Source of the DNA: Hyphomicrobiales bacterium
Lineage (GTDB): Bacteria > Pseudomonadota > Alphaproteobacteria > Rhizobiales > Xanthobacteraceae
DNA length: 64,000 nucleotides
Direction: 5' to 3'
NCBI GenBank assembly: GCA_017305715.1
Contig: JAFKKG010000037.1
Location: 1 to 64,000 of the forward strand
A program made the position numbers and the translations under genes. How positions within the stretch are numbered: the stretch's first letter is position 1; every line of letters starts with the position of its first letter. Below the pieces are notes generated by a model that was not told the origin of the DNA, made no database searches, and was given only the letters and a program-made list of their open reading frames with translations. Below are positions 1 through 64,000 of this stretch, piece by piece.

Positions 1-510
1 CCCATCCCGTCCTGGTCAGAAGGGCGTCGGCCGTCGTCACGGACGTTGGGCGGGGAGCGGTGGACGCAAGGGTTGTCGCCTGACGAGCGCGGCCGAAGCG
101 TACGGCAAAGACGTGTGGTCCTGACGCCGCGTTGCTGGCGTCCATGCACCTGGGAGGCGTTCGACTTCCCAGGGCGCTACGGAGGCAAAAGAGCCGTTCT
201 CCGGGGAGAGCACGTTATAAGCCGTAAAGCCATCGCGCAGGGAATGTCGGATGTTCTCCGCTGCCCTGTATGCTCGTGTGCACATTCCTTAGTGCACGTC
301 GCACACGAGACCGCGGGTGCAGCGCGCATCCGGCATTCCCTGCGCCCTCCGTTTGGAGAGGGCGGGAAGTTTCTGGCAAAGCTCGGGCGCGCCGCGCCGC
401 GAGAAGGCGAAGGTGCGATCTGTGCCACACCATCGGTGTTGTCCCGGACAAGTGAGCGTAGCGAGCGCCGATCCGGAATCCATACGCCGCGGCCCATCGA
501 TGAGATTGCC
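1..510. repeat. Dispersed non-coding repeat with spurious long ORFs
   Basis: No convincing gene starts here. Open frames run on both strands, but their translations are rich in Arg, Pro and Ser and none has a good ribosome binding site. The translations (for example fragments like GNAGCALHPRSRV and GEHPTFPARWLYGL) resemble the hypothetical proteins repeatedly called over an interspersed repeat in Bradyrhizobium genomes. The recognition comes from memory of that family and was not searched. The repeat may begin before the window. Confidence 0.6.
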
Positions 511-551
511 GGCGTTAGAGACCTTGCTCCACAATGACTGCCGCGGAGTAT

Positions 552-604
552 GGGTCCCCCGATGTGCAATCGCACATCTGAGCTCAAGGCCGGGACGACG
601 AGTG
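552..604. repeat. Short palindromic interspersed repeat copy
   Basis: Contains GATGTGCAATCGCACATC, an inverted repeat that matches the GATGCGCAATTGCGCATC core seen again near 29477-29494 and, in reverse orientation, near 51586-51603. It lies in the untranslated region ahead of the thiolase-like gene. It is a degenerate copy of the same intergenic family. Confidence 0.5.
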
Positions 605-771
605 AGTATGACGCTGTCGGCCATTCCGACCTGATACGATTTCCCGAGATAATCATCCCGACTTGGGTCCTGTGTCGCCGGTCTCGCCTGACGGAATATT
701 TCCTCGCTTGCCAAGGCCCCTCCGACAGGCCAGAAAAACATTGGAAACGAGAAACGCCAGCGGAGAACGAT

Positions 772-1923
772 TTGACCATCAAGGGCAAAGCCTACATTGC
801 CGGGATCTATGAGCATCCCACCCGGCACGCACCCGATAAATCCACCGCGCAGCTCCACGCCGAGGTCGCCAAGGGCGCGATCGAGGACGCCGGGCTCACC
901 AAGAACGATATCGACGGCTACTTCATGGCCGGCGATGCCCCGGGCGGCACCTGGCCGATGGTCGATTATCTCGGCCTCAACAAGGTGCGCCACATCGATT
1001 CCACCGATACCGGCGGCTGTTCCTATCTGATCCATCTCGGCCATGCCGCCGAAGCGATCGCCGCCGGCAAGTGCTCGATCGCCCTGATCACGCTCGCCGG
1101 CAAGCCGCGCACCGGCCCGATGCCGCCGCGCGGGGCCGGCGCCGAGGCCGATTTCGAGGCGGCCTACGGGGCGACCACCCACAACGCCTACGGCATGTGT
1201 GCCATGCGCCACATGCACGACTACGGCACCACAAGCGAACAGCTCGCCTGGATCAAGGTCGCGGCCTCCCACCACGCCCAGTACAATCCGCATGCGATGC
1301 TGAAAGAGGTCGTCACCGTCGAGGACGTGCTGAACTCGCCGATGATCTCCGATCCGCTGCACCGGATGGATTGCTGCGTCGTCACCGACGGCGGCGGCGC
1401 GCTGATCGTCACCACGCCGGAAATCGCAAAAAGCCTGAAGAAGCCGCTGGTGCGCCTGATCGGCCATGGCGAGGCGATGAAGGGCCCGCGCGGCGGCAAG
1501 GATCTCGATCTGACTTACTCCGCCGGCGTCTGGTCCGGCCCGCGCGCGTTCGAGGAAGCGGGCGTCACGCCCAAGGACATCAAATACGCCTCGATCTATG
1601 ACAGCTTCACCATCACGGTGTTGATGCAGATCGAGGATCTCGGCTTCTGCAAGAAAGGCGAGGGCGGCAAGTTCGTCGCCGACGGCAATCTGATTTCGGG
1701 CGTCGGTAAATTGCCGTTCAACACCGATGGCGGCGGCCTCTGCAGCAACCATCCCGTCAATCGCGGCGGCATGACCAAGATCATCGAAGCGGTGCGCCAG
1801 TTGCGCGGTGAAGCGCATCCCAAGGTGCAGGTGAAAAACTGCGACCTCGCGGTGGCCCATGGCACCGGCGGACTCTTGGGCGTGCGCCATGCCGCCTCAA
1901 CCTGTATTCTGGAGCGTGCGTGA
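772..1923 (+). CDS. Thiolase-like protein, SCP-x/Ltp subgroup
   Basis: A 383-residue thiolase-superfamily protein expected to cleave a 3-ketoacyl-CoA or, if of the Ltp2 type, to act as a retro-aldolase on a branched acyl-CoA. I place the start at TTG 772, preceded by GGAG six bases upstream, because the frame upstream runs into repeat DNA. The nucleophile region reads TGGCSYL around C83; this Cys seems one position off the canonical CSSG alignment. The C-terminal motifs are GGGLCSNHP (H327) and HGTGG (H363), as in SCP-x/lipid-transfer thiolases rather than classical biosynthetic ones. Its stop overlaps the start of the DUF35 gene, so the two proteins are probably translated together and form a complex. 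Substrate unknown. Confidence 0.85.
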   Translation: MTIKGKAYIAGIYEHPTRHAPDKSTAQLHAEVAKGAIEDAGLTKNDIDGYFMAGDAPGGTWPMVDYLGLNKVRHIDSTDTGGCSYLIHLGHAAEAIAAGKCSIALITLAGKPRTGPMPPRGAGAEADFEAAYGATTHNAYGMCAMRHMHDYGTTSEQLAWIKVAASHHAQYNPHAMLKEVVTVEDVLNSPMISDPLHRMDCCVVTDGGGALIVTTPEIAKSLKKPLVRLIGHGEAMKGPRGGKDLDLTYSAGVWSGPRAFEEAGVTPKDIKYASIYDSFTITVLMQIEDLGFCKKGEGGKFVADGNLISGVGKLPFNTDGGGLCSNHPVNRGGMTKIIEAVRQLRGEAHPKVQVKNCDLAVAHGTGGLLGVRHAASTCILERA

Positions 1924-2312
1924 TGACCGAGGCCAAGAAATATCCGACCCCACAGGGTAATCCCGAAACCGCGCCGTTCTGGGAAGCCGCCAAGCAGGGC
2001 AAGTTCATGATCAAGCGCTGCACGGCCTGCGGCGAGCCGCATTACTTCCCGCGCTCGATCTGCCCGTTCTGCTTCTCCGACAAGACGGTGTGGGAGGAGA
2101 GCTCGGGCGAAGCCACGATCTACACCTTCAGCCTGATGCGCAAATCCGCCACCGGGCCTTACGCGATCGCCTATGTGACGTTGAAGGAAGGCCCGTCGCT
2201 GCAGACCAACATCGTCGATTGCGACATGGACAAGCTCAAGATCGGCCAGAAGGTCAAGGTGGTGTGGAAGCCGACGGAAGGCGCCCCGCTGCCGTTCTTC
2301 ACGCCGGCGTAA
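1923..2312 (+). CDS. Zn-ribbon OB-fold protein (DUF35)
   Basis: A 129-residue OB-fold protein with an N-terminal rubredoxin-like zinc ribbon: CTAC at residues 33-36 and CPFC at 47-50. Proteins of this family bind thiolase-like enzymes as acyl-CoA-binding partners; ChsH2-Ltp2 and the archaeal thiolase/HMG-CoA synthase complexes are known cases. The start ATG overlaps the thiolase stop codon (TGATG), which supports a stoichiometric complex with that protein. GTG at 1920 is an alternative start adding one residue. The C-terminal part (residues 60-129) carries the OB fold. Confidence 0.88.
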   Translation: MTEAKKYPTPQGNPETAPFWEAAKQGKFMIKRCTACGEPHYFPRSICPFCFSDKTVWEESSGEATIYTFSLMRKSATGPYAIAYVTLKEGPSLQTNIVDCDMDKLKIGQKVKVVWKPTEGAPLPFFTPA

Positions 2313-2317
2313 GAAGT

Positions 2318-2463
2318 ACCTTCCCCCCTTGCGGGGGAAGGTGGCAGCGAAGCTGCCGGAAGAGGGGTGTCTCTCCACGCACGAGATGTATCCGCGGAGG
2401 CGACCCCTCTCCCAAAGAGTTTGTTGTGCTACCGGTGTAGCCCTCTCCCGCAAGGGGAGAGGG
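2318..2463. repeat. Palindromic intergenic repeats (C-run/G-run hairpins)
   Basis: Two hairpins, ACCTTCCCCC/GGGGGAAGGT at 2318-2342 and CCCTCTCCC/GGGGAGAGGG at 2441-2463, flank a short unique stretch between the DUF35 and MaoC genes. The same motif type recurs at 3393-3520. These are interspersed repeat copies. In transcripts they would fold into strong hairpins and could influence mRNA processing or stability. Confidence 0.6.
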
Positions 2464-2514
2464 CACATTCACAGGCAGCGCTGAAGAAAAAGAAAATCGG
2501 AAGGACGCGCAAAC

Positions 2515-3375
2515 ATGCCGATCGTATACGACGAACTGATGGCCCTGAAAAATCTCGGCCAGAAATACGCCTACACCGACCGCGAAGTGATGCTCTATGC
2601 CTATGGCATCGGGATGGGCGCCGATCCCCTGGACGAGAAGGAACTGGCCTTCGTCAACGAAGGCGTGCTGACGCCGCGTCCGTTGAAGGTGGTCCCGACC
2701 TTCGCGTCCGTCGCGGCCTGGGGTGCCGGTCCCGGCGACATGAAGATCAACCGCCTGATGGTGGTCGACGGCGAGCGCGACATCACCTTCCACAAGCCGT
2801 TCGCGACGGCTGCCAACATCACCGCCGATTCCTCCGTGCTCGATATCTTCGACAAGGGCAAGGACAAGGGTGCCGTCATCCGCCACCAGACGGTGCTGAA
2901 GGATGAGAAGGGCGAAAAGCTCGCCACGCTGGTGGCCTCGCGCTTCGCGCGTGGCGACGGCGGGTTCGGCGGGCCGTCCGAAGGCCAGCCCGAGCCGCAC
3001 AAGGTGCCGAACCGCGCGCCGGACAAGACCGTCGATATCACGACGCGCCCGGACCAGGCGCTGGTCTATCGCCTGTGCGGCGACCGCAACCCGCTGCACT
3101 CAGACCCCGAATTCGCCAAGAAGGCCGGCTTCCCAAAACCGATCCTGCACGGCATGTGCACCTACGGTATTACCTGCCGCGGCGTGCTGCAGACCTATGC
3201 CGATTACGATCCGTCCGCCTTCCGGCAGCATGCGGCGCGGTTCTCCTCACCGGTCTATCCGGGCGAGACCGTGACGATGGAATTGTGGAAGGACGGCAAC
3301 GTCGTGTCCTTTGAAGCCAAGGTGAAGGCGCGGGGCGTCACGGTGATCAAGAGCGGCAGGACGGTGCTGGGATAA
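2515..3375 (+). CDS. MaoC family double hot-dog enoyl-CoA hydratase 2
   Basis: A 286-residue (R)-specific enoyl-CoA hydratase resembling the hydratase-2 part of peroxisomal MFE-2. The N-terminal half is a degenerate hot-dog fold. The C-terminal half carries the hydratase-2 signature YRLCGDRNPLHSDPEFA (about residues 184-200), with the catalytic Asp/His pair, followed by GFPKPILHG. It would hydrate a trans-2-enoyl-CoA to the (3R)-hydroxyacyl-CoA, which the SDR encoded downstream can oxidise. It is in line with the thiolase/DUF35 pair and the SDR. An AAGGA element precedes ATG 2515. Likely chain length and side groups of the substrate cannot be read from the sequence. Confidence 0.9.
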   Translation: MPIVYDELMALKNLGQKYAYTDREVMLYAYGIGMGADPLDEKELAFVNEGVLTPRPLKVVPTFASVAAWGAGPGDMKINRLMVVDGERDITFHKPFATAANITADSSVLDIFDKGKDKGAVIRHQTVLKDEKGEKLATLVASRFARGDGGFGGPSEGQPEPHKVPNRAPDKTVDITTRPDQALVYRLCGDRNPLHSDPEFAKKAGFPKPILHGMCTYGITCRGVLQTYADYDPSAFRQHAARFSSPVYPGETVTMELWKDGNVVSFEAKVKARGVTVIKSGRTVLG

Positions 3376-3392
3376 AGCGGCGAAGGCGGCGC

Positions 3393-3520
3393 TCCCTCGC
3401 CCCGCGCTTGCGGGGAGAGGGTTGGGGTGAGGGGCTGCTTCAACATCGGGACTCGCAAAGAGTTCCTCTCACCCGAAAGCTTCGCTTTCGACCTCTCCCC
3501 GCAAGCGGGGCGAGGTGAGG
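3393..3520. repeat. Palindromic intergenic repeat pair
   Basis: Holds CTCGCCCCGCGCTTGCGGGG-type and CTCTCCCCGCAAGCGGGGCG-type hairpins in the gap between MaoC and SDR genes. Same family as the repeat in the preceding gap, here with an extra small GAAAGCTTCGCTTTC dyad in the middle. Confidence 0.6.
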
Positions 3521-3542
3521 AAAAATCAAAAGGAGAACCACC

Positions 3543-4424
3543 ATGGGATTACTCGACGGCAAGGTTGCGCTCATCACCGGTGCGGGCGGCGGGCTTGGTG
3601 AAGCCTACGCCAAATTGTTCGCGCGCGAGGGCGCGGCGGTCGTGGTCAACGACCTCGGCGGTCCACGCGACGGTTCTGGTGGTGACCAGACCATGGCGCA
3701 GAAGGTGGTCGAGGCGATCAAGGCCGAGGGCGGCCGCGCGGTCGCCAACGGCGCCGATATCTCGACCATGGCGGGCGGACAGTCGGTGTTCGATGACGCC
3801 ATCAAGAACTTTGGGCGCGCGGATATCTTGGTCAACAACGCCGGCATCCTGCTCGACGAGACCTTCGCCAAAGCCAAGGAGGAAAATTGGGACAAGGTGC
3901 TCAGGGTCCACCTCAAGGGAACCTTCTGCTGCACCCAGCCGGTGTTCAAATGGATGCGCGAGAATGGCGGCGGCGTCATCGTCAACACGTCCTCGACCTC
4001 GGGCCTGATCGGCAATTTCGGCCAGACCAATTACGGCGCCGCCAAGGGCGGTATCTGGGGACTGTCGAACGTGCTGGCGATCGAGGGCCGCAAATACAAC
4101 ATCCGGATCTGGACCCTGGCCCCGGGCGCCCTGACCCGCATGACCGCGGACCTGCCGCGCTATGTCGAGAACCCCAAAGCGGCCCTGGGGCCGGACGGCA
4201 TCGCGCCGGCCGTGCTATACATGGTCAGCGAATTGTCGGGCGATCAGACCGGCAAGACGCTGGGCGTTTCCGGGCCCCGCGGCGTTCGCGAGATGCGGAT
4301 GATGGAAATGGAGGGCTGGACGCCGCCGTTTACGGGGTGGAAGGCCGAGGATATCGTAACCCACGCCAAGGAAATCTTCTTCTCCGAGGAAGATATCAAG
4401 AAATCGGCACGCCGATTCAAGTAG
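3543..4424 (+). CDS. SDR (3R)-hydroxyacyl-CoA dehydrogenase, MFE-2-like
   Basis: A 293-residue NAD(P)-dependent short-chain dehydrogenase. The nucleotide-binding motif TGAGGGLG is at residues 12-19, NNAG near residue 98, a serine-rich catalytic strand NTSSTSG near residue 150, and the catalytic pair Y164/K168 in NYGAAKGG. The insertion VVVNDLGGPRDGSGGD after the Rossmann motif is typical of the dehydrogenase part of peroxisomal MFE-2, where the substrate is a (3R)-hydroxyacyl-CoA. With the MaoC and thiolase-like proteins it gives hydration, oxidation and cleavage. A good AGGAGA ribosome binding site precedes ATG 3543. The C-terminus (about 50 residues) extends past the core fold. Confidence 0.9.
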   Translation: MGLLDGKVALITGAGGGLGEAYAKLFAREGAAVVVNDLGGPRDGSGGDQTMAQKVVEAIKAEGGRAVANGADISTMAGGQSVFDDAIKNFGRADILVNNAGILLDETFAKAKEENWDKVLRVHLKGTFCCTQPVFKWMRENGGGVIVNTSSTSGLIGNFGQTNYGAAKGGIWGLSNVLAIEGRKYNIRIWTLAPGALTRMTADLPRYVENPKAALGPDGIAPAVLYMVSELSGDQTGKTLGVSGPRGVREMRMMEMEGWTPPFTGWKAEDIVTHAKEIFFSEEDIKKSARRFK

Positions 4425-4452
4425 AACGTCTTTCCGGGACGCGATAGAGCGA

Positions 4453-4504
4453 ACCCGGAATCTCGAGATTCCGGGCCTGGTCCTTCGGACCATCCCGGAA
4501 TGAC
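4453..4504. repeat. Interspersed repeat (CCGGAATCTCGAGATTCCGG family)
   Basis: The perfect dyad CCGGAATCTCGAGATTCCGG is followed by a GGTCCTTCGGACC hairpin and a terminal CCCGGAATGAC. The same arrangement is found at 51557-51657 and, inverted or partial, at 29424-29524. This is a mobile-like intergenic repeat family, with no coding content. Confidence 0.7.
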
Positions 4505-4525
4505 GCACAATAGGACAGACACGAC

Positions 4526-5479
4526 ATGACAAAGCTCACCGCCCAGGCCGCCGGTACTTTTGCGATCGCTCCAACGCCGTTCCACGATGACGGCCGCATT
4601 GACGAGAAATCGATCGACCGGCTGACCGACTTCTATGCCGAAGTCGGCTGCGACGGTGTCACCGTGCTCGGCATTCTGGGCGAGGCGCCGAAGCTGGACG
4701 CGGCGGAAGCCGAACAGGTGGCGATCCGCTTCGTCAAGCGCGCGAAAAACATGCAGATCATCGTCGGCGTCTCGGCGCCGGGATTTGCCACCATGCGCTC
4801 GCTGGCGAAAGCGTCGATGGATGCGGGCGCTGCCGGCGTGATGATCGCGCCGCCGCCGCATTTGCGCACCGACGACCAGATCACGACCTATTTCAAGCAG
4901 GCGCAGGAGGCCATCGGCGACATTCCCTGGGTGCTGCAGGATTACCCGCTGACGCTCAACGTCGTGTTCACGCCGGCGGTGATCCGCAAGATCGTGATGG
5001 ACTCGCCGTCCTGCGTGATGCTCAAGCACGAGGACTGGCCGGGGCTGGAGAAGATTTCCACGCTGCGCGGCTTCCAGAAGGACGGCTCGCTGAAGCCGAT
5101 GTCGATCCTGGTCGGCAATGGCGGCCTGTTCCTCGATTTCGAGATGGAGCGCGGCGCCGACGGCGCGATGACCGGCTACGCTTTCCCGGAACTCTTGATC
5201 GATGTCGTCAAGCTGCAAAAGGCCGGCAAGCGCGACGCCGCGCATGATCTGTTCGACGCGCATCTGCCGCTGATCCGCTACGAGCAGCAGCCGGGTGCAG
5301 GCCTCGCGGTCCGCAAATACGTGCTGCAGAAGCGCGGCGTGACCGCCTCCAGCGCCCAGCGCAAGCCGGGTGCGACCATCACCGCGGCGGCAAAGGCCGA
5401 AGTCGACTATCTGCTATCGCGGGTGGCGCGCGTCGACCGTCGCGCCAATCTGCAGCCGCAATCCAGCGCGGCAGGCTAA
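4526..5479 (+). CDS. Dihydrodipicolinate synthase family aldolase
   Basis: A 317-residue TIM-barrel class I aldolase/lyase of the DapA/NAL superfamily. The Schiff-base lysine is K167 in CVMLKHEDWPG and the proton-relay tyrosine is Y140 in VLQDYPLT. The barrel starts at residue 10 (FAIAPTPFHDDG), and the GxxGE stretch ILGILGE is the usual pyruvate/keto-acid site region. It is unlikely to be lysine-pathway DapA: the C-terminal 40 residues diverge and the context is acyl-CoA catabolism. Members of this subgroup cleave or condense 2-keto acids. The actual substrate is not evident. It follows the SDR gene after a repeat copy and may share its transcript. Confidence 0.85.
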   Translation: MTKLTAQAAGTFAIAPTPFHDDGRIDEKSIDRLTDFYAEVGCDGVTVLGILGEAPKLDAAEAEQVAIRFVKRAKNMQIIVGVSAPGFATMRSLAKASMDAGAAGVMIAPPPHLRTDDQITTYFKQAQEAIGDIPWVLQDYPLTLNVVFTPAVIRKIVMDSPSCVMLKHEDWPGLEKISTLRGFQKDGSLKPMSILVGNGGLFLDFEMERGADGAMTGYAFPELLIDVVKLQKAGKRDAAHDLFDAHLPLIRYEQQPGAGLAVRKYVLQKRGVTASSAQRKPGATITAAAKAEVDYLLSRVARVDRRANLQPQSSAAG

Positions 5480-5481
5480 GG

Positions 5482-5592
5482 TCGCTCCTCATGGTGAGGA
5501 GCGCGTCTTCGCGCGTCTCGAACCATGAGGCCACAGACGGGCCTACATCCTTCGAGACGCGGCCAAGAGGCCGCTCCTCAGGATGAGGTCCA
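5482..5592. repeat. Interspersed repeat (CTCCTCATGGTGAGGAG family)
   Basis: CTCCTCATGGTGAGGAG, then CGTCTTCGCGCGTCTCGAACC and later CATCCTTCGAGACGC with GCTCCTCAGGATGAGG, form nested inverted repeats across the gap between the aldolase and NUDIX genes. This is another intergenic repeat family known from Bradyrhizobium. The open frame that runs through it is not part of the NUDIX protein. Confidence 0.65.
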
Positions 5593-5605
5593 GAGGAGTT
5601 ACCCG

Positions 5606-6406
5606 ATGGCCGAGATCGTCGTCCCGCGTCCCGCGTCCACCATCCTGCTGCTGCGCGATGCCACGGCAAAGAAGGAAATCGAAGTCTTCATGATGGTTCG
5701 CCATTATGAGATCGATTTCAATTCCGGTGCGCTGGTGTTTCCCGGCGGCAGTGTCGACAAGGGCGACAAGGAAATCATCCGGGCGCCCGAACTCTATTCG
5801 GGCGGTGAGGGACTCGACGAGGCGACGCTCAGCTTCCGCATCGCCGCGATCCGCGAAACGTTCGAGGAGAGCGGCATCCTGCTGGCGCGGCCGAAGGGCT
5901 CGAAGTCGCTGGTCGATGCCAGGCGCGCCGGGGAAATCGAGGCCGCGCACCGCGCCGACCTTTGCGACGGCAAGATCAGCTTCCTGAACGTTCTGGCCGA
6001 TAACGGCATGGTGCTCGCGCTCGACGAGCTCGTGCCCTATGCGCACTGGATCACGCCGGAAGGCATGCCGAAACGCTTCGACACCTGGTTCTTCCTTGCC
6101 GCAGCGCCGCCCGAACAGGTCGGCGCCCATGACGGCAAGGAATCCACCGATTCGATCTGGGTGTCGCCGCGCGAGGCGCTGGAAGGCGGCCAGACCGGCC
6201 GCTTCAAGCTGCCGTTCCCGACCACGCGTAATCTGATCAAGCTCGGCAAGCAGGACAGCGTGAAGGCTGCGCTTGATGACTCCAGGGGCAGGTCGATCGT
6301 CACGGTGACGCCGGTCGTGACGCGGAACCATGGCGGCCGCCAGCTCCGCATTCCGATCGAGGCCGGCTATGACGGCGATGTGTTCGAGGTCGGCTCGGCC
6401 GGCTGA
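5606..6406 (+). CDS. NUDIX hydrolase
   Basis: A 266-residue NUDIX-fold hydrolase, expected to hydrolyse a nucleoside diphosphate linked to another moiety. The NUDIX helix is seen as RETFEESGILLA, preceded by a segment that stands in for the usual G-x5-E start, so the box is slightly atypical, as in the larger CoA-diphosphatase-like or NUDT19-like members. FPGGSVDKGD near residue 50 is the FPGG motif of the fold. The start ATG 5606 has GAGGAG seven bases upstream; the frame upstream is repeat. Placement at the end of an acyl-CoA gene run is consistent with a CoA or acyl-CoA diphosphatase, but that is inference. Confidence 0.85.
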   Translation: MAEIVVPRPASTILLLRDATAKKEIEVFMMVRHYEIDFNSGALVFPGGSVDKGDKEIIRAPELYSGGEGLDEATLSFRIAAIRETFEESGILLARPKGSKSLVDARRAGEIEAAHRADLCDGKISFLNVLADNGMVLALDELVPYAHWITPEGMPKRFDTWFFLAAAPPEQVGAHDGKESTDSIWVSPREALEGGQTGRFKLPFPTTRNLIKLGKQDSVKAALDDSRGRSIVTVTPVVTRNHGGRQLRIPIEAGYDGDVFEVGSAG

Positions 6407-6497
6407 CGCCGGCATACACACTTCGGCGATGAACGAAGTATCGTAGAACTCGCAGCCTGTAGTGTCCGGCCTTGGCATCGATCAGGACCGGAATCAC

Positions 6498-7415
6498 ATG
6501 AGCGCGGGCGAGCCGCAACACAAGGGGATCGCGAGCGAACTCGGGCTGTTGCTCCTGCTCGCCACCGCATGGGGCGCCTCCTATACGTCCCTGAAAGTCG
6601 CCGTGGCGACGATCCCGCCGGTCACCCTGATCGCGGGCCGTACGCTGATCGCAGGCCTGCTGCTGGTCGTCATCATGCGCTGGCGCGGCGTGAAGATGCC
6701 GCTAGATGCTGCGAACTGGCGCCGCTTTGTGTTCCAGGCCTGCCTGAACAGCGTCATTCCGTGGGTGATGGTGGCCTGGGGCGCGCAGGCGCTGGACGCC
6801 GGCGTCGCCACCATCCTCAATTCGACCGCGCCGATATTCACGTTTTTCCTGACATTCGCCGTCACCCGCCACGAACCCGTCACGTCGCGCAAGCTGATCG
6901 GCGTCATCGCCGGCATGACCGGCATCTGCCTGATCGTCGGCGTACAGGCGCTGGGCGGCCTGGGCCAGCAACTGTTCGCGCAGATCGTCTGCGTCGCCGC
7001 CGCGGTCTGCTACGCCGGTGCTGCGATCTTCGGCCGCAATTTCAAAGGCCTCGAACCGATGGCGCCGGCGGCGGGATCGCTGCTCTGTGGTGCAGCGATC
7101 CTGATTCCGCTCAGTCTCGCCGTCGACCGTCCCTGGACGCTGGCGCCGTCGCTGCATTCGCTGCTGGCGCTGCTCGCGATTGCCATATTCTCCACCGCGC
7201 TCGCGTTCGTCATCTATTTCCGCCTGATCCAGACGCTCGGATCCGTCGGCGCCACCGCGCAGGCCTATCTGCGGGTGCCCATTGGCGTCGCGTTCGGCGT
7301 GATCTTCCTCGGCGAGCACCCGAGCCCGACGGTATGGATCGGGCTTGCCTGCGTGGTGGTCGGCGTCGCCGCGATGACGATCCCGGCGCGGAACACCAAG
7401 CCGGCCGCCGTCTGA
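6498..7415 (+). CDS. EamA/DMT family transporter
   Basis: A 305-residue inner-membrane protein of the drug/metabolite transporter superfamily. It has about ten hydrophobic helices organised as two EamA repeats; the first begins LGLLLLLATAWGASYT and the second near residue 150. Such proteins usually export amino acids or other small metabolites. ATG 6498 is preferred over GTG 6462 because the membrane domain begins shortly after it. It lies 91 bp after the NUDIX gene and before a Bug receptor gene, all on the same strand. Substrate unknown. Confidence 0.88.
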   Translation: MSAGEPQHKGIASELGLLLLLATAWGASYTSLKVAVATIPPVTLIAGRTLIAGLLLVVIMRWRGVKMPLDAANWRRFVFQACLNSVIPWVMVAWGAQALDAGVATILNSTAPIFTFFLTFAVTRHEPVTSRKLIGVIAGMTGICLIVGVQALGGLGQQLFAQIVCVAAAVCYAGAAIFGRNFKGLEPMAPAAGSLLCGAAILIPLSLAVDRPWTLAPSLHSLLALLAIAIFSTALAFVIYFRLIQTLGSVGATAQAYLRVPIGVAFGVIFLGEHPSPTVWIGLACVVVGVAAMTIPARNTKPAAV

Positions 7416-7584
7416 TCCGGATCCCACATCTAGCATTCGCGGACCTCCCGTCGCGTCCGGTTCGCCTGAAGAAATAGGCGCGGCCTTGCTGCGGCCCGCG
7501 AATATCGGCATCCTGCCGGTCAAATCCGGGCGCTCTCCGCGCCCGCCAACAAACGCCAAGAAACGATCAGGCGAGGGGACTCCC

Positions 7585-8559
7585 ATGAAACTTCCGCGCA
7601 TCGGCGTGATGATCGGCGCGTGGCTTGCGCTCCTCGCCGCGCCTCAGCAGGCGCAGGCGCAGGAATTTCCGAGCCGGCCGGTCCGCATCGTGATTCCCTA
7701 TTCGCCGGGCAGCGTCGCCGACGTGTTCGCGCGCATCGTCGCGCAGAACATGCAGGAGCAATGGAAGGGCTCGATCGTGGTCGAGTCCAAATCCGGCGCC
7801 AATGGCTCGATTGCCGCGGAGGAAGTCGCGCGCGCCGCACCCGATGGCTACACGTGGCTGTTGGTAACGACGTATTTCACCGCGAGCCCGGCGCTGGATT
7901 CCAAGCTGCGCTGGAACCCGGTGCGCGATTTCGTGCCCGTCGGCCAGATCTGCCGCGCGCCGAATTTTTTCATCGTGCCGACCTCGCTGCCCGTAAAGAC
8001 CGTCGCCGAATATGTCGCGCTGGCCAAGTCGAAGCCGGGCACGCTGAATTACAGCCATCCCGGCAAGGGCTCGACCGGGCATCTCGGGTTCGAGCTGTTC
8101 AAGCGGCTGGCCGGCATCGACGTCACCGGCATCGGCTATCGCGGCTATCCGCAGATGGTGCCGGATATCGCCAGCGGCCTGATCACCTCGACGTTCCTGT
8201 CCGCCAACCAGGCGCTGGCCCAGGTGCAGAGCGGTGCGATCCGGATCATCGGCGCCATCAATGACGGCCGCTCCAAATATTTCCCTGATGTGCCGACCAT
8301 GGGCGAGCAGGGCTTTGCCGAGGCGCAGGTGATGCCTTGGTTCGGCATCGTGGTGCCGGCAGGAACACCGCAGCCGGTCACCGAACGCATCAGCGCAGCC
8401 CTGGAGGCGGCGCTGGCGACCTCGGAAGTCCGCGAAAAGCTCGACGTCGCCGGCTGCGAGCCGAAGAGCGCGCCGCTCGGGGCATTCGCCGACATCATCA
8501 AGTCCGATATCGGCGTGTGGGCCAAGGTGGTCAGGGAAGCCGGCATCACCATGGATTGA
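7585..8559 (+). CDS. Bug/TctC family periplasmic binding protein
   Basis: A 324-residue extracytoplasmic solute receptor. It has a signal peptide (residues 1-25, ending AQAQ) and the family start EFPSRPVRIVIPYSPGS, with later motifs VVESKSGANG and PDVPTMGEQG. Bug proteins bind carboxylates and related small ligands and feed TctAB-type transporters or act as sensors. No tctA or tctB is nearby, so this is an orphan receptor. It converges with the LysR gene, with only four bases between the stop codons. ATG 7585 follows GGCGAGGGGAC. The ligand cannot be predicted. Confidence 0.9.
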   Translation: MKLPRIGVMIGAWLALLAAPQQAQAQEFPSRPVRIVIPYSPGSVADVFARIVAQNMQEQWKGSIVVESKSGANGSIAAEEVARAAPDGYTWLLVTTYFTASPALDSKLRWNPVRDFVPVGQICRAPNFFIVPTSLPVKTVAEYVALAKSKPGTLNYSHPGKGSTGHLGFELFKRLAGIDVTGIGYRGYPQMVPDIASGLITSTFLSANQALAQVQSGAIRIIGAINDGRSKYFPDVPTMGEQGFAEAQVMPWFGIVVPAGTPQPVTERISAALEAALATSEVREKLDVAGCEPKSAPLGAFADIIKSDIGVWAKVVREAGITMD

Positions 8560-8563
8560 TGCA

Positions 8564-9451
8564 CTATCCGCCGACATGTTCCTGAACGATGGCGGCAAAC
8601 GATTTTTGTGCGTCGTACCGCTCGCTGTCCGCCTTCCAGACGCATCGCGTTTCCGAAAGGAACCCCTCGCCATCCAGGGGAAGCAGGACGGCGCCGGCGA
8701 TGTTGGCCGAAATCATGGCGCGCGGAACCAGCGCCACGCCGAGACCATGGGCGACAGCGGAGATCACGCTCACCCAATGGCGGACTTCGTGGATCACCGT
8801 TGGCGAAAATCCGGCTGACTGGCAAATCTCCAGAATGGAATTGAAATAAGCGGGCGAGGCGGAGCGGCCGAACAGGATGAATTCCTCGGTGGCCAATGTC
8901 TTGAGATGCACCGAGCGCCTGATGGCGGCGGGATGGTCGCTCGGAAGGCAGGCCAGAAACGGTTCGCGGCAAAAGCGAAATCCATCGAGGCCGTCGGGCG
9001 TCTCCAGCCCGTTGATGAAGCCGAAATCGATCTCGTCGCGCTTGATGGCGAGCACTTGCTCGACCGTGCTCAGCTCCTGGAGCCGCAGTTCGACGCGTGG
9101 ATGCAGCTTTCGGAACGTGCGAATGATCGCGGGAAGCCCGCGGTAAAGCGTCGAGCCGCCAAACCCCACGCGCAGCAATCCGCTCTTCTCGTCGTCGACG
9201 GCCCTGACGAAGTCGCGAACCTCGTCGACCCGGCGGAGCAGGAATGTGGCTTCCGACTGCAGCGCGCGCCCGGCGGCCGTCAGCTCCACGTTGCGGCTGT
9301 TGCGTTGAAAGAGCTTGGTTCCGAGGCTCTCCTCGAGCTGCCGGAGAGCCAGGCTGAGCGGCGGCTGGGAGATCGACAGCCTGATGGCGGCGCGCCGGAA
9401 GTGACGTTCCTCAGCCAGGACCTGAAAATACCTGAGCAGCCGTAGATCCAT
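8564..9451 (-). CDS. LysR family transcriptional regulator
   Basis: A 295-residue LTTR. The N-terminal winged helix-turn-helix starts MDLRLLRYFQVLAEERHF and contains the SQPPLSLALRQLEESLG recognition-helix segment; the C-terminal two-lobed co-inducer domain follows from about residue 90. It is divergent from the Bug receptor/AidB-like dehydrogenase pair and most likely controls it. The start at 9451 is chosen because the LTTR domain begins exactly there; the longer frame would run through the intergenic operator. A perfect dyad lies 12-34 bases ahead of this start, so the gene is probably autoregulated. The inducer is presumably the substrate of the neighbouring genes or its CoA derivative. 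Confidence 0.93.
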   Translation of the reverse strand: MDLRLLRYFQVLAEERHFRRAAIRLSISQPPLSLALRQLEESLGTKLFQRNSRNVELTAAGRALQSEATFLLRRVDEVRDFVRAVDDEKSGLLRVGFGGSTLYRGLPAIIRTFRKLHPRVELRLQELSTVEQVLAIKRDEIDFGFINGLETPDGLDGFRFCREPFLACLPSDHPAAIRRSVHLKTLATEEFILFGRSASPAYFNSILEICQSAGFSPTVIHEVRHWVSVISAVAHGLGVALVPRAMISANIAGAVLLPLDGEGFLSETRCVWKADSERYDAQKSFAAIVQEHVGG

Positions 9452-9462
9452 CCTGGTCTCCA

Positions 9463-9485
9463 ATTGATATATAACATAGATCAAT
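9463..9485. promoter_or_regulatory. Predicted LysR operator (T-N11-A dyad)
   Basis: ATTGAT, 11 bases (ATATAACATAG), then ATCAAT forms a perfect 6-bp inverted repeat with the T-N11-A geometry expected for LysR-type regulators. It is in the 115-bp divergent region between the LysR gene and the Bug receptor gene, in an AT-rich patch that contrasts with the local GC. No other copy was noticed in the window. Confidence 0.7.
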
Positions 9486-9566
9486 CTACACGAAATAGTA
9501 TTGGACGCTATCGATCGCTTGCGGTCCAATTGCCCCGGAAGAAAAAGGATTCCGGGAGAAAACAGG

Positions 9567-10550
9567 ATGAATGCGCCGAAGCTTGCTCGTTCGGTCATGA
9601 TGATGGTGGGTGTCGGGTTCGCGATCGCGTGCAGCGCACCGGCGAGCGCCGAGTATCCGGATCGGCCGGTCAAACTCGTCGTGCCCTTCGCGGCGGGCGG
9701 TCCAACCGATGCGCTGGCCCGTAATCTCGCCGAAGGATTGCGCGTTCAACTCAAGCAGACCGTCGTCGTTGAAAACAAGGGCGGCGCCGGCGCCAATATC
9801 GGCGCCGAATACACCGCCAATGCGCCGGCCGATGGCTATACGTTGATGTTCGGAACGTCAGGACCGCTGGCGATCAATGTGAGTCTCTACAAGAAGCTCG
9901 CCTACGACCCGATCAAGAGTTTTGATCCGGTCATCATGCTCGGCAAACTTCCCAACGTGCTGTCCGCGGGTCCGGGATTGGCGGTCAAGGACCTCAAGGA
10001 ACTGATCGCTTATGCCAAGGCTGGCAACAAGCTCAGCTATTCGTCCTCAGGCGTCGGCGCCTCGACGCATCTGTCGGGGATCTTGTTCAATTCGATGGCG
10101 GGTGTGGAGCTCCTGCATGTCCCGTACCGCGGCGCCGCACCGGCGATGACCGATCTGCTCGGCGGCCAGGTTCCGCTCAGCTTTTCGGACATCTATACCT
10201 CCGCTCCGCACATCAAGGCCGGCACGATTCGCGCGATCGGCGTCACGACCATCGAACGCACGCCTTTGCTGCCGGATGTCCCGACCCTCGATGAACTTGG
10301 CCTCAAGGGTTTCGACGTCAGCGTCTTCTTCGGAATTGTCGTTCCGAAGGGAACGCCGCCCGAGGCAATTGCAAAACTCAACGCCGCGTTCCAGGAGGCC
10401 ATCAAGGATCCCGCCATCAAGGCTGCCATGGATCAGCAGGGCATTATCCCGGCCCGCTCGCCCACCCCCGCCTACCTGGCGGAGTTCATGGCGTCCGAGA
10501 CGCGCCACTGGCACGATGTCCTCAAGCAGGTCGGTTTCGAACAGCAGTAA
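9567..10550 (+). CDS. Bug/TctC family periplasmic binding protein
   Basis: A 327-residue periplasmic receptor. The signal peptide ends near residue 28 (APASAEYPD). Family motifs are YPDRPVKLVVPFAAGGPTD, VVENKGGAGAN and GYTLMFGTSGPLA. ATG 9567 is preceded by GGGAGAAAACAGG. It is the first gene of a probable two-gene unit with the AidB-like dehydrogenase, 25 bp downstream, and faces the LysR gene across the operator. No membrane components (TctA/TctB) are adjacent. It presumably captures a carboxylic acid whose CoA ester is handled by the dehydrogenase; the ligand is unknown. Confidence 0.9.
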   Translation: MNAPKLARSVMMMVGVGFAIACSAPASAEYPDRPVKLVVPFAAGGPTDALARNLAEGLRVQLKQTVVVENKGGAGANIGAEYTANAPADGYTLMFGTSGPLAINVSLYKKLAYDPIKSFDPVIMLGKLPNVLSAGPGLAVKDLKELIAYAKAGNKLSYSSSGVGASTHLSGILFNSMAGVELLHVPYRGAAPAMTDLLGGQVPLSFSDIYTSAPHIKAGTIRAIGVTTIERTPLLPDVPTLDELGLKGFDVSVFFGIVVPKGTPPEAIAKLNAAFQEAIKDPAIKAAMDQQGIIPARSPTPAYLAEFMASETRHWHDVLKQVGFEQQ

Positions 10551-10575
10551 GAAGCAATCCGGAGGAGATGTCACA

Positions 10576-12381
10576 ATGAACTATCAAACCCGTTCGTCCG
10601 CCTTCGCTACGCCGACCGAACGACTGGCTGACCGCGAGGCCACGGCCAAACGTTCGGAGAAACTGGCACCCGACTGTGCAGGAAGCAACTTCTTCGAGAT
10701 CGACCACAATCTGCAGGCCCTGCTGCCGCAATATGTCGAGGCAACGCTTCTTGGTCACATCCGTCCGCATCTCGCCAGCCTTGGCGAATTGTGTGGCAAC
10801 CAGCTCTACGAACTGGCCGATGCCGCCGAACGGCATCCGCCCGTATTGCGGCAACGCGATCGCTACGGACGCGATGATGAGGCGGTCGAATACCATCCCG
10901 CCTATCAGCGCATGGAGGAAATCGCCTACGGACGCTACGGCATCCACGCAATGTCGTACCGGCCGGGTGTCCTTGGCTGGCCGACGAAATTTCCGCCGAT
11001 CGTCAAATACGCCTTTCAGTACCTGTTCTCGCAAACTGAATTCGGATTGATGTGCCCGGTCAATATCGCCGGTAGTTCGTCCGAACTCATCCGCCGCTAC
11101 GGAAGCGACGAAGTCCGTGATCGCTTCGTCGGCCGTATGCTGTCGCAGGATATGGATCAACTGTATCGCGCGGCGCAATTCATGACCGAGAAGGCCGGTG
11201 GCTCGGACGTCGGCGCGGCGGAACTGGTTGCCGTTAAAGACGGCGACAACTGGCGTATGTGGGGCGAAAAATGGTTCTGCTCCAATGTCAGCGCGGAAGT
11301 CGTCGTGCTGCTGGCGAGGCCCGAAGGGGCGCAGGCCGGTGGCAAGGGCCTCGGCCTGTTCGCGATGCCAAAATATCTCGCCGATGGTACGCGTAACGCC
11401 TACCGGATCGTCCGCATCAAGGACAAGCTCGGGAGCAAGTCGATGGCCAGCGGTGAAGTCCGGCTGGAGGGCGCGGTGGCCTATCCACTCGGCGACCTCG
11501 GCCGCGGCCTCAAGCAAATGCTGGAAATGGTCAACTCGAGCCGGGTCTCGCATCTGGCAAGAGCGGCTGGCATGATGCGACGCTGCCTCAATGAGGCAAT
11601 GACCGCCGCGCGCCACAGAAATGCCTTCGGCAAGGCCGTCATCGACCACGCCTTGATGCGTCGGCAATTGTTGAAACTGATGGTGCCAACCGAGCAGGCA
11701 TTATCCGCCCTGTTGTTCACCGCGTCGGTCTCGGCCGACGAAGATCAGCCGCAAGCGCAGAAAATCCTGAGGATCATGACGCCGGTCTGCAAGTATCGCG
11801 CTTGCAGGGACAATGTGACGGTCGCGACCGGATCGATGGAAGCCCGTGGCGGCAACGGTTACATTGAGGATTGGCCAAACGCAAAGCTGGTCCGCGACGC
11901 CCATTTGGGCGTGCTGTGGGATGGCACCAGCAACATCAATGCGCTCGACGCCATCCATCGGTCGATCAGGAAGGAGAGGGCGGATATTGCCCTCAACGAG
12001 GATATGCAGTCCCGCCTCAAGCGCGCCGAAGGCCTGCCAGGACAGTTCCGAACCCGCCTCGAAAACGGATTGCGGCAGGCGTTTGCGTTTGCGGCCGAAA
12101 TCGCTGCGGACCCGGACAACGAACGCTTCTGCCGTCTGGCGGCCGGGCAGCTCTATCATGCGGTCACCATGGTGCTGCTGGCCGAGGAGGGGCTCCGCGC
12201 TGCGGCTGCCGGCGGCGATGCCCGTCGCCTCCTGCTTGCGCGCTTCGTTCTCGAGCATCGACTTGGGAACAACGCGCCATTCAACATCGCGTCGCTGAAA
12301 TGGGAAGAAGAGGCCATCGACCTGCTGCTGGGTGATGCCCCGATATCGCTGGACAAGGTCACCGCGCTGCTTGTCGCTTGA
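10576..12381 (+). CDS. Acyl-CoA dehydrogenase, AidB-like
   Basis: A 601-residue flavoprotein of the acyl-CoA dehydrogenase superfamily, longer than ordinary ACADs (about 380). The core holds QFMTEKAGGSDVG (M203 on), GEKWFCSNVSAE, KDKLGSKSMASGEV and EARGGNGYIEDWP. The first 150 residues and the last 150 are extensions like those of AidB and related long ACADs. AidB itself binds DNA and has weak isovaleryl-CoA dehydrogenase activity; this copy is beside a Bug receptor and a LysR regulator, which argues for catabolism of an imported acid. GGAGGA lies ten bases ahead of ATG 10576. Which acyl-CoA it oxidises is unknown. Confidence 0.85.
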   Translation: MNYQTRSSAFATPTERLADREATAKRSEKLAPDCAGSNFFEIDHNLQALLPQYVEATLLGHIRPHLASLGELCGNQLYELADAAERHPPVLRQRDRYGRDDEAVEYHPAYQRMEEIAYGRYGIHAMSYRPGVLGWPTKFPPIVKYAFQYLFSQTEFGLMCPVNIAGSSSELIRRYGSDEVRDRFVGRMLSQDMDQLYRAAQFMTEKAGGSDVGAAELVAVKDGDNWRMWGEKWFCSNVSAEVVVLLARPEGAQAGGKGLGLFAMPKYLADGTRNAYRIVRIKDKLGSKSMASGEVRLEGAVAYPLGDLGRGLKQMLEMVNSSRVSHLARAAGMMRRCLNEAMTAARHRNAFGKAVIDHALMRRQLLKLMVPTEQALSALLFTASVSADEDQPQAQKILRIMTPVCKYRACRDNVTVATGSMEARGGNGYIEDWPNAKLVRDAHLGVLWDGTSNINALDAIHRSIRKERADIALNEDMQSRLKRAEGLPGQFRTRLENGLRQAFAFAAEIAADPDNERFCRLAAGQLYHAVTMVLLAEEGLRAAAAGGDARRLLLARFVLEHRLGNNAPFNIASLKWEEEAIDLLLGDAPISLDKVTALLVA

Positions 12382-12614
12382 GGACCGGGCGGCGTCTGCC
12401 GCAGCCGGAGGTCGTGGGGGAAACGAGGGGCTACCGGAGCGTCGGGGCGCGCGGCATTCCGGGGGCCTGCGACAGGACTGAAATCCTGCCATGACCTGGG
12501 GCGCTTGGCGCCGCGGGACCCTGAACCCGTTCCTGAATTAGCGATCCCGGACGTGTTCCCCTCGACATCAAATACGTCGTATATTGCGGCCGATTGGAGC
12601 ACGGCCCCGCTAAC

Positions 12615-15296
12615 ATGACCTCTGAATTGCCGCCGAACTCGCCAATGACGCGATCGTTTTCGTTGTCGATCGGCCAGCTGACATTCGGCAGTTTCATGCT
12701 GGTGCTGGCGGTGATCATCATTACCTCCACCGCCAGCGTCATCGCCATCCGCCACATCGATGCGACCTTCGGCGAACTGCAGCGATTGCAGAGCGTCGGC
12801 GACCTCGCCGAGGATATCGATCGCCGCATGAACGAGTTGCGGCTGGCGGCACGGGATTTCGTCACCGACCCCGGCACCCAATCGGTCCAGGTCGGCGACG
12901 CCGCAGCCTCGCTCAACGAGGTCCTGAAAAAGACGCGGCTGGAACTCGCCCCCGAACAGCGGGACATGATCGACGGCGTCACCGAACGCCTGACGACCTA
13001 TCGCAACGGCATCGAGCGCATTTCCACGCTGATCAACCGCCGTGCCGAACTGATCGTCGGGCTGCCGCCGCTACGGGACAAATTCGATGCCGTCATCGCC
13101 GACACCGCCGATCCGCTGATCGCATCAACCCTGTTTCAGACCCAAAGCCGGATCGCCTCGGCGTTGCTTGCGCGTAATCCATCCGCTGCCGAACAGGCGG
13201 CGCGAAGCATGCTCTCGATGACGATCACCGACCCCAGACTGCGCAAGGCCGTCGACGATTATGCCGACGCGATCATCGCCGTTTCGATTCGCGAGCGGCA
13301 GATCTCCGATATCGACAAGGAGGTGCTGGGTGCGGAAGGCCGCCTGATCCAGCGCGTCACCGAACTGTTGCGCGAGGTCAGTGCGCGCCGCGGTCACGTG
13401 CTGTCCCGCGATTTTGCCCGGACGTTGACGGAGGCGAGGTGGCAAAGCATCGTGCTCGGTACCGCCGGCGTGCTGATCGGGCTGTTCGCCGCGCTGCTGG
13501 TGGTCCGGCGCACCGTGCGTCCCCTTGCAACGATCGCGACCTCGATCCGCAAGGTGGCCGGGGGCGAAAAGAGCACGGCGATCCCGCAGACCGATGTCGA
13601 CAACGAGATCGGCGACATTGCCCGCGCCGCCGAAGTGTTCCGGCAGACGCTGGTCGATGCGGACACCGCGCGCGAGGCGGCGGTGCGGGCGCTCGCCGAA
13701 CAGCGCCTGGCCGAAGAGAGCTATCGCAAGCTGTTCGAGGCGTCGGTCGACGGAATCTACGTCACCACGCCAGGCGGCGCGCTGCTCAACGCCAACCCGG
13801 CGCTGGCGCGGATGATGGGCTATGCCACGCCGCAGGACCTGATCAAGGGTATCGGCGACGTCTCTGAATCCGTCTACGTCGATCCGCAAGCGCGGGTCGA
13901 ATATGAACGGTTGATGGAACGCTACGGCATGGTCCGCGAGTACGAATACCAGGTGCGCGCGCGGGATGGGTCGGTGCTGTGGCTCTCCGACAGCGCCAGC
14001 GCCGTGCGCAACGAGGACGGCGATCTGGTCCGTTATGAGGGAACGGTCCGCGACATCACCGACCAGAAGCGCGCCGAGGACGCGATCGCCGAAGGCCGCC
14101 GTCTGCTGCAACAGGTGATCGATACCGTGCCTGCGGTGATCAACGTCAAGGACAGACAGCTCCGCTACCTCCTGATGAACCGCTACATGGCGGGCATTTT
14201 CGGCGTCGAACCCGGGGAAGCCATCGGCCGTACCACGAGCGAGCTGATGTCGCGCTATGGCGCGGCGAAGACCGATATACATGACAAACGGGTGCTGGCG
14301 GGCGGCAGCGAACTCGGCTTCTACGAGGAAGAATACCAGGATTCCAGCGGCAACATGCGGCAATGGCTGGTCAACAAGCTGCCGCTGCTGGACGCGGCAG
14401 GCGAAATCGAGAAGATCGTCACCGTTGCGCTCGACATCGGCGACCGCAAACGCGTCGAACTCGAGATGCGCAAGGCCAAGGACGCCGCCGAAGGCGCGTT
14501 GCGCAATCTGCGGGAGACGCAGAATTCGCTGATCGAGGCGGAAAAGCTCGCAGCCCTCGGCCGCCTGGTGGCGGGTGTCGCCCATGAGGTCAACAATCCC
14601 GTCGGCATCAGCCTCACCGTCGCCTCCGCGCTGGAGCGCAAGACGGCGAACTTCGCGGCGGAGGTGTCGCGCGGCGAATTGCGGCGCTCCAGCCTGACTG
14701 ATTTTCTCGAGACCAGCCGCGACGCGTCATCGCAGCTCGTCGCCAATCTCAACCGCGCAGCCGAACTGATCCAGTCGTTCAAGCAGGTTGCCGCCGATCG
14801 CAACTATTCCGACCAGCGCAGCTTTGACCTCGGCGATCTCACCGAGCAGGTGGTGATGAGTTTGCGGCCGGGCCTGCGCAAACACAATCTGACCCTCAAC
14901 GTCGATTGCCAACCCAATCTGATGATGAACAGCTATCCCGGTCCGTACGGACAGGTGCTCACCAACCTGTTCCTGAATTCGGTGGCGCACGCGTTTCCGG
15001 ACGGCAAGGCGGGCACGGTCGATATCCAGGTGCGCGAGTCCGGCAAGGACAATGTCGAGGTGCTGTTTTCCGACAATGGATGCGGCATGAGCCTCGACGT
15101 CCGCCGCCGCGCGTTCGATCCGTTCTTCACGACACGGCGCGATCAGGGCGGCACAGGGCTCGGCTTGCACATCGTCTACAGCATCGTGACCAATCGCCTG
15201 GGCGGAAGGCTCGACCTCGACTCACAGCCGGGCGGCGGAACGCGGATCCAGATGGTCCTGCCGCGCACGGCGCCGCTCGAAATGGCGGCGGAATAG
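12615..15296 (+). CDS. Orphan PAS-containing sensor histidine kinase
   Basis: An 893-residue membrane kinase. Order: a transmembrane helix at about residues 15-45, a periplasmic helical sensor domain to about 275, a second helix near 275-300, a HAMP segment (VVRRTVRPLATIATSIRKV), two PAS domains (about 370-490 and 495-620), a dimerisation/phosphoacceptor helix with H657 in GVAHEVNNPVG, and a HATPase domain with N, G1 (DNGCGM) and G2 (GGTGLGLHIVYS) boxes. No response regulator is adjacent, so partner and output are unknown. The HEVNNP box places it with the HPK4-like kinases. ATG 12615 is chosen over TTG 12594. The cupin gene follows after 15 bases. Confidence 0.9.
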   Translation: MTSELPPNSPMTRSFSLSIGQLTFGSFMLVLAVIIITSTASVIAIRHIDATFGELQRLQSVGDLAEDIDRRMNELRLAARDFVTDPGTQSVQVGDAAASLNEVLKKTRLELAPEQRDMIDGVTERLTTYRNGIERISTLINRRAELIVGLPPLRDKFDAVIADTADPLIASTLFQTQSRIASALLARNPSAAEQAARSMLSMTITDPRLRKAVDDYADAIIAVSIRERQISDIDKEVLGAEGRLIQRVTELLREVSARRGHVLSRDFARTLTEARWQSIVLGTAGVLIGLFAALLVVRRTVRPLATIATSIRKVAGGEKSTAIPQTDVDNEIGDIARAAEVFRQTLVDADTAREAAVRALAEQRLAEESYRKLFEASVDGIYVTTPGGALLNANPALARMMGYATPQDLIKGIGDVSESVYVDPQARVEYERLMERYGMVREYEYQVRARDGSVLWLSDSASAVRNEDGDLVRYEGTVRDITDQKRAEDAIAEGRRLLQQVIDTVPAVINVKDRQLRYLLMNRYMAGIFGVEPGEAIGRTTSELMSRYGAAKTDIHDKRVLAGGSELGFYEEEYQDSSGNMRQWLVNKLPLLDAAGEIEKIVTVALDIGDRKRVELEMRKAKDAAEGALRNLRETQNSLIEAEKLAALGRLVAGVAHEVNNPVGISLTVASALERKTANFAAEVSRGELRRSSLTDFLETSRDASSQLVANLNRAAELIQSFKQVAADRNYSDQRSFDLGDLTEQVVMSLRPGLRKHNLTLNVDCQPNLMMNSYPGPYGQVLTNLFLNSVAHAFPDGKAGTVDIQVRESGKDNVEVLFSDNGCGMSLDVRRRAFDPFFTTRRDQGGTGLGLHIVYSIVTNRLGGRLDLDSQPGGGTRIQMVLPRTAPLEMAAE

Positions 15297-15311
15297 CAAA
15301 CGGGCACTTCG

Positions 15312-15665
15312 ATGAGCAACGCCATTGATTTATCGGAGAAGCTGTCCGCATTCTCCGAACACTGGTCGCCTCGCACGGTGACGCAGTTCAACGATTGCGA
15401 CGTCATGGTCGTGAAGGTGAAAGGAGAGTTCGTCTGGCACAAGCACGATGACACGGATGATTTCTTTCTCGTGCTGAAGGGCGTGCTGGATATCGAGTTA
15501 CGCGACCGAACGATCACGCTCGGACCGGGGCAGATGTATGTCGTACCCAGAGGCGTCGAGCATCGGCCCGTTGCGAAGGAAGAGGTCCATCTGCTGTTGA
15601 TCGAGCCGACCGGCACGCCCAACACCGGCGATGCCGCGACAGCCGCGCCGCGCAGAACGATGTGA
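15312..15665 (+). CDS. Small cupin-domain protein
   Basis: A 117-residue single-domain cupin. Motif 1 reads EFVWHKHDDTDDFFLVLKG (His-x-His with a downstream Glu replaced by Asp residues) and motif 2 reads GPGQMYVVPRGVEHRP, giving a plausible metal site of three His. Small cupins of this sort may bind ligands or have dioxygenase or isomerase activity; nothing here decides which. It is 15 bp downstream of the histidine kinase gene and probably co-transcribed. Confidence 0.85.
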   Translation: MSNAIDLSEKLSAFSEHWSPRTVTQFNDCDVMVVKVKGEFVWHKHDDTDDFFLVLKGVLDIELRDRTITLGPGQMYVVPRGVEHRPVAKEEVHLLLIEPTGTPNTGDAATAAPRRTM

Positions 15666-16121
15666 TGGGGTTGGCGGTCGAGGCGGTGCGAGCGTCGCCT
15701 TAATGTGACTTCGACCAGACGCGCCTGTGCACCAGGCGGATCTGAGAAGATGCGTAGGAGAAGCGAACCGAAGAGGCATAGCCATTCCAAATTTCACTTG
15801 AGATGAAAAACAAATACCTCGGGATCGAGCTAATGAGCGCAACAGATATTTTCTTGCGGCGCGACCGTGCTCGGTCAAGGTCAACGTAAGACTGCACGCA
15901 CATCAGTCCCTCGTTCGGTCGCGCCTCAAGTTGAGATTCGAGATGGTTCTCCCAGACTTGTCAGGTCGCGTGACAAATCGAAAAGACATTCTGCAAAGGC
16001 CGAGCACGGTAGAACCCCAATAAGGCCGACGATCGAAATATGAATTTTGCTACCATCGAATTGTGCGCTGGAGTTTGCGAAGGTGGCGCCGTCTCAGGGG
16101 AGACGGAGCAAGTTCAGTTTC
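15666..16121. other. Gene-free stretch upstream of the ABC transporter
   Basis: About 455 bases with no gene I can support. An AT-richer patch is seen near 15780-15860. A minus-strand frame at 15700-15903 encodes 67 residues without a recognisable motif or signal. The promoter of the ABC operon should lie toward the end; no convincing -35/-10 pair or known operator was spotted. Confidence 0.4.
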
Positions 16122-17042
16122 ATGACGGATGTGTCGTTACTCTTCAGACCTGCCGAAGCGAAAGCGGCCGGTCGCACGGAGCCATTCGCCCGTACCGGTG
16201 AGCCCATGGTGACGGTAGTCGCCGACGTTTCCCGTCCGTCGGAGGTTTCAGGATCGCGCGCGAACGGCCTCGCATGGCGTTCGTTCATTCTACCCTGGCT
16301 TCTGCCGTTCGGCTTGCTCCTCGTCTGGCAATTCCTGTCGGCGACGGGGATTGTGTCCACGGCGATCGTGCCGGCTCCGTCCGACATTTGGGAAGCTGCA
16401 CGGGAGCTTACCGCACGAGGCGAATTGCAGCGAGATATCCTTGTCAGCCTTCGTCGGGTTGCGATCGGCTTCAGCATTGGCGCCTTGGGCGGCTTGTTGT
16501 TTGGCGTGGCCGTGGGGTTGTTCGAGCCGCTGCACGATCTGTTCGATCGGTCGCTGCAGATGATCCGGACCATTCCGCACCTGGCATTGGTGCCATTGAT
16601 GATCCTCTGGTTTGGGATCGGGGAGGAGCCGCGGCTGATTCTCGTCGCGATGGGGGCGCTCTTCCCAGTCTACATCAACACGGTGGGAGGTATCCGCAAC
16701 GTCGATCCCAAGCTGATCGAACTTGGAAAATCCTACGGCCTCGGGCGTGCCGAGCTGGTCCGGTCCATCATCCTGCCGGCGGCGCTCCAACCCATCCTGG
16801 TTGGCATGCGGTATGCGCTTGGCGTGGCCTGGCTCACTCTGGTCGTCGGTGAAACGATCGCGTCGCGGGACGGGGTTGGATACCTCGTGCAGAATGCACG
16901 TGAACTGCTGCGGATCGACATCATCGTGGTGGCCATCATTCTTTATGCCATCGCGGGTTGGCTGTCGGATTTCATCACGCGGTTGGTCGAACGGCGGCTC
17001 TTGCGCTGGCATCCGAACTATGCGGATCGGGTGAAAGCATGA
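16122..17042 (+). CDS. ssuC: ABC permease, aliphatic sulfonate/taurine type
   Basis: A 306-residue inner-membrane permease of the SsuC/TauC family. Six hydrophobic segments begin at WLLPFGLLLVWQFL. The EAA loop is in ELGKSYGLGRAELVRSIILPAALQPIL, shown here as ELGKSYGLGRAE, which docks onto the ATPase. Family members import sulfonates, taurine, nitrate, thiamine precursors or other organic ions; the neighbouring flavin monooxygenase supports a sulfonate or related heteroatom compound. The start is uncertain: ATG 16122 is given, ATG 16206 is the main alternative. The stop codon overlaps the ATPase start (ATGA). The symbol indicates family only. Confidence 0.85.
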   Translation: MTDVSLLFRPAEAKAAGRTEPFARTGEPMVTVVADVSRPSEVSGSRANGLAWRSFILPWLLPFGLLLVWQFLSATGIVSTAIVPAPSDIWEAARELTARGELQRDILVSLRRVAIGFSIGALGGLLFGVAVGLFEPLHDLFDRSLQMIRTIPHLALVPLMILWFGIGEEPRLILVAMGALFPVYINTVGGIRNVDPKLIELGKSYGLGRAELVRSIILPAALQPILVGMRYALGVAWLTLVVGETIASRDGVGYLVQNARELLRIDIIVVAIILYAIAGWLSDFITRLVERRLLRWHPNYADRVKA

Positions 17043-17767
17043 GCGGAGCCAGCATCAGTCTGCGTTCGGTTGGAAAATCGTTTGCTGGCCGCACGGTCCT
17101 GAGTGACCTCGATCTCGATATTGCCGCCGGCCAGTTCGTCTCGGTCATCGGACCAAGCGGGGCCGGCAAGTCGACGCTGCTGCGCCTCGTAGCAGGGCTG
17201 GATGCCCCCTCGCTCGGCCGCATCGAACTCCGCGCGACGGGCCAAAAGGCGGATGTGCGCCTGATGTTCCAGGAAGATCGACTGCTGCCGTGGCGGACCG
17301 TCCTCGGCAATGTCCTGTTGGGCGTTAAGGGCAGGCGGGATGACGCGATGCGCATCCTGGACGCCGTCGGGCTGCAGGGGCGTGAGGACGAGTTTCCGGT
17401 CGGGCTTTCGGGCGGCCAGCGCCAGCGAGTGGCGTTGGCGAGAGCGCTCATCCATGAGCCGGACCTGTTGCTGCTGGACGAGCCGTTTGGTGCGCTCGAC
17501 GCCATCACCCGGGCTGCGATGCAGTTGCTACTTGAGCAATTGCTCAAAGCGCGACCCCGCACCGTCGTGCTGGTCACGCACGACGTCGAGGAAGCGTTGC
17601 TGCTCTCCGACCGCGTGCTGCTGGTCAAGGACGGCGGCATCGCGCGCGATCTGATCTTCGATCAGCCGCGTCCCCGGCATCGCGGTGATGCGGCGCTGGC
17701 GACACTGAAGGAAGAATTGCTCGACGGTCTGCTGACGGCTGAGCGCGACGTGGCTGCTGTTGCATAG
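17039..17767 (+). CDS. ssuB: ABC transporter ATPase, SsuB/TauB type
   Basis: A 242-residue ATPase. Walker A is GPSGAGKST, the Q-loop is FQEDRLLPW, the signature is LSGGQRQRVALARAL, Walker B is LLLLDEPFGALD, and the switch His is in VTHDVEEALLL. FQEDRLLPW is characteristic of the nitrate/sulfonate/taurine subfamily. Translation is coupled to the permease gene by a 4-base overlap. It energises import together with the permease and the Tat-exported receptor encoded next. The symbol indicates family only. Confidence 0.9.
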   Translation: MSGASISLRSVGKSFAGRTVLSDLDLDIAAGQFVSVIGPSGAGKSTLLRLVAGLDAPSLGRIELRATGQKADVRLMFQEDRLLPWRTVLGNVLLGVKGRRDDAMRILDAVGLQGREDEFPVGLSGGQRQRVALARALIHEPDLLLLDEPFGALDAITRAAMQLLLEQLLKARPRTVVLVTHDVEEALLLSDRVLLVKDGGIARDLIFDQPRPRHRGDAALATLKEELLDGLLTAERDVAAVA

Positions 17768-17789
17768 GAAGAGACGAAAGGATGACGAT

Positions 17790-18872
17790 ATGACTTTTGA
17801 TGGCTCGACGCGCGGTAGTGCTGGAGTCTCGCGGCGGACAGTGTTGTCGGTCGGCGCGGGACTTGCCGCGGCCTCGGCAGGTTTGGGTGGATTGCCTCGC
17901 GCAAGAGCGGCTGCCCCTGTACCGTCGCAACTGACTGTCGCAGTGATCGGAGACGGCCGCACCGGCGTCTGGGCATCGCTGCGGGCAGGCGTGGGTGGCC
18001 GCAATTTCGAGCAGGAACTCGGGACCAAGATCGTCTGGCAACCGGGGTTCACGGCATCGCTTCCAGTGATGGAGGCGATCAAGGCTGGCTCGGTCGACTT
18101 CACGTTTGCAACTGCAACCGCGGTCGTAAACGCCGTTCCGGCGCGTGTTCCGATCGTGCCGCTCGCAGCCTATCCGTTGCCGGTCGACGAGGTTGACTTC
18201 CTGGTGCAGGTCAGTTCCCCGATCAAGACCGCGGCTGACCTGAAGGGCAAGAAAATCGCCCATCAGAATGGAACGACGGGTACCTACAGCCTGATCAAGT
18301 ATCTGGAGACCGCCGGACTGCGATTGTCTGACGTTTCGGCAGTCAGCCTGAGCGGGGCAGATGCGTTTACGGCATTCGCGCAAGGCAGCATCGACGGCTG
18401 GATTCACTGGCAACCGGCCACGGCGCTCGCGCTGACGAAGCTTGGCGGCAAGGCGCGTCTGCTTCCTGATGTGAAGACCTACGACTATGCCTTCTACGTG
18501 GCGCGGAGTGACGTCGCGGCGAAGTATCCGCAACTTTTTGCCAAGTTGGTGAAGATCATCCGGGAAACCCAGGCCTATATCTTCGCGCATCCGGCCGAGT
18601 CCGTCGCGCTCTGGGCGTCGCAGGGCGGCTTTCCGCCGAACGGGACCGAACAGGCGGTCTACGAGAAGCTTGTCCGCGATGCCAGATTGTCCGAATCGAC
18701 CGCGGTCACGTTGAAGCCGGTCGATGAGGCGGCTGCGGCCTCGACCCAGGATCTCGCCGACAATTTCCACGCGCTTGGTGTGCTCCCGAACAAAGTGGAC
18801 GTCCGATCGTTCCTGCTGGGCGCACAATTCGACACGGCGAAAAAGGCCGTCGCGCTGGAGCTCGGCGCTTAA
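17790..18872 (+). CDS. ssuA: ABC substrate-binding protein, SsuA-like, Tat signal
   Basis: A 360-residue periplasmic receptor of the SsuA/NMT1 fold. The N-terminus carries a twin-arginine signal, SRRTVLSVGAGLAAASAG, with a cleavage region near RARAAA (about residue 40). Binding-domain motifs include GKKIAHQNGTTGTY and FAQGSIDGWIHW, the latter being common in sulfonate-binding SsuA proteins. ATG 17790 is preceded by GAAAGGATG. It is the third gene of the transporter set, before OsmC and the monooxygenase. Tat export implies folding, or cofactor loading, before secretion, or simply lineage habit. The symbol indicates family only. Confidence 0.87.
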   Translation: MTFDGSTRGSAGVSRRTVLSVGAGLAAASAGLGGLPRARAAAPVPSQLTVAVIGDGRTGVWASLRAGVGGRNFEQELGTKIVWQPGFTASLPVMEAIKAGSVDFTFATATAVVNAVPARVPIVPLAAYPLPVDEVDFLVQVSSPIKTAADLKGKKIAHQNGTTGTYSLIKYLETAGLRLSDVSAVSLSGADAFTAFAQGSIDGWIHWQPATALALTKLGGKARLLPDVKTYDYAFYVARSDVAAKYPQLFAKLVKIIRETQAYIFAHPAESVALWASQGGFPPNGTEQAVYEKLVRDARLSESTAVTLKPVDEAAAASTQDLADNFHALGVLPNKVDVRSFLLGAQFDTAKKAVALELGA

Positions 18873-18903
18873 GCGGCCGCGCCTATTACACGAGAGAAAT
18901 ATC

Positions 18904-19329
18904 ATGAACGCTCAAACCGGCGAGACGGTGTCGATTGCCTCTGCCACTATCGGCCAGTTCGGCCGCTATTTGCTCAGCGCGAGGACGAACCATTTCGTCT
19001 CGGACCAGCGTGTCGCCGTCGGTGGTCCCGGCGAGGCGATCAATGCCGGCGAATTACTGCTGTCGTCGCTCGGAAGCTGCTCGCTTGGGCTGATCCAGAA
19101 GACGGCGAAAGAGCAGGGGATCGCGCTGCGCGAGGCTGGATCCGAGGTCTCGTTTCAGCGTCACGCCACTGACCCGACGCAGTACCAGTGGATTCGTATC
19201 GCTGTGCGCCTGTCCGGCGTGACGTCGAGCGAGGCCGAGACGCTTGTTACCGGATTCACATCCAACTGCCCGATCTACAACACGTTGAAGCGCGGCGGTC
19301 CCGTCGAGATCTCGTGGACATTGAGCTGA
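18904..19329 (+). CDS. OsmC family protein
   Basis: A 141-residue OsmC/Ohr-fold protein. The two redox cysteines are present: C59 in LGSCSLGL and C122 in SNCPIYNTL, so thiol-dependent peroxidase activity is possible. Its position between the ABC receptor and a flavin monooxygenase, with only three bases to the latter, ties it to that pathway. It might remove peroxide released by uncoupled flavin turnover or reduce a sulfur intermediate; both are inference. An open frame extends upstream, but ATG 18904 begins the conserved domain. Confidence 0.85.
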   Translation: MNAQTGETVSIASATIGQFGRYLLSARTNHFVSDQRVAVGGPGEAINAGELLLSSLGSCSLGLIQKTAKEQGIALREAGSEVSFQRHATDPTQYQWIRIAVRLSGVTSSEAETLVTGFTSNCPIYNTLKRGGPVEISWTLS

Positions 19330-19332
19330 TCC

Positions 19333-20664
19333 ATGCCTGACAAGAAATTGCACCTGGCCGCCTTTGTCTCCGCAGGTCCCGTCTCCGGCAGTCACGCCGG
19401 CTGGCGGCATCCCAAGGCGGACGGCGATCTGCTGTCCGCCGCCTACTACCAGAATATCGGCCGGTTGCTGGAGCAGGGACGCTTCGATCTGCTTTTCATT
19501 GCGGACATTCTGGCAATCCCGGACACTTTGGGTGGCAGCCTCGATAGCCAGCTTCGCTACGGCGCGCTGGGCGCGCTGCGGCTCGATCCGCTGGTGGTGC
19601 TCTCGATCATCGCCGGCGCAACGAAGCATCTAGGTCTCGGTGCGACCATTTCGACAACCTATGCGCAGCCCTATGTGCTGGCGCGGACGCTCGCAACGCT
19701 AGATCATCTTAGCGGTGGCCGCGCCGCCTGGAACATCGTCACCTCGTTCCAGGATTCGGAAGCGCGCAATTTCGGCTTGACGGAGCAGCTCGCGCGCGAG
19801 GAGCGCTACGAGCGCGCCGATGAGTTTCTCGAGGTCGTGACCAGGCTTTGGGATTCGTGGGAGGATGGTGCGCTGGTCAGAGATCGCCGGACCCCGCTAT
19901 TCGCCGATCCTGCGCGGGTGCACCGGATCGATCATTCCGGCAAATGGTTCAACGTGCGAGGCCCCTTGAATGTCAGTCGGCCGCCGCAAGGACGTCCGGT
20001 CTTCATCCAGGCCGGCGCATCCGATCGGGGCCGCGATTTCGCGGCACGTTGGGCCGAGATCGTCTTTGTGACGCCAGGCCTGATCGACGTTGCGGTCGAA
20101 TTCCGCAACGACCTGCGCGCCCGGGCCGTGCGGTTCGGTCGCGATCCGGACACGCTCAAGGTACTGCCCGGCATTGTCCCTGTCATCGCCGACACAGAAA
20201 AGCAGGCGAAGTCTCTGCACGATGAGCTCCACGAGCTTTCCCATCCAGAGTCCGGCCTGTCCACATTGTCCTATCATCTCGGCGTCGACCTCTCGCTCTT
20301 CCCGCAGGATCAGGTCCTGCCCGAGAACCTCGATGTCCCCGGTGTCGAAGGGCACTACCGCGAAGTTTCGGAACTGACGCGGCGCTCCGGCTTAAGTCTT
20401 GGCGAGTTGGGACAACGCTACGGTGCGGGCCGAACCACGAGCGGATTTTCCGGAACCCCCGGTTCGGTGGCCGATCGCATGCAGGAGTGGTTCGAGGCAG
20501 GCGCTTGCGACGGCTTCATGTTGCAGGTCCCATATCTTCCAGGTGGTTTGGAGGAGGTGGTCCACGGTCTCGTGCCGGAATTGCAACGCCGCGGTCTGTT
20601 CCGCACCGAGTATGACGGTTCGACCCTGCGCGATTCGCTCGGCCTTCCGCGCCCGGCGGGCTGA
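19333..20664 (+). CDS. FMN-dependent monooxygenase, NtaA/SnaA/DszA type
   Basis: A 443-residue bacterial luciferase-like (LLM) TIM-barrel monooxygenase of the two-component NtaA/SnaA/DszA/SoxA family, which uses reduced FMN from a separate reductase. Typical features are FVSAGPVSGSHAGWRHP at the start, the strand GATISTTYAQPY, the signature GGRAAWNIVTS and QAGASDRGRDFAAR. Known members oxidise nitrilotriacetate, EDTA, dibenzothiophene sulfone and alkyl sulfones. The upstream sulfonate-type transporter makes an organosulfur substrate likely. No flavin reductase gene is seen in the window, so a shared reductase elsewhere must serve it. It ends 11 bases from the convergent GrlR gene. Confidence 0.9.
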   Translation: MPDKKLHLAAFVSAGPVSGSHAGWRHPKADGDLLSAAYYQNIGRLLEQGRFDLLFIADILAIPDTLGGSLDSQLRYGALGALRLDPLVVLSIIAGATKHLGLGATISTTYAQPYVLARTLATLDHLSGGRAAWNIVTSFQDSEARNFGLTEQLAREERYERADEFLEVVTRLWDSWEDGALVRDRRTPLFADPARVHRIDHSGKWFNVRGPLNVSRPPQGRPVFIQAGASDRGRDFAARWAEIVFVTPGLIDVAVEFRNDLRARAVRFGRDPDTLKVLPGIVPVIADTEKQAKSLHDELHELSHPESGLSTLSYHLGVDLSLFPQDQVLPENLDVPGVEGHYREVSELTRRSGLSLGELGQRYGAGRTTSGFSGTPGSVADRMQEWFEAGACDGFMLQVPYLPGGLEEVVHGLVPELQRRGLFRTEYDGSTLRDSLGLPRPAG

Positions 20665-20675
20665 GGCGCGCTTGG

Positions 20676-21023
20676 CTAATTCGTATCGGCCAGCTTGCGC
20701 AGCGTGGCGCCGAAAATCTGGCTGGCTTTGCCGACCAGCGCCGTCCCGTTCATGGTGGCCCGCGTATCGGTGAACGTGCCTGACACGCCGATGCCGACCG
20801 GGCTCGGTCCGCCGAACAGCGGGTTGGCGTCCGGGCTTGAGGTGTGACGCTGCACCAGCACCTCGCCCTTGAAGGTGTCGCCCTTCACGGAGTAGCTGCC
20901 GGTGTAAAACAGATAGGCGTCGCCGCCGAGGATCTGGCCATCGCGGAACATGATCACACCGCTGCCCTTGCCGACGCGCCCGTCCAGCAGGGAGACGTGG
21001 ATCGAATACAGCCCGTTCTTCAT
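20676..21023 (-). CDS. GrlR-domain small protein
   Basis: A 115-residue protein that resembles the GrlR (T3SS LEE-associated negative regulator) domain: an eight-stranded beta-sheet protein starting MKNGLYSIHVSLLDG, with GSGVIMFRDGQILGGDAY and YTGSYSVKG. In enteropathogens GrlR binds and inhibits GrlA. In rhizobia the domain is usually found alone and its function is not known. No type III secretion genes are nearby. Predicted soluble, with no signal peptide. Confidence 0.75.
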   Translation of the reverse strand: MKNGLYSIHVSLLDGRVGKGSGVIMFRDGQILGGDAYLFYTGSYSVKGDTFKGEVLVQRHTSSPDANPLFGGPSPVGIGVSGTFTDTRATMNGTALVGKASQIFGATLRKLADTN

Positions 21024-21241
21024 GGCGTCCCAATGCCGGCTCCAGGCCCACCGAAACCGGCTATCTTTTATGCCAAAGCGGAAGCCGCCGCGTCAACGTG
21101 GGCAGGCTGGCCGCCAGCACATGCCAAAAATGGCTTCGCCCCATGACATGAGGATGACGGCCGGTTGCGGCCGAATCAAGTTGGCCCGTGAAATGCATAA
21201 TCTGTCGTGCACCGGCCGGTGGGTGCTGGAGCAAGAGACAG

Positions 21242-21691
21242 GTGAGCAACTGGATCAATTCCGGCGGCCTTGCGCCGCGTCTTGACACTGGGAATGACAA
21301 CAACGGAACTTCGGGCCGTCGGCGTGCGGGCTGGCGAAAGACACCCCTGAGGCTGGGCCTCATGGTGCTGTTGCCGCTGGCCGCCGCAGGGCTTGCACAT
21401 GCGCGCGATCCGGATGGCCGTTACGCCCATTCGCCGCTCAAGGAATGGTTCGACTCCTTGAGAAGCGGGAAGGGGCCGTGCTGCTCGGACGCCGACGGCA
21501 GCGCGGTCAGCGATGTCGATTGGGAGTCGAGCAACGGCCATTATCGCGTGCGGATCGAAGGCGAATGGTTCGACGTGCCGGACGAGTCCGTGATCACGGA
21601 ACCCAACCGGATCGGCCGGGCCATGGTGTGGCCACTTCGCGGCTACGGTGGATTGACCATCCGGTGCTTCATGCCGGGGGCCATGACCTGA
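21242..21691 (+). CDS. Conserved secreted hypothetical protein
   Basis: Function not recognised. The mature part begins ARDPDGRYAHSPLKEWFDSL, followed by GKGPCCSDADGSAV (two adjacent cysteines) and WPLRGYGGLTIRCFMPG near the C-terminus, a family I recall as small secreted proteins in Bradyrhizobiaceae. A hydrophobic segment LMVLLPLAAAGLAHA with a basic run (GRRRAGWRK) before it makes a signal peptide. The start is unsure: GTG 21242 includes the basic region; GTG 21188 and ATG 21362 are alternatives. A third Cys near the end could form a disulfide. Confidence 0.7.
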   Translation: MSNWINSGGLAPRLDTGNDNNGTSGRRRAGWRKTPLRLGLMVLLPLAAAGLAHARDPDGRYAHSPLKEWFDSLRSGKGPCCSDADGSAVSDVDWESSNGHYRVRIEGEWFDVPDESVITEPNRIGRAMVWPLRGYGGLTIRCFMPGAMT

Positions 21692-21703
21692 CGCGCCGAG
21701 GTC

Positions 21704-22087
21704 TCACGCGTATTTCTTGTCGCGCTCCAGGAGCTCGATGGAAATACCCTGCGGTCCGCGGATGAAGCAGATGCGCACGCCGGGCCGGATCGTGGTCGGT
21801 GGCTTGGTGAACTCGACGCCCTTGGCCTTGATCTCGGCGGCGACGGCGTCGATGTCCTTGACCGTCAGCCCGAAATGGTCGAGCCCCTGATAGGGCGTCA
21901 CCGGCGGCGTGTTGACACCGTCGCCGGGCGCGACCGGTGCGATGAACACGTTGGCGCCGCCGAGCTTGACGTCGATCCGTCCGGGGCCGCGGACGATCTC
22001 GCCGCCCAGAATATCGGCAAGCCAGGCCGCGGTCGCTTCCGGATCCGGACTGCGCAAATGAACGTGGTCCCAAGTTACTGTCGGCAT
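21704..22087 (-). CDS. VOC (glyoxalase/dioxygenase fold) family protein
   Basis: A 127-residue single-domain vicinal oxygen chelate protein made of two beta-alpha-beta-beta-beta modules: TWDHVHLRSPDPEATAAWLA at the N-terminus and GLDHFGLTVKDIDAVAAEI in the middle, ending GPQGISIELLERD. Metal-ligand candidates are H8, H73 and the terminal Glu, as in methylglyoxal or methylmalonyl-CoA epimerase relatives. The reaction cannot be fixed from sequence. It converges with the secreted hypothetical gene. Confidence 0.85.
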   Translation of the reverse strand: MPTVTWDHVHLRSPDPEATAAWLADILGGEIVRGPGRIDVKLGGANVFIAPVAPGDGVNTPPVTPYQGLDHFGLTVKDIDAVAAEIKAKGVEFTKPPTTIRPGVRICFIRGPQGISIELLERDKKYA

Positions 22088-22380
22088 GCCGATCTCCCCC
22101 AGGATTCACTGAAGAATCCTCGTTGTGTTGCGATCATTCTTGTTGCGCTGCCAATCTAGCGGCCGGTCACCCGCAATTCCATCCCCTGGTGCGCGCCTTT
22201 GCCGCCGCAAAATTATCCGGCCGGCGCGCAACCATTCCGGTCGTCGGCGATTATTGAGCTAGCCGCAGAACCGTGCAGCGGCGGGCCGCACAACGTAACG
22301 CCCGTCGGCCTGCTTTGTTGGGGCTGCTTTCTTGTGCGGGTCAGGCGGCCGATGCGCCGTCGCCGGATGAGGGCTTGGCC

Positions 22381-22953
22381 ATGATGATCACTGGATGGTC
22401 GTTTGGAACCGCGCAGGCCCGGCTGCTGATTTTGCCGGCCATCGCGATGGCGGGATGTGCGACCTGGATGATGCTTCCCGGACCGAGCGACGCCGAAGGG
22501 CACGCCAGGGCAAAAACGAGCCCGGGCATCTACGCGCATCATGTGTCGCTGGTTGAGGATCCGGCGGCTCCTGCCGAGACGGCCTTGGCAGACCCTGCGC
22601 AGGGCCCGACGCCGACGCCGGCGGTGACTGCGCCGATATCGATTGTGCCGGAAGAGAAGCCGGTGATCGATGGCTTGAGGATTTCCTCCCAATCGTGGCG
22701 AAGGGGCGGCCTCGGCTCGAAGGCGCTCGTGACGTTTACGCTACGCAATGCCAACGACTATGCGGTGAAGGATGTCGAGATCGCCTGCGCCTTTACCCGC
22801 CGCGACGGCAGCCATGTGACCGACCGCCGGCGCGTTATTCCCGATACCGTGAACACCAGAAGCCGGAAGGTCTATTCGGGCGTGCTGGTCGGGTTCGTCA
22901 ACGTTAACGCCAGCAAGGCGAAATGTTCGGCGGTGGCGGCCAGCCGAATCTAG
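22381..22953 (+). CDS. Hypothetical protein with membrane anchor and FxLyD-like domain
   Basis: A 190-residue protein of unknown function. A hydrophobic stretch (LLILPAIAMAGCATWMML, about residues 15-32, with an AGC lipobox-like triplet) anchors or lipidates the N-terminus. A Pro/Ala-rich linker follows to about residue 95. The C-terminal beta-rich domain contains ALVTFTLRNANDYAVKDVEI and a pair of Cys, a pattern like FxLyD/immunoglobulin-like domains. The open frame extends upstream to 22273, but ATG 22381 gives a better signal. It is followed by an interspersed repeat. Confidence 0.65.
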   Translation: MMITGWSFGTAQARLLILPAIAMAGCATWMMLPGPSDAEGHARAKTSPGIYAHHVSLVEDPAAPAETALADPAQGPTPTPAVTAPISIVPEEKPVIDGLRISSQSWRRGGLGSKALVTFTLRNANDYAVKDVEIACAFTRRDGSHVTDRRRVIPDTVNTRSRKVYSGVLVGFVNVNASKAKCSAVAASRI

Positions 22954-22954
22954 A

Positions 22955-23072
22955 TTCTTTTCGGTTTCGGCCGAATCGAAACGGGGCCTCCAGATTCCCG
23001 TTTTGATGCATTTTTCTTCACCCGAACCGAGTTCGCTTCGCGGTGAAACGCTGCAACGCCGCGAACTCGAAA
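22955..23072. repeat. Interspersed rhizobial intergenic repeat (degenerate)
   Basis: Contains TTTCGGCCGAATCGAAACGG, then CCCGTTTTGATGCATTTTTC and TTCACCCGAACCGAGTTCGC. This closely parallels a very common Bradyrhizobium intergenic repeat with the TTTTGACGCNTTTTCTTCACGCGAACCGG consensus. No coding content. Confidence 0.6.
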
Positions 23073-23173
23073 ACGTGATCGCCGCCGTTGAACCTTGGGG
23101 GTGCGCCCGGAACTAATCAGCATATCTCCAGTTAGCCGAGTGGAACCGCGCGACACGCGGGGGAGCGACTTCA

Positions 23174-23614
23174 ATGCCCGTAGCGCGTTATTTCCTGTTC
23201 GTAGGCGGCGTGCTGCTCGCCCTGCTGTTTGCATTCGATGCCTTCGCCCCGCAGCAGGTCGCCGTAGCCAGCAATTCCGCCCCCTCGATCGACAAGACGG
23301 TGGTTCGGATCCGTTCCGACCAGAAGCCGCCGGAGCGGGTGGTCTACGACATGAGCCTTCCGACCATTGTTCCGCCAGCTGCCAAGACCCAGGTTGCGGC
23401 TGCCTTGCCGGGCGCCGACCTCAACGCGCAAGCACGGGTGCGTGATACCTTTGCCCAGTTCGTGCCGGCCGAGGCCAAGAAGCTCGACAAGCGCCTTGAG
23501 CCGCAGGCTCCGCGCAAGCGCAAAGTGGTCAGGGTGGCGAAGGCGCGTTCGGTGCAGCCGGTGCGCCTGGCCCAGCAGCAGCCGCATTTCGGCTTCTTCG
23601 GAAACACCTGGTAA
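23174..23614 (+). CDS. Conserved hypothetical membrane-anchored protein
   Basis: A 146-residue protein of unknown function. A single N-terminal hydrophobic helix (YFLFVGGVLLALLFAFDAFA, residues 6-25) is followed by a soluble tail with a conserved-looking stretch, VVRIRSDQKPPERVVYD, and a very basic C-terminal third (KRKVVRVAKARS). It is probably anchored in the inner membrane with the tail in the periplasm. The ORF start ATG 23174 is directly before the hydrophobic helix. I recall similar small proteins in other Bradyrhizobium genomes. Confidence 0.7.
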   Translation: MPVARYFLFVGGVLLALLFAFDAFAPQQVAVASNSAPSIDKTVVRIRSDQKPPERVVYDMSLPTIVPPAAKTQVAAALPGADLNAQARVRDTFAQFVPAEAKKLDKRLEPQAPRKRKVVRVAKARSVQPVRLAQQQPHFGFFGNTW

Positions 23615-23687
23615 AAGTTCGAATATCCCGTAAGGCCTGGCGCCCCTTTCGCGACGCATGCTTATTCGGCCCAGCCCGGCTTGAAGC

Positions 23688-24089
23688 CTACCGCGGCAGC
23701 CTCGGGATTTTGTCGGCAAAACCATTGTAGCAGGTCAGCCGCTCGTCTTCTTCCTTCAGGAACCGGCAATCATTGACGCCCTTGGCGGCCGGCGGCTTGG
23801 GCTTGGGTTGCGGCGCAAAGATGCCGTCGTAACAGGTGAGCCGCTCCTTGGTCGCGTCATCGATGTCCTGACACGCCTGCAGCTTCTGCGCGACGGACTG
23901 GGGCTTGCCGGGTGCCCCTGATTTTGCCGATTTCTTCTCGGCGGCGGGCTTTTTCGGCCCGACCTGAACCAGCGGCTTGCCGCCGACAGTCGGCGGCGGA
24001 GCCGGGTTGGCCGGGGCGGCGGGGGCTGTTCCCTGCGCAAACGCTGCGGCCGGATACAGGATCGCCAGCGTCAGGATCATCTTTCTCAT
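23688..24089 (-). CDS. Secreted Pro/Ala-rich protein with two CYxG repeats
   Basis: A 133-residue exported protein. The signal peptide is MRKMILTLAILYPAAAFAQ. A Pro/Ala/Lys linker follows. The C-terminal half holds two related modules, LQACQDIDDATKERLTCYDG and CRFLKEEDERLTCYNG, each a C-x(10-14)-LTCY pair like the short repeats found in type VI secretion-associated or DUF-type small periplasmic proteins. Disulfide formation within each repeat is likely. It is encoded just past the 3' end of the tRNA-Arg gene, on the same strand. Confidence 0.7.
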   Translation of the reverse strand: MRKMILTLAILYPAAAFAQGTAPAAPANPAPPPTVGGKPLVQVGPKKPAAEKKSAKSGAPGKPQSVAQKLQACQDIDDATKERLTCYDGIFAPQPKPKPPAAKGVNDCRFLKEEDERLTCYNGFADKIPRLPR

Positions 24090-24141
24090 GTCATTGAGCT
24101 CTCGAATGGGGTGGTTTCGCCTGATCGGGCTTGCGCCGAAG

Positions 24142-24218
24142 TGGCGCACTCGGAGAGATTCGAACTCCCGACCCTCGGAATCGAAATCCGATGCTCTATC
24201 CAGCTGAGCTACGAGTGC
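24142..24218 (-). tRNA. tRNA-Arg (anticodon TCG)
   Basis: Read on the minus strand, the cloverleaf is complete. Acceptor GCACTCG pairs with CGAGTGC, the D-arm is GCTC/GAGC, the anticodon stem TCGGA/TCCGA encloses the loop TTTCGAT (anticodon TCG, codon CGA), and the T-arm is GGGAG-TTCGAAT-CTCTC with one G-T pair. Discriminator G and an encoded CCA end the gene. The surrounding sequence shows no integrase or duplicated 3' end, so it is not an obvious attachment site. Confidence 0.96.
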
Positions 24219-24270
24219 CTGTAGCCCGCCCGATTATCAGAGTTGCCCGGGCAGGGCCAGCAGTGGAACG

Positions 24271-24525
24271 CTAATAGCAGGCGTGCCGGCCACCCTGGCC
24301 GAGATAGGCCGCCGCGCTCTGGTAGCAGTGATTGGTCGAGGGGCCGTCATAATAGGCAAAGGTGCCGGGCTGGGGGCCGGGACCGTAATTGTGCTTGTAG
24401 CTGATCGGGTAGGGCAGCGGCCAGTGATGGCGGTGGTGGCGGTAATGGCGGGCGTCCGCCAGGCTCGGGGCGATGGCTGCGGCGGCAACCAGGGCCGCGG
24501 CGAGCAAAAACTTGGCTTTGGTCAT
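24271..24525 (-). CDS. Small secreted His-rich protein
   Basis: An 84-residue protein of unknown function. It has a signal peptide (MTKAKFLLAAALVAAAAIAPSLADA, described as residues 1-25), then HYRHHRHHWPLPYPISYKHN, a histidine-rich stretch that may bind metal, and a C-terminal part with two Cys (NHCYQSAAAYLGQGGRHACY). The frame continues upstream far into the formaldehyde dehydrogenase gene, but that is coincidental; ATG 24525 is preceded by CGGAGAATCG on the coding strand. Confidence 0.75.
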   Translation of the reverse strand: MTKAKFLLAAALVAAAAIAPSLADARHYRHHRHHWPLPYPISYKHNYGPGPQPGTFAYYDGPSTNHCYQSAAAYLGQGGRHACY

Positions 24526-24768
24526 TTCGATTCTCCGGGAGTCCCATCGGAAACTAGACAATTTTGGCCGGTACGGGAGGCTATTTTTGGCAAAAGGATC
24601 AAAAAAGCCCAGAAAAAGGTTGCGGAAACCGGCAACACCCCGCCTATTTTTGGCCCCTAAGGGATGCTTAACGAATTCCCAACACAGTCCGGCCAGAGTT
24701 CTGCGGTCAGGTCCGTCCGTTACGGGCCGGCCCGCGTCCGACCCGCCTTTCCGGTTCCTGATCGATCC

Positions 24769-25215
24769 ATGCGCATCACGTCCCTTGCCCTGCTGTCCCT
24801 CTCGCTCCTGGTCGCCAGCCCGGCGCGCGCCGATCTGCATATCACGCGCGACCATGGCGGCTATGTCGAGGAATACAAGGCCAAGTACAAGCGCATCCGC
24901 GACCGCAAGGAACGCGTCATCATTGACGGCATCTGCAATTCGGCCTGCACGCTGGTGTTCGGCATCGTGCCGATGAACAAGATCTGCGTGACGCCGAAGG
25001 CGAGCCTCGGCTTCCATCAGGCCTATTTCGACAAGGCCTTCACCTTCGGCATCAAGGTCACCAGCGCCGACGGCACGTCGGACCTGATGTCCTATTATCC
25101 CGATACCGTGAAGGACTGGATCCGCCGCAATGGCGGGCTCACCACCGAGATGAAGAAAATCAAGAACGGTGGCGAACTCTGGAAGATCGTCGATCCCTGT
25201 CCGGAAGAGTTTTGA
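24769..25215 (+). CDS. Secreted ClpP/crotonase-fold-like protein
   Basis: A 148-residue exported protein. The signal peptide is residues 1-21 (LLVASPARA). The mature chain begins DLHITRDHGGYVEEY, then DGICNSACTLVFGIVP and ASLGFHQAYFD. The SAC...GFH pattern matches periplasmic proteins related to the ClpP/SppA serine-protease fold (COG3904-like), with Ser in NSAC as candidate nucleophile and His in GFHQ as base. Catalysis is not proven; the chain is short for a full protease. ATG 24769 follows a long leader that also stays open. Confidence 0.65.
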   Translation: MRITSLALLSLSLLVASPARADLHITRDHGGYVEEYKAKYKRIRDRKERVIIDGICNSACTLVFGIVPMNKICVTPKASLGFHQAYFDKAFTFGIKVTSADGTSDLMSYYPDTVKDWIRRNGGLTTEMKKIKNGGELWKIVDPCPEEF

Positions 25216-25262
25216 GCCGGGCGTCATCGCACGGACCGGCCGCCAACTCCCTCCCTGACGAC

Positions 25263-26390
25263 CTAAAACGTCACCACGCCACGGATCGATTCGCCGCGCT
25301 TCATCAGCTCGAACGCGTTGTTGATCTCGTTCAGCGGCATCACATGCGTGATCATCGGGTCGATCTGGATCTTGCCCTGCATGTACCAGTCGACGATCTT
25401 CGGCACGTCGGTGCGGCCGCGCGCGCCGCCGAACGCGGTGCCTTTCCAGACCCGGCCGGTGACGAGCTGGAACGGCCGCGTCGCAATCTCGGCGCCGGAG
25501 GGCGCGACGCCGATCACGATCGACTGGCCCCAGCCGCGATGGCAGGCTTCCAGCGCCTGCCGCATCACGGTGACATTGCCGGTGCAATCGAACGTATAGT
25601 CGGCGCCGCCGATCTGGTCCGCGCCCGACTTGGTCATGTTGACGAGATGCGGCACGAGGTCCTTGCCGACATCCTTCGGATTGACGAAGTGGGTCATGCC
25701 GAAACGCTCGCCCCACGCCTTGCGGTCGTTGTTGATGTCGACGCCGATGATCATGTCGGCGCCGGCGAGCCGCAAGCCCTGCAGCACGTTGAGCCCGATG
25801 CCGCCGAGGCCGAACACGATCGCCTTCGCGCCTTGCTCGACCTTTGCGGTGTTGATCACCGCGCCGATCCCGGTGGTAACCCCGCAGCCGATGTAGCAGA
25901 CCTTGTCGAAGGGGGCGTCCTCGCGGATCTTCGCGACTGCGATCTCCGGCAGCACGGTGTAATTCGCGAATGTCGAGGTGCCCATGTAGTGGTGCACAGG
26001 CTTGCCGCCGAGCGAGAAGCGCGAGGTGCCGTCGGGCATCAGGCCCTGGCCCTGGGTGGCGCGGATCGCGGTGCACAGATTGGTCTTGCGCGACAGGCAG
26101 GACGGGCACTGCCGGCATTCCGGCGTGTAGAGCGGAATGACGTGATCGCCCTTCTTCACGCTGGTGACGCCGCGGCCGATATCGACCACGACTCCTGCCC
26201 CCTCATGGCCGAGGATCGCGGGGAATAGTCCCTCGGGATCGGCGCCCGACAGGGTGAATTCGTCGGTGTGGCACACGCCGGTGGCCTTGATCTCGACCAG
26301 CACTTCGCCCTCGCGCGGCCCTTCGAGCTGGACGGTGGTGACTTCCAGCGGTTTTCCGGCTGATGTGGCAACGGCAGCGCGAACGTCCAT
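25263..26390 (-). CDS. frmA: S-(hydroxymethyl)glutathione dehydrogenase / class III ADH
   Basis: A 375-residue zinc alcohol dehydrogenase of class III (AdhC/FrmA), which oxidises S-hydroxymethylglutathione formed from formaldehyde and glutathione, and also reduces S-nitrosoglutathione. Catalytic zinc ligands are in GVCHTDEF and GHEGAG. The structural zinc site is CRQCPSCLSRKTNLC (four Cys). The NAD-binding motif is GLGGIGLNV with D in VDINNDR. Length matches the family. No gene for S-formylglutathione hydrolase (FrmB) is adjacent. It would protect against formaldehyde from methoxy-compound or one-carbon metabolism. Confidence 0.96.
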   Translation of the reverse strand: MDVRAAVATSAGKPLEVTTVQLEGPREGEVLVEIKATGVCHTDEFTLSGADPEGLFPAILGHEGAGVVVDIGRGVTSVKKGDHVIPLYTPECRQCPSCLSRKTNLCTAIRATQGQGLMPDGTSRFSLGGKPVHHYMGTSTFANYTVLPEIAVAKIREDAPFDKVCYIGCGVTTGIGAVINTAKVEQGAKAIVFGLGGIGLNVLQGLRLAGADMIIGVDINNDRKAWGERFGMTHFVNPKDVGKDLVPHLVNMTKSGADQIGGADYTFDCTGNVTVMRQALEACHRGWGQSIVIGVAPSGAEIATRPFQLVTGRVWKGTAFGGARGRTDVPKIVDWYMQGKIQIDPMITHVMPLNEINNAFELMKRGESIRGVVTF

Positions 26391-26499
26391 GTCTATTCCT
26401 CGTGGTGGGTCTTGCGACGTTGTTATGTCATGGCGCGCGACGGACCCGCGCGATCAGTGGTTGCCGCATAGCATATGATCGGGCACTACGCTTCCGCAA

Positions 26500-27375
26500 A
26501 TGAATCGTGATCATGAAATTCTCGCTGCGCGTGCGGCGCCGGCGATTTTCGTGGTGCTGTGGAGCACCGGCTTCGTCGCCACCAAATACGTCGTGAACAA
26601 CGCCGATCCCTTGACCTATCTGACGCTCCGGATGGCGCTGGTGGTGGTCCTGATGGCCGGCATTGTCGCGATCGTGCGGCCGCAATGGCCCGATCGCATC
26701 GGCGTCTTCCACAGCGCGGTGGCGGGCATTCTGGTGCACGGATTCTATCTCGGCGGCACCGCGATCGCGATCGCGCATTCGATTCCGGCAGGGTTGTCCG
26801 CGCTGATTCCCGGCCTGCAACCGATCCTGACCTCGACGCTGGCCAATCGCTGGCTCGGCGAGCGTGTCACGCCGGTCCAATGGGCCGGGCTGTTGCTCGG
26901 CTTGGCCGGCGTGGTGCTGATCCTGCACAACCGGCCGATGAGCGGCGACGCCGGCTGGGGCTGGCTTGCCTCGGCCGTGTCGCTGGTCAGCATCACGCTC
27001 GGCACGCTCTATCAGCGGCGCTATTGCAACGCGATCGACTGGCGGGCCGGCAATCTCGTGCAGTATGTCGCGGTCATGGTTTTCTTCGGGATCGGCGCGT
27101 TCCTGTTCGAGACCAGAGCCGTGCATTGGACCACGGAGTTCGTGCTGGCATTGAGCTGGCTGGTCGTGGTGTTGTCGATCGGATCGATCGGCTTGCTGTA
27201 CTGGCTGATCCGCCGCTCGGCCGCAACGTCGGTGGCGAGCCTGTTCTATCTGGTGCCGGCGGTGACGGCACTGATGGCCTATGTGCTGTTCGGCGAGCGG
27301 CTCGATGCCATCGCGATGGTCGGCATGACCGCATGCGCGGCGGCGGTGTTTCTGGTCAATCGCCGCACGGCCTAA
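26500..27375 (+). CDS. EamA/DMT family transporter
   Basis: A 291-residue inner-membrane transporter with about ten helices and two EamA repeats; the first begins FVVLWSTGFVATKYVV, and PGLQPILTSTLANRWLGERV is the family-typical loop between helices 4 and 5. It is unrelated in detail to the DMT protein at 6.5 kb. It is divergent from frmA and converges with the photolyase gene, leaving an 8-base gap between the stop codons. Substrate unknown, probably an exported metabolite. Confidence 0.88.
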   Translation: MNRDHEILAARAAPAIFVVLWSTGFVATKYVVNNADPLTYLTLRMALVVVLMAGIVAIVRPQWPDRIGVFHSAVAGILVHGFYLGGTAIAIAHSIPAGLSALIPGLQPILTSTLANRWLGERVTPVQWAGLLLGLAGVVLILHNRPMSGDAGWGWLASAVSLVSITLGTLYQRRYCNAIDWRAGNLVQYVAVMVFFGIGAFLFETRAVHWTTEFVLALSWLVVVLSIGSIGLLYWLIRRSAATSVASLFYLVPAVTALMAYVLFGERLDAIAMVGMTACAAAVFLVNRRTA

Positions 27376-27383
27376 AGAATGGC

Positions 27384-28829
27384 TCAGCCGTTGCGGATGC
27401 TGGCATAGGCGGCCAGCGCGCGTTCGCGCCCCTTCTTGTGGTCGATGATCGGATGCGGATAGGTCTTGCCGGGTTCGATGCCGGCGCTGGCCAGTTCGAG
27501 CGGCGTGGCGGCCCAGGGCTGATGGATCAAGCTGTCGGGCAATTCTTTCAGCTCCGGCACCCAGCGCCGGACGTAGTCGCCGGCGGGATCGAACTTCTCG
27601 CCCTGCAGGATCGGATTGAACACCCGAAAATACGGCGCGGCATCGGCGCCGCAGCCTGCGACCCATTGCCAGTTGGCAGGATTGCTGCCGGCATCGGCAT
27701 CGACGAGCGTATCCCAAAACCATTGCTCGCCGTCGCGCCAGTCGATCAGCAGATGCTTGACCAGGAACGAGGCGACCACCATCCGCACCCGGTTGTGCAT
27801 CACGCCGGTGTGCCAGAGCTCGCGCATGCCGGCGTCGACGATGGGGTAACCGGTCAAGCCACGCTGCCATGCGCGCAACCCCTTGGCATCGCGCTTCCAC
27901 GGAAAGGCGTCGAACGAGGGCTGCAGATTGCGCGTCGCCAGGTCAGGGACGTCGAACAGCAGATGGCGGCAGAACTCGCGCCAGCCGAGTTCGCTGAGGA
28001 ATTTGTCAATGTCGCCGGACAGGCGAGGGCGCTCGGCCGCGGCAAAGTGCGCCGCATGCCATATCTGACGCGGGCTGATCTCGCCGAAGCGCAGATGCGG
28101 CGACAGGCGCGAGGTGCCGTCGCGGTCGGGGCGATCGCGATCGCCGGAGTAACCGGCGATGCCACCCTTGAGGAACGCCTTGAGCCGCGCCTGCGCGGAG
28201 GCCTCGCCCGGCTGCCAGTTTTCGCGCAGGCCGACGGCCCAATCGGGTTTTGCAGGTTCGAGCTGCCAGTCTTCGAGCACATCGCTCGGGACATCCAATA
28301 CGCCGTTCAGCTTCTTCGGCGCCGGCAGCGGTTTTGGTGGGTCGCCCAGTGACTGCACCCGCCGCCAGAACGGCGTGAACACGCGCAGGCCCCGGTTCTC
28401 CTTGTTGCGGATCTGGCTGGGCGGCACCAGCAGGTCGCCGGGAAATGGCGCGGCGGCAACGCCGATCTCCGAGAGCGCGGCGGCGACCTGTTCGGCCACG
28501 GCCTGCTGCGGCGCCTGTGCGATCTCGTTCCAGAACACGGCTGCGGCGCCGGTCTCGCGCGCCAGCCCGGCGATGATTTTGGGCGGCGAACCCTTGCGCA
28601 GCACCAGTCTTGTCCCTGTCTTGGCCAGGCTTGCCTGCAAGGCCCGCAGCGATTGCGCCAGCCACCAGCGGGCGGCGCCACCCGGCGGCCGGGCGCCTGC
28701 ATGGCTGGCTTCGTCCAGCACGTAAAGACAGATCACCGGCCCCCCGATCCGGGACGCCGCGTGCAGGGCGGGATGATCGGAAAGACGGAGGTCGTCGCGA
28801 AACCAGACGATGCCGGGTTGGGTGTTCAT
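27384..28829 (-). CDS. phrB: Deoxyribodipyrimidine photo-lyase (class I CPD)
   Basis: A 481-residue DNA photolyase that repairs cyclobutane pyrimidine dimers with blue light. The N-terminal alpha/beta antenna domain starts [19 protein letters not shown]. The C-terminal FAD domain has [49 protein letters not shown] (family-typical in CPD photolyases) and [20 protein letters not shown]. Length fits class I enzymes. A Gly/Asn pattern like this is shared with some cryptochromes, but the family signature favours repair activity. Confidence 0.95.
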
Positions 28830-29015
28830 GCGCGCATGGGCTGAATTGGATTCCTCAATCCTGGGGGACCTTGAAGCGATCGTGCGGCACCGCCGATGCC
28901 GCCGTCAACCGCAACGCCGCGCGGGCCCACTTCGTTGCAACGGGTTCTGGTGAAACTGAAGGCCGGCCCATTCGTACTTATACTTCGACCATTGCACCGC
29001 GGGCTGGAGGCTGCC

Positions 29016-29417
29016 GTGAACCGATATGCCGTGCTCTATCTGGCGACGCTGTTCGTTCTGGTGCCGCTGGACTTCCTGTTCCTCGGGATCGTCGCCAAGG
29101 ACTTCTTCACGTCGCAGGTCGGCACCATGCTGGGCGAGATCAAGCCCGTGCCGGCGGTGCTGTTCTATCTGCTCTATGTCGTCGGCACCGTGATTTTCGT
29201 CAGCGGCGCCGCTGGCGCCAGTTGGCAATCGACGCTGCTCTACGGCGCATTGTTCGGCTTGTACTGCTACGCGACCTTCGAACTCACGTCGCTGGCGCTG
29301 CTGCGGCACTGGAGCTGGCCGGTCGCGATCCTCGACATCTCCTGGGGCGCCATCGTGACGGCGGTCGCATCGACCGCCGGCCTTCTCGTCGCGAACTGGC
29401 TGGTGCCGAAGGCTTAA
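29016..29417 (+). CDS. DUF2177 family membrane protein
   Basis: A 133-residue integral membrane protein with four hydrophobic helices: LYLATLFVLVPLDFLFLG, PAVLFYLLYVVGTVIFV, TLLYGALFGLYCYATFELTS and the C-terminal segment before NWLVPKA. DUF2177 function is not known. The start is GTG 29016, preceded by GGAGG five bases upstream; the longer frame upstream is not hydrophobic and is probably not translated. It is followed by an interspersed repeat. Confidence 0.82.
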   Translation: MNRYAVLYLATLFVLVPLDFLFLGIVAKDFFTSQVGTMLGEIKPVPAVLFYLLYVVGTVIFVSGAAGASWQSTLLYGALFGLYCYATFELTSLALLRHWSWPVAILDISWGAIVTAVASTAGLLVANWLVPKA

Positions 29418-29423
29418 CTTGCC

Positions 29424-29524
29424 GTCATTCCGGGATGGTGGGTCAGCGCCAGACCCGGAATCTCGAGATTCCCCGATGCGCAATTGCGCATCTGAGGTTC
29501 GATGCTGCGCATCGCCCGGAATGA
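29424..29524. repeat. Interspersed repeat (CCGGAATCTCGAGATTCC family)
   Basis: Begins CCGTCATTCCGGGATGG, contains the CCGGAATCTCGAGATTCC dyad and the GATGCGCAATTGCGCATC dyad, and ends CGCCCGGAATGACG. It is bounded by inverted CGTCATTCCGGG/CCCGGAATGACG ends, so it looks like a complete small palindromic element. It sits between the DUF2177 and peroxiredoxin genes, which converge, and may act as a bidirectional terminator. Confidence 0.7.
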
Positions 29525-29533
29525 CGTCTCAAG

Positions 29534-30196
29534 TTACTGTTTCGGCTGCGGGACGATCCGGATGTAGGGCTTCGGCGATTTCCAGCCCTGCGGATAGATC
29601 GTCTTGGCCTCGTCGTCGGTGACCGAGCCCGCGATGATGACGTCCTCGCCCTGTTTCCAGTCGGCCGGCGTCGCGACGCGATGCTTGGCCGTCATCTGCA
29701 GGGAATCGATCACCCGCAAAATCTCCTGGAAGTTGCGGCCCGTGGTCATCGGGTAGACCAGCACCAGCTTGATCTTCTTGTCCGGTCCGATGATGAAGAC
29801 GTTGCGCACGGTCTGGTTATCGGCAGCAGTGCGCGCGGCAGGGTCGCCTGAGGTAGAGGCGGGGAGCATGTCGTAGAGCTTTGACACGTTGAAATCGGTG
29901 TCGCCGATCATCGGATAGTTCGGCGCGGCGCCCTGTGTCTCCTTGATGTCCTCGGACCATTTCGCGTGCTTGTCGACGGGATCGACGCTGAGACCCATCA
30001 GCTTGACGCCGCGCTTGTCGAATTCGGGCTTCAACTTTGCGAGAGCGCCGAGTTCGGTGGTGCAGACCGGGGTGAAATCCTTGGGGTGCGAGAACAAAAG
30101 CGCCCAGTTTGAGCCAATCCAGTCGTGGAATTTGACTTTTCCCTCGGTCGTCTGGGCTTCGAAATCAGGGGCGAGCGCGCCAATCTGGAGTGCCAT
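29534..30196 (-). CDS. 1-Cys peroxiredoxin (Prx6 type)
   Basis: A 220-residue thioredoxin-fold peroxidase that reduces hydrogen peroxide and alkyl hydroperoxides. The peroxidatic residue is C45 in FSHPKDFTPVCTTELG. There is no resolving Cys in the usual 2-Cys position, and the C-terminal domain (from about residue 165) is typical of the Prx6/1-Cys class, as is the length. No OxyR gene or other oxidative stress gene is adjacent. Confidence 0.94.
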   Translation of the reverse strand: MALQIGALAPDFEAQTTEGKVKFHDWIGSNWALLFSHPKDFTPVCTTELGALAKLKPEFDKRGVKLMGLSVDPVDKHAKWSEDIKETQGAAPNYPMIGDTDFNVSKLYDMLPASTSGDPAARTAADNQTVRNVFIIGPDKKIKLVLVYPMTTGRNFQEILRVIDSLQMTAKHRVATPADWKQGEDVIIAGSVTDDEAKTIYPQGWKSPKPYIRIVPQPKQ

Positions 30197-30594
30197 GGTT
30201 CGACCTCATGTCATTCAAGTTAAAGGAGAATTTCTGTCGATTCTTATAAAGGAGGGCGCGGCGGAAGTGAACCGCCGGCGGACAAAAGGCGATATTCTTC
30301 TCCGTATTTGGGAACTCCTAGCATCTTCTTTCGATCCGCGCTCCCGCGGCGAAAGAACCGGATCGGCCGCAATCGCCCGGCGTTGCCCCGATATCGCCTT
30401 TTATAGCTCCCATGAACCCGGTCCCGGATTGCCAGAAGGTCGTTCAGCGGTCGTTCAACTGAACCCTGACATCAGTCACCGCGACCAATCGGCAACCATC
30501 TAAAAATCTCGGAATGCAAGTTTCGAATCATTAACCACTCGTTTACGCCCGCATCGCAATGCTGGATCAGAAAAGAAATTGAGAAGTGAAAGTT
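30197..30594. other. Divergent intergenic region
   Basis: Nearly 400 bases separating the peroxiredoxin gene (minus) from the next plus-strand gene. AAAGGAGAA-type sequences near 30221-30228 are on the plus strand and do not serve peroxiredoxin. The stretch ATTAACCACTCGTTTACG (30531-30548) is AT-rich relative to its surroundings and is a reasonable place for the downstream promoter. No gene, repeat or RNA is evident. Confidence 0.35.
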
Positions 30595-31179
30595 ATGTCT
30601 GCCCCTAGTACCAAGGCCCAAGAATCGTCCGTCGCGTCCGCCGTGCTCCAACCCTCCTGCCGCAAGACCGCTGCCCACGCCCTGACCATCGTGCGCGATG
30701 GCGTCATCACCGGCGAAGGCCCGACCACCAAAGGCCGTATCCATTTTTCCCGCGCGCTCGATGCCGATGACGCCGCCTGGTGCGCGCGCATCCTGACCGC
30801 AACCGCCGTCGAGCATCAGCCGGTCAGCCGCGCCGAAGCCGAGGCGCTGTTCGAAATCAGCGACGCTGCCGCCGAGCGCAGCGATGATGGCCGTTTCGAC
30901 GATCTCCTGGCCAAGGCGGTCGCCCATCACGCGGCCTCCGAGTCCGGGCTGCCGGTGCCGCCGCGCACCGTCGCCCTGTCGCCCGACACCAACATCGAGA
31001 GCTGGGCGCCGGCGCAGGCTGCCAATATCGACACCCAGGTGCTGGAATGGATTGCCAGTCAGATGCGCGGCAAGCGCCGCACCAACCACGCCCTTGCCAC
31101 GATGGTGGCCACCCTGGTCGGCGTCGCCGCGCTGCCACTGGCGCAGCTGCCGAGCGTGCTGGACATGGGGCTGATGTAA
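30595..31179 (+). CDS. Conserved hypothetical protein
   Basis: A 194-residue protein I do not recognise. The sequence is Ala-rich, soluble for the first 165 residues, and ends with a hydrophobic segment (HALATMVATLVGVAALPLAQLPSV, about 168-190) that could be a C-terminal membrane anchor. A motif WIASQMRGKRRTNHA precedes it. ATG 30595 is used; GTG 30586 is in frame just upstream. A strong hairpin terminator follows 27 bases after the stop codon, indicating a monocistronic unit. Confidence 0.65.
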   Translation: MSAPSTKAQESSVASAVLQPSCRKTAAHALTIVRDGVITGEGPTTKGRIHFSRALDADDAAWCARILTATAVEHQPVSRAEAEALFEISDAAAERSDDGRFDDLLAKAVAHHAASESGLPVPPRTVALSPDTNIESWAPAQAANIDTQVLEWIASQMRGKRRTNHALATMVATLVGVAALPLAQLPSVLDMGLM

Positions 31180-31206
31180 GGTCGCTATTCCGTATCGCTG
31201 AATTCG

Positions 31207-31235
31207 AAACGGCGGGGATTTTCCCCGCCGTTTTT
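31207..31235 (+). terminator. Rho-independent terminator
   Basis: AAACGGCGGGGA (31207-31218) pairs perfectly with TCCCCGCCGTTT (31222-31233) around a three-base loop and is followed by further T residues. This is the clearest intrinsic terminator in the window. The A/T flanks make it usable in both directions. Confidence 0.9.
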
Positions 31236-31473
31236 GTTTGGCAGTATTTCCGGATGCGCGCATTTCTCAACCTTGCTCTGGCGATCATTTTCATCCTGCT
31301 GGCTCGCGCACCGGATCGCCGGCAGGCGAGTTCTACTTGATCGATCCAAAATGAATGCTGCGGCCCGAGCGGACACGGCATCGGCGGTATTGCGGCAATG
31401 GCAAAAATCCCAATACTTGCCATCTCAAGGGAGCGGTTTGACAGCTCCCCGGGAATGAACACGGGAGCGCAAC

Positions 31474-32862
31474 GTGCCGGCGGCCATCATCGACCAGCTT
31501 CGCGCGGAATTCGACGCGACGACCATATTGACCGGGGCTGATATCGGCGCCCGCTATCATACCGATATGGCGGGCGTCGCGGTCGATCTGCCGGTTGCGG
31601 TGGTGCGGCCGCGCACGACCGAGGACGTTTCGCGCATGCTCAAGCTGTGCCATGCGGCGCGCGTGCCGGTGACCACGCAGGGCGGCATGACCGGGCTGGT
31701 GCGCGCCACGATGCCGGAACCGAATGAAATCGTGTTGTCGATGGAGCGCATGAACGCGATCGAGGAGGTCGATGCCAGCGGCGGGGTGGTGATCGCGCAG
31801 GCCGGCGTGCCGCTGCAACGCCTGCAGGAGCGGGTCGAGCAGGACGGTTTCATGTTTCCACTCGATCTCGGCTCGCGGGGAAGCTGCACGATCGGCGGCA
31901 ACATTTCGACCAATGCCGGCGGCAACCGGGTGATCCGTTACGGCATGACCCGCGATCTCGTGCTCGGGCTGGAGGCCGTGCTCGCGGACGGCACGGTTCT
32001 GAAGGGCGTGCGCAAATACATCAAGAACAATACCGGGACCGATCTGAAGCATTTATTCGTCGGCACCGAAGGCACGCTCGGCGTCGTCACGCGCGCCGCG
32101 CTGAGGATATTTCCGGCGCCGGCGGAACAGCAGGTGGCGCTGTGTGCGTTGGCGAGTTTCGACCAGGTCCGGGCACTGCTGACGCTGGCGCGCAAGCGGC
32201 TTGGCGGCGAGCTCACCGCGTTCGAGGTGATGTGGAACAGCTACTATCGCCTGACGACGGAGCTGGTGAAGGGTCTGGTCCGGCCGCTGCCGGCCGATCA
32301 TCCGTTCTACGTGCTGTTCGAGGCCTCCGGCAGCGACACGGAGCGGCTTCGTTCCGGTCTGGAAACGCTGCTGGAGGAGGCGCTCGGCGAGGAGATCATT
32401 CTCGATGCCACGATTGCCAGTTCCGGCGCCGCGGCCGCGGCGATCTGGCGTATCAGAGATTCTTCCGTCGAACTCGGCCGCGCGCTCGGTCCAAGGGTCG
32501 GATTTGACGTGAGCGTCGCGATCGACCGGATGGAGGCGTTTGCCATCGCGATCGACAAGGGACTCAAGACCATCGACAACGACGCCCATGCGATCGTGTT
32601 CGGCCATGCCGGCGACGGCAATTTGCACGTTATCGCAACATATCCGCCGCCGGCCGACAGATATGAGCAGATTTCGAAGCTGGTCTACGGCCTCACCGGC
32701 GATTTCGAAGGCTCGATCTCGGCCGAGCATGGCATCGGCATCCTCAAGCGGCCCTATCTTCGGATCAGCCGCACCGAGGAAGAGATCGAGACCATGCGAA
32801 CGCTGAAGCGCGCGCTCGATCCACATCAGATCCTCAATCCCGGGCGCATCTTCACGATGTGA
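31474..32862 (+). CDS. FAD-linked oxidase, GlcD/D2HGDH-like
   Basis: A 462-residue flavoprotein of the VAO/PCMH fold that oxidises a D-2-hydroxy acid (D-lactate, glycolate or D-2-hydroxyglutarate). The FAD-binding half has VVRPRTTEDVSRMLKLCHAA, TTQGGMTGLVRA and CTIGGNISTNAGGNRVIRYG. The C-terminal FAD-oxidase_C half has VFGHAGDGNLHV and SAEHGIGILKR, metal-binding and catalytic motifs of this family. GTG 31474 is the start (GGGAGCGCAAC upstream). No GlcE/GlcF genes are nearby, so a single-subunit enzyme is more likely. The exact substrate is open. Confidence 0.9.
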   Translation: MPAAIIDQLRAEFDATTILTGADIGARYHTDMAGVAVDLPVAVVRPRTTEDVSRMLKLCHAARVPVTTQGGMTGLVRATMPEPNEIVLSMERMNAIEEVDASGGVVIAQAGVPLQRLQERVEQDGFMFPLDLGSRGSCTIGGNISTNAGGNRVIRYGMTRDLVLGLEAVLADGTVLKGVRKYIKNNTGTDLKHLFVGTEGTLGVVTRAALRIFPAPAEQQVALCALASFDQVRALLTLARKRLGGELTAFEVMWNSYYRLTTELVKGLVRPLPADHPFYVLFEASGSDTERLRSGLETLLEEALGEEIILDATIASSGAAAAAIWRIRDSSVELGRALGPRVGFDVSVAIDRMEAFAIAIDKGLKTIDNDAHAIVFGHAGDGNLHVIATYPPPADRYEQISKLVYGLTGDFEGSISAEHGIGILKRPYLRISRTEEEIETMRTLKRALDPHQILNPGRIFTM

Positions 32863-32910
32863 AGCAACGCCCGGGATTGTCCGGTGCGGCGCGATGCAAG
32901 CAAGTCGCGC

Positions 32911-33237
32911 TCAGCCCTTGCTCAGGTAAGAAATCGTTCCGGCGATATCGGTGTCATCAATGAGCTGGAAACGGCTTTCGCTGCCGCCGCGGCGTGCCGC
33001 GAGGAACGGTGCGTATTCGGGATCGGCAATGAACCCCTCGGCATGCCGTGCGGAAGGAAACGTCATGATTGCGACGAGGGAAACATCCGATGGCCCACCT
33101 TCGAGCGTTTTGACATTTCCGCTGCGCGACAGATACTTGCCGCCGTGCCGGTGGACGATGTTGTGCACGGAAGCCGCGTAGTCCGGCACCCATTTGTCAT
33201 CGGTGATCTTTATATCCGCGATCAGAAAAGCTGCCAT
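32911..33237 (-). CDS. DUF1330 family protein
   Basis: A 108-residue protein of the DUF1330 family, a small ferredoxin-like (dimeric alpha-beta barrel) fold. Seen: AFLIADIKITDDKWVPDYAA, HGGKYLSRSG and VAIMTFPSARHAEGFIADPEY, the order usual in this family. Its biochemical role is unknown. The upstream frame to 33315 is open, but the domain begins at ATG 33237. It lies downstream of the HxlR gene on the same strand, 152 bp away, so co-transcription is possible. Confidence 0.85.
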   Translation of the reverse strand: MAAFLIADIKITDDKWVPDYAASVHNIVHRHGGKYLSRSGNVKTLEGGPSDVSLVAIMTFPSARHAEGFIADPEYAPFLAARRGGSESRFQLIDDTDIAGTISYLSKG

Positions 33238-33389
33238 TTGATGTTGCTCCTGGTTCGATGTTGGCCTCCGCTCCCGGCGGAGGGCTGCCATCGACTTGCC
33301 AGAGCCATGCCGCATCCTGCCAGTTCAGGAAATGAATCAGGCCGGTACAGGGTCTGTACCGCTCATTCCCAAAATCGGGGCAGGGCCGG

Positions 33390-34088
33390 TCAACTTGCGA
33401 GCTTCTGCTCTTTCGCAAAGGGGCTGAGACCGAGCCAGCTTTGCATCGCGCCGGCGAGCTTGCGGTCGCCCGTCAAAATCATCCGTCGCTTGGCCATGGC
33501 AGCACGTACGGTATCGAGCCCCATCCAGATCGCCGTCATGGTCCGCAGGTCGACGGATACGTAGAGATCGACGTCGAAACCGGGATCGATCGAACAGAGG
33601 TCGACGCCCTCGTTGGGATCGACGATCAGCCACCAAAGCCTCTGTGCCGCTGGAAGCTCGGGGTAGGCGAACTGCACCACGCTGCGATGGGCCGGCATCG
33701 GTGTCGTGTTCAGATTCCTGCGCATGTCCCACATCAGGAGCTGGGCGTCCAGATGCTGAAGAGACAGGTCGGCTTCAATGCGGCGCTGGCCCCAGATGCC
33801 GAAGGCTTCAACGATGGGCCCGAGTTCGCGGCCCGCCGGCGTCAGCTGATATTCGGAAGCACCGCGCTCGGAAGGCGAGGCGATGCGTACGACTATTCCC
33901 GCGGTCTCGAGGTCCTTCAGACGTTGCGACAGCAGTGCCGGCGACATTCGCGGGACGCCGCGCCGCAACTCGTTGAAGCGTGTCGAGCCGGCGATAAGCT
34001 CACGCAGCAGCACGACCGTCCAGCGCGTGCATAAGATCTCCGCGGCCATCGCGACCGGGCAAAACTGCCTGTAACTGCCAATCGTCAT
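33390..34088 (-). CDS. HxlR family winged-helix transcriptional regulator
   Basis: A 232-residue MarR/HxlR-type regulator. The HxlR domain fills residues 1-105: FCPVAMAAEILCTRWTVVLL, FNELRRGVPRMSPALLSQRL and LTPAGRELGPIVEAFGIWG. C10 at the start of the domain is the position often used for redox or electrophile sensing in this family. The C-terminal half (about 110-232) looks like an SCP2 sterol-carrier-like domain (FDVDLYVSVDLRTMTAIWMG), so a hydrophobic ligand is possible. It is divergent from the SRPBCC gene across a region with a paired-repeat operator candidate. Confidence 0.9.
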   Translation of the reverse strand: MTIGSYRQFCPVAMAAEILCTRWTVVLLRELIAGSTRFNELRRGVPRMSPALLSQRLKDLETAGIVVRIASPSERGASEYQLTPAGRELGPIVEAFGIWGQRRIEADLSLQHLDAQLLMWDMRRNLNTTPMPAHRSVVQFAYPELPAAQRLWWLIVDPNEGVDLCSIDPGFDVDLYVSVDLRTMTAIWMGLDTVRAAMAKRRMILTGDRKLAGAMQSWLGLSPFAKEQKLAS

Positions 34089-34144
34089 GCAATCCTCCCG
34101 GTCAGCAATGTGGCGGACTTTACGGCCGAACCGGGAAGGGGACT

Positions 34145-34183
34145 AGTTCAGTTTCTGTATCTAGGGGATTCAGTTCCTGAACT
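34145..34183. promoter_or_regulatory. Candidate HxlR operator (paired repeats)
   Basis: Two direct copies, TTCAGTTTCTG (34147-34157) and TTCAGTTCCTG (34169-34179), lie 22 bases apart, two helical turns. The outer ends AGTTCAG and CTGAACT form a perfect 7-bp inverted repeat. It is 57 bases upstream of the HxlR start and 121 bases before the SRPBCC start, so one element could serve both genes. Confidence 0.6.
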
Positions 34184-34303
34184 GGCCGCCGCAGGGACCG
34201 ATCGTGCATGGGGATTGTGAGCAATGGCTCGCCTGCAGGATGCGACCGCTGCCGATTGCAGGGGTTTGCTGCTTGCAGTCCTCAAATCATCGAAGGCCTT
34301 TTC

Positions 34304-34819
34304 ATGAAAAGATACACGACAGCATCCAAAACCATTGCGATCGGCCGTTCAGCGGCCATTGCCTGGATCGCGCTAGGCTTTGGCGCCTCGGTTGCTTCGG
34401 CTGCCTCGCTGACCCGCACCATCGAAGTCAACGGCGCGCCCGCTGCGGTCTGGTCGGCGATCGGTGCCTTCTGCGCCATCAAGGACTGGCTGCCGCCCGT
34501 CGGCCTATGCATCGAGGACGGGAAAACGCCGCCGACCCGAACGCTGGTGACCAAGGATGGCAAAGCGGCATTCGTTGAACGGCAGACTGCGCGCAACGAC
34601 ACGGCGCATACGTATTCCTACGTCTTCGTGTCGAGCCCGTTACCGGTCACCAATTATTCGTCGACGATCGAGGTCACCGCCAAGGGCGAGGGAGCTTCCA
34701 TCGTGACCTGGACCGGCACCTATGCGCCAGATTCCGGTAAGGAAAAGGACGCCAACGAAGCGTTGAACGGCATCTATGAAGCCGGCCTGTCCACAATCAA
34801 GGCCAGGTTCTCGAAGTAG
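34304..34819 (+). CDS. Secreted SRPBCC family protein
   Basis: A 171-residue protein with an N-terminal signal peptide (to about residue 33, SVASAASLT) and one SRPBCC/Bet v1-like lipid-binding domain: LTRTIEVNGAPAAVWSAIGAF, then IKDWLPPVGLCIED and VTWTGTYAPD. The MxaD-like members of this group are periplasmic. Its pairing with an HxlR regulator is common in rhizobia; it probably binds a small hydrophobic compound. A hairpin terminator follows the stop after 33 bases. Confidence 0.82.
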   Translation: MKRYTTASKTIAIGRSAAIAWIALGFGASVASAASLTRTIEVNGAPAAVWSAIGAFCAIKDWLPPVGLCIEDGKTPPTRTLVTKDGKAAFVERQTARNDTAHTYSYVFVSSPLPVTNYSSTIEVTAKGEGASIVTWTGTYAPDSGKEKDANEALNGIYEAGLSTIKARFSK

Positions 34820-34852
34820 ATCCAAATTCGAGCCGGGCACGCTCATCACAGC

Positions 34853-34880
34853 AACAGGCCGCCTCAATCGCGGCCTGTTT
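34853..34880 (+). terminator. Rho-independent terminator
   Basis: AACAGGCCGC (34853-34862) and GCGGCCTGTT (34870-34879) form a perfect 10-bp stem with a seven-base loop, followed by one more T. It lies downstream of the SRPBCC gene. The T tract is short, so termination may be partial. Confidence 0.75.
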
Positions 34881-34965
34881 CCGGGGTTCCCGCGCGATGG
34901 GAAGCAGTAACGATAAGCGCCGCCGTGGGGTTTAATTCCCGCTTCGGCACCCCATATCTATTGGC

Positions 34966-35115
34966 ATGGCACATTGGCAAGCTTCGACGACGCGAGAGCC
35001 ACCGAAGACAAAGGCGGAACTGCGCCTTATGTTGACTGAGGCAGTCCGCAATACGCAATCGGATGCGGACCAGCGGGCAAAAAGTTCCCCCAAGGTCGAA
35101 ACCGATAAGCGCTAG
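34966..35115 (+). CDS. Very small hypothetical protein (49 aa)
   Basis: ATG at 34966 opens a 49-residue frame to TAG at 35113-35115. The protein is MAHWQASTTREPPKTKAELR followed by LMLTEAVRNTQSDADQRAK and a short basic tail. The central KTKAELRxML-EAVRNTQ stretch is a predicted amphipathic helix and resembles short proteins I recall from Bradyrhizobium, though I cannot verify this. No clear Shine-Dalgarno precedes it. Function unknown. Confidence 0.5.
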   Translation: MAHWQASTTREPPKTKAELRLMLTEAVRNTQSDADQRAKSSPKVETDKR

Positions 35116-35203
35116 CTGGCTCTCCGCTCGCTCCCTTTTGGGCGGGAAGCGGCTTCAGCGGCGCCGGTCCCCCGTCCAATCAAAAGTCGAAACGGAACAG
35201 CGC

Positions 35204-35440
35204 ATGCGGAAAATTGCTGAACCCTCCGAACAGGAGAGGCGTGAGGGGCCGCAAGCGGTATCCTTTCAGATTGCGAATGGCAATTTGCGGCAGCACTGCA
35301 TCCTGCAGACTGACCTTCCCACGAAGCTGCTGGCCCAGAAGTCTCTTCTCACCAATTGGCTGGCCATTGAACGAATGGCGCGCGCGGCGCTTGCGACCGG
35401 CAACCTTGAAGATGGCCAGATCAAGCTGGGTATGCTCTAA
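35204..35440 (+). CDS. Small hypothetical protein (78 aa)
   Basis: A 78-residue protein of unknown function: soluble, with a helical C-terminal half (LTNWLAIERMARAALATGNL) and a mildly conserved-looking QIANGNLRQHCILQTDLPTK. The frame is open upstream to 35063, but the upstream part is basic and low in complexity. It is the second of four small plus-strand genes (34966-36033) that may form one transcript. Confidence 0.5.
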   Translation: MRKIAEPSEQERREGPQAVSFQIANGNLRQHCILQTDLPTKLLAQKSLLTNWLAIERMARAALATGNLEDGQIKLGML

Positions 35441-35485
35441 GCAGCGCCTGAGCAGTGGACGTCAGGGTTCGGTTGAGGGGTAGTC

Positions 35486-35665
35486 ATGCTGAAAGATCGC
35501 GAAAATATCCTGAACGCACTTCGTGAGAAGCCGCTCAAGACCTACGAGATCATGAAGCGCGCCAATCTTCCCAATGAGGAAGCCTGCCAGTCGCTGCTGC
35601 TGAAAATGCGCGACGAAGGCCTGATAAAGTTCGACATTCACAAGGGCCGATGGCACACGCCTTGA
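35486..35665 (+). CDS. Small winged-helix-like protein (59 aa)
   Basis: A 59-residue protein: MLKDRENILNALREKPLKTY, then EIMKRANLPNEEACQSLLLK and MRDEGLIKFDIHKGRWHTP. The layout (helix, helix-turn-helix with L-P/N-E turn, then a beta wing DEGLIKFDIHKGRW) reads as a compact winged helix DNA-binding domain. GAGGGG is six bases ahead of ATG 35486. It lies 45 bases after the previous small gene. The DNA target is unknown; a phage-like or plasmid-like origin is not indicated by composition. Confidence 0.7.
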   Translation: MLKDRENILNALREKPLKTYEIMKRANLPNEEACQSLLLKMRDEGLIKFDIHKGRWHTP

Positions 35666-35823
35666 TCGCCATCGCGTCGCGCCATCACGGTTGAAGTCGG
35701 CAACATCCGAATCCCGTCTGTGTATTTGTGCTGCGTTTGTTCACGCGATCGCTTTTCATGTGCGAAAGGGATTCGCATGGCGTCAAGAATTGACGCCATC
35801 GCCGCCCGATGCATCATTGCGCG

Positions 35824-36033
35824 ATGTTCGGTTTCTTCAGAGGTTGCCGCCTGGCCCGCATGAGCAGCGGGCGCTATTGCGTGGTGCGGGACCTCGGCCT
35901 CGTCAAGGGCGGCAAAGGCATGCGGCACCATGAGGTGGTGATCGCCTTCAGCGCCCGCGAATTGCTGAGATGGCTGCGCAAGCCGTCGGCGAAGCGGTTC
36001 GAGGCGGAAGCCAGTTCACGCGCCAGTGTCTAG
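35824..36033 (+). CDS. Small hypothetical protein (69 aa)
   Basis: A 69-residue protein starting MFGFFRGCRLARMSSGRYCV, with a basic central part (LVKGGKGMRHHEVVIAFSAR) and a helical end (ELLRWLRKPSAKRFEAEASS). No family recognised. ATG 35824 is used; ATG 35809 is in frame. It is followed by a hairpin that also overlaps the end of the opposing phosphodiesterase gene. Confidence 0.5.
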   Translation: MFGFFRGCRLARMSSGRYCVVRDLGLVKGGKGMRHHEVVIAFSARELLRWLRKPSAKRFEAEASSRASV

Positions 36034-36112
36034 TTCGGCATCGGGTTTGTTGCTCCCGTATCCATTTATTTCTATTGCAATGTTCGTGCGGCCGAGCAGG
36101 GTCGCGGCGTAG

Positions 36113-36138
36113 GACGGCGGGGCTATTTCCCCGCCGTC
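36113..36138 (+). terminator. Hairpin at convergent gene ends
   Basis: GACGGCGGGG (36113-36122) pairs with CCCCGCCGTC (36129-36138) around a six-base loop, followed on the plus strand by TTCTGCTT. It spans the stop codon of the minus-strand phosphodiesterase and follows the small plus-strand gene. T-tract is weak, so it is a possible terminator only. Confidence 0.45.
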
Positions 36139-37961
36139 TTCTGCTTGCCGCTATCGGCTTCCAGCCCGAGCGTGCGGCCGGGGAAGCCCGCGGCGTCGAA
36201 ATAGCGCTGGGTGCCGACGCGCTGGAAGTTCAGCACGGTGCGCAGACCATTCGCCGACGGTTTTGAGGTCACGGTGCCGCTGAAGGCCCGCGGTGTTGCG
36301 CCGTTGGGCATCGCTTCGGTCATGACGCGGCCGATCAGTACGCCCTTGGGCTTTTGCGTCAGCCCCATGATCTTCGCCGCGGTGGCGCCGACATCGGCAT
36401 TGCTGACGGGCAAATTGTCGACATAGCCGGATTTGAAATCGGGACCGATCGCCGCCGTGAAGTTCAAGGTATCGCCGCGGGAAAAGCTGCCATGCATGCC
36501 CTGGCCCTGGCGCAGGATGGTATCGGCAATCTGCACCGAGCAATTGGTCGGCTCTTCGCATCCCGACGACCAGGAACGGAAATTGACCACGATTTGCGGA
36601 TGCGGCGTCACCGCCTTGCCCTTGAGGCCGAGCTGCGACATCGGCAGCGTGCCCGGGAAGCGCCCGAGTTCGTCATCAACGAACAGGCCGCTGACATAAT
36701 CCTGCTCCAGCAGTGCCTTGATGGTGCGGTCCGCGAGCTTGCGCTCCTTGCCGGGAATGTAGATCAGGTCCGATCCGCCATTGGTGGCGACGATCAGGTC
36801 AGGCTTGGTGGGGTCCTCGCCGAGCACGCCGTTGCCGGCCTTGGGGTGGGCGTTGTCGGCGACGCGCGCGTTCTTGTTGTTGGGGTCGAACAGCGGCAGG
36901 TCCAGTGCCTTGGCGAGGTCGATCGCGAGGAATCCCATCGGCAGGAAATCCTTCGGGGTGTCGTCGTAGGAAATCTTCGCCGACGGACTGGTCTTGCTCT
37001 CCTTGGAGATCGTCGAGAACCCGTGGTCGGAGGAGATCATGATGTTGGTGGAGGCGGTGAGGCCGAGCTCGTCCAGCGCCTTGCGCAGTTGCGCCAGATT
37101 GTCGTCGGCGTTCCTGATGCCGGCCATCGAGGTCGGGCCGTTGATCCCAGGCGTGATGGTGTTGAGGCTGTCGCCGGTATTGTGCTGGCTGCCGTCCGGA
37201 TCACGCGACCAGAACACCAGCACGAACGGCTTGTTGCGCGCCTTGAACATCGGCAGCACGACCTTGGTGGCGACCTCGGCCATATAGGCCTGCTGGGCGA
37301 CATTGGCGGAGGTGGTGCCGGGCGTCTTGGCATCGCCCGCCTTGCTGTTGTCGCCGCGCGGCGTCGTCACCAGAGGAAGACCGGCCTTGGTCAGCGCTGC
37401 CGTCATCTCGTCGGACAGCGGAACGCCATTCTTGCCGCCGGTGGAATCGTCGATCACGATGGTGTTCTTGCCGCGGTCGGTGTGGTCGAACAGCAAGGTC
37501 GGGCCGAGCTTGCCGATCGCCGCGGTCGAGAAACCTTTGGCGCGCGCCATCTTCAGGATGGTTTCCTCGTTGAGGTAATCGCCGCCAAAATGGTCATCGA
37601 TGTCGGCGAGCACCGCGTCGTTTTCGATGAAGGGGACAACGGTGTCGCCGGCCGGCACCGAGGAATAGCCGGTGTAGATCGTATTCGAAAACGTGCCGGT
37701 ATCGCCGAGGTAGTGGCCGCTCGCGATTGCCGAGCCGTTCGCCATGGTGAAGGTCGGAAACAGCGAATGCGAATTTTTGAAATGGACACCCTTGTCGCGG
37801 ACCTCGGCCATCGCAGGCGCCGTCTGCGGCGTGACGATGCGCCCCCGCAAACCGTCGGGCACGAACAGGATCAGATTGCGCGGCGTGGCGTTTTGCGCCG
37901 TCGCGGCACCCGTGGTCAACATGATCAGGCTTGCGGACAGCAACGCAATGGTGCGGCGCAT
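36123..37961 (-). CDS. Secreted alkaline phosphatase superfamily phosphodiesterase
   Basis: A 612-residue exported protein of the alkaline phosphatase superfamily (type I phosphodiesterase/nucleotide pyrophosphatase group). The signal peptide ends near residue 22 (GAATAQ). Metal and catalytic motifs: LFVPDGLRG (first Asp), SLFPTFTMANGSAIASGHY with the Thr nucleophile, WSRDPDGSQHN and ISSDHGFS (Asp-His pairs). It would hydrolyse phosphate mono- or diesters in the periplasm. Its size exceeds the common 400-residue NPPs. ATG 37961 is preceded by a clear signal sequence start; upstream frame is not counted. It stands alone, divergent from the tungstate receptor gene. Confidence 0.88.
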   Translation of the reverse strand: MRRTIALLSASLIMLTTGAATAQNATPRNLILFVPDGLRGRIVTPQTAPAMAEVRDKGVHFKNSHSLFPTFTMANGSAIASGHYLGDTGTFSNTIYTGYSSVPAGDTVVPFIENDAVLADIDDHFGGDYLNEETILKMARAKGFSTAAIGKLGPTLLFDHTDRGKNTIVIDDSTGGKNGVPLSDEMTAALTKAGLPLVTTPRGDNSKAGDAKTPGTTSANVAQQAYMAEVATKVVLPMFKARNKPFVLVFWSRDPDGSQHNTGDSLNTITPGINGPTSMAGIRNADDNLAQLRKALDELGLTASTNIMISSDHGFSTISKESKTSPSAKISYDDTPKDFLPMGFLAIDLAKALDLPLFDPNNKNARVADNAHPKAGNGVLGEDPTKPDLIVATNGGSDLIYIPGKERKLADRTIKALLEQDYVSGLFVDDELGRFPGTLPMSQLGLKGKAVTPHPQIVVNFRSWSSGCEEPTNCSVQIADTILRQGQGMHGSFSRGDTLNFTAAIGPDFKSGYVDNLPVSNADVGATAAKIMGLTQKPKGVLIGRVMTEAMPNGATPRAFSGTVTSKPSANGLRTVLNFQRVGTQRYFDAAGFPGRTLGLEADSGKQKTAGK

Positions 37962-38224
37962 CGGATTTCTCCTGTGAGAAGCAGTCCCGGCCGGCAGCCG
38001 TTGCCCCCGTTTAGTTTTGATCTGCGACAGGATTGTTACAGGGAATTTGGCCGGGTCAACCGGCTTTCGCTGCCGGCCCGCCGGCACAATGCGTTTCGCA
38101 TGGGCCGAGCCAGCGACAACCGGACACGGTTGTCGCTGTTGGCCGTTCGCCGGATTGTTCGTTAGGATGATCTCAATGACGCTGTCGCCAAAGCCCGATG
38201 GGGGAAGGCGGCGAGGGAGGACGA

Positions 38225-39055
38225 ATGTTCAAGCGGATTCTGACGGCGGGCTTTATGGGCCTTGCCTTTTCAAGCCTCGTTATTTCCGGCGGCGCGCGGG
38301 CGCAGGAGCGCAGCATCACCGTCGCGTCGACGACCTCGACGGAGCAGTCCGGCCTGTTCGCCCATCTGCTGCCGCGCTTCACGTCCGCGACCGGGATCGC
38401 GGTCAAGGTCGTCGCCGTCGGCACCGGACAGGCGCTCGATATCGGCCGGCGCGGCGACGCCGACGTGGTGTTCGTGCACGACAAGGTCGCGGAGGAAAAA
38501 TTCCTCGGCGAAGGCTTTGGCGTGAAGCGGTTTGACGTGATGTACAATGATTTCGTGGTGATCGGGCCGAAGGCCGATCCGGCGCGCATTGCCGGAGCCA
38601 AGGATGTCGCCGAAAGCCTGAAGAAGATCGCAGGCGCCAAGGCCGCCTTCGTATCGCGCGGCGACCGCTCCGGCACCCATGAAGCCGAGCTGCGGCTGTG
38701 GAAGATCGCGGGCGTCGATCTCGCCGCCAGCAAGGGCGACTGGTATCGCGAGATCGGGCAGGGCATGGGCGCAGCCCTCAATATGGCGTCGTCTTCCAAC
38801 GCCTATCTGATTTCGGATCGTGGCACCTGGCTTGCGTTCAAGAACCGCGGCGAGCTTGCGATCCTGACCGAAGGCGACAAGCGGCTGTTCAACCAGTATG
38901 GCGTCATGCTGGTCAATCCGGCCAAGCATTCCGGCGTCAAGGCCGGGGATGGCCAGGCCTTCATCGACTGGCTGATCTCGCCTGCCGGACAGGCTGCTAT
39001 CGCGGACTATAGGGTCGGCGGCGAGCAGCTATTTTTCCCCAACGCGGCCAACTAG
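38225..39055 (+). CDS. tupA: Tungstate-binding protein, TupA-like
   Basis: A 276-residue periplasmic oxyanion receptor. The signal peptide ends around GGARAQ (residue 26). Mature motifs are ITVASTTSTEQSGLFAHLLP, VKVVAVGTGQALDIGRRGDA and FVSRGDRSGTHEAELRLW, which together match TupA-type tungstate (less often molybdate) receptors, with TTST and SRGDRSGT as anion-coordinating loops. The gene end overlaps the end of the convergent permease gene by 27 bases, which is unusual since tupABC normally form one operon. ATG 38225 has GGGAGGACGA upstream. Confidence 0.9.
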   Translation: MFKRILTAGFMGLAFSSLVISGGARAQERSITVASTTSTEQSGLFAHLLPRFTSATGIAVKVVAVGTGQALDIGRRGDADVVFVHDKVAEEKFLGEGFGVKRFDVMYNDFVVIGPKADPARIAGAKDVAESLKKIAGAKAAFVSRGDRSGTHEAELRLWKIAGVDLAASKGDWYREIGQGMGAALNMASSSNAYLISDRGTWLAFKNRGELAILTEGDKRLFNQYGVMLVNPAKHSGVKAGDGQAFIDWLISPAGQAAIADYRVGGEQLFFPNAAN

Positions 39056-39727
39056 CAGGAACGCCACCATACTGACGGTGACGCTGAGCAACACCAGGAT
39101 CAGCCCGAGCCCGAGGGCGAGCGACAATTCGCCCTTGCTGGTTTCGAGCGCGATCGTGGTGGTCATGGTCCTCGTGTAGCCACGGATATTGCCGCCGACG
39201 ACGATGATGGCGCCGACCTCGGCGATCGCGCGGCCGAAGGCGGCGAGGAACGCCGTCAGCAGCGACGCGCGCCCCAGCGCGAACAGCAATGCCATGCTGC
39301 GCAGGCTGGAAAGCCCGTCGGTGCGGGCGAGATCGGCGTATTCGGTCCACAACAGCGACGCCGGGCGATGCACCAGCGAAATCACGATCGGCGTGGTGAG
39401 CAGCGTTTGTGCGATGATCATGGCCGACGGAGTGAACAGCAACCCGGCAAAACCGAGCGGCCCGGAGCGCGAGAGCAGGAGATAGATCACAAGCCCGGCC
39501 ACCACCGGCGGCAGACCGAGCAGCGCGTTGGCCAGCACGATGATCGCCTGCCTGCCGCGAAACCGGCTGATCGCGAGCCAGACGCCGAGCGGCGCGCCAA
39601 TCGCTAGCGCAATCAGGCTCGCCGACAGGCTGACGCGCAGCGACAGCCAGACGATACCGAGCAGTTCGGCATCGAGGCTGCCGATCAGCGCAAGGGCCGC
39701 GGCGACGGAGTGGGTGAAATCGTTCAT
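39029..39727 (-). CDS. tupB: Tungstate ABC permease, TupB-like
   Basis: A 232-residue inner-membrane permease of the TupB/ModB/CysT family. It has five or six transmembrane helices: VWLSLRVSLSASLIALAIGA, VLANALLGLPPVVAGLVIYL and the C-terminal LILVLLSVTVSMVAFLLVG. The EAA-like loop is LRSMALLFALGRASLLTAFLAAFGRAIAEVGA, quoted here as FGRAIAEVGA. It faces the tupA gene tail to tail, overlapping its last 27 bases. No ATPase (TupC) gene is present in the window. Confidence 0.88.
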   Translation of the reverse strand: MNDFTHSVAAALALIGSLDAELLGIVWLSLRVSLSASLIALAIGAPLGVWLAISRFRGRQAIIVLANALLGLPPVVAGLVIYLLLSRSGPLGFAGLLFTPSAMIIAQTLLTTPIVISLVHRPASLLWTEYADLARTDGLSSLRSMALLFALGRASLLTAFLAAFGRAIAEVGAIIVVGGNIRGYTRTMTTTIALETSKGELSLALGLGLILVLLSVTVSMVAFLLVGRVGEK

Positions 39728-39921
39728 GACGGCCTGCCAAGCGAGGGGCGACCCTGTTATTTCCCGCCATCCGATTCGAGGCAATGAACCGAAATGCGGC
39801 ACGCACGCGCGGCATGTCCCGGATACCGCAATATTCGGCCGCCCGGTTCCGCCGTAAGCAAACGTTTAGCCGCCGGCGCTAAAGTAGCCGTGCTCCCATC
39901 CGCATTAACCACCGGTTAGTC

Positions 39922-40455
39922 ATGCGCCTGTTGCCGATGAGCCCAGACAAGCCTTGGCGTTCGATCAAGGCGCAATGGAAAAAGGACGCCGAAAGCGTCG
40001 GCGAGGATTTTTCGACCTTTTCGACGGGAAGCTATGCGGCTTTCGACGCCCTGACCAAGGACGGCGACAACCCAAGCCTGTATTACCTCTCGGACGGCGA
40101 GAAGATCCACGCGGCCTGCCAGGTCAGCCGCCTGATGATGAGCAAATTCCCGACCCCGATCCTGCGCACGCGCTTCGTCGTGGTATCCCCGCTCTACGAT
40201 CTCGGCGTGATGGATGCCGGACAGTATGCCCAGACCATGGTCGCCCTGTTCTGCGGCATCGTCTGGCTGTCGCGGGATACGCTGTCGGCCGGCCATATCC
40301 GGTTCTTCCTCAAGAGCCCCGGTGATGCGCAGTTCTTCGCGGCGCTGCGGGCCGTGACCGAGCTTTCGCCATTCTCGGCCTTCACGATCGACGGGGCCTT
40401 GATCGAGTGCTCGTTGAAAGGGGCGGAAGTTCCAGAAGCCATGGAAATGGCCTGA
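39922..40455 (+). CDS. Conserved hypothetical protein
   Basis: A 177-residue soluble protein with no recognised domain. It begins MRLLPMSPDKPWRSIKAQWK and has a cysteine-containing core (IHAACQVSRLMMSKFPTPIL, TMVALFCGIVWLSRDTLS). No signal peptide. It is divergent from tupB with 194 bp between. The stretch ATTAACCACCGGTTAGTC just before the start is an imperfect dyad and could be part of its control region. I recall uncharacterised homologues in Bradyrhizobium. Confidence 0.65.
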   Translation: MRLLPMSPDKPWRSIKAQWKKDAESVGEDFSTFSTGSYAAFDALTKDGDNPSLYYLSDGEKIHAACQVSRLMMSKFPTPILRTRFVVVSPLYDLGVMDAGQYAQTMVALFCGIVWLSRDTLSAGHIRFFLKSPGDAQFFAALRAVTELSPFSAFTIDGALIECSLKGAEVPEAMEMA

Positions 40456-40551
40456 TCTTTCAAGCCGCTCCTTAACCCTGCGATAACTGATTTTGCTAAC
40501 GCCCCCTTGGGTTGTGCTCCCTTACAACAAGCGGCTGTGGGGACAAGGGAA

Positions 40552-43272
40552 ATGCCGGGTAGTTCATGTCAGGACGTCATCGCGGGGAGCACGCCGCGGC
40601 CGCCGGCCCGCGCGCCGTCCCGGATGCGTCTGGGCGTGGTGCAGTGGCTGATCCTGTGCGCCGCGGCGACGGTGATCGCGATCATGCTCGGCACCGGCTA
40701 TTTCGCGCTGCAATTCCGCGAGCGCGCGCTCGAAGTGGCCGAACGTGAACTCAGCAACACCGCGCTCCTGCTGTCGCGCCATTTCGACCAGCAGCTCAGC
40801 GATCTCCAGCATGTCCACGACGACGTCGTCTCCTACATGCGGGCGGACCAGGTCGGCACGGCGGATGAATTCGAAAAGCGCATGTCGACCTTGAGCGCGC
40901 ATGAAATGCTGCGCGCCAAGCTGGCGGCGTTGCCGTATGTCGGCGGCCTGAACCTGTTCAATGCCAAGGGCTGGCTGATCAATTCCTCCGAGATGTGGCC
41001 GGTGGCGGATGTCAACGTTCACGACCGGCGTTACTTCCAGGAGTTCACCTCGGGAAGACCCACGCCCGAGGTGTTCGTCGAGCCGGTCGTCAGCAAGGTT
41101 ACGAAGGTCTGGACCACGGTGTTCGCGCGCAAGATCGTCGGCCGTAACGGCGAGATCATCGGCTTTGCCAGCCGCGGCGTCGAGCCGACGCATTTCGAGG
41201 ATTTCGTGGGTTCGCTGGCGTTGAACCGCGATACCGCGATTTCGATGATCCATCACGACGGCACCATCATCGCCCGCTATCCGAAGGACGCCAAGCTGGT
41301 GGGCGTGAATGTCGGCAAATCGCCGTCGTTTCAGCGGGTGCTTGCTCTGAACGGCAATCTCTCGGGACATTTCAAGAGTTCGTCGGAGAGCGAGGACAAG
41401 GTTGGCGCGGCCCGCTCGCTGATGCATTTTCCGATCCTGATCGTTGCGACCACCAGGACCGAGACCGCGCTTGCCGACTGGCGGGCGCAGACCAAGCTGC
41501 AGTTTTGTGCGGCGGCGCTCGCGATCGTGGTCGTTGTCGTCATGATCTTCCTGATCGTGCGCCAGTTGCGCCGCCAGCACGCCGCCGCCCAGCACAAGCT
41601 CTCGGAAAAGACCCAGCATCTGGACTCCGCCATCAACAACATGACCCAGGGCCTGTTGCTGTTCGATGCCTCGGGTCGCCTGGTGATCTGCAACCAGCAA
41701 TATATCGACATGTTCGGCGTATCGCCCGACGTCGTCAAACCGGGCTGCCATCTGCGCGACATCATCCTGCACCGCCAGCAGCAGGGCACCTTTGTCGGCG
41801 ATGTCGATGCCTATTGCGCGAAATTTCTCAATCCTACCGACGGCGGCGTCCGGATCACCGAGACGACGATGCCGGACGGGCGCACGATCCAGCTGATCTA
41901 CCAGAGCTCGCCCGATGGTGGTTGGACGACGACGCTGGAAGACGTGACCGAGCGGCGGCGCGTGCAGGCCCGGATCCAGCATCTCGCGCATTACGACGCG
42001 CTGACCAATCTGCCGAACCGCACGCTGTTCCAGCGCCATGCCGAGGGGCTGCTGCTGGAGTCCGCCGCCGCGCAATTTGCGATTCTCTATATCGATATCG
42101 ACGAATTCAAGCGCATCAACGATTCCCTGGGGCACCTGATCGGCGACGAGTTCCTCAAGGGCGTCGCGGATCGGCTGCGCCAGTCGGTCGGACCCGACGA
42201 TTTCATTGCGCGCCTCGGCGGCGACGAGTTCGCCGTCGTGCAGCGTAACGTCACGTGCGATGACGACGTCAGCATTCTGGTCGGGCGGATCTACGAGCGG
42301 CTGCGCACGCCGTTCGATTGCAACGGCCATTGCCTGTCCAGCGACGCCAGCATCGGGGTCGCCGTCGCGCCGCACGACGGCACCGATTTGTTCGGGCTGC
42401 TGAAGAGCGCCGATCTGGCGATGTATGCGGCCAAGGCCGCGGGCCGCCGGACCCATCGCTTTTTCGAACCGGCCATGGAAAAACAGGCGAACCTTCGCCG
42501 CGAGCTCGAGAGCGACATGCGCGCGGCACTGGCCGAGGGCGGGTTTGAACTGCACTACCAGCCGCTGGTCGACTTGCGGAACGACGACGTCAAGGGTTGC
42601 GAAGCGCTGCTGCGCTGGCGGCATCCGCTGCGCGGCATGGTTTCGCCCGCCGATTTCATTCCGGTGGCCGAGGATACCGGCCTGATCGAGGAGATCGGGC
42701 AGTGGGTGCTCAGGACCGCCTGCGCGGAGGCGGCGACCTGGCCGGCGCATATGCGCATCGCCGTCAACGTCTCGCCGATCCAGTTCCGCTCGCAATCGCT
42801 GTCGCTGAAGGTCGCAGCCGTGCTCGCCGAGACCGGGCTCGACCCGCGCCGGCTCGAGCTCGAGATCACGGAAGCCGTGCTGATCGCCGACGATGACGCC
42901 GCACTCGTTGCGCTTAATCAGTTGCGGGCGCTCGGCGTCCACATCGCGCTCGACGATTTCGGAACCGGCTATTCCTCGCTGCAATATCTGCAGCGCTTCC
43001 CGTTCGACAAGATCAAGATCGACCGCAGCTTCGTCAAGGAAGTGACGCGCAATTCGAGTTCGGCCTCCATCATCAAGGCGGTGGTGAGCATCGCCGCCGA
43101 CCGCAACATGGTGACGACGGCCGAAGGCGTCGAGACCTTGCAGCAGCGCGAGACCGTGCAGAATCTGGGCTGCACGCAGATGCAGGGATATCTGTTCAGC
43201 GCCGCACGACCGGCGCATGAAATCCGTGCGTTGCTGGCGGTATGCCCTGATGCGGTCGAGAACGCGGCCTGA
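40552..43272 (+). CDS. GGDEF-EAL cyclic-di-GMP enzyme with Cache-type sensor
   Basis: A 906-residue membrane protein. A transmembrane helix (about 28-50) is followed by a periplasmic Cache-like sensor domain (LSRHFDQQLSDLQHVHDDVV onward to about 310), a second helix (LQFCAAALAIVVVVVMIFLIV), a PAS-like domain, then GGDEF (motif RLGGDEFAVV at about 556) and EAL (CEALLRW at about 684). Both active-site motifs are intact; DDFGTGYSSLQYL and KIDRSFV of the EAL domain are also present. No RxxD inhibitory site is at the expected place before GGDEF. It can both make and hydrolyse c-di-GMP, or use GTP binding to activate the EAL domain. ATG 40552 has AAGGGA directly upstream. Confidence 0.93.
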   Translation: MPGSSCQDVIAGSTPRPPARAPSRMRLGVVQWLILCAAATVIAIMLGTGYFALQFRERALEVAERELSNTALLLSRHFDQQLSDLQHVHDDVVSYMRADQVGTADEFEKRMSTLSAHEMLRAKLAALPYVGGLNLFNAKGWLINSSEMWPVADVNVHDRRYFQEFTSGRPTPEVFVEPVVSKVTKVWTTVFARKIVGRNGEIIGFASRGVEPTHFEDFVGSLALNRDTAISMIHHDGTIIARYPKDAKLVGVNVGKSPSFQRVLALNGNLSGHFKSSSESEDKVGAARSLMHFPILIVATTRTETALADWRAQTKLQFCAAALAIVVVVVMIFLIVRQLRRQHAAAQHKLSEKTQHLDSAINNMTQGLLLFDASGRLVICNQQYIDMFGVSPDVVKPGCHLRDIILHRQQQGTFVGDVDAYCAKFLNPTDGGVRITETTMPDGRTIQLIYQSSPDGGWTTTLEDVTERRRVQARIQHLAHYDALTNLPNRTLFQRHAEGLLLESAAAQFAILYIDIDEFKRINDSLGHLIGDEFLKGVADRLRQSVGPDDFIARLGGDEFAVVQRNVTCDDDVSILVGRIYERLRTPFDCNGHCLSSDASIGVAVAPHDGTDLFGLLKSADLAMYAAKAAGRRTHRFFEPAMEKQANLRRELESDMRAALAEGGFELHYQPLVDLRNDDVKGCEALLRWRHPLRGMVSPADFIPVAEDTGLIEEIGQWVLRTACAEAATWPAHMRIAVNVSPIQFRSQSLSLKVAAVLAETGLDPRRLELEITEAVLIADDDAALVALNQLRALGVHIALDDFGTGYSSLQYLQRFPFDKIKIDRSFVKEVTRNSSSASIIKAVVSIAADRNMVTTAEGVETLQQRETVQNLGCTQMQGYLFSAARPAHEIRALLAVCPDAVENAA

Positions 43273-43346
43273 AAAGCCGCAAGTCTCCTGGAACCCTCCC
43301 TATAGCTACGCGTTCTCCTGCCGGGGCCGACCCAGGCAGACAATCC

Positions 43347-43643
43347 ATGCGAATTGCATATGCTTTTGCGCCCGTGCTGTTGCTCGGCAGTTCGCTGGCA
43401 CACGCAGAGACCGGGCTTGCGTCGTATTATCACGGCATCGGCAGAGGCGGCGAGATGACGTGCGCGCACCGCAGCCGGCCATTCGGAACCAGGCTGCGGG
43501 TTACCCGCGGCAACCATACGATCGAGTGCCGCGTCAACGACCGCGGCCCGTTCGTTCGCGGCCGCATCATCGACGTCTCGACCAGCGCGGCGCGCGCACT
43601 CGGAATGATAGGCGCCGGTGTCGTCCGGGTCGTGGTTGAATAG
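43347..43643 (+). CDS. Small RlpA-like DPBB domain protein
   Basis: A 98-residue exported protein with a signal peptide (MRIAYAFAPVLLLGSSLAHA) and a single double-psi beta-barrel of the RlpA type: GLASYYHG, TCAHRSRPFGTRLRVT and VNDRGPFVRGRIIDVS, ending RALGMIGAGVVRVVVE. RlpA proteins act on peptidoglycan denuded of peptides. This copy lacks the SPOR domain of full-length RlpA, so septal targeting is not expected. The key Asp and His of lytic members appear present (D in VNDRG, H in CAHRS). Confidence 0.88.
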   Translation: MRIAYAFAPVLLLGSSLAHAETGLASYYHGIGRGGEMTCAHRSRPFGTRLRVTRGNHTIECRVNDRGPFVRGRIIDVSTSAARALGMIGAGVVRVVVE

Positions 43644-43646
43644 AAG

Positions 43647-43958
43647 TTACTGGACGTGTGCCTTCCCGGAAGTGAGGGCAGGCTTGCGATGCTTTCCTGA
43701 CGGTCGATCGGTCACCTTATCACCGATTGTGGTCATTCGGAGCAAGTTCCCGTCGATGTAGGCCTGACCGTTGGCAACGATGCGATCCACAACCGAATCG
43801 CTGACAATCCTTGCTCCAAATCGCCAGCCTCCACGGTCGCGTCGTTCGAATGGCCCAAACACAAGCAAGCGCAAAACCATCTTATCGTAGATGTTGTCGG
43901 TGGAGATTTTGGAAGTTCTCCGGCCATCTCGGCAGGACGCGTTACTCATGCCAGGCAT
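43647..43958 (-). CDS. Hypothetical protein
   Basis: A 103-residue basic protein with no family I can name. Central part: KISTDNIYDKMVLRLLVFGP then FERRDRGGWRFGARIVSD and VVDRIVANGQAYIDG, a stretch that looks like a small winged-helix or beta-hairpin domain. I recall short Bradyrhizobium proteins with a similar FGPFERRDRGGWRFG core. ATG 43958 and ATG 43949 are both possible starts; the former has AGGGAA close upstream. It converges with the RlpA-like gene (3-base gap). Confidence 0.6.
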   Translation of the reverse strand: MPGMSNASCRDGRRTSKISTDNIYDKMVLRLLVFGPFERRDRGGWRFGARIVSDSVVDRIVANGQAYIDGNLLRMTTIGDKVTDRPSGKHRKPALTSGKAHVQ

Positions 43959-44171
43959 TTTCCCTGTACAGCCGCGCAGGAAATGAACCTGCGTGCAGGC
44001 CGGCCACTCGGCAGCTTGTCTGTGGCTTCCCTTGATCGCCTTTCGACAGATCGACGTTCGGGGTCAGAGGGATTGGCCTGCGCCAGCTTTACGATATCGA
44101 TCGATGTTCTTGCCAGGCGACCGTAGCCGGACGACTCCTGCTTCGGACGAAGCGAGTCTCCGGTCGATCGG

Positions 44172-44402
44172 TCAATCAGCAGCGATCAATGGGACTGCAG
44201 GGAAGTCATTTGAGGCAGGCGGATCAGAGACCGCAGGCGCACACGCGTTGCTAGAACGACCAGGCGTGTTTCTATGTTCGACAATCAGATCGTCCCAGGC
44301 CTTGGCTTCCGTATGCCAGAACGCGACATCTTCGTTTTCAAACTGCGCGCGCTGACGGCAGAATGCTGCCATCGCGCGACAATATGCAATCATTTCCATC
44401 AC
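44172..44402 (-). CDS. Small hypothetical protein
   Basis: A 76-residue protein. The N-terminal 45 residues (MIAYCRAMAAFCRQRAQFEN, EDVAFWHTEAKAWDDLI) form a helical segment with two Cys in a CRAMAAFCRQRA pattern that I recall from short rhizobial proteins, followed by an unstructured Pro/Ala/Asn tail. Function unknown. It lies just before a gene-poor stretch. Confidence 0.55.
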   Translation of the reverse strand: MMEMIAYCRAMAAFCRQRAQFENEDVAFWHTEAKAWDDLIVEHRNTPGRSSNACAPAVSDPPASNDFPAVPLIAAD

Positions 44403-45096
44403 GGCATAGCCCCATTTCCTTGAGAGCCAAGGCTAGGCAAACTATGTGCCGGTTTCAATACAGTGGAGGTTATTTCCAGCGCACGGGTCTGACATTCGCT
44501 GCACAGATGTCGCTAATGGGACAACGCTGGCATTTTCTGAGTGCACTCGGCGCTTAATCCCGTCGTCGATCAATGCAGGTGCGACACGTTTCCTCACGTG
44601 GCTTAGTGCCAGTTTTTGATTTAGGTCAAAGCGACAGTTCCGGCCAAGCCGTACGATTTTGCGGCTCGCGTGGGCGGGGTGTGGTTTTCTCACTCCCAGT
44701 TTTAACGCGCAGACAGGGGTTGCCAGGATTTCCGCCACCCCCGTCGGTTCCTGGCAACCTCGCTTGCCAAGTTGCGAGTTTGTAGTTGCTGGAATGCGAT
44801 GCCAGGCTCGTGGATCGCTTCGCCAAACTTTGCTTTGCAGTGTGCGCAGACGCGTCTTCGTCGCACGCAATCATAGCAACGGTTGCTGTGTCCGCGGCCG
44901 ATATCGGGGCGGGTGCACCGGCCATCAGCGTGGCGCAAACGCATGACCCGTCGAAGTGACGGCGGAGTTTCCTGGCGTCGATGAGAAAGATAATGCAAGC
45001 CGACGCATGAGGCCCGAAAATATCAGCTGTTTCGCTGCGCAGTGGTTTGATCTGGATCAAAACCTCCAATGGACGGACTCCCGTAAAATTGAAATT
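44403..45096. other. Gene-poor stretch, possibly decayed sequence
   Basis: About 690 bases without a gene I can support. Frames on both strands (44442-44870 and 44626-45228 minus; 44659-44946 plus) give Cys- and Arg-rich translations without a consistent codon bias or ribosome binding site. Base composition is lower in GC than the rest of the window. It could be remnants of small genes. No tRNA, repeat or IS end was recognised. Confidence 0.4.
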
Positions 45097-45258
45097 ATGG
45101 ATAAGCCGCCACAATGGCCCGCGTGCCCGGATTGCCGACGACCCTTGACGCCAACAGGTCAGTCCGAGCCGCCGTTCAAGTGTACGTTTTGCGGTGAGGC
45201 GTCGCGCAGCATGGAACAGATACTGCATTCGCTCCGGCAGAAATATGCGGAGCGATAA
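45097..45258 (+). CDS. Very small zinc-ribbon protein (53 aa)
   Basis: A 53-residue protein: MDKPPQWPACPDCRRPLTPT, then GQSEPPFKCTFCGEASRSME and a helical tail ending KYAER. CPDC and CTFC pairs make a four-Cys zinc ribbon. The upstream open frame to 44956 is not supported. Its last 14 bases overlap the next small gene, suggesting translational coupling. Function unknown; likely protein- or nucleic-acid-binding. Confidence 0.6.
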   Translation: MDKPPQWPACPDCRRPLTPTGQSEPPFKCTFCGEASRSMEQILHSLRQKYAER

Positions 45259-45445
45259 GCCCGACGGAAGTCCATTGGGCGAGGCTATTCTCTACAAATG
45301 TCCAAATACCGGATTGAACGTGCAGCACCGGCTTGCGGATGTGCCGGAATCTGAAAACGCTCACTATTCTTCGATCGCATGCCCGGCCTGCACGAGAGTC
45401 CACTTCATTCATAACCGGGCAGGCAAGCTCCTCGGTGACAAATAG
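45245..45445 (+). CDS. Small Cys-containing protein (66 aa)
   Basis: A 66-residue protein: MRSDKPDGSPLGEAILYKCP, then NTGLNVQHRLADVPESENAH and YSSIACPACTRVHFIHNRAG, ending KLLGDK. One YKCP and one CPAC pair with a His form a likely zinc knuckle. Short proteins with the CPNTGLNVQH...CPAC pattern are common in Bradyrhizobium. It overlaps the preceding zinc-ribbon gene by 14 bases. It converges with the hybrid kinase gene. Confidence 0.7.
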   Translation: MRSDKPDGSPLGEAILYKCPNTGLNVQHRLADVPESENAHYSSIACPACTRVHFIHNRAGKLLGDK

Positions 45446-45494
45446 CGCCGCCTCCGTTCACGGCGTTTTGTTTCAAGCTCAAGTGGACAGCGCG

Positions 45495-47948
45495 TTACAG
45501 CCGCGCGTCCGAAATCGCCTTGCGCAGGATGCGCGACAGCGACTCGACCGAATAGGGTTTCTGGATCAGCTCGAAGCCGCGATGGGCGTTTTCCGCCAGC
45601 ACGTTGCTGTAGCCAGAGGTCAGCACCACGGGCAGGCCCGGATAGCGCTCGCGAATGACGCCCGCGAGTTCGACCCCGTTCATGCCGGGCATGATGACGT
45701 CGGAGAACACCAGATCGGCGGCGAACTCGTCCTCGGCCAGAATGGCCAGCGCGCGGTCGGCGTTGTCGGCGCGGCGCACCATGTAGCCGAGATCTTCCAA
45801 TAGCTCGGTCGAGAACTGTCCGACATCGTCATTGTCCTCGACCACGAGAACGCGGTAGCCGCGGCCGCGCGCGGCGGGCTCGCTGCCGGCGGCTGCGACT
45901 TCCGCTTCCTTGGGCGGCATGGCGGCCTGCGGCAGATAGATGGTGAATGTCGCCCCCTGTCCGGGCGCGCTCTTGACCTCGATATCGCCGCCGGACTGTT
46001 TTGCAAAACCAAAGGCCTGGCTGAGGCCGAGCCCGGTGCCCTTGCCGACTTCCTTGGTCGTGAAGAACGGTTCGAAGATCGCCTCGATATGGTCGGAGGC
46101 GATGCCGGCGCCGGTGTCGGCCATGGCGATCGCGATGAAGTCGCCGCTGCGCGCAGCCTGGGCGCGCAGGGCAGGGATGGTACGAACTTTCCTGACGCGG
46201 ATGGCGAGCCGGCCTTCGCCGTTCATGGCGTCGCGGCCGTTGACCGCAAGATTGATCAGCGCGGTCTCGAACTGCGCGATATCGGCAATGGCAAAACAGT
46301 CGGGCGCGGAAATATCGACCTCGATCCGGATCCGCGAGCCGACCAGCGGACGAACCAGCTGGGCGACGGCTTCGACCTGGGCGCCGACGTCGAACACCTG
46401 CGGCTTCAGCGGCTGCCGGCGGGCAAACGCCAGCAATTGCGCGGTCAGTTTCGACGCCCGTTCCACGGTATCGGAAATCGCGTCGATGTAGCGACGCCGC
46501 CGCTCATCCGGCAGTTCGCGGCGGCGCAGGAAATCGGTGGCGGAGCGGATGATGGTCAGCAGATTGTTGAAATCATGCGCGACGCCGCCGGTCAGTTGGC
46601 CCACGGCCTCCATCTTCTGCGCCTGCCGCAGCGCTTCTTCGCCCTTGCGGCGCTCGGTGATGTCGACGGCTTCCGGCACCGCGCCGATGACGGTGCCGTG
46701 CTGGTCGCGCAGCGGCCGCATCGCGAAGTCGAAATAGCGCTCGCCAACCGGCAGATTGAGCCGCACCTCGGTTTTCACCTCGCCGCCATTCATGGCGGTG
46801 TTGAAGGCATCGCGAACCGCGTCACGCATGCCGTCGGTGGCGGCAAACCACGGCGTCTCCCAGAACGGCCGGCCGGCGACGTCGGCGGCCTCGGCGCGGA
46901 TGCCGTCGAGCGCTGTCCTGTTCGCGTAGAGGACATCGCCATGCGGATTGAGCAGCGCCTGGTATTGATGGCTGGTTTCGAAAATCGCGCGCATCTGCGC
47001 TTCGCTGGATTCCAGTTGCGCGGTCCGCTCGGTGATCCGCAGCTCGAGGGTTTCGTTGAGCCTGCGCAAATCGCTTTCGGCCTGCTTGGCGGCGGTGATG
47101 TCATGGGCGACGCCGATGAATCCGATGTGACCGCCGTTCGGATCCCAGCGCGGCTGGGATTCCGACCGCAGCCAGCGCCATTCGCCGTCGGCGCGCCGGT
47201 AACGCGCCTCCAGCACGAACGGTTTCAGCGTGGCCTCGCCGGCAATCGATTCCTGCACGATGCGCGCCTGATCGTCCGGATGCAGGATCTTGCGCCAGTC
47301 GAAACCGATCGCCTGCTCGAAGGGCAGGCCGACGAAATCGACATAGGCCCGGTTGGCAAAGGAGCGCGTGCGGTCGAGCTTGGTGACCCAGATCGGGACC
47401 GGGGCGCTGTCGGCGATCAGCCGAAAGCGTTCCTCGCTTTCGCGCAGCGTCGCCTGCGCCAGCATGCGGTCGGTGACGTCGATATGGGCGCCGACCAAAC
47501 GTAGTGCACGGCCATCCTTGCCGCGCTCGATCTTTGCGATGACGTCGATCCAGCGGGTCTGGCCGTCGCTCGGCCGCACGATCCGGTAGGTCGCCGAGTA
47601 GTCTTCACGTTCACCGGCCAAGGCGTCGAGGAAATGCCTGACGGTCTGTTCGCGATCTTCGGGATGAATCCGATTGACCCAATCCTCATGGGTCTCGTTG
47701 GCCGCATCGGGTGGCAGCCCATGGATGACGAGATATTCGGGGGAACGGCGATTCTTGAAGCCGTCGCGGAAGTCGACCTCGACGCCGCCGACGCGGGCGA
47801 TGCGCTGGATGCGGGCGAGTTCCGCCTCGCGTTCCTGCAGCGCGCGATGGGCCCGATCGCGTTCGTGGGCGATCTCTTCGAGATGCCGGCGAAGCCTTTC
47901 CGCAGCGGCGACTTCGGGAAGTGTGTTGGAACGATCGGATGTGGTCAT
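45495..47948 (-). CDS. Cytoplasmic PAS hybrid histidine kinase with receiver
   Basis: An 817-residue soluble hybrid kinase. Order: an N-terminal coiled coil, three PAS domains (about 50-160, 170-290 and 310-440, with PAC motifs such as GFIGVAHDITAAKQAE), HisKA with H458 in [13 protein letters not shown], a HATPase domain ([32 protein letters not shown]), and a C-terminal receiver with D750 in VFSDVIMPGMNG and the Lys in QKPYS. No transmembrane segment and no partner gene are present. The design matches HPK4-type Bradyrhizobium kinases that sense redox or light/small ligands, but the PAS cofactor is not evident. ATG 47948 is chosen over TTG 47960. Confidence 0.92.
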   Translation of the reverse strand: MTTSDRSNTLPEVAAAERLRRHLEEIAHERDRAHRALQEREAELARIQRIARVGGVEVDFRDGFKNRRSPEYLVIHGLPPDAANETHEDWVNRIHPEDREQTVRHFLDALAGEREDYSATYRIVRPSDGQTRWIDVIAKIERGKDGRALRLVGAHIDVTDRMLAQATLRESEERFRLIADSAPVPIWVTKLDRTRSFANRAYVDFVGLPFEQAIGFDWRKILHPDDQARIVQESIAGEATLKPFVLEARYRRADGEWRWLRSESQPRWDPNGGHIGFIGVAHDITAAKQAESDLRRLNETLELRITERTAQLESSEAQMRAIFETSHQYQALLNPHGDVLYANRTALDGIRAEAADVAGRPFWETPWFAATDGMRDAVRDAFNTAMNGGEVKTEVRLNLPVGERYFDFAMRPLRDQHGTVIGAVPEAVDITERRKGEEALRQAQKMEAVGQLTGGVAHDFNNLLTIIRSATDFLRRRELPDERRRRYIDAISDTVERASKLTAQLLAFARRQPLKPQVFDVGAQVEAVAQLVRPLVGSRIRIEVDISAPDCFAIADIAQFETALINLAVNGRDAMNGEGRLAIRVRKVRTIPALRAQAARSGDFIAIAMADTGAGIASDHIEAIFEPFFTTKEVGKGTGLGLSQAFGFAKQSGGDIEVKSAPGQGATFTIYLPQAAMPPKEAEVAAAGSEPAARGRGYRVLVVEDNDDVGQFSTELLEDLGYMVRRADNADRALAILAEDEFAADLVFSDVIMPGMNGVELAGVIRERYPGLPVVLTSGYSNVLAENAHRGFELIQKPYSVESLSRILRKAISDARL

Positions 47949-48005
47949 ACGCGCCCGCAAACCTCTCGTGGCAGTCTCACATGAGAGGCGCGGGCATTGC
48001 CAGCA

Positions 48006-48776
48006 TCATTTGCCTTTATTCGCCTTTGGTGGCCGGCAATTATAGGCCCTGCGGAACCCGCCGGCCTGGGCGTCTTCTTCGGAACAGAACCAGCGGTCCG
48101 GATTGTTCAGCCCCGGGTAGGAGCGGCAGGCCTGCAGATGATAGATGCCGAGATTTCCGGTGACGCGGGCGCGGACCGCGAACTTGCCCTTGATGCTGCA
48201 ACCGGCCGGCATCACGAGGTCGTCGGGGAATATCACCTCCCGTATCTGGCGGTCGCGGTCGGCGCGGCACGAGCCGCCGAGCAGCGCGCCGTCCTTCTTG
48301 CCACGGCGGAACTCTTGCGGCGTTGCAAAACAACCCTTCCACAGCCCCTGACGATCTTCTTTCGCGCGGGCTTCGTCGGTCATGAAGCGGCCGGTTGCGG
48401 AGGATTCGACATTCAGGGCGAAACCCTGGCGGACGAGCAACTGGCCAAGGCTGCCGGTCTCGCCTTCGACCTTGCAGACGCCGAGACGCCGCTTCTTGAA
48501 GCTGGGGTCGGGGCCGAGATCGTCGCAGTGGACCTGGCGGCCGCCGATCAGTTTTGCCAAATGATCGCGCGCCTCGATCCCGCAGGTCCAGCTATCGGCG
48601 TGTTCGTCGATGCAGAGCTGATCGAAGGCCGGGGCGTCGATGCCGTCGAGCCGGAAGGTGACGTTGCCCAGTTGCAGCGTGCCGCCGTCGCGGACGGTCG
48701 CCGTGGCGGCAGAGGCCAGGGATGCGGGGAGGGAGAGCAATAACAGTGCGACAATCAGGAGAACTCGTGACCGCAT
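48006..48776 (-). CDS. Secreted SNase-like (thermonuclease family) protein
   Basis: A 256-residue exported protein with a signal peptide (ALLLLSLPASLASA). The N-terminal OB-fold nuclease domain reads GNVTFRLDGIDAPAFDQLC, IGGRQVHCDDLG and GQLLVRQGFALN. The family RL.GID.PE motif and the following strands are present, but whether the Arg/Glu catalytic set is complete is unclear. The C-terminal 100 residues hold several Cys and a TGNLGIYHLQACRSYPGL motif, a beta-rich extension. Probably a periplasmic protein that binds or cuts nucleic acid. Family is confident, activity less so. Confidence 0.82.
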   Translation of the reverse strand: MRSRVLLIVALLLLSLPASLASAATATVRDGGTLQLGNVTFRLDGIDAPAFDQLCIDEHADSWTCGIEARDHLAKLIGGRQVHCDDLGPDPSFKKRRLGVCKVEGETGSLGQLLVRQGFALNVESSATGRFMTDEARAKEDRQGLWKGCFATPQEFRRGKKDGALLGGSCRADRDRQIREVIFPDDLVMPAGCSIKGKFAVRARVTGNLGIYHLQACRSYPGLNNPDRWFCSEEDAQAGGFRRAYNCRPPKANKGK

Positions 48777-48785
48777 GTGAGGGGC

Positions 48786-49049
48786 CTACCTTCCGTGAAT
48801 GGCCATATCGGTTGCCCGTATCAAGTCGTCTACAATTGCTCGCTCTTTTGTCGAGAGCTGCTCGCCGTCGAGCGCGCGAATATTTTTTAAGGCGATGGCT
48901 AGTTCTCCCCAGCCATCGGTCATTCCGTTGAAGCCCAGATAAGGGCTCAATATCCTGGCTAGCGGTTCGAGTAATCGTCGCTCACACCAACCGTCAACAA
49001 GGCCTCTGACGGCTGCAAAAAACTCGGAGTTGGTTGACGGCTCGACCAT
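48786..49049 (-). CDS. Small hypothetical protein
   Basis: An 87-residue protein: VRGLVDGWCERRLLEPLARI, then LSPYLGFNGMTDGWGELAIA and a C-terminal helix with TKERAIVDDLIRATDMAIHG. Similar short proteins (VDGWC... TDGWGEL) occur in rhizobia, from memory. All-helical and soluble, function unknown. It lies 9 bases upstream of the SNase-like gene on the same strand, so the two may be co-transcribed. Confidence 0.7.
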   Translation of the reverse strand: MVEPSTNSEFFAAVRGLVDGWCERRLLEPLARILSPYLGFNGMTDGWGELAIALKNIRALDGEQLSTKERAIVDDLIRATDMAIHGR

Positions 49050-49163
49050 TGACGGACCTTAAATGAGGATAATCACCGGTCCAAGTTGGGCCCAGTCAGG
49101 CCAGCATCATTGACTTCATAAGAACAAAATAGGAACATGCACTTCCGTTACGAGATCAGCCTC

Positions 49164-49370
49164 ATGTCCTCCTCCCTACCGGCACCCGAACCGAATGACG
49201 AGCTGGAAACGGCGGTGGATCAGGCCATTTCGGCCTGCGGCGGGGATGTGCGCGCGACCATCCGGGCGCTGATCGTGGCCAATGAATATCTGGAATCGGA
49301 GGTCGGCGAGCTGATGAAGGCGGTCTCGCACGCCTATGCGCGGGGCCGGTTTAACAGCTATTCCGGCTGA
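49164..49370 (+). CDS. Small helical hypothetical protein
   Basis: A 68-residue protein: ELETAVDQAISACGGDVRAT, then IRALIVANEYLESEVGELMK and AVSHAYARGRFNSYSG. A helix-loop-helix with a GGDVRATIRALI turn. I recall close relatives in other Bradyrhizobium genomes; function not known. ATG 49164 begins the conserved part; ATG 49137 is in frame upstream. Confidence 0.68.
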   Translation: MSSSLPAPEPNDELETAVDQAISACGGDVRATIRALIVANEYLESEVGELMKAVSHAYARGRFNSYSG

Positions 49371-49539
49371 TCGGGCTTGTTGGTTGGCTCGGACGCCGCC
49401 GGCCTGAGAACGCGGGCCTGCAACAGGACCGTTGCCTCGGTCGATTTTTGCTGTACGACGGGTTTGTTACCCGCGTTCCCGCATGTCACATTGCGGGTGA
49501 GGATCCTGCCCCAAGGCTTAAAGCTCAAGCAAGAAGCAC

Positions 49540-51555
49540 ATGTTCAAACGAATTCTGATCGCAAATCGCGGCGAGATCGCCTGCCGGGTCATCAAGACTG
49601 CGCGGCGCATGGGGATCCAGACGGTAGCCGTTTATTCCGAGGCCGACCGCGATGCGCTCCATGTCGAGATGGCCGATGACGCCGTGCTGATCGGCCCGCC
49701 GGCCGCCGCCGAGAGCTATCTGGTGATCGAGAAGATCGTCGAGGCCTGCCGCAAGACCGGCGCCGAGGCGGTGCATCCCGGCTACGGCTTCCTGTCCGAG
49801 CGCGAATCCTTTCCGCGCGCGCTGGAGGCCGCCGGCGTCGTCTTCATCGGCCCCAACCCCGGCGCGATCGCCGCGATGGGCGACAAGATCGAATCCAAGA
49901 AGGCCGCCGCGAAAGCAAAAGTCTCGACGGTGCCGGGACATCTCGGCGTCATCGAGGACGACAAGCATGCGGTGAAGATTGCCGACGAGATCGGCTATCC
50001 CGTGATGATCAAGGCTTCCGCGGGCGGCGGCGGCAAGGGCATGCGCATCGCGCATTCGAGGTCCGAAGTCGCCGAAGGTTTCAATCTCGCCAAGGCCGAG
50101 GCCAAATCCTCGTTCGGCGACGACCGCGTCTTCATCGAGAAATTCATCGTCGATCCCCGCCACATCGAAATCCAGGTGCTGGGCGACAAGCATGGCAACG
50201 TGATCTATCTCGGCGAGCGCGAATGTTCGATCCAGCGCCGCAACCAGAAGGTCATCGAGGAAGCCCCGTCGCCGCTGCTCGACGAAACCACCCGCCGCAA
50301 GATGGGCGAGCAGGCCGTCTCACTGGCCAAAGCCGTGAACTATGATTCCGCCGGCACGGTGGAATTCGTCGCCGGCCAGGACAAGAGCTTCTACTTCCTG
50401 GAAATGAATACCCGCCTGCAGGTCGAGCATCCCGTCACCGAACTGATCACCGGTATCGATCTGGTCGAGCAGATGATCCGCTCCGCCGCGGGCGAGAAAC
50501 TGCAACTGGCGCAGAAGGACGTCACGCTGACCGGCTGGGCGGTGGAATCGCGCGTCTATGCCGAAGATCCGTTCCGCAATTTCCTGCCCTCGATCGGACG
50601 CCTGGTCAAATACCGCCCGCCCGCCGAGGCCAGCCATGACGGCATCACGGTCCGCAACGATACCGGCGTGCAGGAGGGCGGCGAGATTTCGATCCATTAC
50701 GATCCGATGATCGCCAAGCTCGTGACGCATGCGCCGTCGCGGGCGGCCGCGATCGAGGCGCAGTCGGCGGCGCTGGATGCCTTCTATGTCGACGGCATCC
50801 GCCACAACATCCCGTTCCTGTCGGCCCTGATGAGCCATCCGCGCTGGCGCGAGGGCAAGCTTTCGACCGGGTTCATCGCCGAAGAGTTTCCGAAAGGTTT
50901 TGCGGCGCGGCCGCCCGAGGGCGAGATCGCGCGGCGGCTGGCCGCGGTGGGCGCGGCGATCGATCATGTGCTCGGCGAACGCAAGCGGCAGATCTCCGGC
51001 CAGCTCAACGGCCGGCTGGTGCAGCGCGAGCGCCGCCGCGCGGTGTGGCTCGACCGCGAGGAAATCGCGCTCGACGTCGCGCGCGAGGCCGACGGCATCG
51101 CGGTGCGTTTCATCGGCGCCGACGATCTGCCGGGCAATCCGCATCAACTGGTCTCGAACTGGACCCCGGGCGTCCCGGTCTGGCAGGGCACCATCGACGG
51201 CCATTATGTGGCCATGCAGGTGCGCGCGATCCCGAACGGCTTCCGCCTGTCGCATCAGGGTTTTGAGGTGGCGGTCAACGTCTTCACCGAGAGCGAGGCG
51301 GCGGCAGCCCGGCTGATGCCGGTGACGTCGGCGGCCGATACCGGCAAGAAGCTGCTGTGCCCGATGCCCGGGCTCGTGGTGTCGATCGCGGTTGCCGAAG
51401 GCCAGGAGGTCAAGGCCGGCGAAACGCTGGCCGTGGTCGAGGCGATGAAGATGCAGAACGTGCTGCGCGCCGAACGCGACGGCACCGTGAAGAAGATCCA
51501 CGCCGCCGCCGGCGCCACGCTCGCGGTGGACGCGCTGATTCTGGAATTTGCTTGA
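49540..51555 (+). CDS. pccA: Acyl-CoA carboxylase alpha subunit (biotin carboxylase-BCCP)
   Basis: A 671-residue biotin carboxylase/carboxyl-carrier fusion of the propionyl-/acetyl-CoA carboxylase type. Order: ATP-grasp biotin carboxylase with FKRILIANRGEIACRVIKTA at the start, KASAGGGGKGMRIAHS (phosphate loop), EMNTRLQVEHPVTE (catalytic motif), then the BT linker domain and the biotinyl domain with K637 in VVEAMKMQN near the C-terminus. Biotin is attached to K637. It carboxylates biotin and passes CO2 to a separate carboxyltransferase (beta subunit), which is not encoded here. The symbol is by family; methylcrotonyl-CoA or geranyl-CoA carboxylase is an alternative. Confidence 0.9.
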   Translation: MFKRILIANRGEIACRVIKTARRMGIQTVAVYSEADRDALHVEMADDAVLIGPPAAAESYLVIEKIVEACRKTGAEAVHPGYGFLSERESFPRALEAAGVVFIGPNPGAIAAMGDKIESKKAAAKAKVSTVPGHLGVIEDDKHAVKIADEIGYPVMIKASAGGGGKGMRIAHSRSEVAEGFNLAKAEAKSSFGDDRVFIEKFIVDPRHIEIQVLGDKHGNVIYLGERECSIQRRNQKVIEEAPSPLLDETTRRKMGEQAVSLAKAVNYDSAGTVEFVAGQDKSFYFLEMNTRLQVEHPVTELITGIDLVEQMIRSAAGEKLQLAQKDVTLTGWAVESRVYAEDPFRNFLPSIGRLVKYRPPAEASHDGITVRNDTGVQEGGEISIHYDPMIAKLVTHAPSRAAAIEAQSAALDAFYVDGIRHNIPFLSALMSHPRWREGKLSTGFIAEEFPKGFAARPPEGEIARRLAAVGAAIDHVLGERKRQISGQLNGRLVQRERRRAVWLDREEIALDVAREADGIAVRFIGADDLPGNPHQLVSNWTPGVPVWQGTIDGHYVAMQVRAIPNGFRLSHQGFEVAVNVFTESEAAAARLMPVTSAADTGKKLLCPMPGLVVSIAVAEGQEVKAGETLAVVEAMKMQNVLRAERDGTVKKIHAAAGATLAVDALILEFA

Positions 51556-51556
51556 G

Positions 51557-51657
51557 CCGTCATGCCGGGGCGCGAAGCGAACCTCAGATGCGCAATTGCG
51601 CATCGGGGAATCTCGAGATTCCGGGTCTGGTCCCTCTGACCATCCCGGAATGACGGA
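51557..51657. repeat. Interspersed repeat (CGGAATCTCGAGATTCCGG family)
   Basis: Starts CCGTCATGCCGGGG, carries GATGCGCAATTGCGCATC and GGAATCTCGAGATTCC dyads, then CCATCCCGGAATGACGG. It is the mirror-ordered relative of the copy at 29424-29524 and overlaps in content with 4453-4504. It lies in the gap between the carboxylase and the ICL-family gene. Confidence 0.72.
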
Positions 51658-51673
51658 AAGTAAGAGGTGCCCG

Positions 51674-52540
51674 ATGGCCTTCCGCGCCCGCCGCGAAAAA
51701 TTGCGCTCCATCCTCAACGGATCGACCTGTATCCGACCCGGCTCGGTCTATGACGCGACCTCGATCCGGATTGCCGAGGACCTCGGCTTCGAACTCGGCA
51801 TGTTCGGCGGCTCGGTGGCCTCGCTGGCGGTGCTCGGCGATCCCGACGTTGCCCTGATCACGCTCACCGAACTCGCCGAGCAGATGCGCCGGATGTCGCG
51901 CGCTGCGCAACTGCCCGTGCTGGTCGATGCCGACCATGGTTACGGCAATGCGCTCAATGTCCGCCGCACCGTGCAGGAGCTCGAAGCGGCCGGTGCGGCC
52001 GGACTGACGATCGAGGACACGCTGCTGCCGCAAGCCTTCGGAGAGGCGAAGACGCAGTTGATTTCGCTGGAAGAAGGCGTCGGCAAGATGAAGGCCGCGC
52101 TCGACGGGCGGGGCGATCCCTCGCTGGTCATCCTGGGCCGTACCGGTGCGGTGTCGATCACCGGCCTCGACGATGCCGTTGCGCGCGCGAAAGCCTATGA
52201 GGCTGTCGGCGTTGACGGGCTGTTCTTCACCGGCATCAAGAACCGCGGGGAACTGGAAGCGCTTGTCGCCGCGACCCATCTGCCGATCGTGCTCGGTGGT
52301 GCGCCGGAAGAGATGACCGCGCCGGACTATCTCGTCACCCAGCGCGTGCGGATCGCGTTGCAGGGGCATGCGCCGTTCGCGGCGGCGACGCAGGCGGTCT
52401 ACGACACGCTCAAGGCGTTGCGCGATGGGACGTCGCCGAAGAATCTCAAGGGCCTCGCATCGGCTGAACTGACCGGCCGGGCCATGCGCGAGGCGGACGT
52501 CAAGGCGCGCAGCAATGAATTTCTCGGGCTGAAGAAGTAG
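51674..52540 (+). CDS. ICL/PEP mutase superfamily protein, oxaloacetate decarboxylase-like
   Basis: A 288-residue TIM-barrel protein of the isocitrate lyase/PEP mutase superfamily. Substrate-site motifs: RPGSVYDATSIRIAEDLGFE, MFGGSVASLAVLGDPD, LVDADHGYGNALNV (Asp/His Mg site) and GLTIEDTLLPQAFGE. The arrangement matches oxaloacetate decarboxylase members (PA4872 type) rather than true isocitrate lyase, which has the KKCGH motif, absent here. Its likely reaction is decarboxylation of oxaloacetate or a related 2-keto acid. Preceded by an interspersed repeat, and probably read from the carboxylase promoter or its own. Confidence 0.87.
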   Translation: MAFRARREKLRSILNGSTCIRPGSVYDATSIRIAEDLGFELGMFGGSVASLAVLGDPDVALITLTELAEQMRRMSRAAQLPVLVDADHGYGNALNVRRTVQELEAAGAAGLTIEDTLLPQAFGEAKTQLISLEEGVGKMKAALDGRGDPSLVILGRTGAVSITGLDDAVARAKAYEAVGVDGLFFTGIKNRGELEALVAATHLPIVLGGAPEEMTAPDYLVTQRVRIALQGHAPFAAATQAVYDTLKALRDGTSPKNLKGLASAELTGRAMREADVKARSNEFLGLKK

Positions 52541-52614
52541 AGCATGATCCGGGAAAGTGGGAACCGGTTTTCCCTCGCGACAAACGCGAAACACGTTTGC
52601 GCGGAGATCATGCC
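52541..52614. repeat. Interspersed repeat (AGCATGATC...GATCATGC family)
   Basis: Begins AGCATGATCCGGGAAAGTGG directly after the stop codon TAG and ends GATCATGC. The inner part has AACCGGTTTTCC. This is a very frequent rhizobial intergenic repeat, apparently bounded by complementary ends. It could form a hairpin in the transcript. Confidence 0.75.
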
Positions 52615-52626
52615 CGAGGGTAGATC

Positions 52627-52926
52627 ATGAGTGGGGCGATCCGCCATGTCACGGTCACGGGCCGGGTGCAGGGCGTCGGTTACCGCGCCTGGGTCGCGGG
52701 CGAAGCGTCGGCGCGCCATCTCGAAGGCTGGGTCCGCAATGTCAGGAATGGCAACGTCGAGGCGCTGTTCGCGGGGCCCGTGGAAGCCGTCGCCGACATC
52801 ATCGCGGCATGCCGGCGCGGGCCGTCCATGGCGCGGGTCGAGGCGGTGAAGGAAGACGGCGGCAATCCCGATGCGCTCGGACTGCGCCGGGCAGGGGAGC
52901 GGTTTTCGGTGCTGCCGACCGTTTGA
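52627..52926 (+). CDS. acyP: Acylphosphatase
   Basis: A 99-residue acylphosphatase that hydrolyses acyl phosphates such as acetyl- or carbamoyl-phosphate. The signature is [18 protein letters not shown], with the catalytic Arg in GVGYR, and [17 protein letters not shown] with the catalytic Asn in VRNG. The length matches single-domain acylphosphatases. ATG 52627 begins the fold directly. It may be co-transcribed with the ICL-family gene. Confidence 0.93.
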
Positions 52927-52934
52927 CGCCGGAG

Positions 52935-53087
52935 TCAGAAAAAGCCTGGGCTCAGATCCAGACCGTAGGTCATCATCAGTACGGACACGAGCAAGCCGGC
53001 CGCGGCAAACAGCACGAGCTGCTTCAACACCTCGATGTCGTTGATCGTGATGAACACGCGTGACAGCGCGCGCGCGATCGTCGTCAT
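52935..53087 (-). CDS. Very small membrane protein (50 aa)
   Basis: A 50-residue protein read on the minus strand: MTTIARALSRVFITINDIEV, then LKQLVLFAAAGLLVSVLMMT and YGLDLSPGFF. One clear hydrophobic helix (VLFAAAGLLVSVLMMTYGL) after an amphipathic N-terminus. GGAGGT lies seven bases before the start codon, a strong ribosome binding site. Function unknown. It converges with the acylphosphatase gene (8-base gap). Confidence 0.72.
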   Translation of the reverse strand: MTTIARALSRVFITINDIEVLKQLVLFAAAGLLVSVLMMTYGLDLSPGFF

Positions 53088-53279
53088 TGGTGACCTCCAT
53101 GCGTTTAACCCGACTGGCGCACGGATAGGTCAATCTGTCGCAGTTGAATGTGAGCTACGTCACCTATCACGCAAACGTAGGTCGGAGCGCTTCCAGCGAA
53201 AGCCTGTCCCGCACCTGCGGAATTGCGTATTTCCAAAACGCGATGCCGCGTGTGGCGATGCGGCAGGTCACGACCCGCT

Positions 53280-53990
53280 TCACCGGCGCTGCGCCGCGAG
53301 CTTGCGGTAGAGTTTCTCCAATTGGATCAGGTGCGCTTCCATCGCCATTGTCGCGGCATCCGCATCCTTGGACTTGAAACATTCGATGAGGCGATACCTG
53401 ATCGGCATCACGAATTTCGGCGGCACCAATCCCGCAGAACGAACGAACTGGAGGATCATTTCGCTGACGGCGTCGTTAATGAGCGCGATCACCGGGTTCT
53501 TGGCCATATTGCCGAGCAGGTGATAAAACTCGAGATTTAGCCGCTGCCGACCTTCCAGATCGCCGATCGCGATAGCCTCTTCCGCCCTTCGAACGTTTTC
53601 CTCCAGATGGCGAATGTCGTCGGACGTGCACCGAAGACATGCCAACCGAACGATGGTTGGAAGCAAAATGACACGTGCTTCGGTCAAATTCTCCGATGAA
53701 ATGCTGCCCAGGTGAAACAGATCGACGATGACGGAGCGAATCGCCGTGCCGCCATCCTGGCTGATAAATGCTCCGCCGGAAGGGCCCTTCCTGACGTCGA
53801 CGAGCCCGACTTGCTTGAGTGACGTAATTGCCTTGCGGATGGTATTTCGACTTATCCCCAGCGCATCCGCGAAGTCGCGTTCGGTCGGAAGCCGATCGCC
53901 CTTGGCAAGCGTGCCGCTGGCAATCATTTGCCGCACCTGAGCGACGATTTGCTGCGAAGGATTGTCGCCGGTAACCTTCTTGAATCGCAA
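53280..53990 (-). CDS. GntR/FCD (FadR-type) transcriptional regulator
   Basis: A 236-residue regulator. The GntR winged helix is residues 1-75: NPSQQIVAQVRQMIASGTL, GDRLPTERDFADALGISRNT and KGPSGGAFISQDGG. An all-helical FCD ligand domain follows (LTEARVILLPTIVRLACLRC, RLNLEFYHLLGNMAKNPVIA), the type that binds carboxylates or acyl-CoAs with a metal. It is divergent from the CoA-transferase operon. Three copies of ATGGGT-N-ACCCAT in the two control regions suggest the operator, though binding is inferred from position. Confidence 0.93.
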   Translation of the reverse strand: MRFKKVTGDNPSQQIVAQVRQMIASGTLAKGDRLPTERDFADALGISRNTIRKAITSLKQVGLVDVRKGPSGGAFISQDGGTAIRSVIVDLFHLGSISSENLTEARVILLPTIVRLACLRCTSDDIRHLEENVRRAEEAIAIGDLEGRQRLNLEFYHLLGNMAKNPVIALINDAVSEMILQFVRSAGLVPPKFVMPIRYRLIECFKSKDADAATMAMEAHLIQLEKLYRKLAAQRR

Positions 53991-54162
53991 AACTAATCCT
54001 TCCGTCGCTTACGAATTCATCATCAGTGTTTACGGCAGTTTGCCTTTGCGCTGAAGGGTTCGGTTCGAAATTTCGCAGCGCCGCCGGCCGAGCTTGACCT
54101 ATCCACCGTCCGATAAAACGGGGACCGGCACAACGGTATAGACAACAATTGGCATCCATCTT

Positions 54163-54175
54163 ATGGGTGACCCAT
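54163..54175. promoter_or_regulatory. Predicted GntR operator 1
   Basis: ATGGGTGACCCAT, a 13-base palindrome (ATGGGT-G-ACCCAT), lies between the GntR gene and the first CoA transferase gene, 88 bases before GTG 54261 and 173 bases from the regulator start. TTGGCA at 54149-54154 upstream could be a -35 box, so the operator would lie in the promoter spacer. Short perfect symmetry with two further copies elsewhere in the cluster argues against chance. Confidence 0.78.
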
Positions 54176-54260
54176 TAAGGCTGGCGATCACTCGTGCGAG
54201 GCTTGACCGGCCGATGTGCGGGAACGGACGAACATGTCTGAGCGTGGATAGGAGAGATCA

Positions 54261-55517
54261 GTGAGCTCATTAGGGCAGCGCCCACGCTTTGCCGGGCCTT
54301 CGGCCCGGCCTGATGCGCCGACCGCGATTGATGGAATTCGGGTCGTCGATTTCAGCCATTTCCTGGCCGGCCCGTTTTGCAGCCTGATCCTGGGTGACCT
54401 TGGCGCAGAGGTCATCAAGATTGAGAAGCGGGATGGGGGTGACGACCTGCGCCGCTTTCAACCATCGGTGGGGCATGGCCAGGGTGCCGCCTTCATCTGG
54501 GGCAATCGCAACAAGAAAAGCATTGCACTCGACCTGAAGCAGCCGGACGGCATACAGGTCGCGCGTGATCTCGTCGCGCGCTCTGACGTGTTGATCGAGA
54601 ATTTCTCCACCGGAACAATGGAGAGGTTGGGGTTGGGATACGACGCCTTATCCGCAATCAATCCGGGCCTGATCTATTGTTCTATTTCGGCCTATGGCAG
54701 AACCGGGCCACTCAGGGACCGGATGGGCTTTGACCCCATCGTGCAGGCCGAAAGCGGATACGTTTCGCTCAATGGCGACGCCGACGGCTTCGGGATGCGG
54801 TCCACATCGTCGATCATGGACATCAGCACCGGAATGATGGCTTGCAACGCGGTGCTGGCTGCTCTGTTTTCCCGGCAACGCCTCGGCAAGGGGCAATTCA
54901 TAGAGTGTGCCCTGTTTGATCAAGCTGTCACGATGCTCGGCTTTCACGCCATGAACTATCTCGTGAGCGGGGAGCTTGCACGACGTTCCGGCAACGCGAG
55001 CCGTGAGACCGTGCCGACCGGAGCGTTCCTGGCCTCGGATGGCCCCTTCTACGTCTCTTGCGCGAATGACCGGACCTATCAAAGGCTATGTCGGTCCCTC
55101 AACAGGGAAGACCTTGCGGGCAGTGCCGAGTTTCTTACGAGCAAGGATCGCGTCAAAAATCGCGATCGGCTGCTTGCGACACTCGCGGCGATTTTTGAGA
55201 AGCGTCCGCGTGCCGAATGGCTCGAAAAACTGCGGCAGGAGAGTGTGCCCGCAGGCCCAATCAACAACCTTGCAGAAGCGTTTCTGTCGCCAGAGATGCA
55301 GCAACGGGAGCTGGTGAGCGAAATCGATCATCCAACAGCGGGTCCGATCCCCAACATTGCCCTACCGTTCCGCTTGACGGGCACGCCACTGGCGAACCCG
55401 GTTGCGGCTCCACTTCTCGGGCAGCATACATCGGAGATTTTGCGCGATATCCTTGGCTATGATCAGGCTCGAATCGAAAGCTTGCTTCGATCCAGCGCAG
55501 CGGAATCCAGGATTTGA
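54261..55517 (+). CDS. CaiB/BaiF family CoA transferase
   Basis: A 418-residue class III CoA transferase that moves CoA from one carboxylate thioester to another. Typical features: RVVDFSHFLAGPFCSLILGD, GAEVIKIEKRDGGDD, GNRNKKSIALDLKQPDG and GLIYCSISAYGRTGPLRDR. The acyl acceptor is unknown. GTG 54261 (GGAGAG upstream) is the start. With the operator upstream it should be under GntR control. A 223-bp gap to the next unit holds two more operator copies, so the two CoA transferase genes probably have separate promoters. Confidence 0.92.
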   Translation: MSSLGQRPRFAGPSARPDAPTAIDGIRVVDFSHFLAGPFCSLILGDLGAEVIKIEKRDGGDDLRRFQPSVGHGQGAAFIWGNRNKKSIALDLKQPDGIQVARDLVARSDVLIENFSTGTMERLGLGYDALSAINPGLIYCSISAYGRTGPLRDRMGFDPIVQAESGYVSLNGDADGFGMRSTSSIMDISTGMMACNAVLAALFSRQRLGKGQFIECALFDQAVTMLGFHAMNYLVSGELARRSGNASRETVPTGAFLASDGPFYVSCANDRTYQRLCRSLNREDLAGSAEFLTSKDRVKNRDRLLATLAAIFEKRPRAEWLEKLRQESVPAGPINNLAEAFLSPEMQQRELVSEIDHPTAGPIPNIALPFRLTGTPLANPVAAPLLGQHTSEILRDILGYDQARIESLLRSSAAESRI

Positions 55518-55666
55518 GGCGAGACTGCCGAGACGCATGCGCCGGCCTGGAAAGCTCTTTTGTGCCGAATAGCCCGCATCCAGGCCCGCATTCTGCTTGG
55601 GTCCCGCGGCGCCAACCCGTCCCTCACCTGATTGCCGGCAACTAAATCAGAACCAGTGACTTGCCA

Positions 55667-55679
55667 ATGGGTCACCCAT
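55667..55679. promoter_or_regulatory. Predicted GntR operator 2
   Basis: ATGGGTCACCCAT, identical to operator 1 except for the central base (or the reverse complement of it). It is 61 bases before the second CoA transferase start. TTGCCA directly precedes it at 55661-55666 and could be a -35 box. Its centre is 31 bases, about three helical turns, from operator 3. Confidence 0.8.
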
Positions 55680-55697
55680 AGTCTACAGCTCTGATCA

Positions 55698-55710
55698 ATG
55701 GGTGACCCAA
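55698..55710. promoter_or_regulatory. Predicted GntR operator 3
   Basis: ATGGGTGACCCAA, one mismatch from the perfect palindrome at the last base. It lies 30 bases before ATG 55741, in the probable transcript start region. Together with operator 2 it forms a double operator in phase on the DNA helix, consistent with cooperative repression. Confidence 0.75.
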
Positions 55711-55740
55711 AGATTCTGCATTCCAGGGATCGAACTTCAA

Positions 55741-56976
55741 ATGACGGAAACATCGACGGTCGACGGCGGAATGCCCGAGCTGCGTCCTTTGTCGGGGATC
55801 AAGGTGATCGACCTGACCAGCATGCTCGCGGGCCCATACTGTGCGCGATGGCTGGCTGATCTCGGGGCCGAAGTTGTCAAGATCGAATCGATCGCCGGCG
55901 ATTACATGCGTAATACTTCGCCGGTTCGCGACGGGCGAAGCGCCTATTTCGCCCATCTCAATACTGGCAAGCAGAGTGTCGCGGTCGATCTGAAGAAAGA
56001 GGCCGGAGTTCGCATCGTCCGTGAGCTTGCCACGACATCGGACATCGTTCTGGAGAATTTTCGTCCAGGCGTCATGGCTCGACTGGGTGTGGGATACGAA
56101 ACATTGCGGCAACTCAACCCGAGGCTGGTGTACTGCGCGATCTCCGGTTACGGGCAGGACGGGCCCGGGTCGGCGAGGCCGGCTTACGCCGCGATGGTCC
56201 ATGCCTCCAGCGGCTTTGATCTGGCAACAATGGATGCCCAGGGAGATGCAGTCCGACCGCAGACATGCGGCGTGCAGATTGCCGACGTGCTGGCTGCCGT
56301 TTTCGCCTGCACGGCAATTCAGACAGCCTTGCTGCATCGCAATCGAACCGGCGTCGGACAATGCATCGATCTATCGCTGTTCGATGGGATGCTTAACTTG
56401 CTCCCCGCACAGTTCCAGCAAACGCAATTTCCCGGCGCCGAGCAAAAACGGCCCTTTTACCCACCGCTGCCCGCACGAGACGGGTTCGTGACCATCATGC
56501 CGCTGACGCAGCAAAATTTCTCGTCGATGTGCAATGCCATGGGGCATGCGGAATGGGTAACAGATGAGCGGTTCAGCACGCCTGGCATGCGCTTCCGAAA
56601 CTGGCGGCCCTTGATTGAGGAAATGTCATTCTGGACGTCAAAGCGCAGCGCCGGTGAATGCGAAGATATTTTGGTGCGCGGCGGTGTGCCCGTGGCGCGT
56701 TACCGCACCCTGGCCGAGGCCATCGTCGACCCTCAGACGGCGCATCGGAAGGTCGTGCATGAAACTTCCGACGGTTCGGGCATGCTGGGCGTGATCGGGC
56801 TGCCGTTTCGTTTGTCGGGCTGCGAGACCTCTCCGGGGAAGCACGTCCCTGACCTCGGTGAACATACCGCCCAGGTCCTCCGTGAGCGTCTTGGATATCG
56901 CGATGCGGAGATCGCATCGCTCCTAACCCTGAATGTCATCGCTTGCGCGGCATCAGCTGATGTTACGTCACCTTGA
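55741..56976 (+). CDS. CaiB/BaiF family CoA transferase
   Basis: A 411-residue class III CoA transferase. KVIDLTSMLAGPYCARWLAD, GAEVVKIESIAGDYMRNTSP, LNTGKQSVAVDLKKEAG and YCAISGYGQDGPGS are typical. It is only distantly similar to the first CoA transferase, so the two may form a heteromer or use different acids. ATG 55741 begins just after operator 3; GTG 55702 falls inside the operator and is rejected. The next gene is an acyl-CoA dehydrogenase, 41 bases downstream. Confidence 0.92.
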   Translation: MTETSTVDGGMPELRPLSGIKVIDLTSMLAGPYCARWLADLGAEVVKIESIAGDYMRNTSPVRDGRSAYFAHLNTGKQSVAVDLKKEAGVRIVRELATTSDIVLENFRPGVMARLGVGYETLRQLNPRLVYCAISGYGQDGPGSARPAYAAMVHASSGFDLATMDAQGDAVRPQTCGVQIADVLAAVFACTAIQTALLHRNRTGVGQCIDLSLFDGMLNLLPAQFQQTQFPGAEQKRPFYPPLPARDGFVTIMPLTQQNFSSMCNAMGHAEWVTDERFSTPGMRFRNWRPLIEEMSFWTSKRSAGECEDILVRGGVPVARYRTLAEAIVDPQTAHRKVVHETSDGSGMLGVIGLPFRLSGCETSPGKHVPDLGEHTAQVLRERLGYRDAEIASLLTLNVIACAASADVTSP

Positions 56977-57017
56977 GTGGCGACGGTTAAGTCACTAGTA
57001 CAGGAGAGATACCTTCA

Positions 57018-58154
57018 ATGGACTTCAATCTGCCAGCGGAAGCGGAAGAGTTGCGACGATCGGCGCGTGCCGTCGTCGACACCTTGTTGAAGCATGAGCC
57101 CGAATTCCACGCGACAAATCGCGTGCCGGATATCGTGGACGAGACGCTCTGTCGGCTGGGGTATTACGGCCTCGCGATCCCTGAGGAATACGGCGGGTTG
57201 GACTGCGACCTTCTGACTTCCGCTGCCATTCAACTCGAATTGGCGCGCATGCCACCGCAGTTTTGGCCGCTGATCCGCTCGGCGGTAGGGCCGACGCCCC
57301 ATGCCATCATTCGCCACGGAACCAAGGCGCAGAAAAATGAGTGGCTGCCGCAAATTGCGACCGGCGCGAAGCGCGTCTGCTTTGCGCTCACCGAGCCCGG
57401 TGGCGGTTCTGACGTCGTCGCCATGAAAACGACGGCCGTCCGAAAAGGGGACCGCTACATACTTAATGGCACCAAGACCTTCATCTCGAACGCCAACAAG
57501 GCGGACGTCATCGCGGTGTTCGCCTATACGGATCGGAGCAAGGGACGCGATGGCATATCGGCATTGCTGGTTACGCCCGGAACAAAAGGCTTTCACATCA
57601 GCAAGCCCATGAAGACGATGGGCTGGATGGTCGATGGTCTGTTCGAATTGTCGTTTCAGGACTGCGAAGTTCCGGTCGAGAACCTCCTGGGAGAAGAAGG
57701 CAAAGGATTTTACTACGCGCTTGAAGGCTTGAGTGAGGCGCGCCTCAACGTGGGCTGCCAGGCGATCGGGGGCGGCGACATCGCCTATGAGGCAACGCTG
57801 AACTACGCAAAGGAGCGCAAGACGTTCGGAGCGTCCTTGGCCAGCCATCAGGCCGTACAGCACATGCTCGCAGATATGATGATCGACCAGCACGCCGCAC
57901 GACAAGTCCTGTTCGAGGCGTTCTGGCGCGCCGAGCGCGGTGAGGACGTTCGGTTGAAATCTGCCATTGTCAAAGTCTTCTGCACGGAAGCCGCTAACCG
58001 GACGGCCGATCGCGCGCTGCAAATACATGGGGGAGCCGGTTACATCAGCGGCATGATTGTTGAACGGGTCTATCGTGATCTGCGGGTGCTGCGCATCTAT
58101 GAGGGCGCCTCCGAAATCCAGCGCAACATGATAGCGAAGCAACTGCTCAGATAA
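57018..58154 (+). CDS. Acyl-CoA dehydrogenase
   Basis: A 378-residue FAD-dependent acyl-CoA dehydrogenase of normal length, which introduces the alpha,beta double bond and passes electrons to ETF. Motifs: CFALTEPGGGSDV, RYILNGTKTFISNANKADV, YAKERKTFGASLASHQAVQH, ALQIHGGAGYISGM and the catalytic-base region RIYEGASEIQRN, where E362 fits the usual Glu position. It follows the second CoA transferase closely and would act on its acyl-CoA product. No ETF genes are in the window. Confidence 0.93.
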   Translation: MDFNLPAEAEELRRSARAVVDTLLKHEPEFHATNRVPDIVDETLCRLGYYGLAIPEEYGGLDCDLLTSAAIQLELARMPPQFWPLIRSAVGPTPHAIIRHGTKAQKNEWLPQIATGAKRVCFALTEPGGGSDVVAMKTTAVRKGDRYILNGTKTFISNANKADVIAVFAYTDRSKGRDGISALLVTPGTKGFHISKPMKTMGWMVDGLFELSFQDCEVPVENLLGEEGKGFYYALEGLSEARLNVGCQAIGGGDIAYEATLNYAKERKTFGASLASHQAVQHMLADMMIDQHAARQVLFEAFWRAERGEDVRLKSAIVKVFCTEAANRTADRALQIHGGAGYISGMIVERVYRDLRVLRIYEGASEIQRNMIAKQLLR

Positions 58155-58190
58155 TCGACGCCGTCGAAAAAAATAATGAGGAAACGTCCA

Positions 58191-59171
58191 ATGTCTCTTG
58201 GTTCGGGCTTGTTGAAGGCTGTCTTGTCGATAGCGATACTCATGAGCGGCGGCGGGATCGCTCATGCCCAGGATTATCCTTCTCGCATCATCACGCTGGT
58301 CGTTCCCTATCCGCCGGGCGGCCCGACGGACACCATCGCCCGCTTGCTGGCCGAGAGGGCGGGCAGGGAACTGAAACAGAAGATCATTGTCGAGAACAAG
58401 CCGGGCGCTGGCGGCAACATTGGCACCAATTCTGTCGCGCGTAGCGCGCCCGATGGATACACGCTCTGTTTGAGCACCAATGGTCCGCTCGCCGGAAATC
58501 TGAGCTTGGTCGCGAACATGCCATACGATCCGCTAAAGGACCTCGCTCCCGTTACGCTGGTCACACAGGTTCCTTCCGTATTAGCGGTCAACCCGTCCGT
58601 GAATGCCCTCGATGTGCCCCAACTTGTCGACCTGCTGAAGTCGCATCCGTCGCAGTACAATTTCGCTTCCGCGGGTCTGGGAACGAGCTCGCATTTTGCA
58701 GGAGAGCTCTTCAAGAGTACCGCGATGGTTCAAATGGTGCATATCCCGTTCAACGGTGATGGACCATCGCTCCAGGCTGTAGTGGCGGGCCATGTGCAGA
58801 TTTTCTTCGGCAGCGTGGCTACTGCGCTTCCGAATATCGAGGCGGGAAAGCTGCGCGTACTGGCGGTGACGTCGGCCGCGCGTGTGCCGGTATTACCGAA
58901 CGTGCCAACGCTCTCCGAAGCCGGCCTGACGGGATTTGATCTGGGTGGTTGGTATGCCATCGTCGCCCCGGCTGGCGTCAATCCAGCCGTGATCGAGAAG
59001 CTGAACAAGGCCTTCGTCGTGGCGGTGCACGACACCGAAGTGAGTGACCGGATCAAGTTGATGGGAGGAATTCCTGTGGCCGGCCCGCCCGGAGAAGTCA
59101 CGGATCTGATTCATCGAGATATTGCCCGGTGGGCCAACATTGCGCGAGGTGCCGGCATCAAGCGAGAATGA
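58191..59171 (+). CDS. Bug/TctC family periplasmic binding protein
   Basis: A 326-residue periplasmic receptor. The signal peptide ends AHAQ (about residue 27). Family motifs: YPSRIITLVVPYPPGGPTDT, VENKPGAGGNIG and GYTLCLSTNGPLA. It is the last gene of the GntR-controlled unit, so it should bind the carboxylate activated by the CoA transferases. ATG 58191 has GAGGAAA upstream and is preferred over ATG 58176. There is no TctA/TctB gene, as with the other two Bug receptors here. Confidence 0.9.
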   Translation: MSLGSGLLKAVLSIAILMSGGGIAHAQDYPSRIITLVVPYPPGGPTDTIARLLAERAGRELKQKIIVENKPGAGGNIGTNSVARSAPDGYTLCLSTNGPLAGNLSLVANMPYDPLKDLAPVTLVTQVPSVLAVNPSVNALDVPQLVDLLKSHPSQYNFASAGLGTSSHFAGELFKSTAMVQMVHIPFNGDGPSLQAVVAGHVQIFFGSVATALPNIEAGKLRVLAVTSAARVPVLPNVPTLSEAGLTGFDLGGWYAIVAPAGVNPAVIEKLNKAFVVAVHDTEVSDRIKLMGGIPVAGPPGEVTDLIHRDIARWANIARGAGIKRE

Positions 59172-59307
59172 CGCGACCGGTATACCTCGTTGGCGGAGTG
59201 GACGGTGTGGTTCAACCGCCGAGCATGGTCCAGTTCTCGGTCTCGTCCGCCCTTGTGAAGGTTTTCGGGATGGAGGTTGCGAGGCGAGAGGTCGGATCAC
59301 GCCGCTG

Positions 59308-60123
59308 TCAATGGCCTTTGCCGGCGTAAAGCTGATAGAGCGTGATGACGACTTCGAACGCGATCAGGGCGACGATGATGAGCTCGAGGCGCAAGGTCCG
59401 GCGTGTGTCGATGATGTCGGCGAGCGTATCGGCGGTTTCCGCGACCACGGCGAGCTTCCGGTTGAGCGCGTCGAGGCGCTCCTTGAGTTCGTATTCGTCT
59501 TCGAGCCGGGCGTAGAGCCGCTCGAGGTCGGGACGTTCCCACAATGCATCGGGTTTTTCGCCGATCGCCACGCGTCCGGATACCCGGTGCTGGACCAACA
59601 GCGCATTGCCGATCAGTTGCATCAGCCCTTTCCGGTCCCGCCGGGTTCGTCCGTGATCGGCGAGCTCTTTCGCAAAGGGTTCGATGATCTCGAATACCTT
59701 GGCCACCTCGCGTTCGTCGTGGGCCAGCACGACGCTCTTGGCCAGCACGTCGGCGATCACGAGCAGCCGTTCCGCCGACATGTCCCGCAACTGAACCGGG
59801 CCGCCCGAGGATACCTGATCCTCGGTCTCGCCGGCGCAGGCGAGAGTAACGGCTTCTTCCTCGCGGCGCGCCAGTTTGCCGTCGATGCGGGGCTTCAGCG
59901 CTTCCAGGAAAGCGGTTTCTTCCTCTGCTGTCAGGCCGATCAGGACCGCGACCCCGTAGCGAAACAGGACGGCGACGCCGGCCTTGCCGGCCCGAATCGC
60001 GACCGGCATCGCCGAGAGCGCTTCGGCTTCGAAGCCGACCGTGTTGATCCGGTCGCCGACATGCAGCGCATGTGCTGTTACCCGAGTTCCGATTTCAGCG
60101 GCAATGAACTCGGGTTTTGTCAT
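59308..60123 (-). CDS. RMD1/YagE family (DUF155) protein
   Basis: A 271-residue protein of the RMD1/DUF155 family, known in eukaryotes as mitochondrial RMND1 and yeast Rmd1. Motifs: RTAHALHVGDRINTVGF is not exact, but GKAGVAVLFRYGVAVLIGLT and FIAAEIGTRVTAHALHV are readable; a helical C-terminal domain ends with a hydrophobic helix (LIIVALIAFEVVITLYQLYAG), which anchors the protein in the membrane. The bacterial function is not known. The mitochondrial relatives support translation and complex assembly. ATG 60123 is used; the longer start at 60144 is possible. Confidence 0.82.
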   Translation of the reverse strand: MTKPEFIAAEIGTRVTAHALHVGDRINTVGFEAEALSAMPVAIRAGKAGVAVLFRYGVAVLIGLTAEEETAFLEALKPRIDGKLARREEEAVTLACAGETEDQVSSGGPVQLRDMSAERLLVIADVLAKSVVLAHDEREVAKVFEIIEPFAKELADHGRTRRDRKGLMQLIGNALLVQHRVSGRVAIGEKPDALWERPDLERLYARLEDEYELKERLDALNRKLAVVAETADTLADIIDTRRTLRLELIIVALIAFEVVITLYQLYAGKGH

Positions 60124-60265
60124 CGTGCAGCTCCTCGGAAGCATATTCGCCGGGACTGAAGACTGTGCGCATTTGATGACAGGCGTGCTGTGGGTTTCTA
60201 CGGCGATTTGCTCGCGGTCAATATAGCATCAGTTGGGCCCTGATGCCTTTACCAGAGGCTGCGCG

Positions 60266-62218
60266 CTAATGTGCCGGGTCTCGCTCGCCGGGCGCGAGTT
60301 CAGGATCGTGCTGGATCGAACCGGCCTCGACATATCGCAGCTCCAGCGACGAATAGGCGATGCTGCGGTTGCGGCCGAGGCGCTTGGCTTCGTAGAGCCC
60401 GATGTCGGCCTCGCCGACCAGGGCTGTTTCTCCAAGCGTCGCGCGCGTCCGGGTCGCAATGCCGACGCTGATGGTGAGGTAGCCGCGGGTGGCGGCGCTG
60501 TTGGGCAGGCCGAGCGCGCGCACGGTCAGCCTGATCTTTTCGGCGACTTTCAGCGCCTCGTCTTCGGACATGTTCGGCAGGACGACGGCGAATTCCTCGC
60601 CGCCATAGCGCGCGGACAGCCCTGACGTGTTCGATGTCGCATCGCCGATGACCCTGGCGACGGCCTGCAGACAGCGGTCGCCGGCCTGGTGTCCGTAGGT
60701 GTCGTTGTAGCCCTTGAAGTTGTCGATATCGCACAGCAGCACCGAAATCTCTTCGCAGGCCGCGTATTCCCGCGACAGAAAGCCGTCGAAGGTGCGGCGG
60801 TTGGTCAATCCCGTCAAACCATCGGTGGCGGCAAGCTGGGCGAGGCGGCGGTTGAGCAGGGTCAGCTCCTCTTCCATCCGCCGGCGCTCCGTGACGTCGC
60901 GCAGCACGCCGACGAATTCGGCCTCGGCGGGATCGTCGCGGCGCGAGGCCTGCTTGAAATGACTCTCGACCCAAACGATGGATCCATCGGCACAAAACGT
61001 CCGGAACTCGGCGGTGCTGACGGTGCCCGATCCGTTGAGGCGGGCGCTGGCGGCCATCACGCGTTCCTTGTCCTCGGCGTGAACCAGGTCGAAGCAGGAT
61101 TTGCCCACAAGGTCGTGGGCACGAACGCCCAGCATCTGCTCGACCGAATGGGACACATAGCGAAGCGTGCCGCGGCCATCGAGCAGGATCACGACGTCGG
61201 CGATATTGTCGGCCAGCAGGCGATAATGCGATTCGCTCCGTCGAAGCGCGCGCTCTGTCCTGATGCGAAAATTGAACTGCGACGAGAGCAGGGCCGCGAG
61301 CAGGATGATCATGCACAACAGCACTCCGGCCACGAGCGCATCGGTGCGCAGTGCTTGCGACCAGGCTGCCAGCAGCCAGTCCTCGGACATCGCCACCGTG
61401 ACGATCAGCGGATATTGCGGCGTTTGCTCGTAGCCGAAATATTTTACGACGCCGTCGAACGGCGAGGTGATCTTGTAGTATCCGACCGAGCTCAGCTTGA
61501 GCTGGGTCGTAAACAGGTCGGATTTGGAGAGATCGGTGCTCCGGTTTGTGAACGGCCAGCGCATGAGGACGGCGCCGTCATCGCGCAACAGGCTGATGCC
61601 GCCGTCGGGGCCGAGCTGGAACGTGCGGTAGAAGCCGCTGAAATAATCGCTGTCGATCGCCGCCGTCAGCACGCCGCCGAAACTGCCGTCCGGTTTGCTG
61701 ATGCGCTTCGAAAGCAGGATCGTCGGCCGCCCGGTGAGGCGTGATTGAAATGACTCGCTGATGCGAAGCGCCTTGTCGGGGTTGTCGCGATGGAACGCAA
61801 AATAGGGCCGGTCGCCATTATTGTAGCCTGGTGTTTCGGGCAGCGACGAGTAGCGCCATTTTCCGCTGGTATCGAGGGCGCCAATTTCGCGTATCTGGGG
61901 CAGCGCGGCCACCGTCTCGGCCATGTATTTGTTAAAGCGCTCCGGCAACGGATCCTGGTACCTCAAAAGGTCGACCATGCCCGTCATCGCGATGTCGGCG
62001 GCCTGAATGCTGTGTGCGGCGTGCTCGCTCAGCGAATGGGCGAGATTTTGGATGTCGGCCGCGCCGCGCGCCAGCGCCGCGGACTTGGCCTCCAGCGCCT
62101 TCCAGATGACGACGCCCAGGATGCAGGCGGTCATGATCAGCGCAAAGAAGATCACCACCATCCCGGGGGTGATCCGCCGGAGCCAGCCGCTTTGGTTCGG
62201 GATGGATTGATAGGGCAT
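60266..62218 (-). CDS. Diguanylate cyclase with Cache-type sensor and PAS
   Basis: A 650-residue membrane-bound GGDEF protein. Order: TM helix (MVVIFFALIMTACILGVVIW, about 19-38), a periplasmic dCache-like sensor (ADIAMTGMVDLLRYQDPLPE to about 280), a second helix (ALVAGVLLCMIILLAALLSS, near 290-310), a PAS domain with PAC (FVGVLRDVTERRRMEEEL), and a C-terminal GGDEF domain with RYGGEEFAVVLPN (GGEEF at residues 539-543). The GGEEF motif is a functional variant. No RxxD inhibitory site is seen at the expected position, so feedback inhibition by c-di-GMP is unlikely. Neighbour of a hybrid histidine kinase on the same strand. Confidence 0.93.
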   Translation of the reverse strand: MPYQSIPNQSGWLRRITPGMVVIFFALIMTACILGVVIWKALEAKSAALARGAADIQNLAHSLSEHAAHSIQAADIAMTGMVDLLRYQDPLPERFNKYMAETVAALPQIREIGALDTSGKWRYSSLPETPGYNNGDRPYFAFHRDNPDKALRISESFQSRLTGRPTILLSKRISKPDGSFGGVLTAAIDSDYFSGFYRTFQLGPDGGISLLRDDGAVLMRWPFTNRSTDLSKSDLFTTQLKLSSVGYYKITSPFDGVVKYFGYEQTPQYPLIVTVAMSEDWLLAAWSQALRTDALVAGVLLCMIILLAALLSSQFNFRIRTERALRRSESHYRLLADNIADVVILLDGRGTLRYVSHSVEQMLGVRAHDLVGKSCFDLVHAEDKERVMAASARLNGSGTVSTAEFRTFCADGSIVWVESHFKQASRRDDPAEAEFVGVLRDVTERRRMEEELTLLNRRLAQLAATDGLTGLTNRRTFDGFLSREYAACEEISVLLCDIDNFKGYNDTYGHQAGDRCLQAVARVIGDATSNTSGLSARYGGEEFAVVLPNMSEDEALKVAEKIRLTVRALGLPNSAATRGYLTISVGIATRTRATLGETALVGEADIGLYEAKRLGRNRSIAYSSLELRYVEAGSIQHDPELAPGERDPAH

Positions 62219-62408
62219 TTCCCGCCTTGATGGTGGAGTGCCAAATCGTTCTGACCGGCAAGGGGAACCGCGTGGGGCTTGAAGTTACTGCCCAATAGGT
62301 GGTGATGCGGTTAATAAACGCCTCAGGAAAACAACGGAGAAACCGGGATTTCGGTCGCGATACCCGAGGGAACCGGGGGCGAAACCCCTGTTGCGGAACG
62401 GTTCGTGG

Positions 62409-63932
62409 TCACCGCGGCAATTTGGCGATCGCCTGGCTCAACTGGTGGATTTCGTAGGGCTTGCGCAGGATGGGGAAATCGTCGCGAACGTTCACCGCGG
62501 CGTCGCTGTAGCCGGTCGCCAGCAGGATAGGCAACCGGGGCCGTATCGCCTTGAGGTGACGTGCCAAAGCGAGGCCGTCCATCTTGCCGGGCATCACGAT
62601 ATCGGAGAACACAAAATCGATTCCGTCGCGCTCGACTTCGCGCAACGCCGCTTCGGCGTTGTCGACCCTGCGGACGGTGTAGCCGAGCTGCTCCAGCAGG
62701 CTGCTGCTGACCGCGGCGACTTCCGGATTGTCGTCGACCAGCAGCACGGTGCCGCTGCCGCCGGACGCGGTGGCGCTGATCTCATCGACCGGCACATCGA
62801 TATCCTTCCGCGGCAGCAGGATCGCAATCTTCGTGCCCTTGCCGAGCTCGCTTGTCACCTTGACCGTGCCGCCGGCCTGATGCGCAAATCCGTGGACCTG
62901 CGAGAGGCCCAATCCCGTGCCCTTGCCGACCGGCTTGGTGGTGAAGAACGGGTCGAAGATCTTGCTGAGGACGTCGGGTGCGATGCCGGTGCCGCTATCC
63001 TCGACGGAAATCGCGACGTAGTCGCCGGAATGGGCCTCCTCGCGGAGTGTTGTGTTGTTGGCAGCGATCCTGATGTTTCCACCGTCCGGCATCGCATCCC
63101 GCGCGTTGATCACGAGATTGACCAGCGCCGTCTCGAGTTCGGTGACGTCGACCATGACCGGCCAGACGCTTCGACCGACGTCGAACTGCAGCGCTACTGT
63201 GCTGCCGACGCCGGTGCGCAGAACATCCCGTATCGCATCGATACGTTCGACGACATTGACCGCCTGAGGATTGACGCTCTGCCGCCGCGCGAACGTCAAC
63301 AACTGGCCAGTCAGCGCGGCACCGCGCCGGGATGCAGCCTCGATCGCCGATAGCGCACGTTGCAGCCGGGGTTCGTCGGGCACGCCCTTCCTGAGCGTAT
63401 GAAGGCTTCCGCTGATGATCATCAGCAGATTGTTGAAATCGTGTGCGACGCCGCCGGTGAGCTGGCCGAGGGCGTCGAGCTTCTGCGATTCCGCAAGTTT
63501 GGCCTGCATCTGCTCAACCTTGAGCTGGGCCTCGCGGCGTTCGGTGATGTCGCGGGTGATCTTGGCGAAACCGACCAGCCTGCCATCCTCGCGGATCGGG
63601 TCGATCATGACACTGGCCCAGAAGAAGGTGCCGTCCTTGCGAACGCGCCAGCCTTCTTCCTCGTAACGGCCTTGCTCCTCGGCGATTTTCAGCGCGCGCT
63701 GCGGCTTGCCGTTGGCACGATCGGTTTCGGTGTAGAAGGCGGAAAAGTGCCGCCCCAGGATTTCCGAGGGGGTATAACCCTTGATGCGCTCGCCGCCGAT
63801 ATTCCAGCTGGTGACGATGCCGTTGGGGTCGAGCATGTAAAGCGCGTAGTCGGCGACACCCTCGACCAGAAGCCGGAAACTGCGCTCGCTTTCGAACAGA
63901 TCCCTCTGGTTCTGCTTGGCTTTTCCGAACAT
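62409..63932 (-). CDS. Soluble PAS hybrid histidine kinase with receiver
   Basis: A 507-residue hybrid kinase. Order: PAS ([20 protein letters not shown], with [21 protein letters not shown] at [20 protein letters not shown]), HisKA with H164 in [15 protein letters not shown], HATPase ([32 protein letters not shown]), and a receiver domain with D444 in [13 protein letters not shown] and KPYE. The PAS core is of the type fused to such kinases in Bradyrhizobium, with a possible ligand. It lacks membrane segments. The phosphoryl group likely passes to its own receiver; an Hpt or output partner is not encoded here. Start ATG 63932 with the first PAS helix at residue 15. Confidence 0.92.
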
Positions 63933-64000
63933 CTAGACCCCCACGCAATGAGCCAGAACGCGTGGCAGACCGATTGGTTCCAGTTGCCGGGCAAGTTTTA

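Follow-up and report, generated by a model that had tools for sequence, protein, structure and literature searches.

A putative self-contained regulon of an FCD-type GntR regulator, with an operator and a recognition helix that may have changed together

A 13-base palindrome, ATGGGTNACCCAT, lies in two control gaps of a cluster that encodes a GntR/FCD regulator, two CoA transferases, an acyl-CoA dehydrogenase and a TctC receptor, near the end of the 64,000-nucleotide stretch of DNA analysed here (the window). This raised the question of which protein reads the palindrome, and which genes are controlled through it. The original prediction had proposed that a single FCD regulator serves a small regulon made up of its own gene and two further units. 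Our best reading is that the cluster could form a self-contained regulon in which the operator and the recognition helix of the regulator have changed together. The features referred to below are the following.

53280-53990, minus strand: GntR/FCD regulator gene, 236 amino acids (open reading frame, TTG start at 53990)
54163-54175: putative operator site 1, perfect, ATGGGTGACCCAT, in the 270-bp divergent gap
54261-55517, plus strand: CoA transferase 1, family III (open reading frame, GTG start; PF02515, E 1.5e-129)
55667-55679: putative operator site 2, perfect, ATGGGTCACCCAT, about 61-62 bp before the ATG of the second unit
55698-55710: putative operator site 3, one mismatch, ATGGGTGACCCAA, about 30-31 bp before the ATG of the second unit
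55741-56976, plus strand: CoA transferase 2, family III (open reading frame; PF02515, E 9.4e-107)
57018-58154, plus strand: acyl-CoA dehydrogenase (open reading frame; PF00441, E 6.5e-47; PF02770, PF02771)
58176-59171, plus strand: TctC (tripartite tricarboxylate) receptor (open reading frame; PF03401, E 7.9e-63)
52928-59306: island of 6,379 bases, in place of which the collinear same-genus genome G012 has 230 bp

Layout of the cluster and the control proposed for it

Direct reading of the sequence and a pattern search both placed the palindrome where it had been reported, with perfect copies at 54163 and 55667 and a copy with one mismatch at 55698; TGGGTNACCCA is present at all three sites. 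The claim that the window holds no further copies was also borne out, since the sole other place with up to two mismatches (56553-56565, two mismatches) lies inside the second CoA-transferase gene. The regulator gene is divergent from CoA transferase 1, and the 270-bp gap between them holds site 1, whose centre is 179 bp from the regulator start and 92 bp from the start of CoA transferase 1. Sites 2 and 3 lie in the 223-bp gap between the two CoA-transferase genes and, as had been noted earlier, are 31 bases apart centre to centre. At 10.5 bp per turn of the DNA helix, this spacing corresponds to about three helical turns. The start preferred for CoA transferase 2 is the ATG at 55741; its longest open reading frame begins at a GTG (55702) inside site 3. 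Intergenic distances of only 41 and 21 bases separate the three genes of the second unit (55741-59171), which are therefore probably carried on a single transcript. An AAGGA element (54002-53998, minus strand), read from the sequence, precedes the TTG of the regulator by six bases.

The N-terminal GntR winged helix was recognised in the regulator by PF00392 (E 9e-18, 64.1 bits against a cut-off of 27), and the C-terminal FCD domain by PF07729 (E 3.9e-18) and by its fold, the best PDB matches of the AlphaFold model (mean pLDDT 87) being FCD regulators. By these profiles, the protein belongs to the FadR/FCD subfamily of the GntR family, in which PdhR, LldR and GlcC share the same winged helix and FCD domain or fold, and it stays below the NCBIfam cut-offs of the named NanR (97.5 bits against 260), PdhR (78.7 against 330) and LldR (64.6 against 311). 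Likewise, the two CoA transferases scored 324.1 and 234.9 bits against the cut-off of 750 for succinate-glutarate CoA-transferase, and by score both are assigned to family III only, without a named substrate class. FCD repressors of organic-acid pathways (NanR, DhdR and the CsiR type) were set beside the regulator for comparison. NanR carries an Asp and three His residues at positions which we take to be the metal ligands of metal-binding FCD regulators. A phmmer alignment places Asn152, Tyr156, Arg198 and His220 opposite these residues, so that by sequence alignment one of the four positions (His220) is kept, which argues against a metal-bound small acid as the ligand of the regulator. Arg198 was invariant in both alignments.

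We regard it as likely that the three palindromes are operators of the regulator encoded at 53280-53990, controlling its own gene and two units and released by an acid-derived ligand, and that the operator changed along with the recognition helix. A dimer would read the TGGGT/ACCCA half-sites. Site 1 would control the divergent promoters of the regulator gene and CoA transferase 1, while sites 2 and 3, which face the same side of the DNA at a distance of three turns and immediately precede the start codon, would shut off the unit of CoA transferase 2, acyl-CoA dehydrogenase and TctC receptor. Release would be brought about by the pathway acid or its CoA ester, formed from the acid that the cluster handles. 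Here we infer binding, repression, autoregulation and ligand release. The position of site 1, which splits the divergent gap 0.66/0.34 (regulator/structural gene), fits a published rule: one study of the FadR subfamily describes divergent gene arrangements and site positions like those of the window, with regression slopes of 0.62/0.38 for single sites, and notes that both operons of a divergon usually share one site (PMC4494728).

The regulator may alternatively activate through these sites, or repress the structural genes only and not itself. Two observations are compatible with this arrangement: of the two divergent genes, that of CoA transferase 1 is the closer to site 1, and a scan for sigma-70-like promoters around the sites found no -10 or -35 elements (a terminator scan was likewise negative). 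However, sites 2 and 3 are separated from the ATG by 61 and 30 bp, where a bound protein would be well placed to block, and we consider activation or a lack of autoregulation unlikely.

Rarity of the palindrome and a sister operator around relatives

Randomised sequence, generated here and for the relative loci below as a first-order chain (which differs from exact dinucleotide shuffles), contained on average 0.04 sites with up to one mismatch per window, and three such places occurred in none of 100 randomised windows. Some repeated perfect 13-base odd palindrome was found in 52 of the 100, so repetition alone proves little; the unusual part is the three copies and their positions, rather than a repeated palindrome as such. 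The original prediction had called for a check of whether the palindrome is common genome-wide in unrelated promoters. The source genome (7,452,781 bases, 51 contigs) contains two perfect places, both in this cluster, and 13 one-mismatch places (55698 and 12 elsewhere), against 0.3 and 11.8 predicted from base composition alone. The motif is thus no common genome-wide element, and the one-mismatch copies elsewhere are at chance level. Eleven of these 12 lacked a regulator match at E 1e-4, the twelfth being the place of a paralog described below. Three of the 11 (L174, L176 and L179) fall inside TctC genes or no more than about 1 kb away from them. The copy in L176 (ATGGGTCAACCAT, 3264-3276, at C14:41264-41276 of the source genome) coincides with the probable start of a further TctC gene, and could be an additional target or a chance occurrence.

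Perfect copies of the palindrome were present in 17 of 194 other genomes of the genus, compared with 5 of 195 for a reversed control pattern; at E 1e-4, nothing in the 17 loci (each about 3 kb) matched the regulator. The tandem pair TGGGTNACCCA-N20-TGGGTNACCCA was found in one of 265 same-genus genomes, namely the source genome.

Searches for the regulator beyond its own genome, in partly overlapping draws, gave matches at E 1e-40 in 6/195 genus, 5/296 family and 1/289 class genomes, in 1/249 phylum genomes at 1e-45, and in 0/297 order genomes at the stricter 1e-48. The matches were 37-41% identical, and none of these draws yielded a close ortholog. The best relative among the matches listed for a named collection was 44% identical, with plasmids reaching 43%. 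A contig scan with the regulator's own peptides returned no relative. A second scan was run with the peptide pattern EALR[SA]LEx[AS]G; this pattern is selective for Glu53, Arg56 and Glu59 and would pass over any regulator with the helix found in the window. The best 80 of at least 372 relatives were kept (L061-L140). The full set of relative loci (L042-L140) numbers 99, or 95 after dropping four duplicates, and includes these best 80 of at least 372. Their regulators, mostly from Burkholderiales and Bradyrhizobium, are 36-44% identical to that of the window, which sits in the tree on a long branch (1.95) with unsure placement. CoA transferase 1 had no match above 53% in 149 relatives, the best match seen anywhere being 60% (L050).

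These related FCD regulators are surrounded by a candidate sister operator, WTGGTTNAACCAW. Within 1,372,047 bases around the 99 loci, WTGGNTNANCCAW occurred 94 times, against 1.6 in randomised sequence; duplicate removal left 91 sites, distributed over 61 of the 95 loci and missing from 34. At the varying position, the 182 half-sites carry T (153), A (14), C (9) or G (6). T is present in both halves of 68 of the 91 sites, and G in both halves, which is the symmetric form of the window, in 0/91. Strict gaps, which make up 8.8% of the DNA, hold 35 of the 91 sites, and 63 lie between 40 bp inside and 200 bp before a gene start as predicted with a home-made gene picker. With up to one mismatch allowed, TGGTTNAACCA was found in 76/95 loci compared to 5/95 randomised ones, leaving 19/95 without a near-match, and 182 kb of other fetched DNA contained no exact and four one-mismatch copies. 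The source genome has no WTGGTTNAACCAW anywhere. Among the 95 loci, 67 encode a family-III CoA transferase, 59 an acyl-CoA dehydrogenase, 56 a TctC protein, and 90 at least one of the three. The relatives resemble the window in gene company and in the skeleton of the operator, but differ in the operator itself, which is mostly WTGGTTNAACCAW.

Individual loci illustrate the placement of the sister sites. At L058, from Variovorax paradoxus VAI-C, the centre of one site is flanked by genes for TctC and a FadR-type regulator, and another site coincides with the start annotated for the gene of a CoA-transferase subunit. A site at the Delftia locus (L059) has Rieske and PDR/VanB genes on its two sides, which diverge from each other. 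The layout nearest to that of the window is found at L050, where the gene of a 38% identical regulator diverges from that of a CoA transferase sharing 60% identity with CoA transferase 1. The exact motif of the window is absent there, and near-matches to the sister motif occupy matching positions: TGGTTGAACCT in the divergent gap, centred about 101 bp upstream of the likely start (for the window, 92 bp), TGGATCAACCA 108 bp past the CoA transferase, and TTGTTGAACCA, which precedes TctC by about 100 bp. A paralogous regulator in the source genome (38-39% identical; L018, L042) has upstream of it ATGGGTGAACCAT, one of the 12 one-mismatch places elsewhere and a half-way form between the two operators. 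Beside this paralog (C40, about 256-264 kb) are acyl-CoA dehydrogenase and enoyl-CoA hydratase genes, with CoA-transferase and TctC genes further along.

The palindromes could also be operators of a different regulator encoded elsewhere, with the adjacent FCD gene a bystander. The exact motif does depart from the TKGT/ACMA boxes of the FadR subfamily, as given in PMC4494728, and its symmetric G/C form was met in 0/91 of the relatives' sites. On the other hand, of the 12 bases specified in the sister operator that surrounds relatives of this very regulator, the motif shares 10, and the paralog in the same genome has the half-way form. A regulator encoded elsewhere that also acted on other targets would require further perfect copies, of which the genome has none outside this cluster, and we find this explanation improbable. 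That the palindromes arose by chance within a short stretch is hardly tenable, since, despite the repeated palindromes in 52/100 randomised windows, three copies of the motif occurred in 0/100, all three lie in two control gaps of one cluster, and the sister motif is conserved around relatives. Control by the adjacent FCD regulator, as originally proposed, is probably right in outline, being supported by sites that are unique to the cluster in its genome, by relatives that carry the sister operator around similar genes, and by the position of site 1. Less favourable to it are the negative promoter scan around the sites, the relative loci that lack WTGGNTNANCCAW (34/95) or a near-match of TGGTTNAACCA (19/95), the absence of the symmetric G/C form from the relatives' sites, and the one-mismatch copy in L176.

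Operator change and recognition helix

The sites of the window differ from the sister operator through a single symmetric substitution, with G for T and C for A, and retain 10/12 of its specified bases. They would represent an altered version of the relatives' WTGGTTNAACCAW, to which an altered recognition helix of the regulator corresponds. The symmetric form being found in 0/91 sites of relatives, the exact operator rests on a single locus. The change falls within the TKGT/ACMA boxes, which PMC4494728 calls conserved in sites of the FadR subfamily; these boxes have T/A where the window's TGGGTNACCCA has G/C, and all three window sites depart from TKGT-N2-3-ACMA. This pattern is typical rather than defining, as NanR and BioR differ from it (same source). 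The PdhR box, AATTGGTnnnACCAATT, is an odd palindrome with TGG/CCA ends like the window operator (PMC7660256), unlike that of NanR, which binds direct GGTATA-type repeats (PMC8012715).

The regulator has Lys53, Thr56 and Lys59, all within the predicted recognition helix (residues 48-60 of the AlphaFold model), where all 19 rows of alignment A1 have Glu, Arg and Glu. A1 comprises 19 relatives found without selecting for the recognition helix, several of which are near-identical and represent fewer independent cases. As loci L061-L140 had been selected by the Glu53/Arg56/Glu59 peptide pattern, they were excluded from this comparison, and only the 19 rows of A1 count. In E. coli FadR, Glu-50 makes electrostatic bonds with Arg-35, Arg-45 and Arg-49, according to PMC4494728. 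In our reading, which uses the shared SRNT-x-R / TRTT-x-R motif, the position of this glutamate is taken in the window regulator by Lys53; the three DNA-binding arginines are kept.

The changed helix matches the changed operator in one case, and the helix changes may be the cause. We suggest, tentatively, that the pair has moved to a new specificity through Glu53Lys, Arg56Thr and Glu59Lys, including the loss of the arginine-holding glutamate, so that it would read GGGTNACCC and not GGTTNAACC. It would then be orthogonal to its relatives and to the paralog in the same cell, and the five-gene island could travel without cross-talk. By sequence comparison, the operator variant (91 sites) and the recognition-helix changes (19 rows of A1) were found in none of the relatives compared, and the operator was unreported in the openly licensed papers searched.

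Origin of the island and wider relevance

On both sides of the island, the window is collinear with G012 (49107-52927 and 59307-63981, about 82-87% identity). Most 500-base steps between 53001 and 59500 have a G+C content of 56-61%, against 62.6% for the whole window. Its absence from G012, its lower G+C content and the occurrence of the tandem pair in one of 265 genomes point to block acquisition, and the cluster looks as if it had been acquired as one block, switch included; the switch would then have come with its genes. A small open reading frame of 50 residues with a hydrophobic middle (52935-53087, minus strand) lacks a match in the part of G012 that is collinear with the window.

An FCD-regulated acyl-CoA cluster is of a known kind, and what sets this one apart is the operator variant together with the helix changes. 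If our reading is correct, the locus would be a clear example of joint change in a transcription factor and its operator, after or with horizontal transfer, and the paralog of the same cell would serve as an internal comparison. It would also link WTGGTTNAACCAW, the sister operator, with a large group of unnamed FCD regulators that are encoded next to genes for CoA transferases, acyl-CoA dehydrogenases and TctC proteins, making their regulons predictable. The closest acyl-CoA dehydrogenase seen (62% identity) is encoded on a plasmid of Variovorax sp. WS11 (L110, 12590-13726), adjoining a related FCD regulator, and its neighbourhood may point to the substrate.
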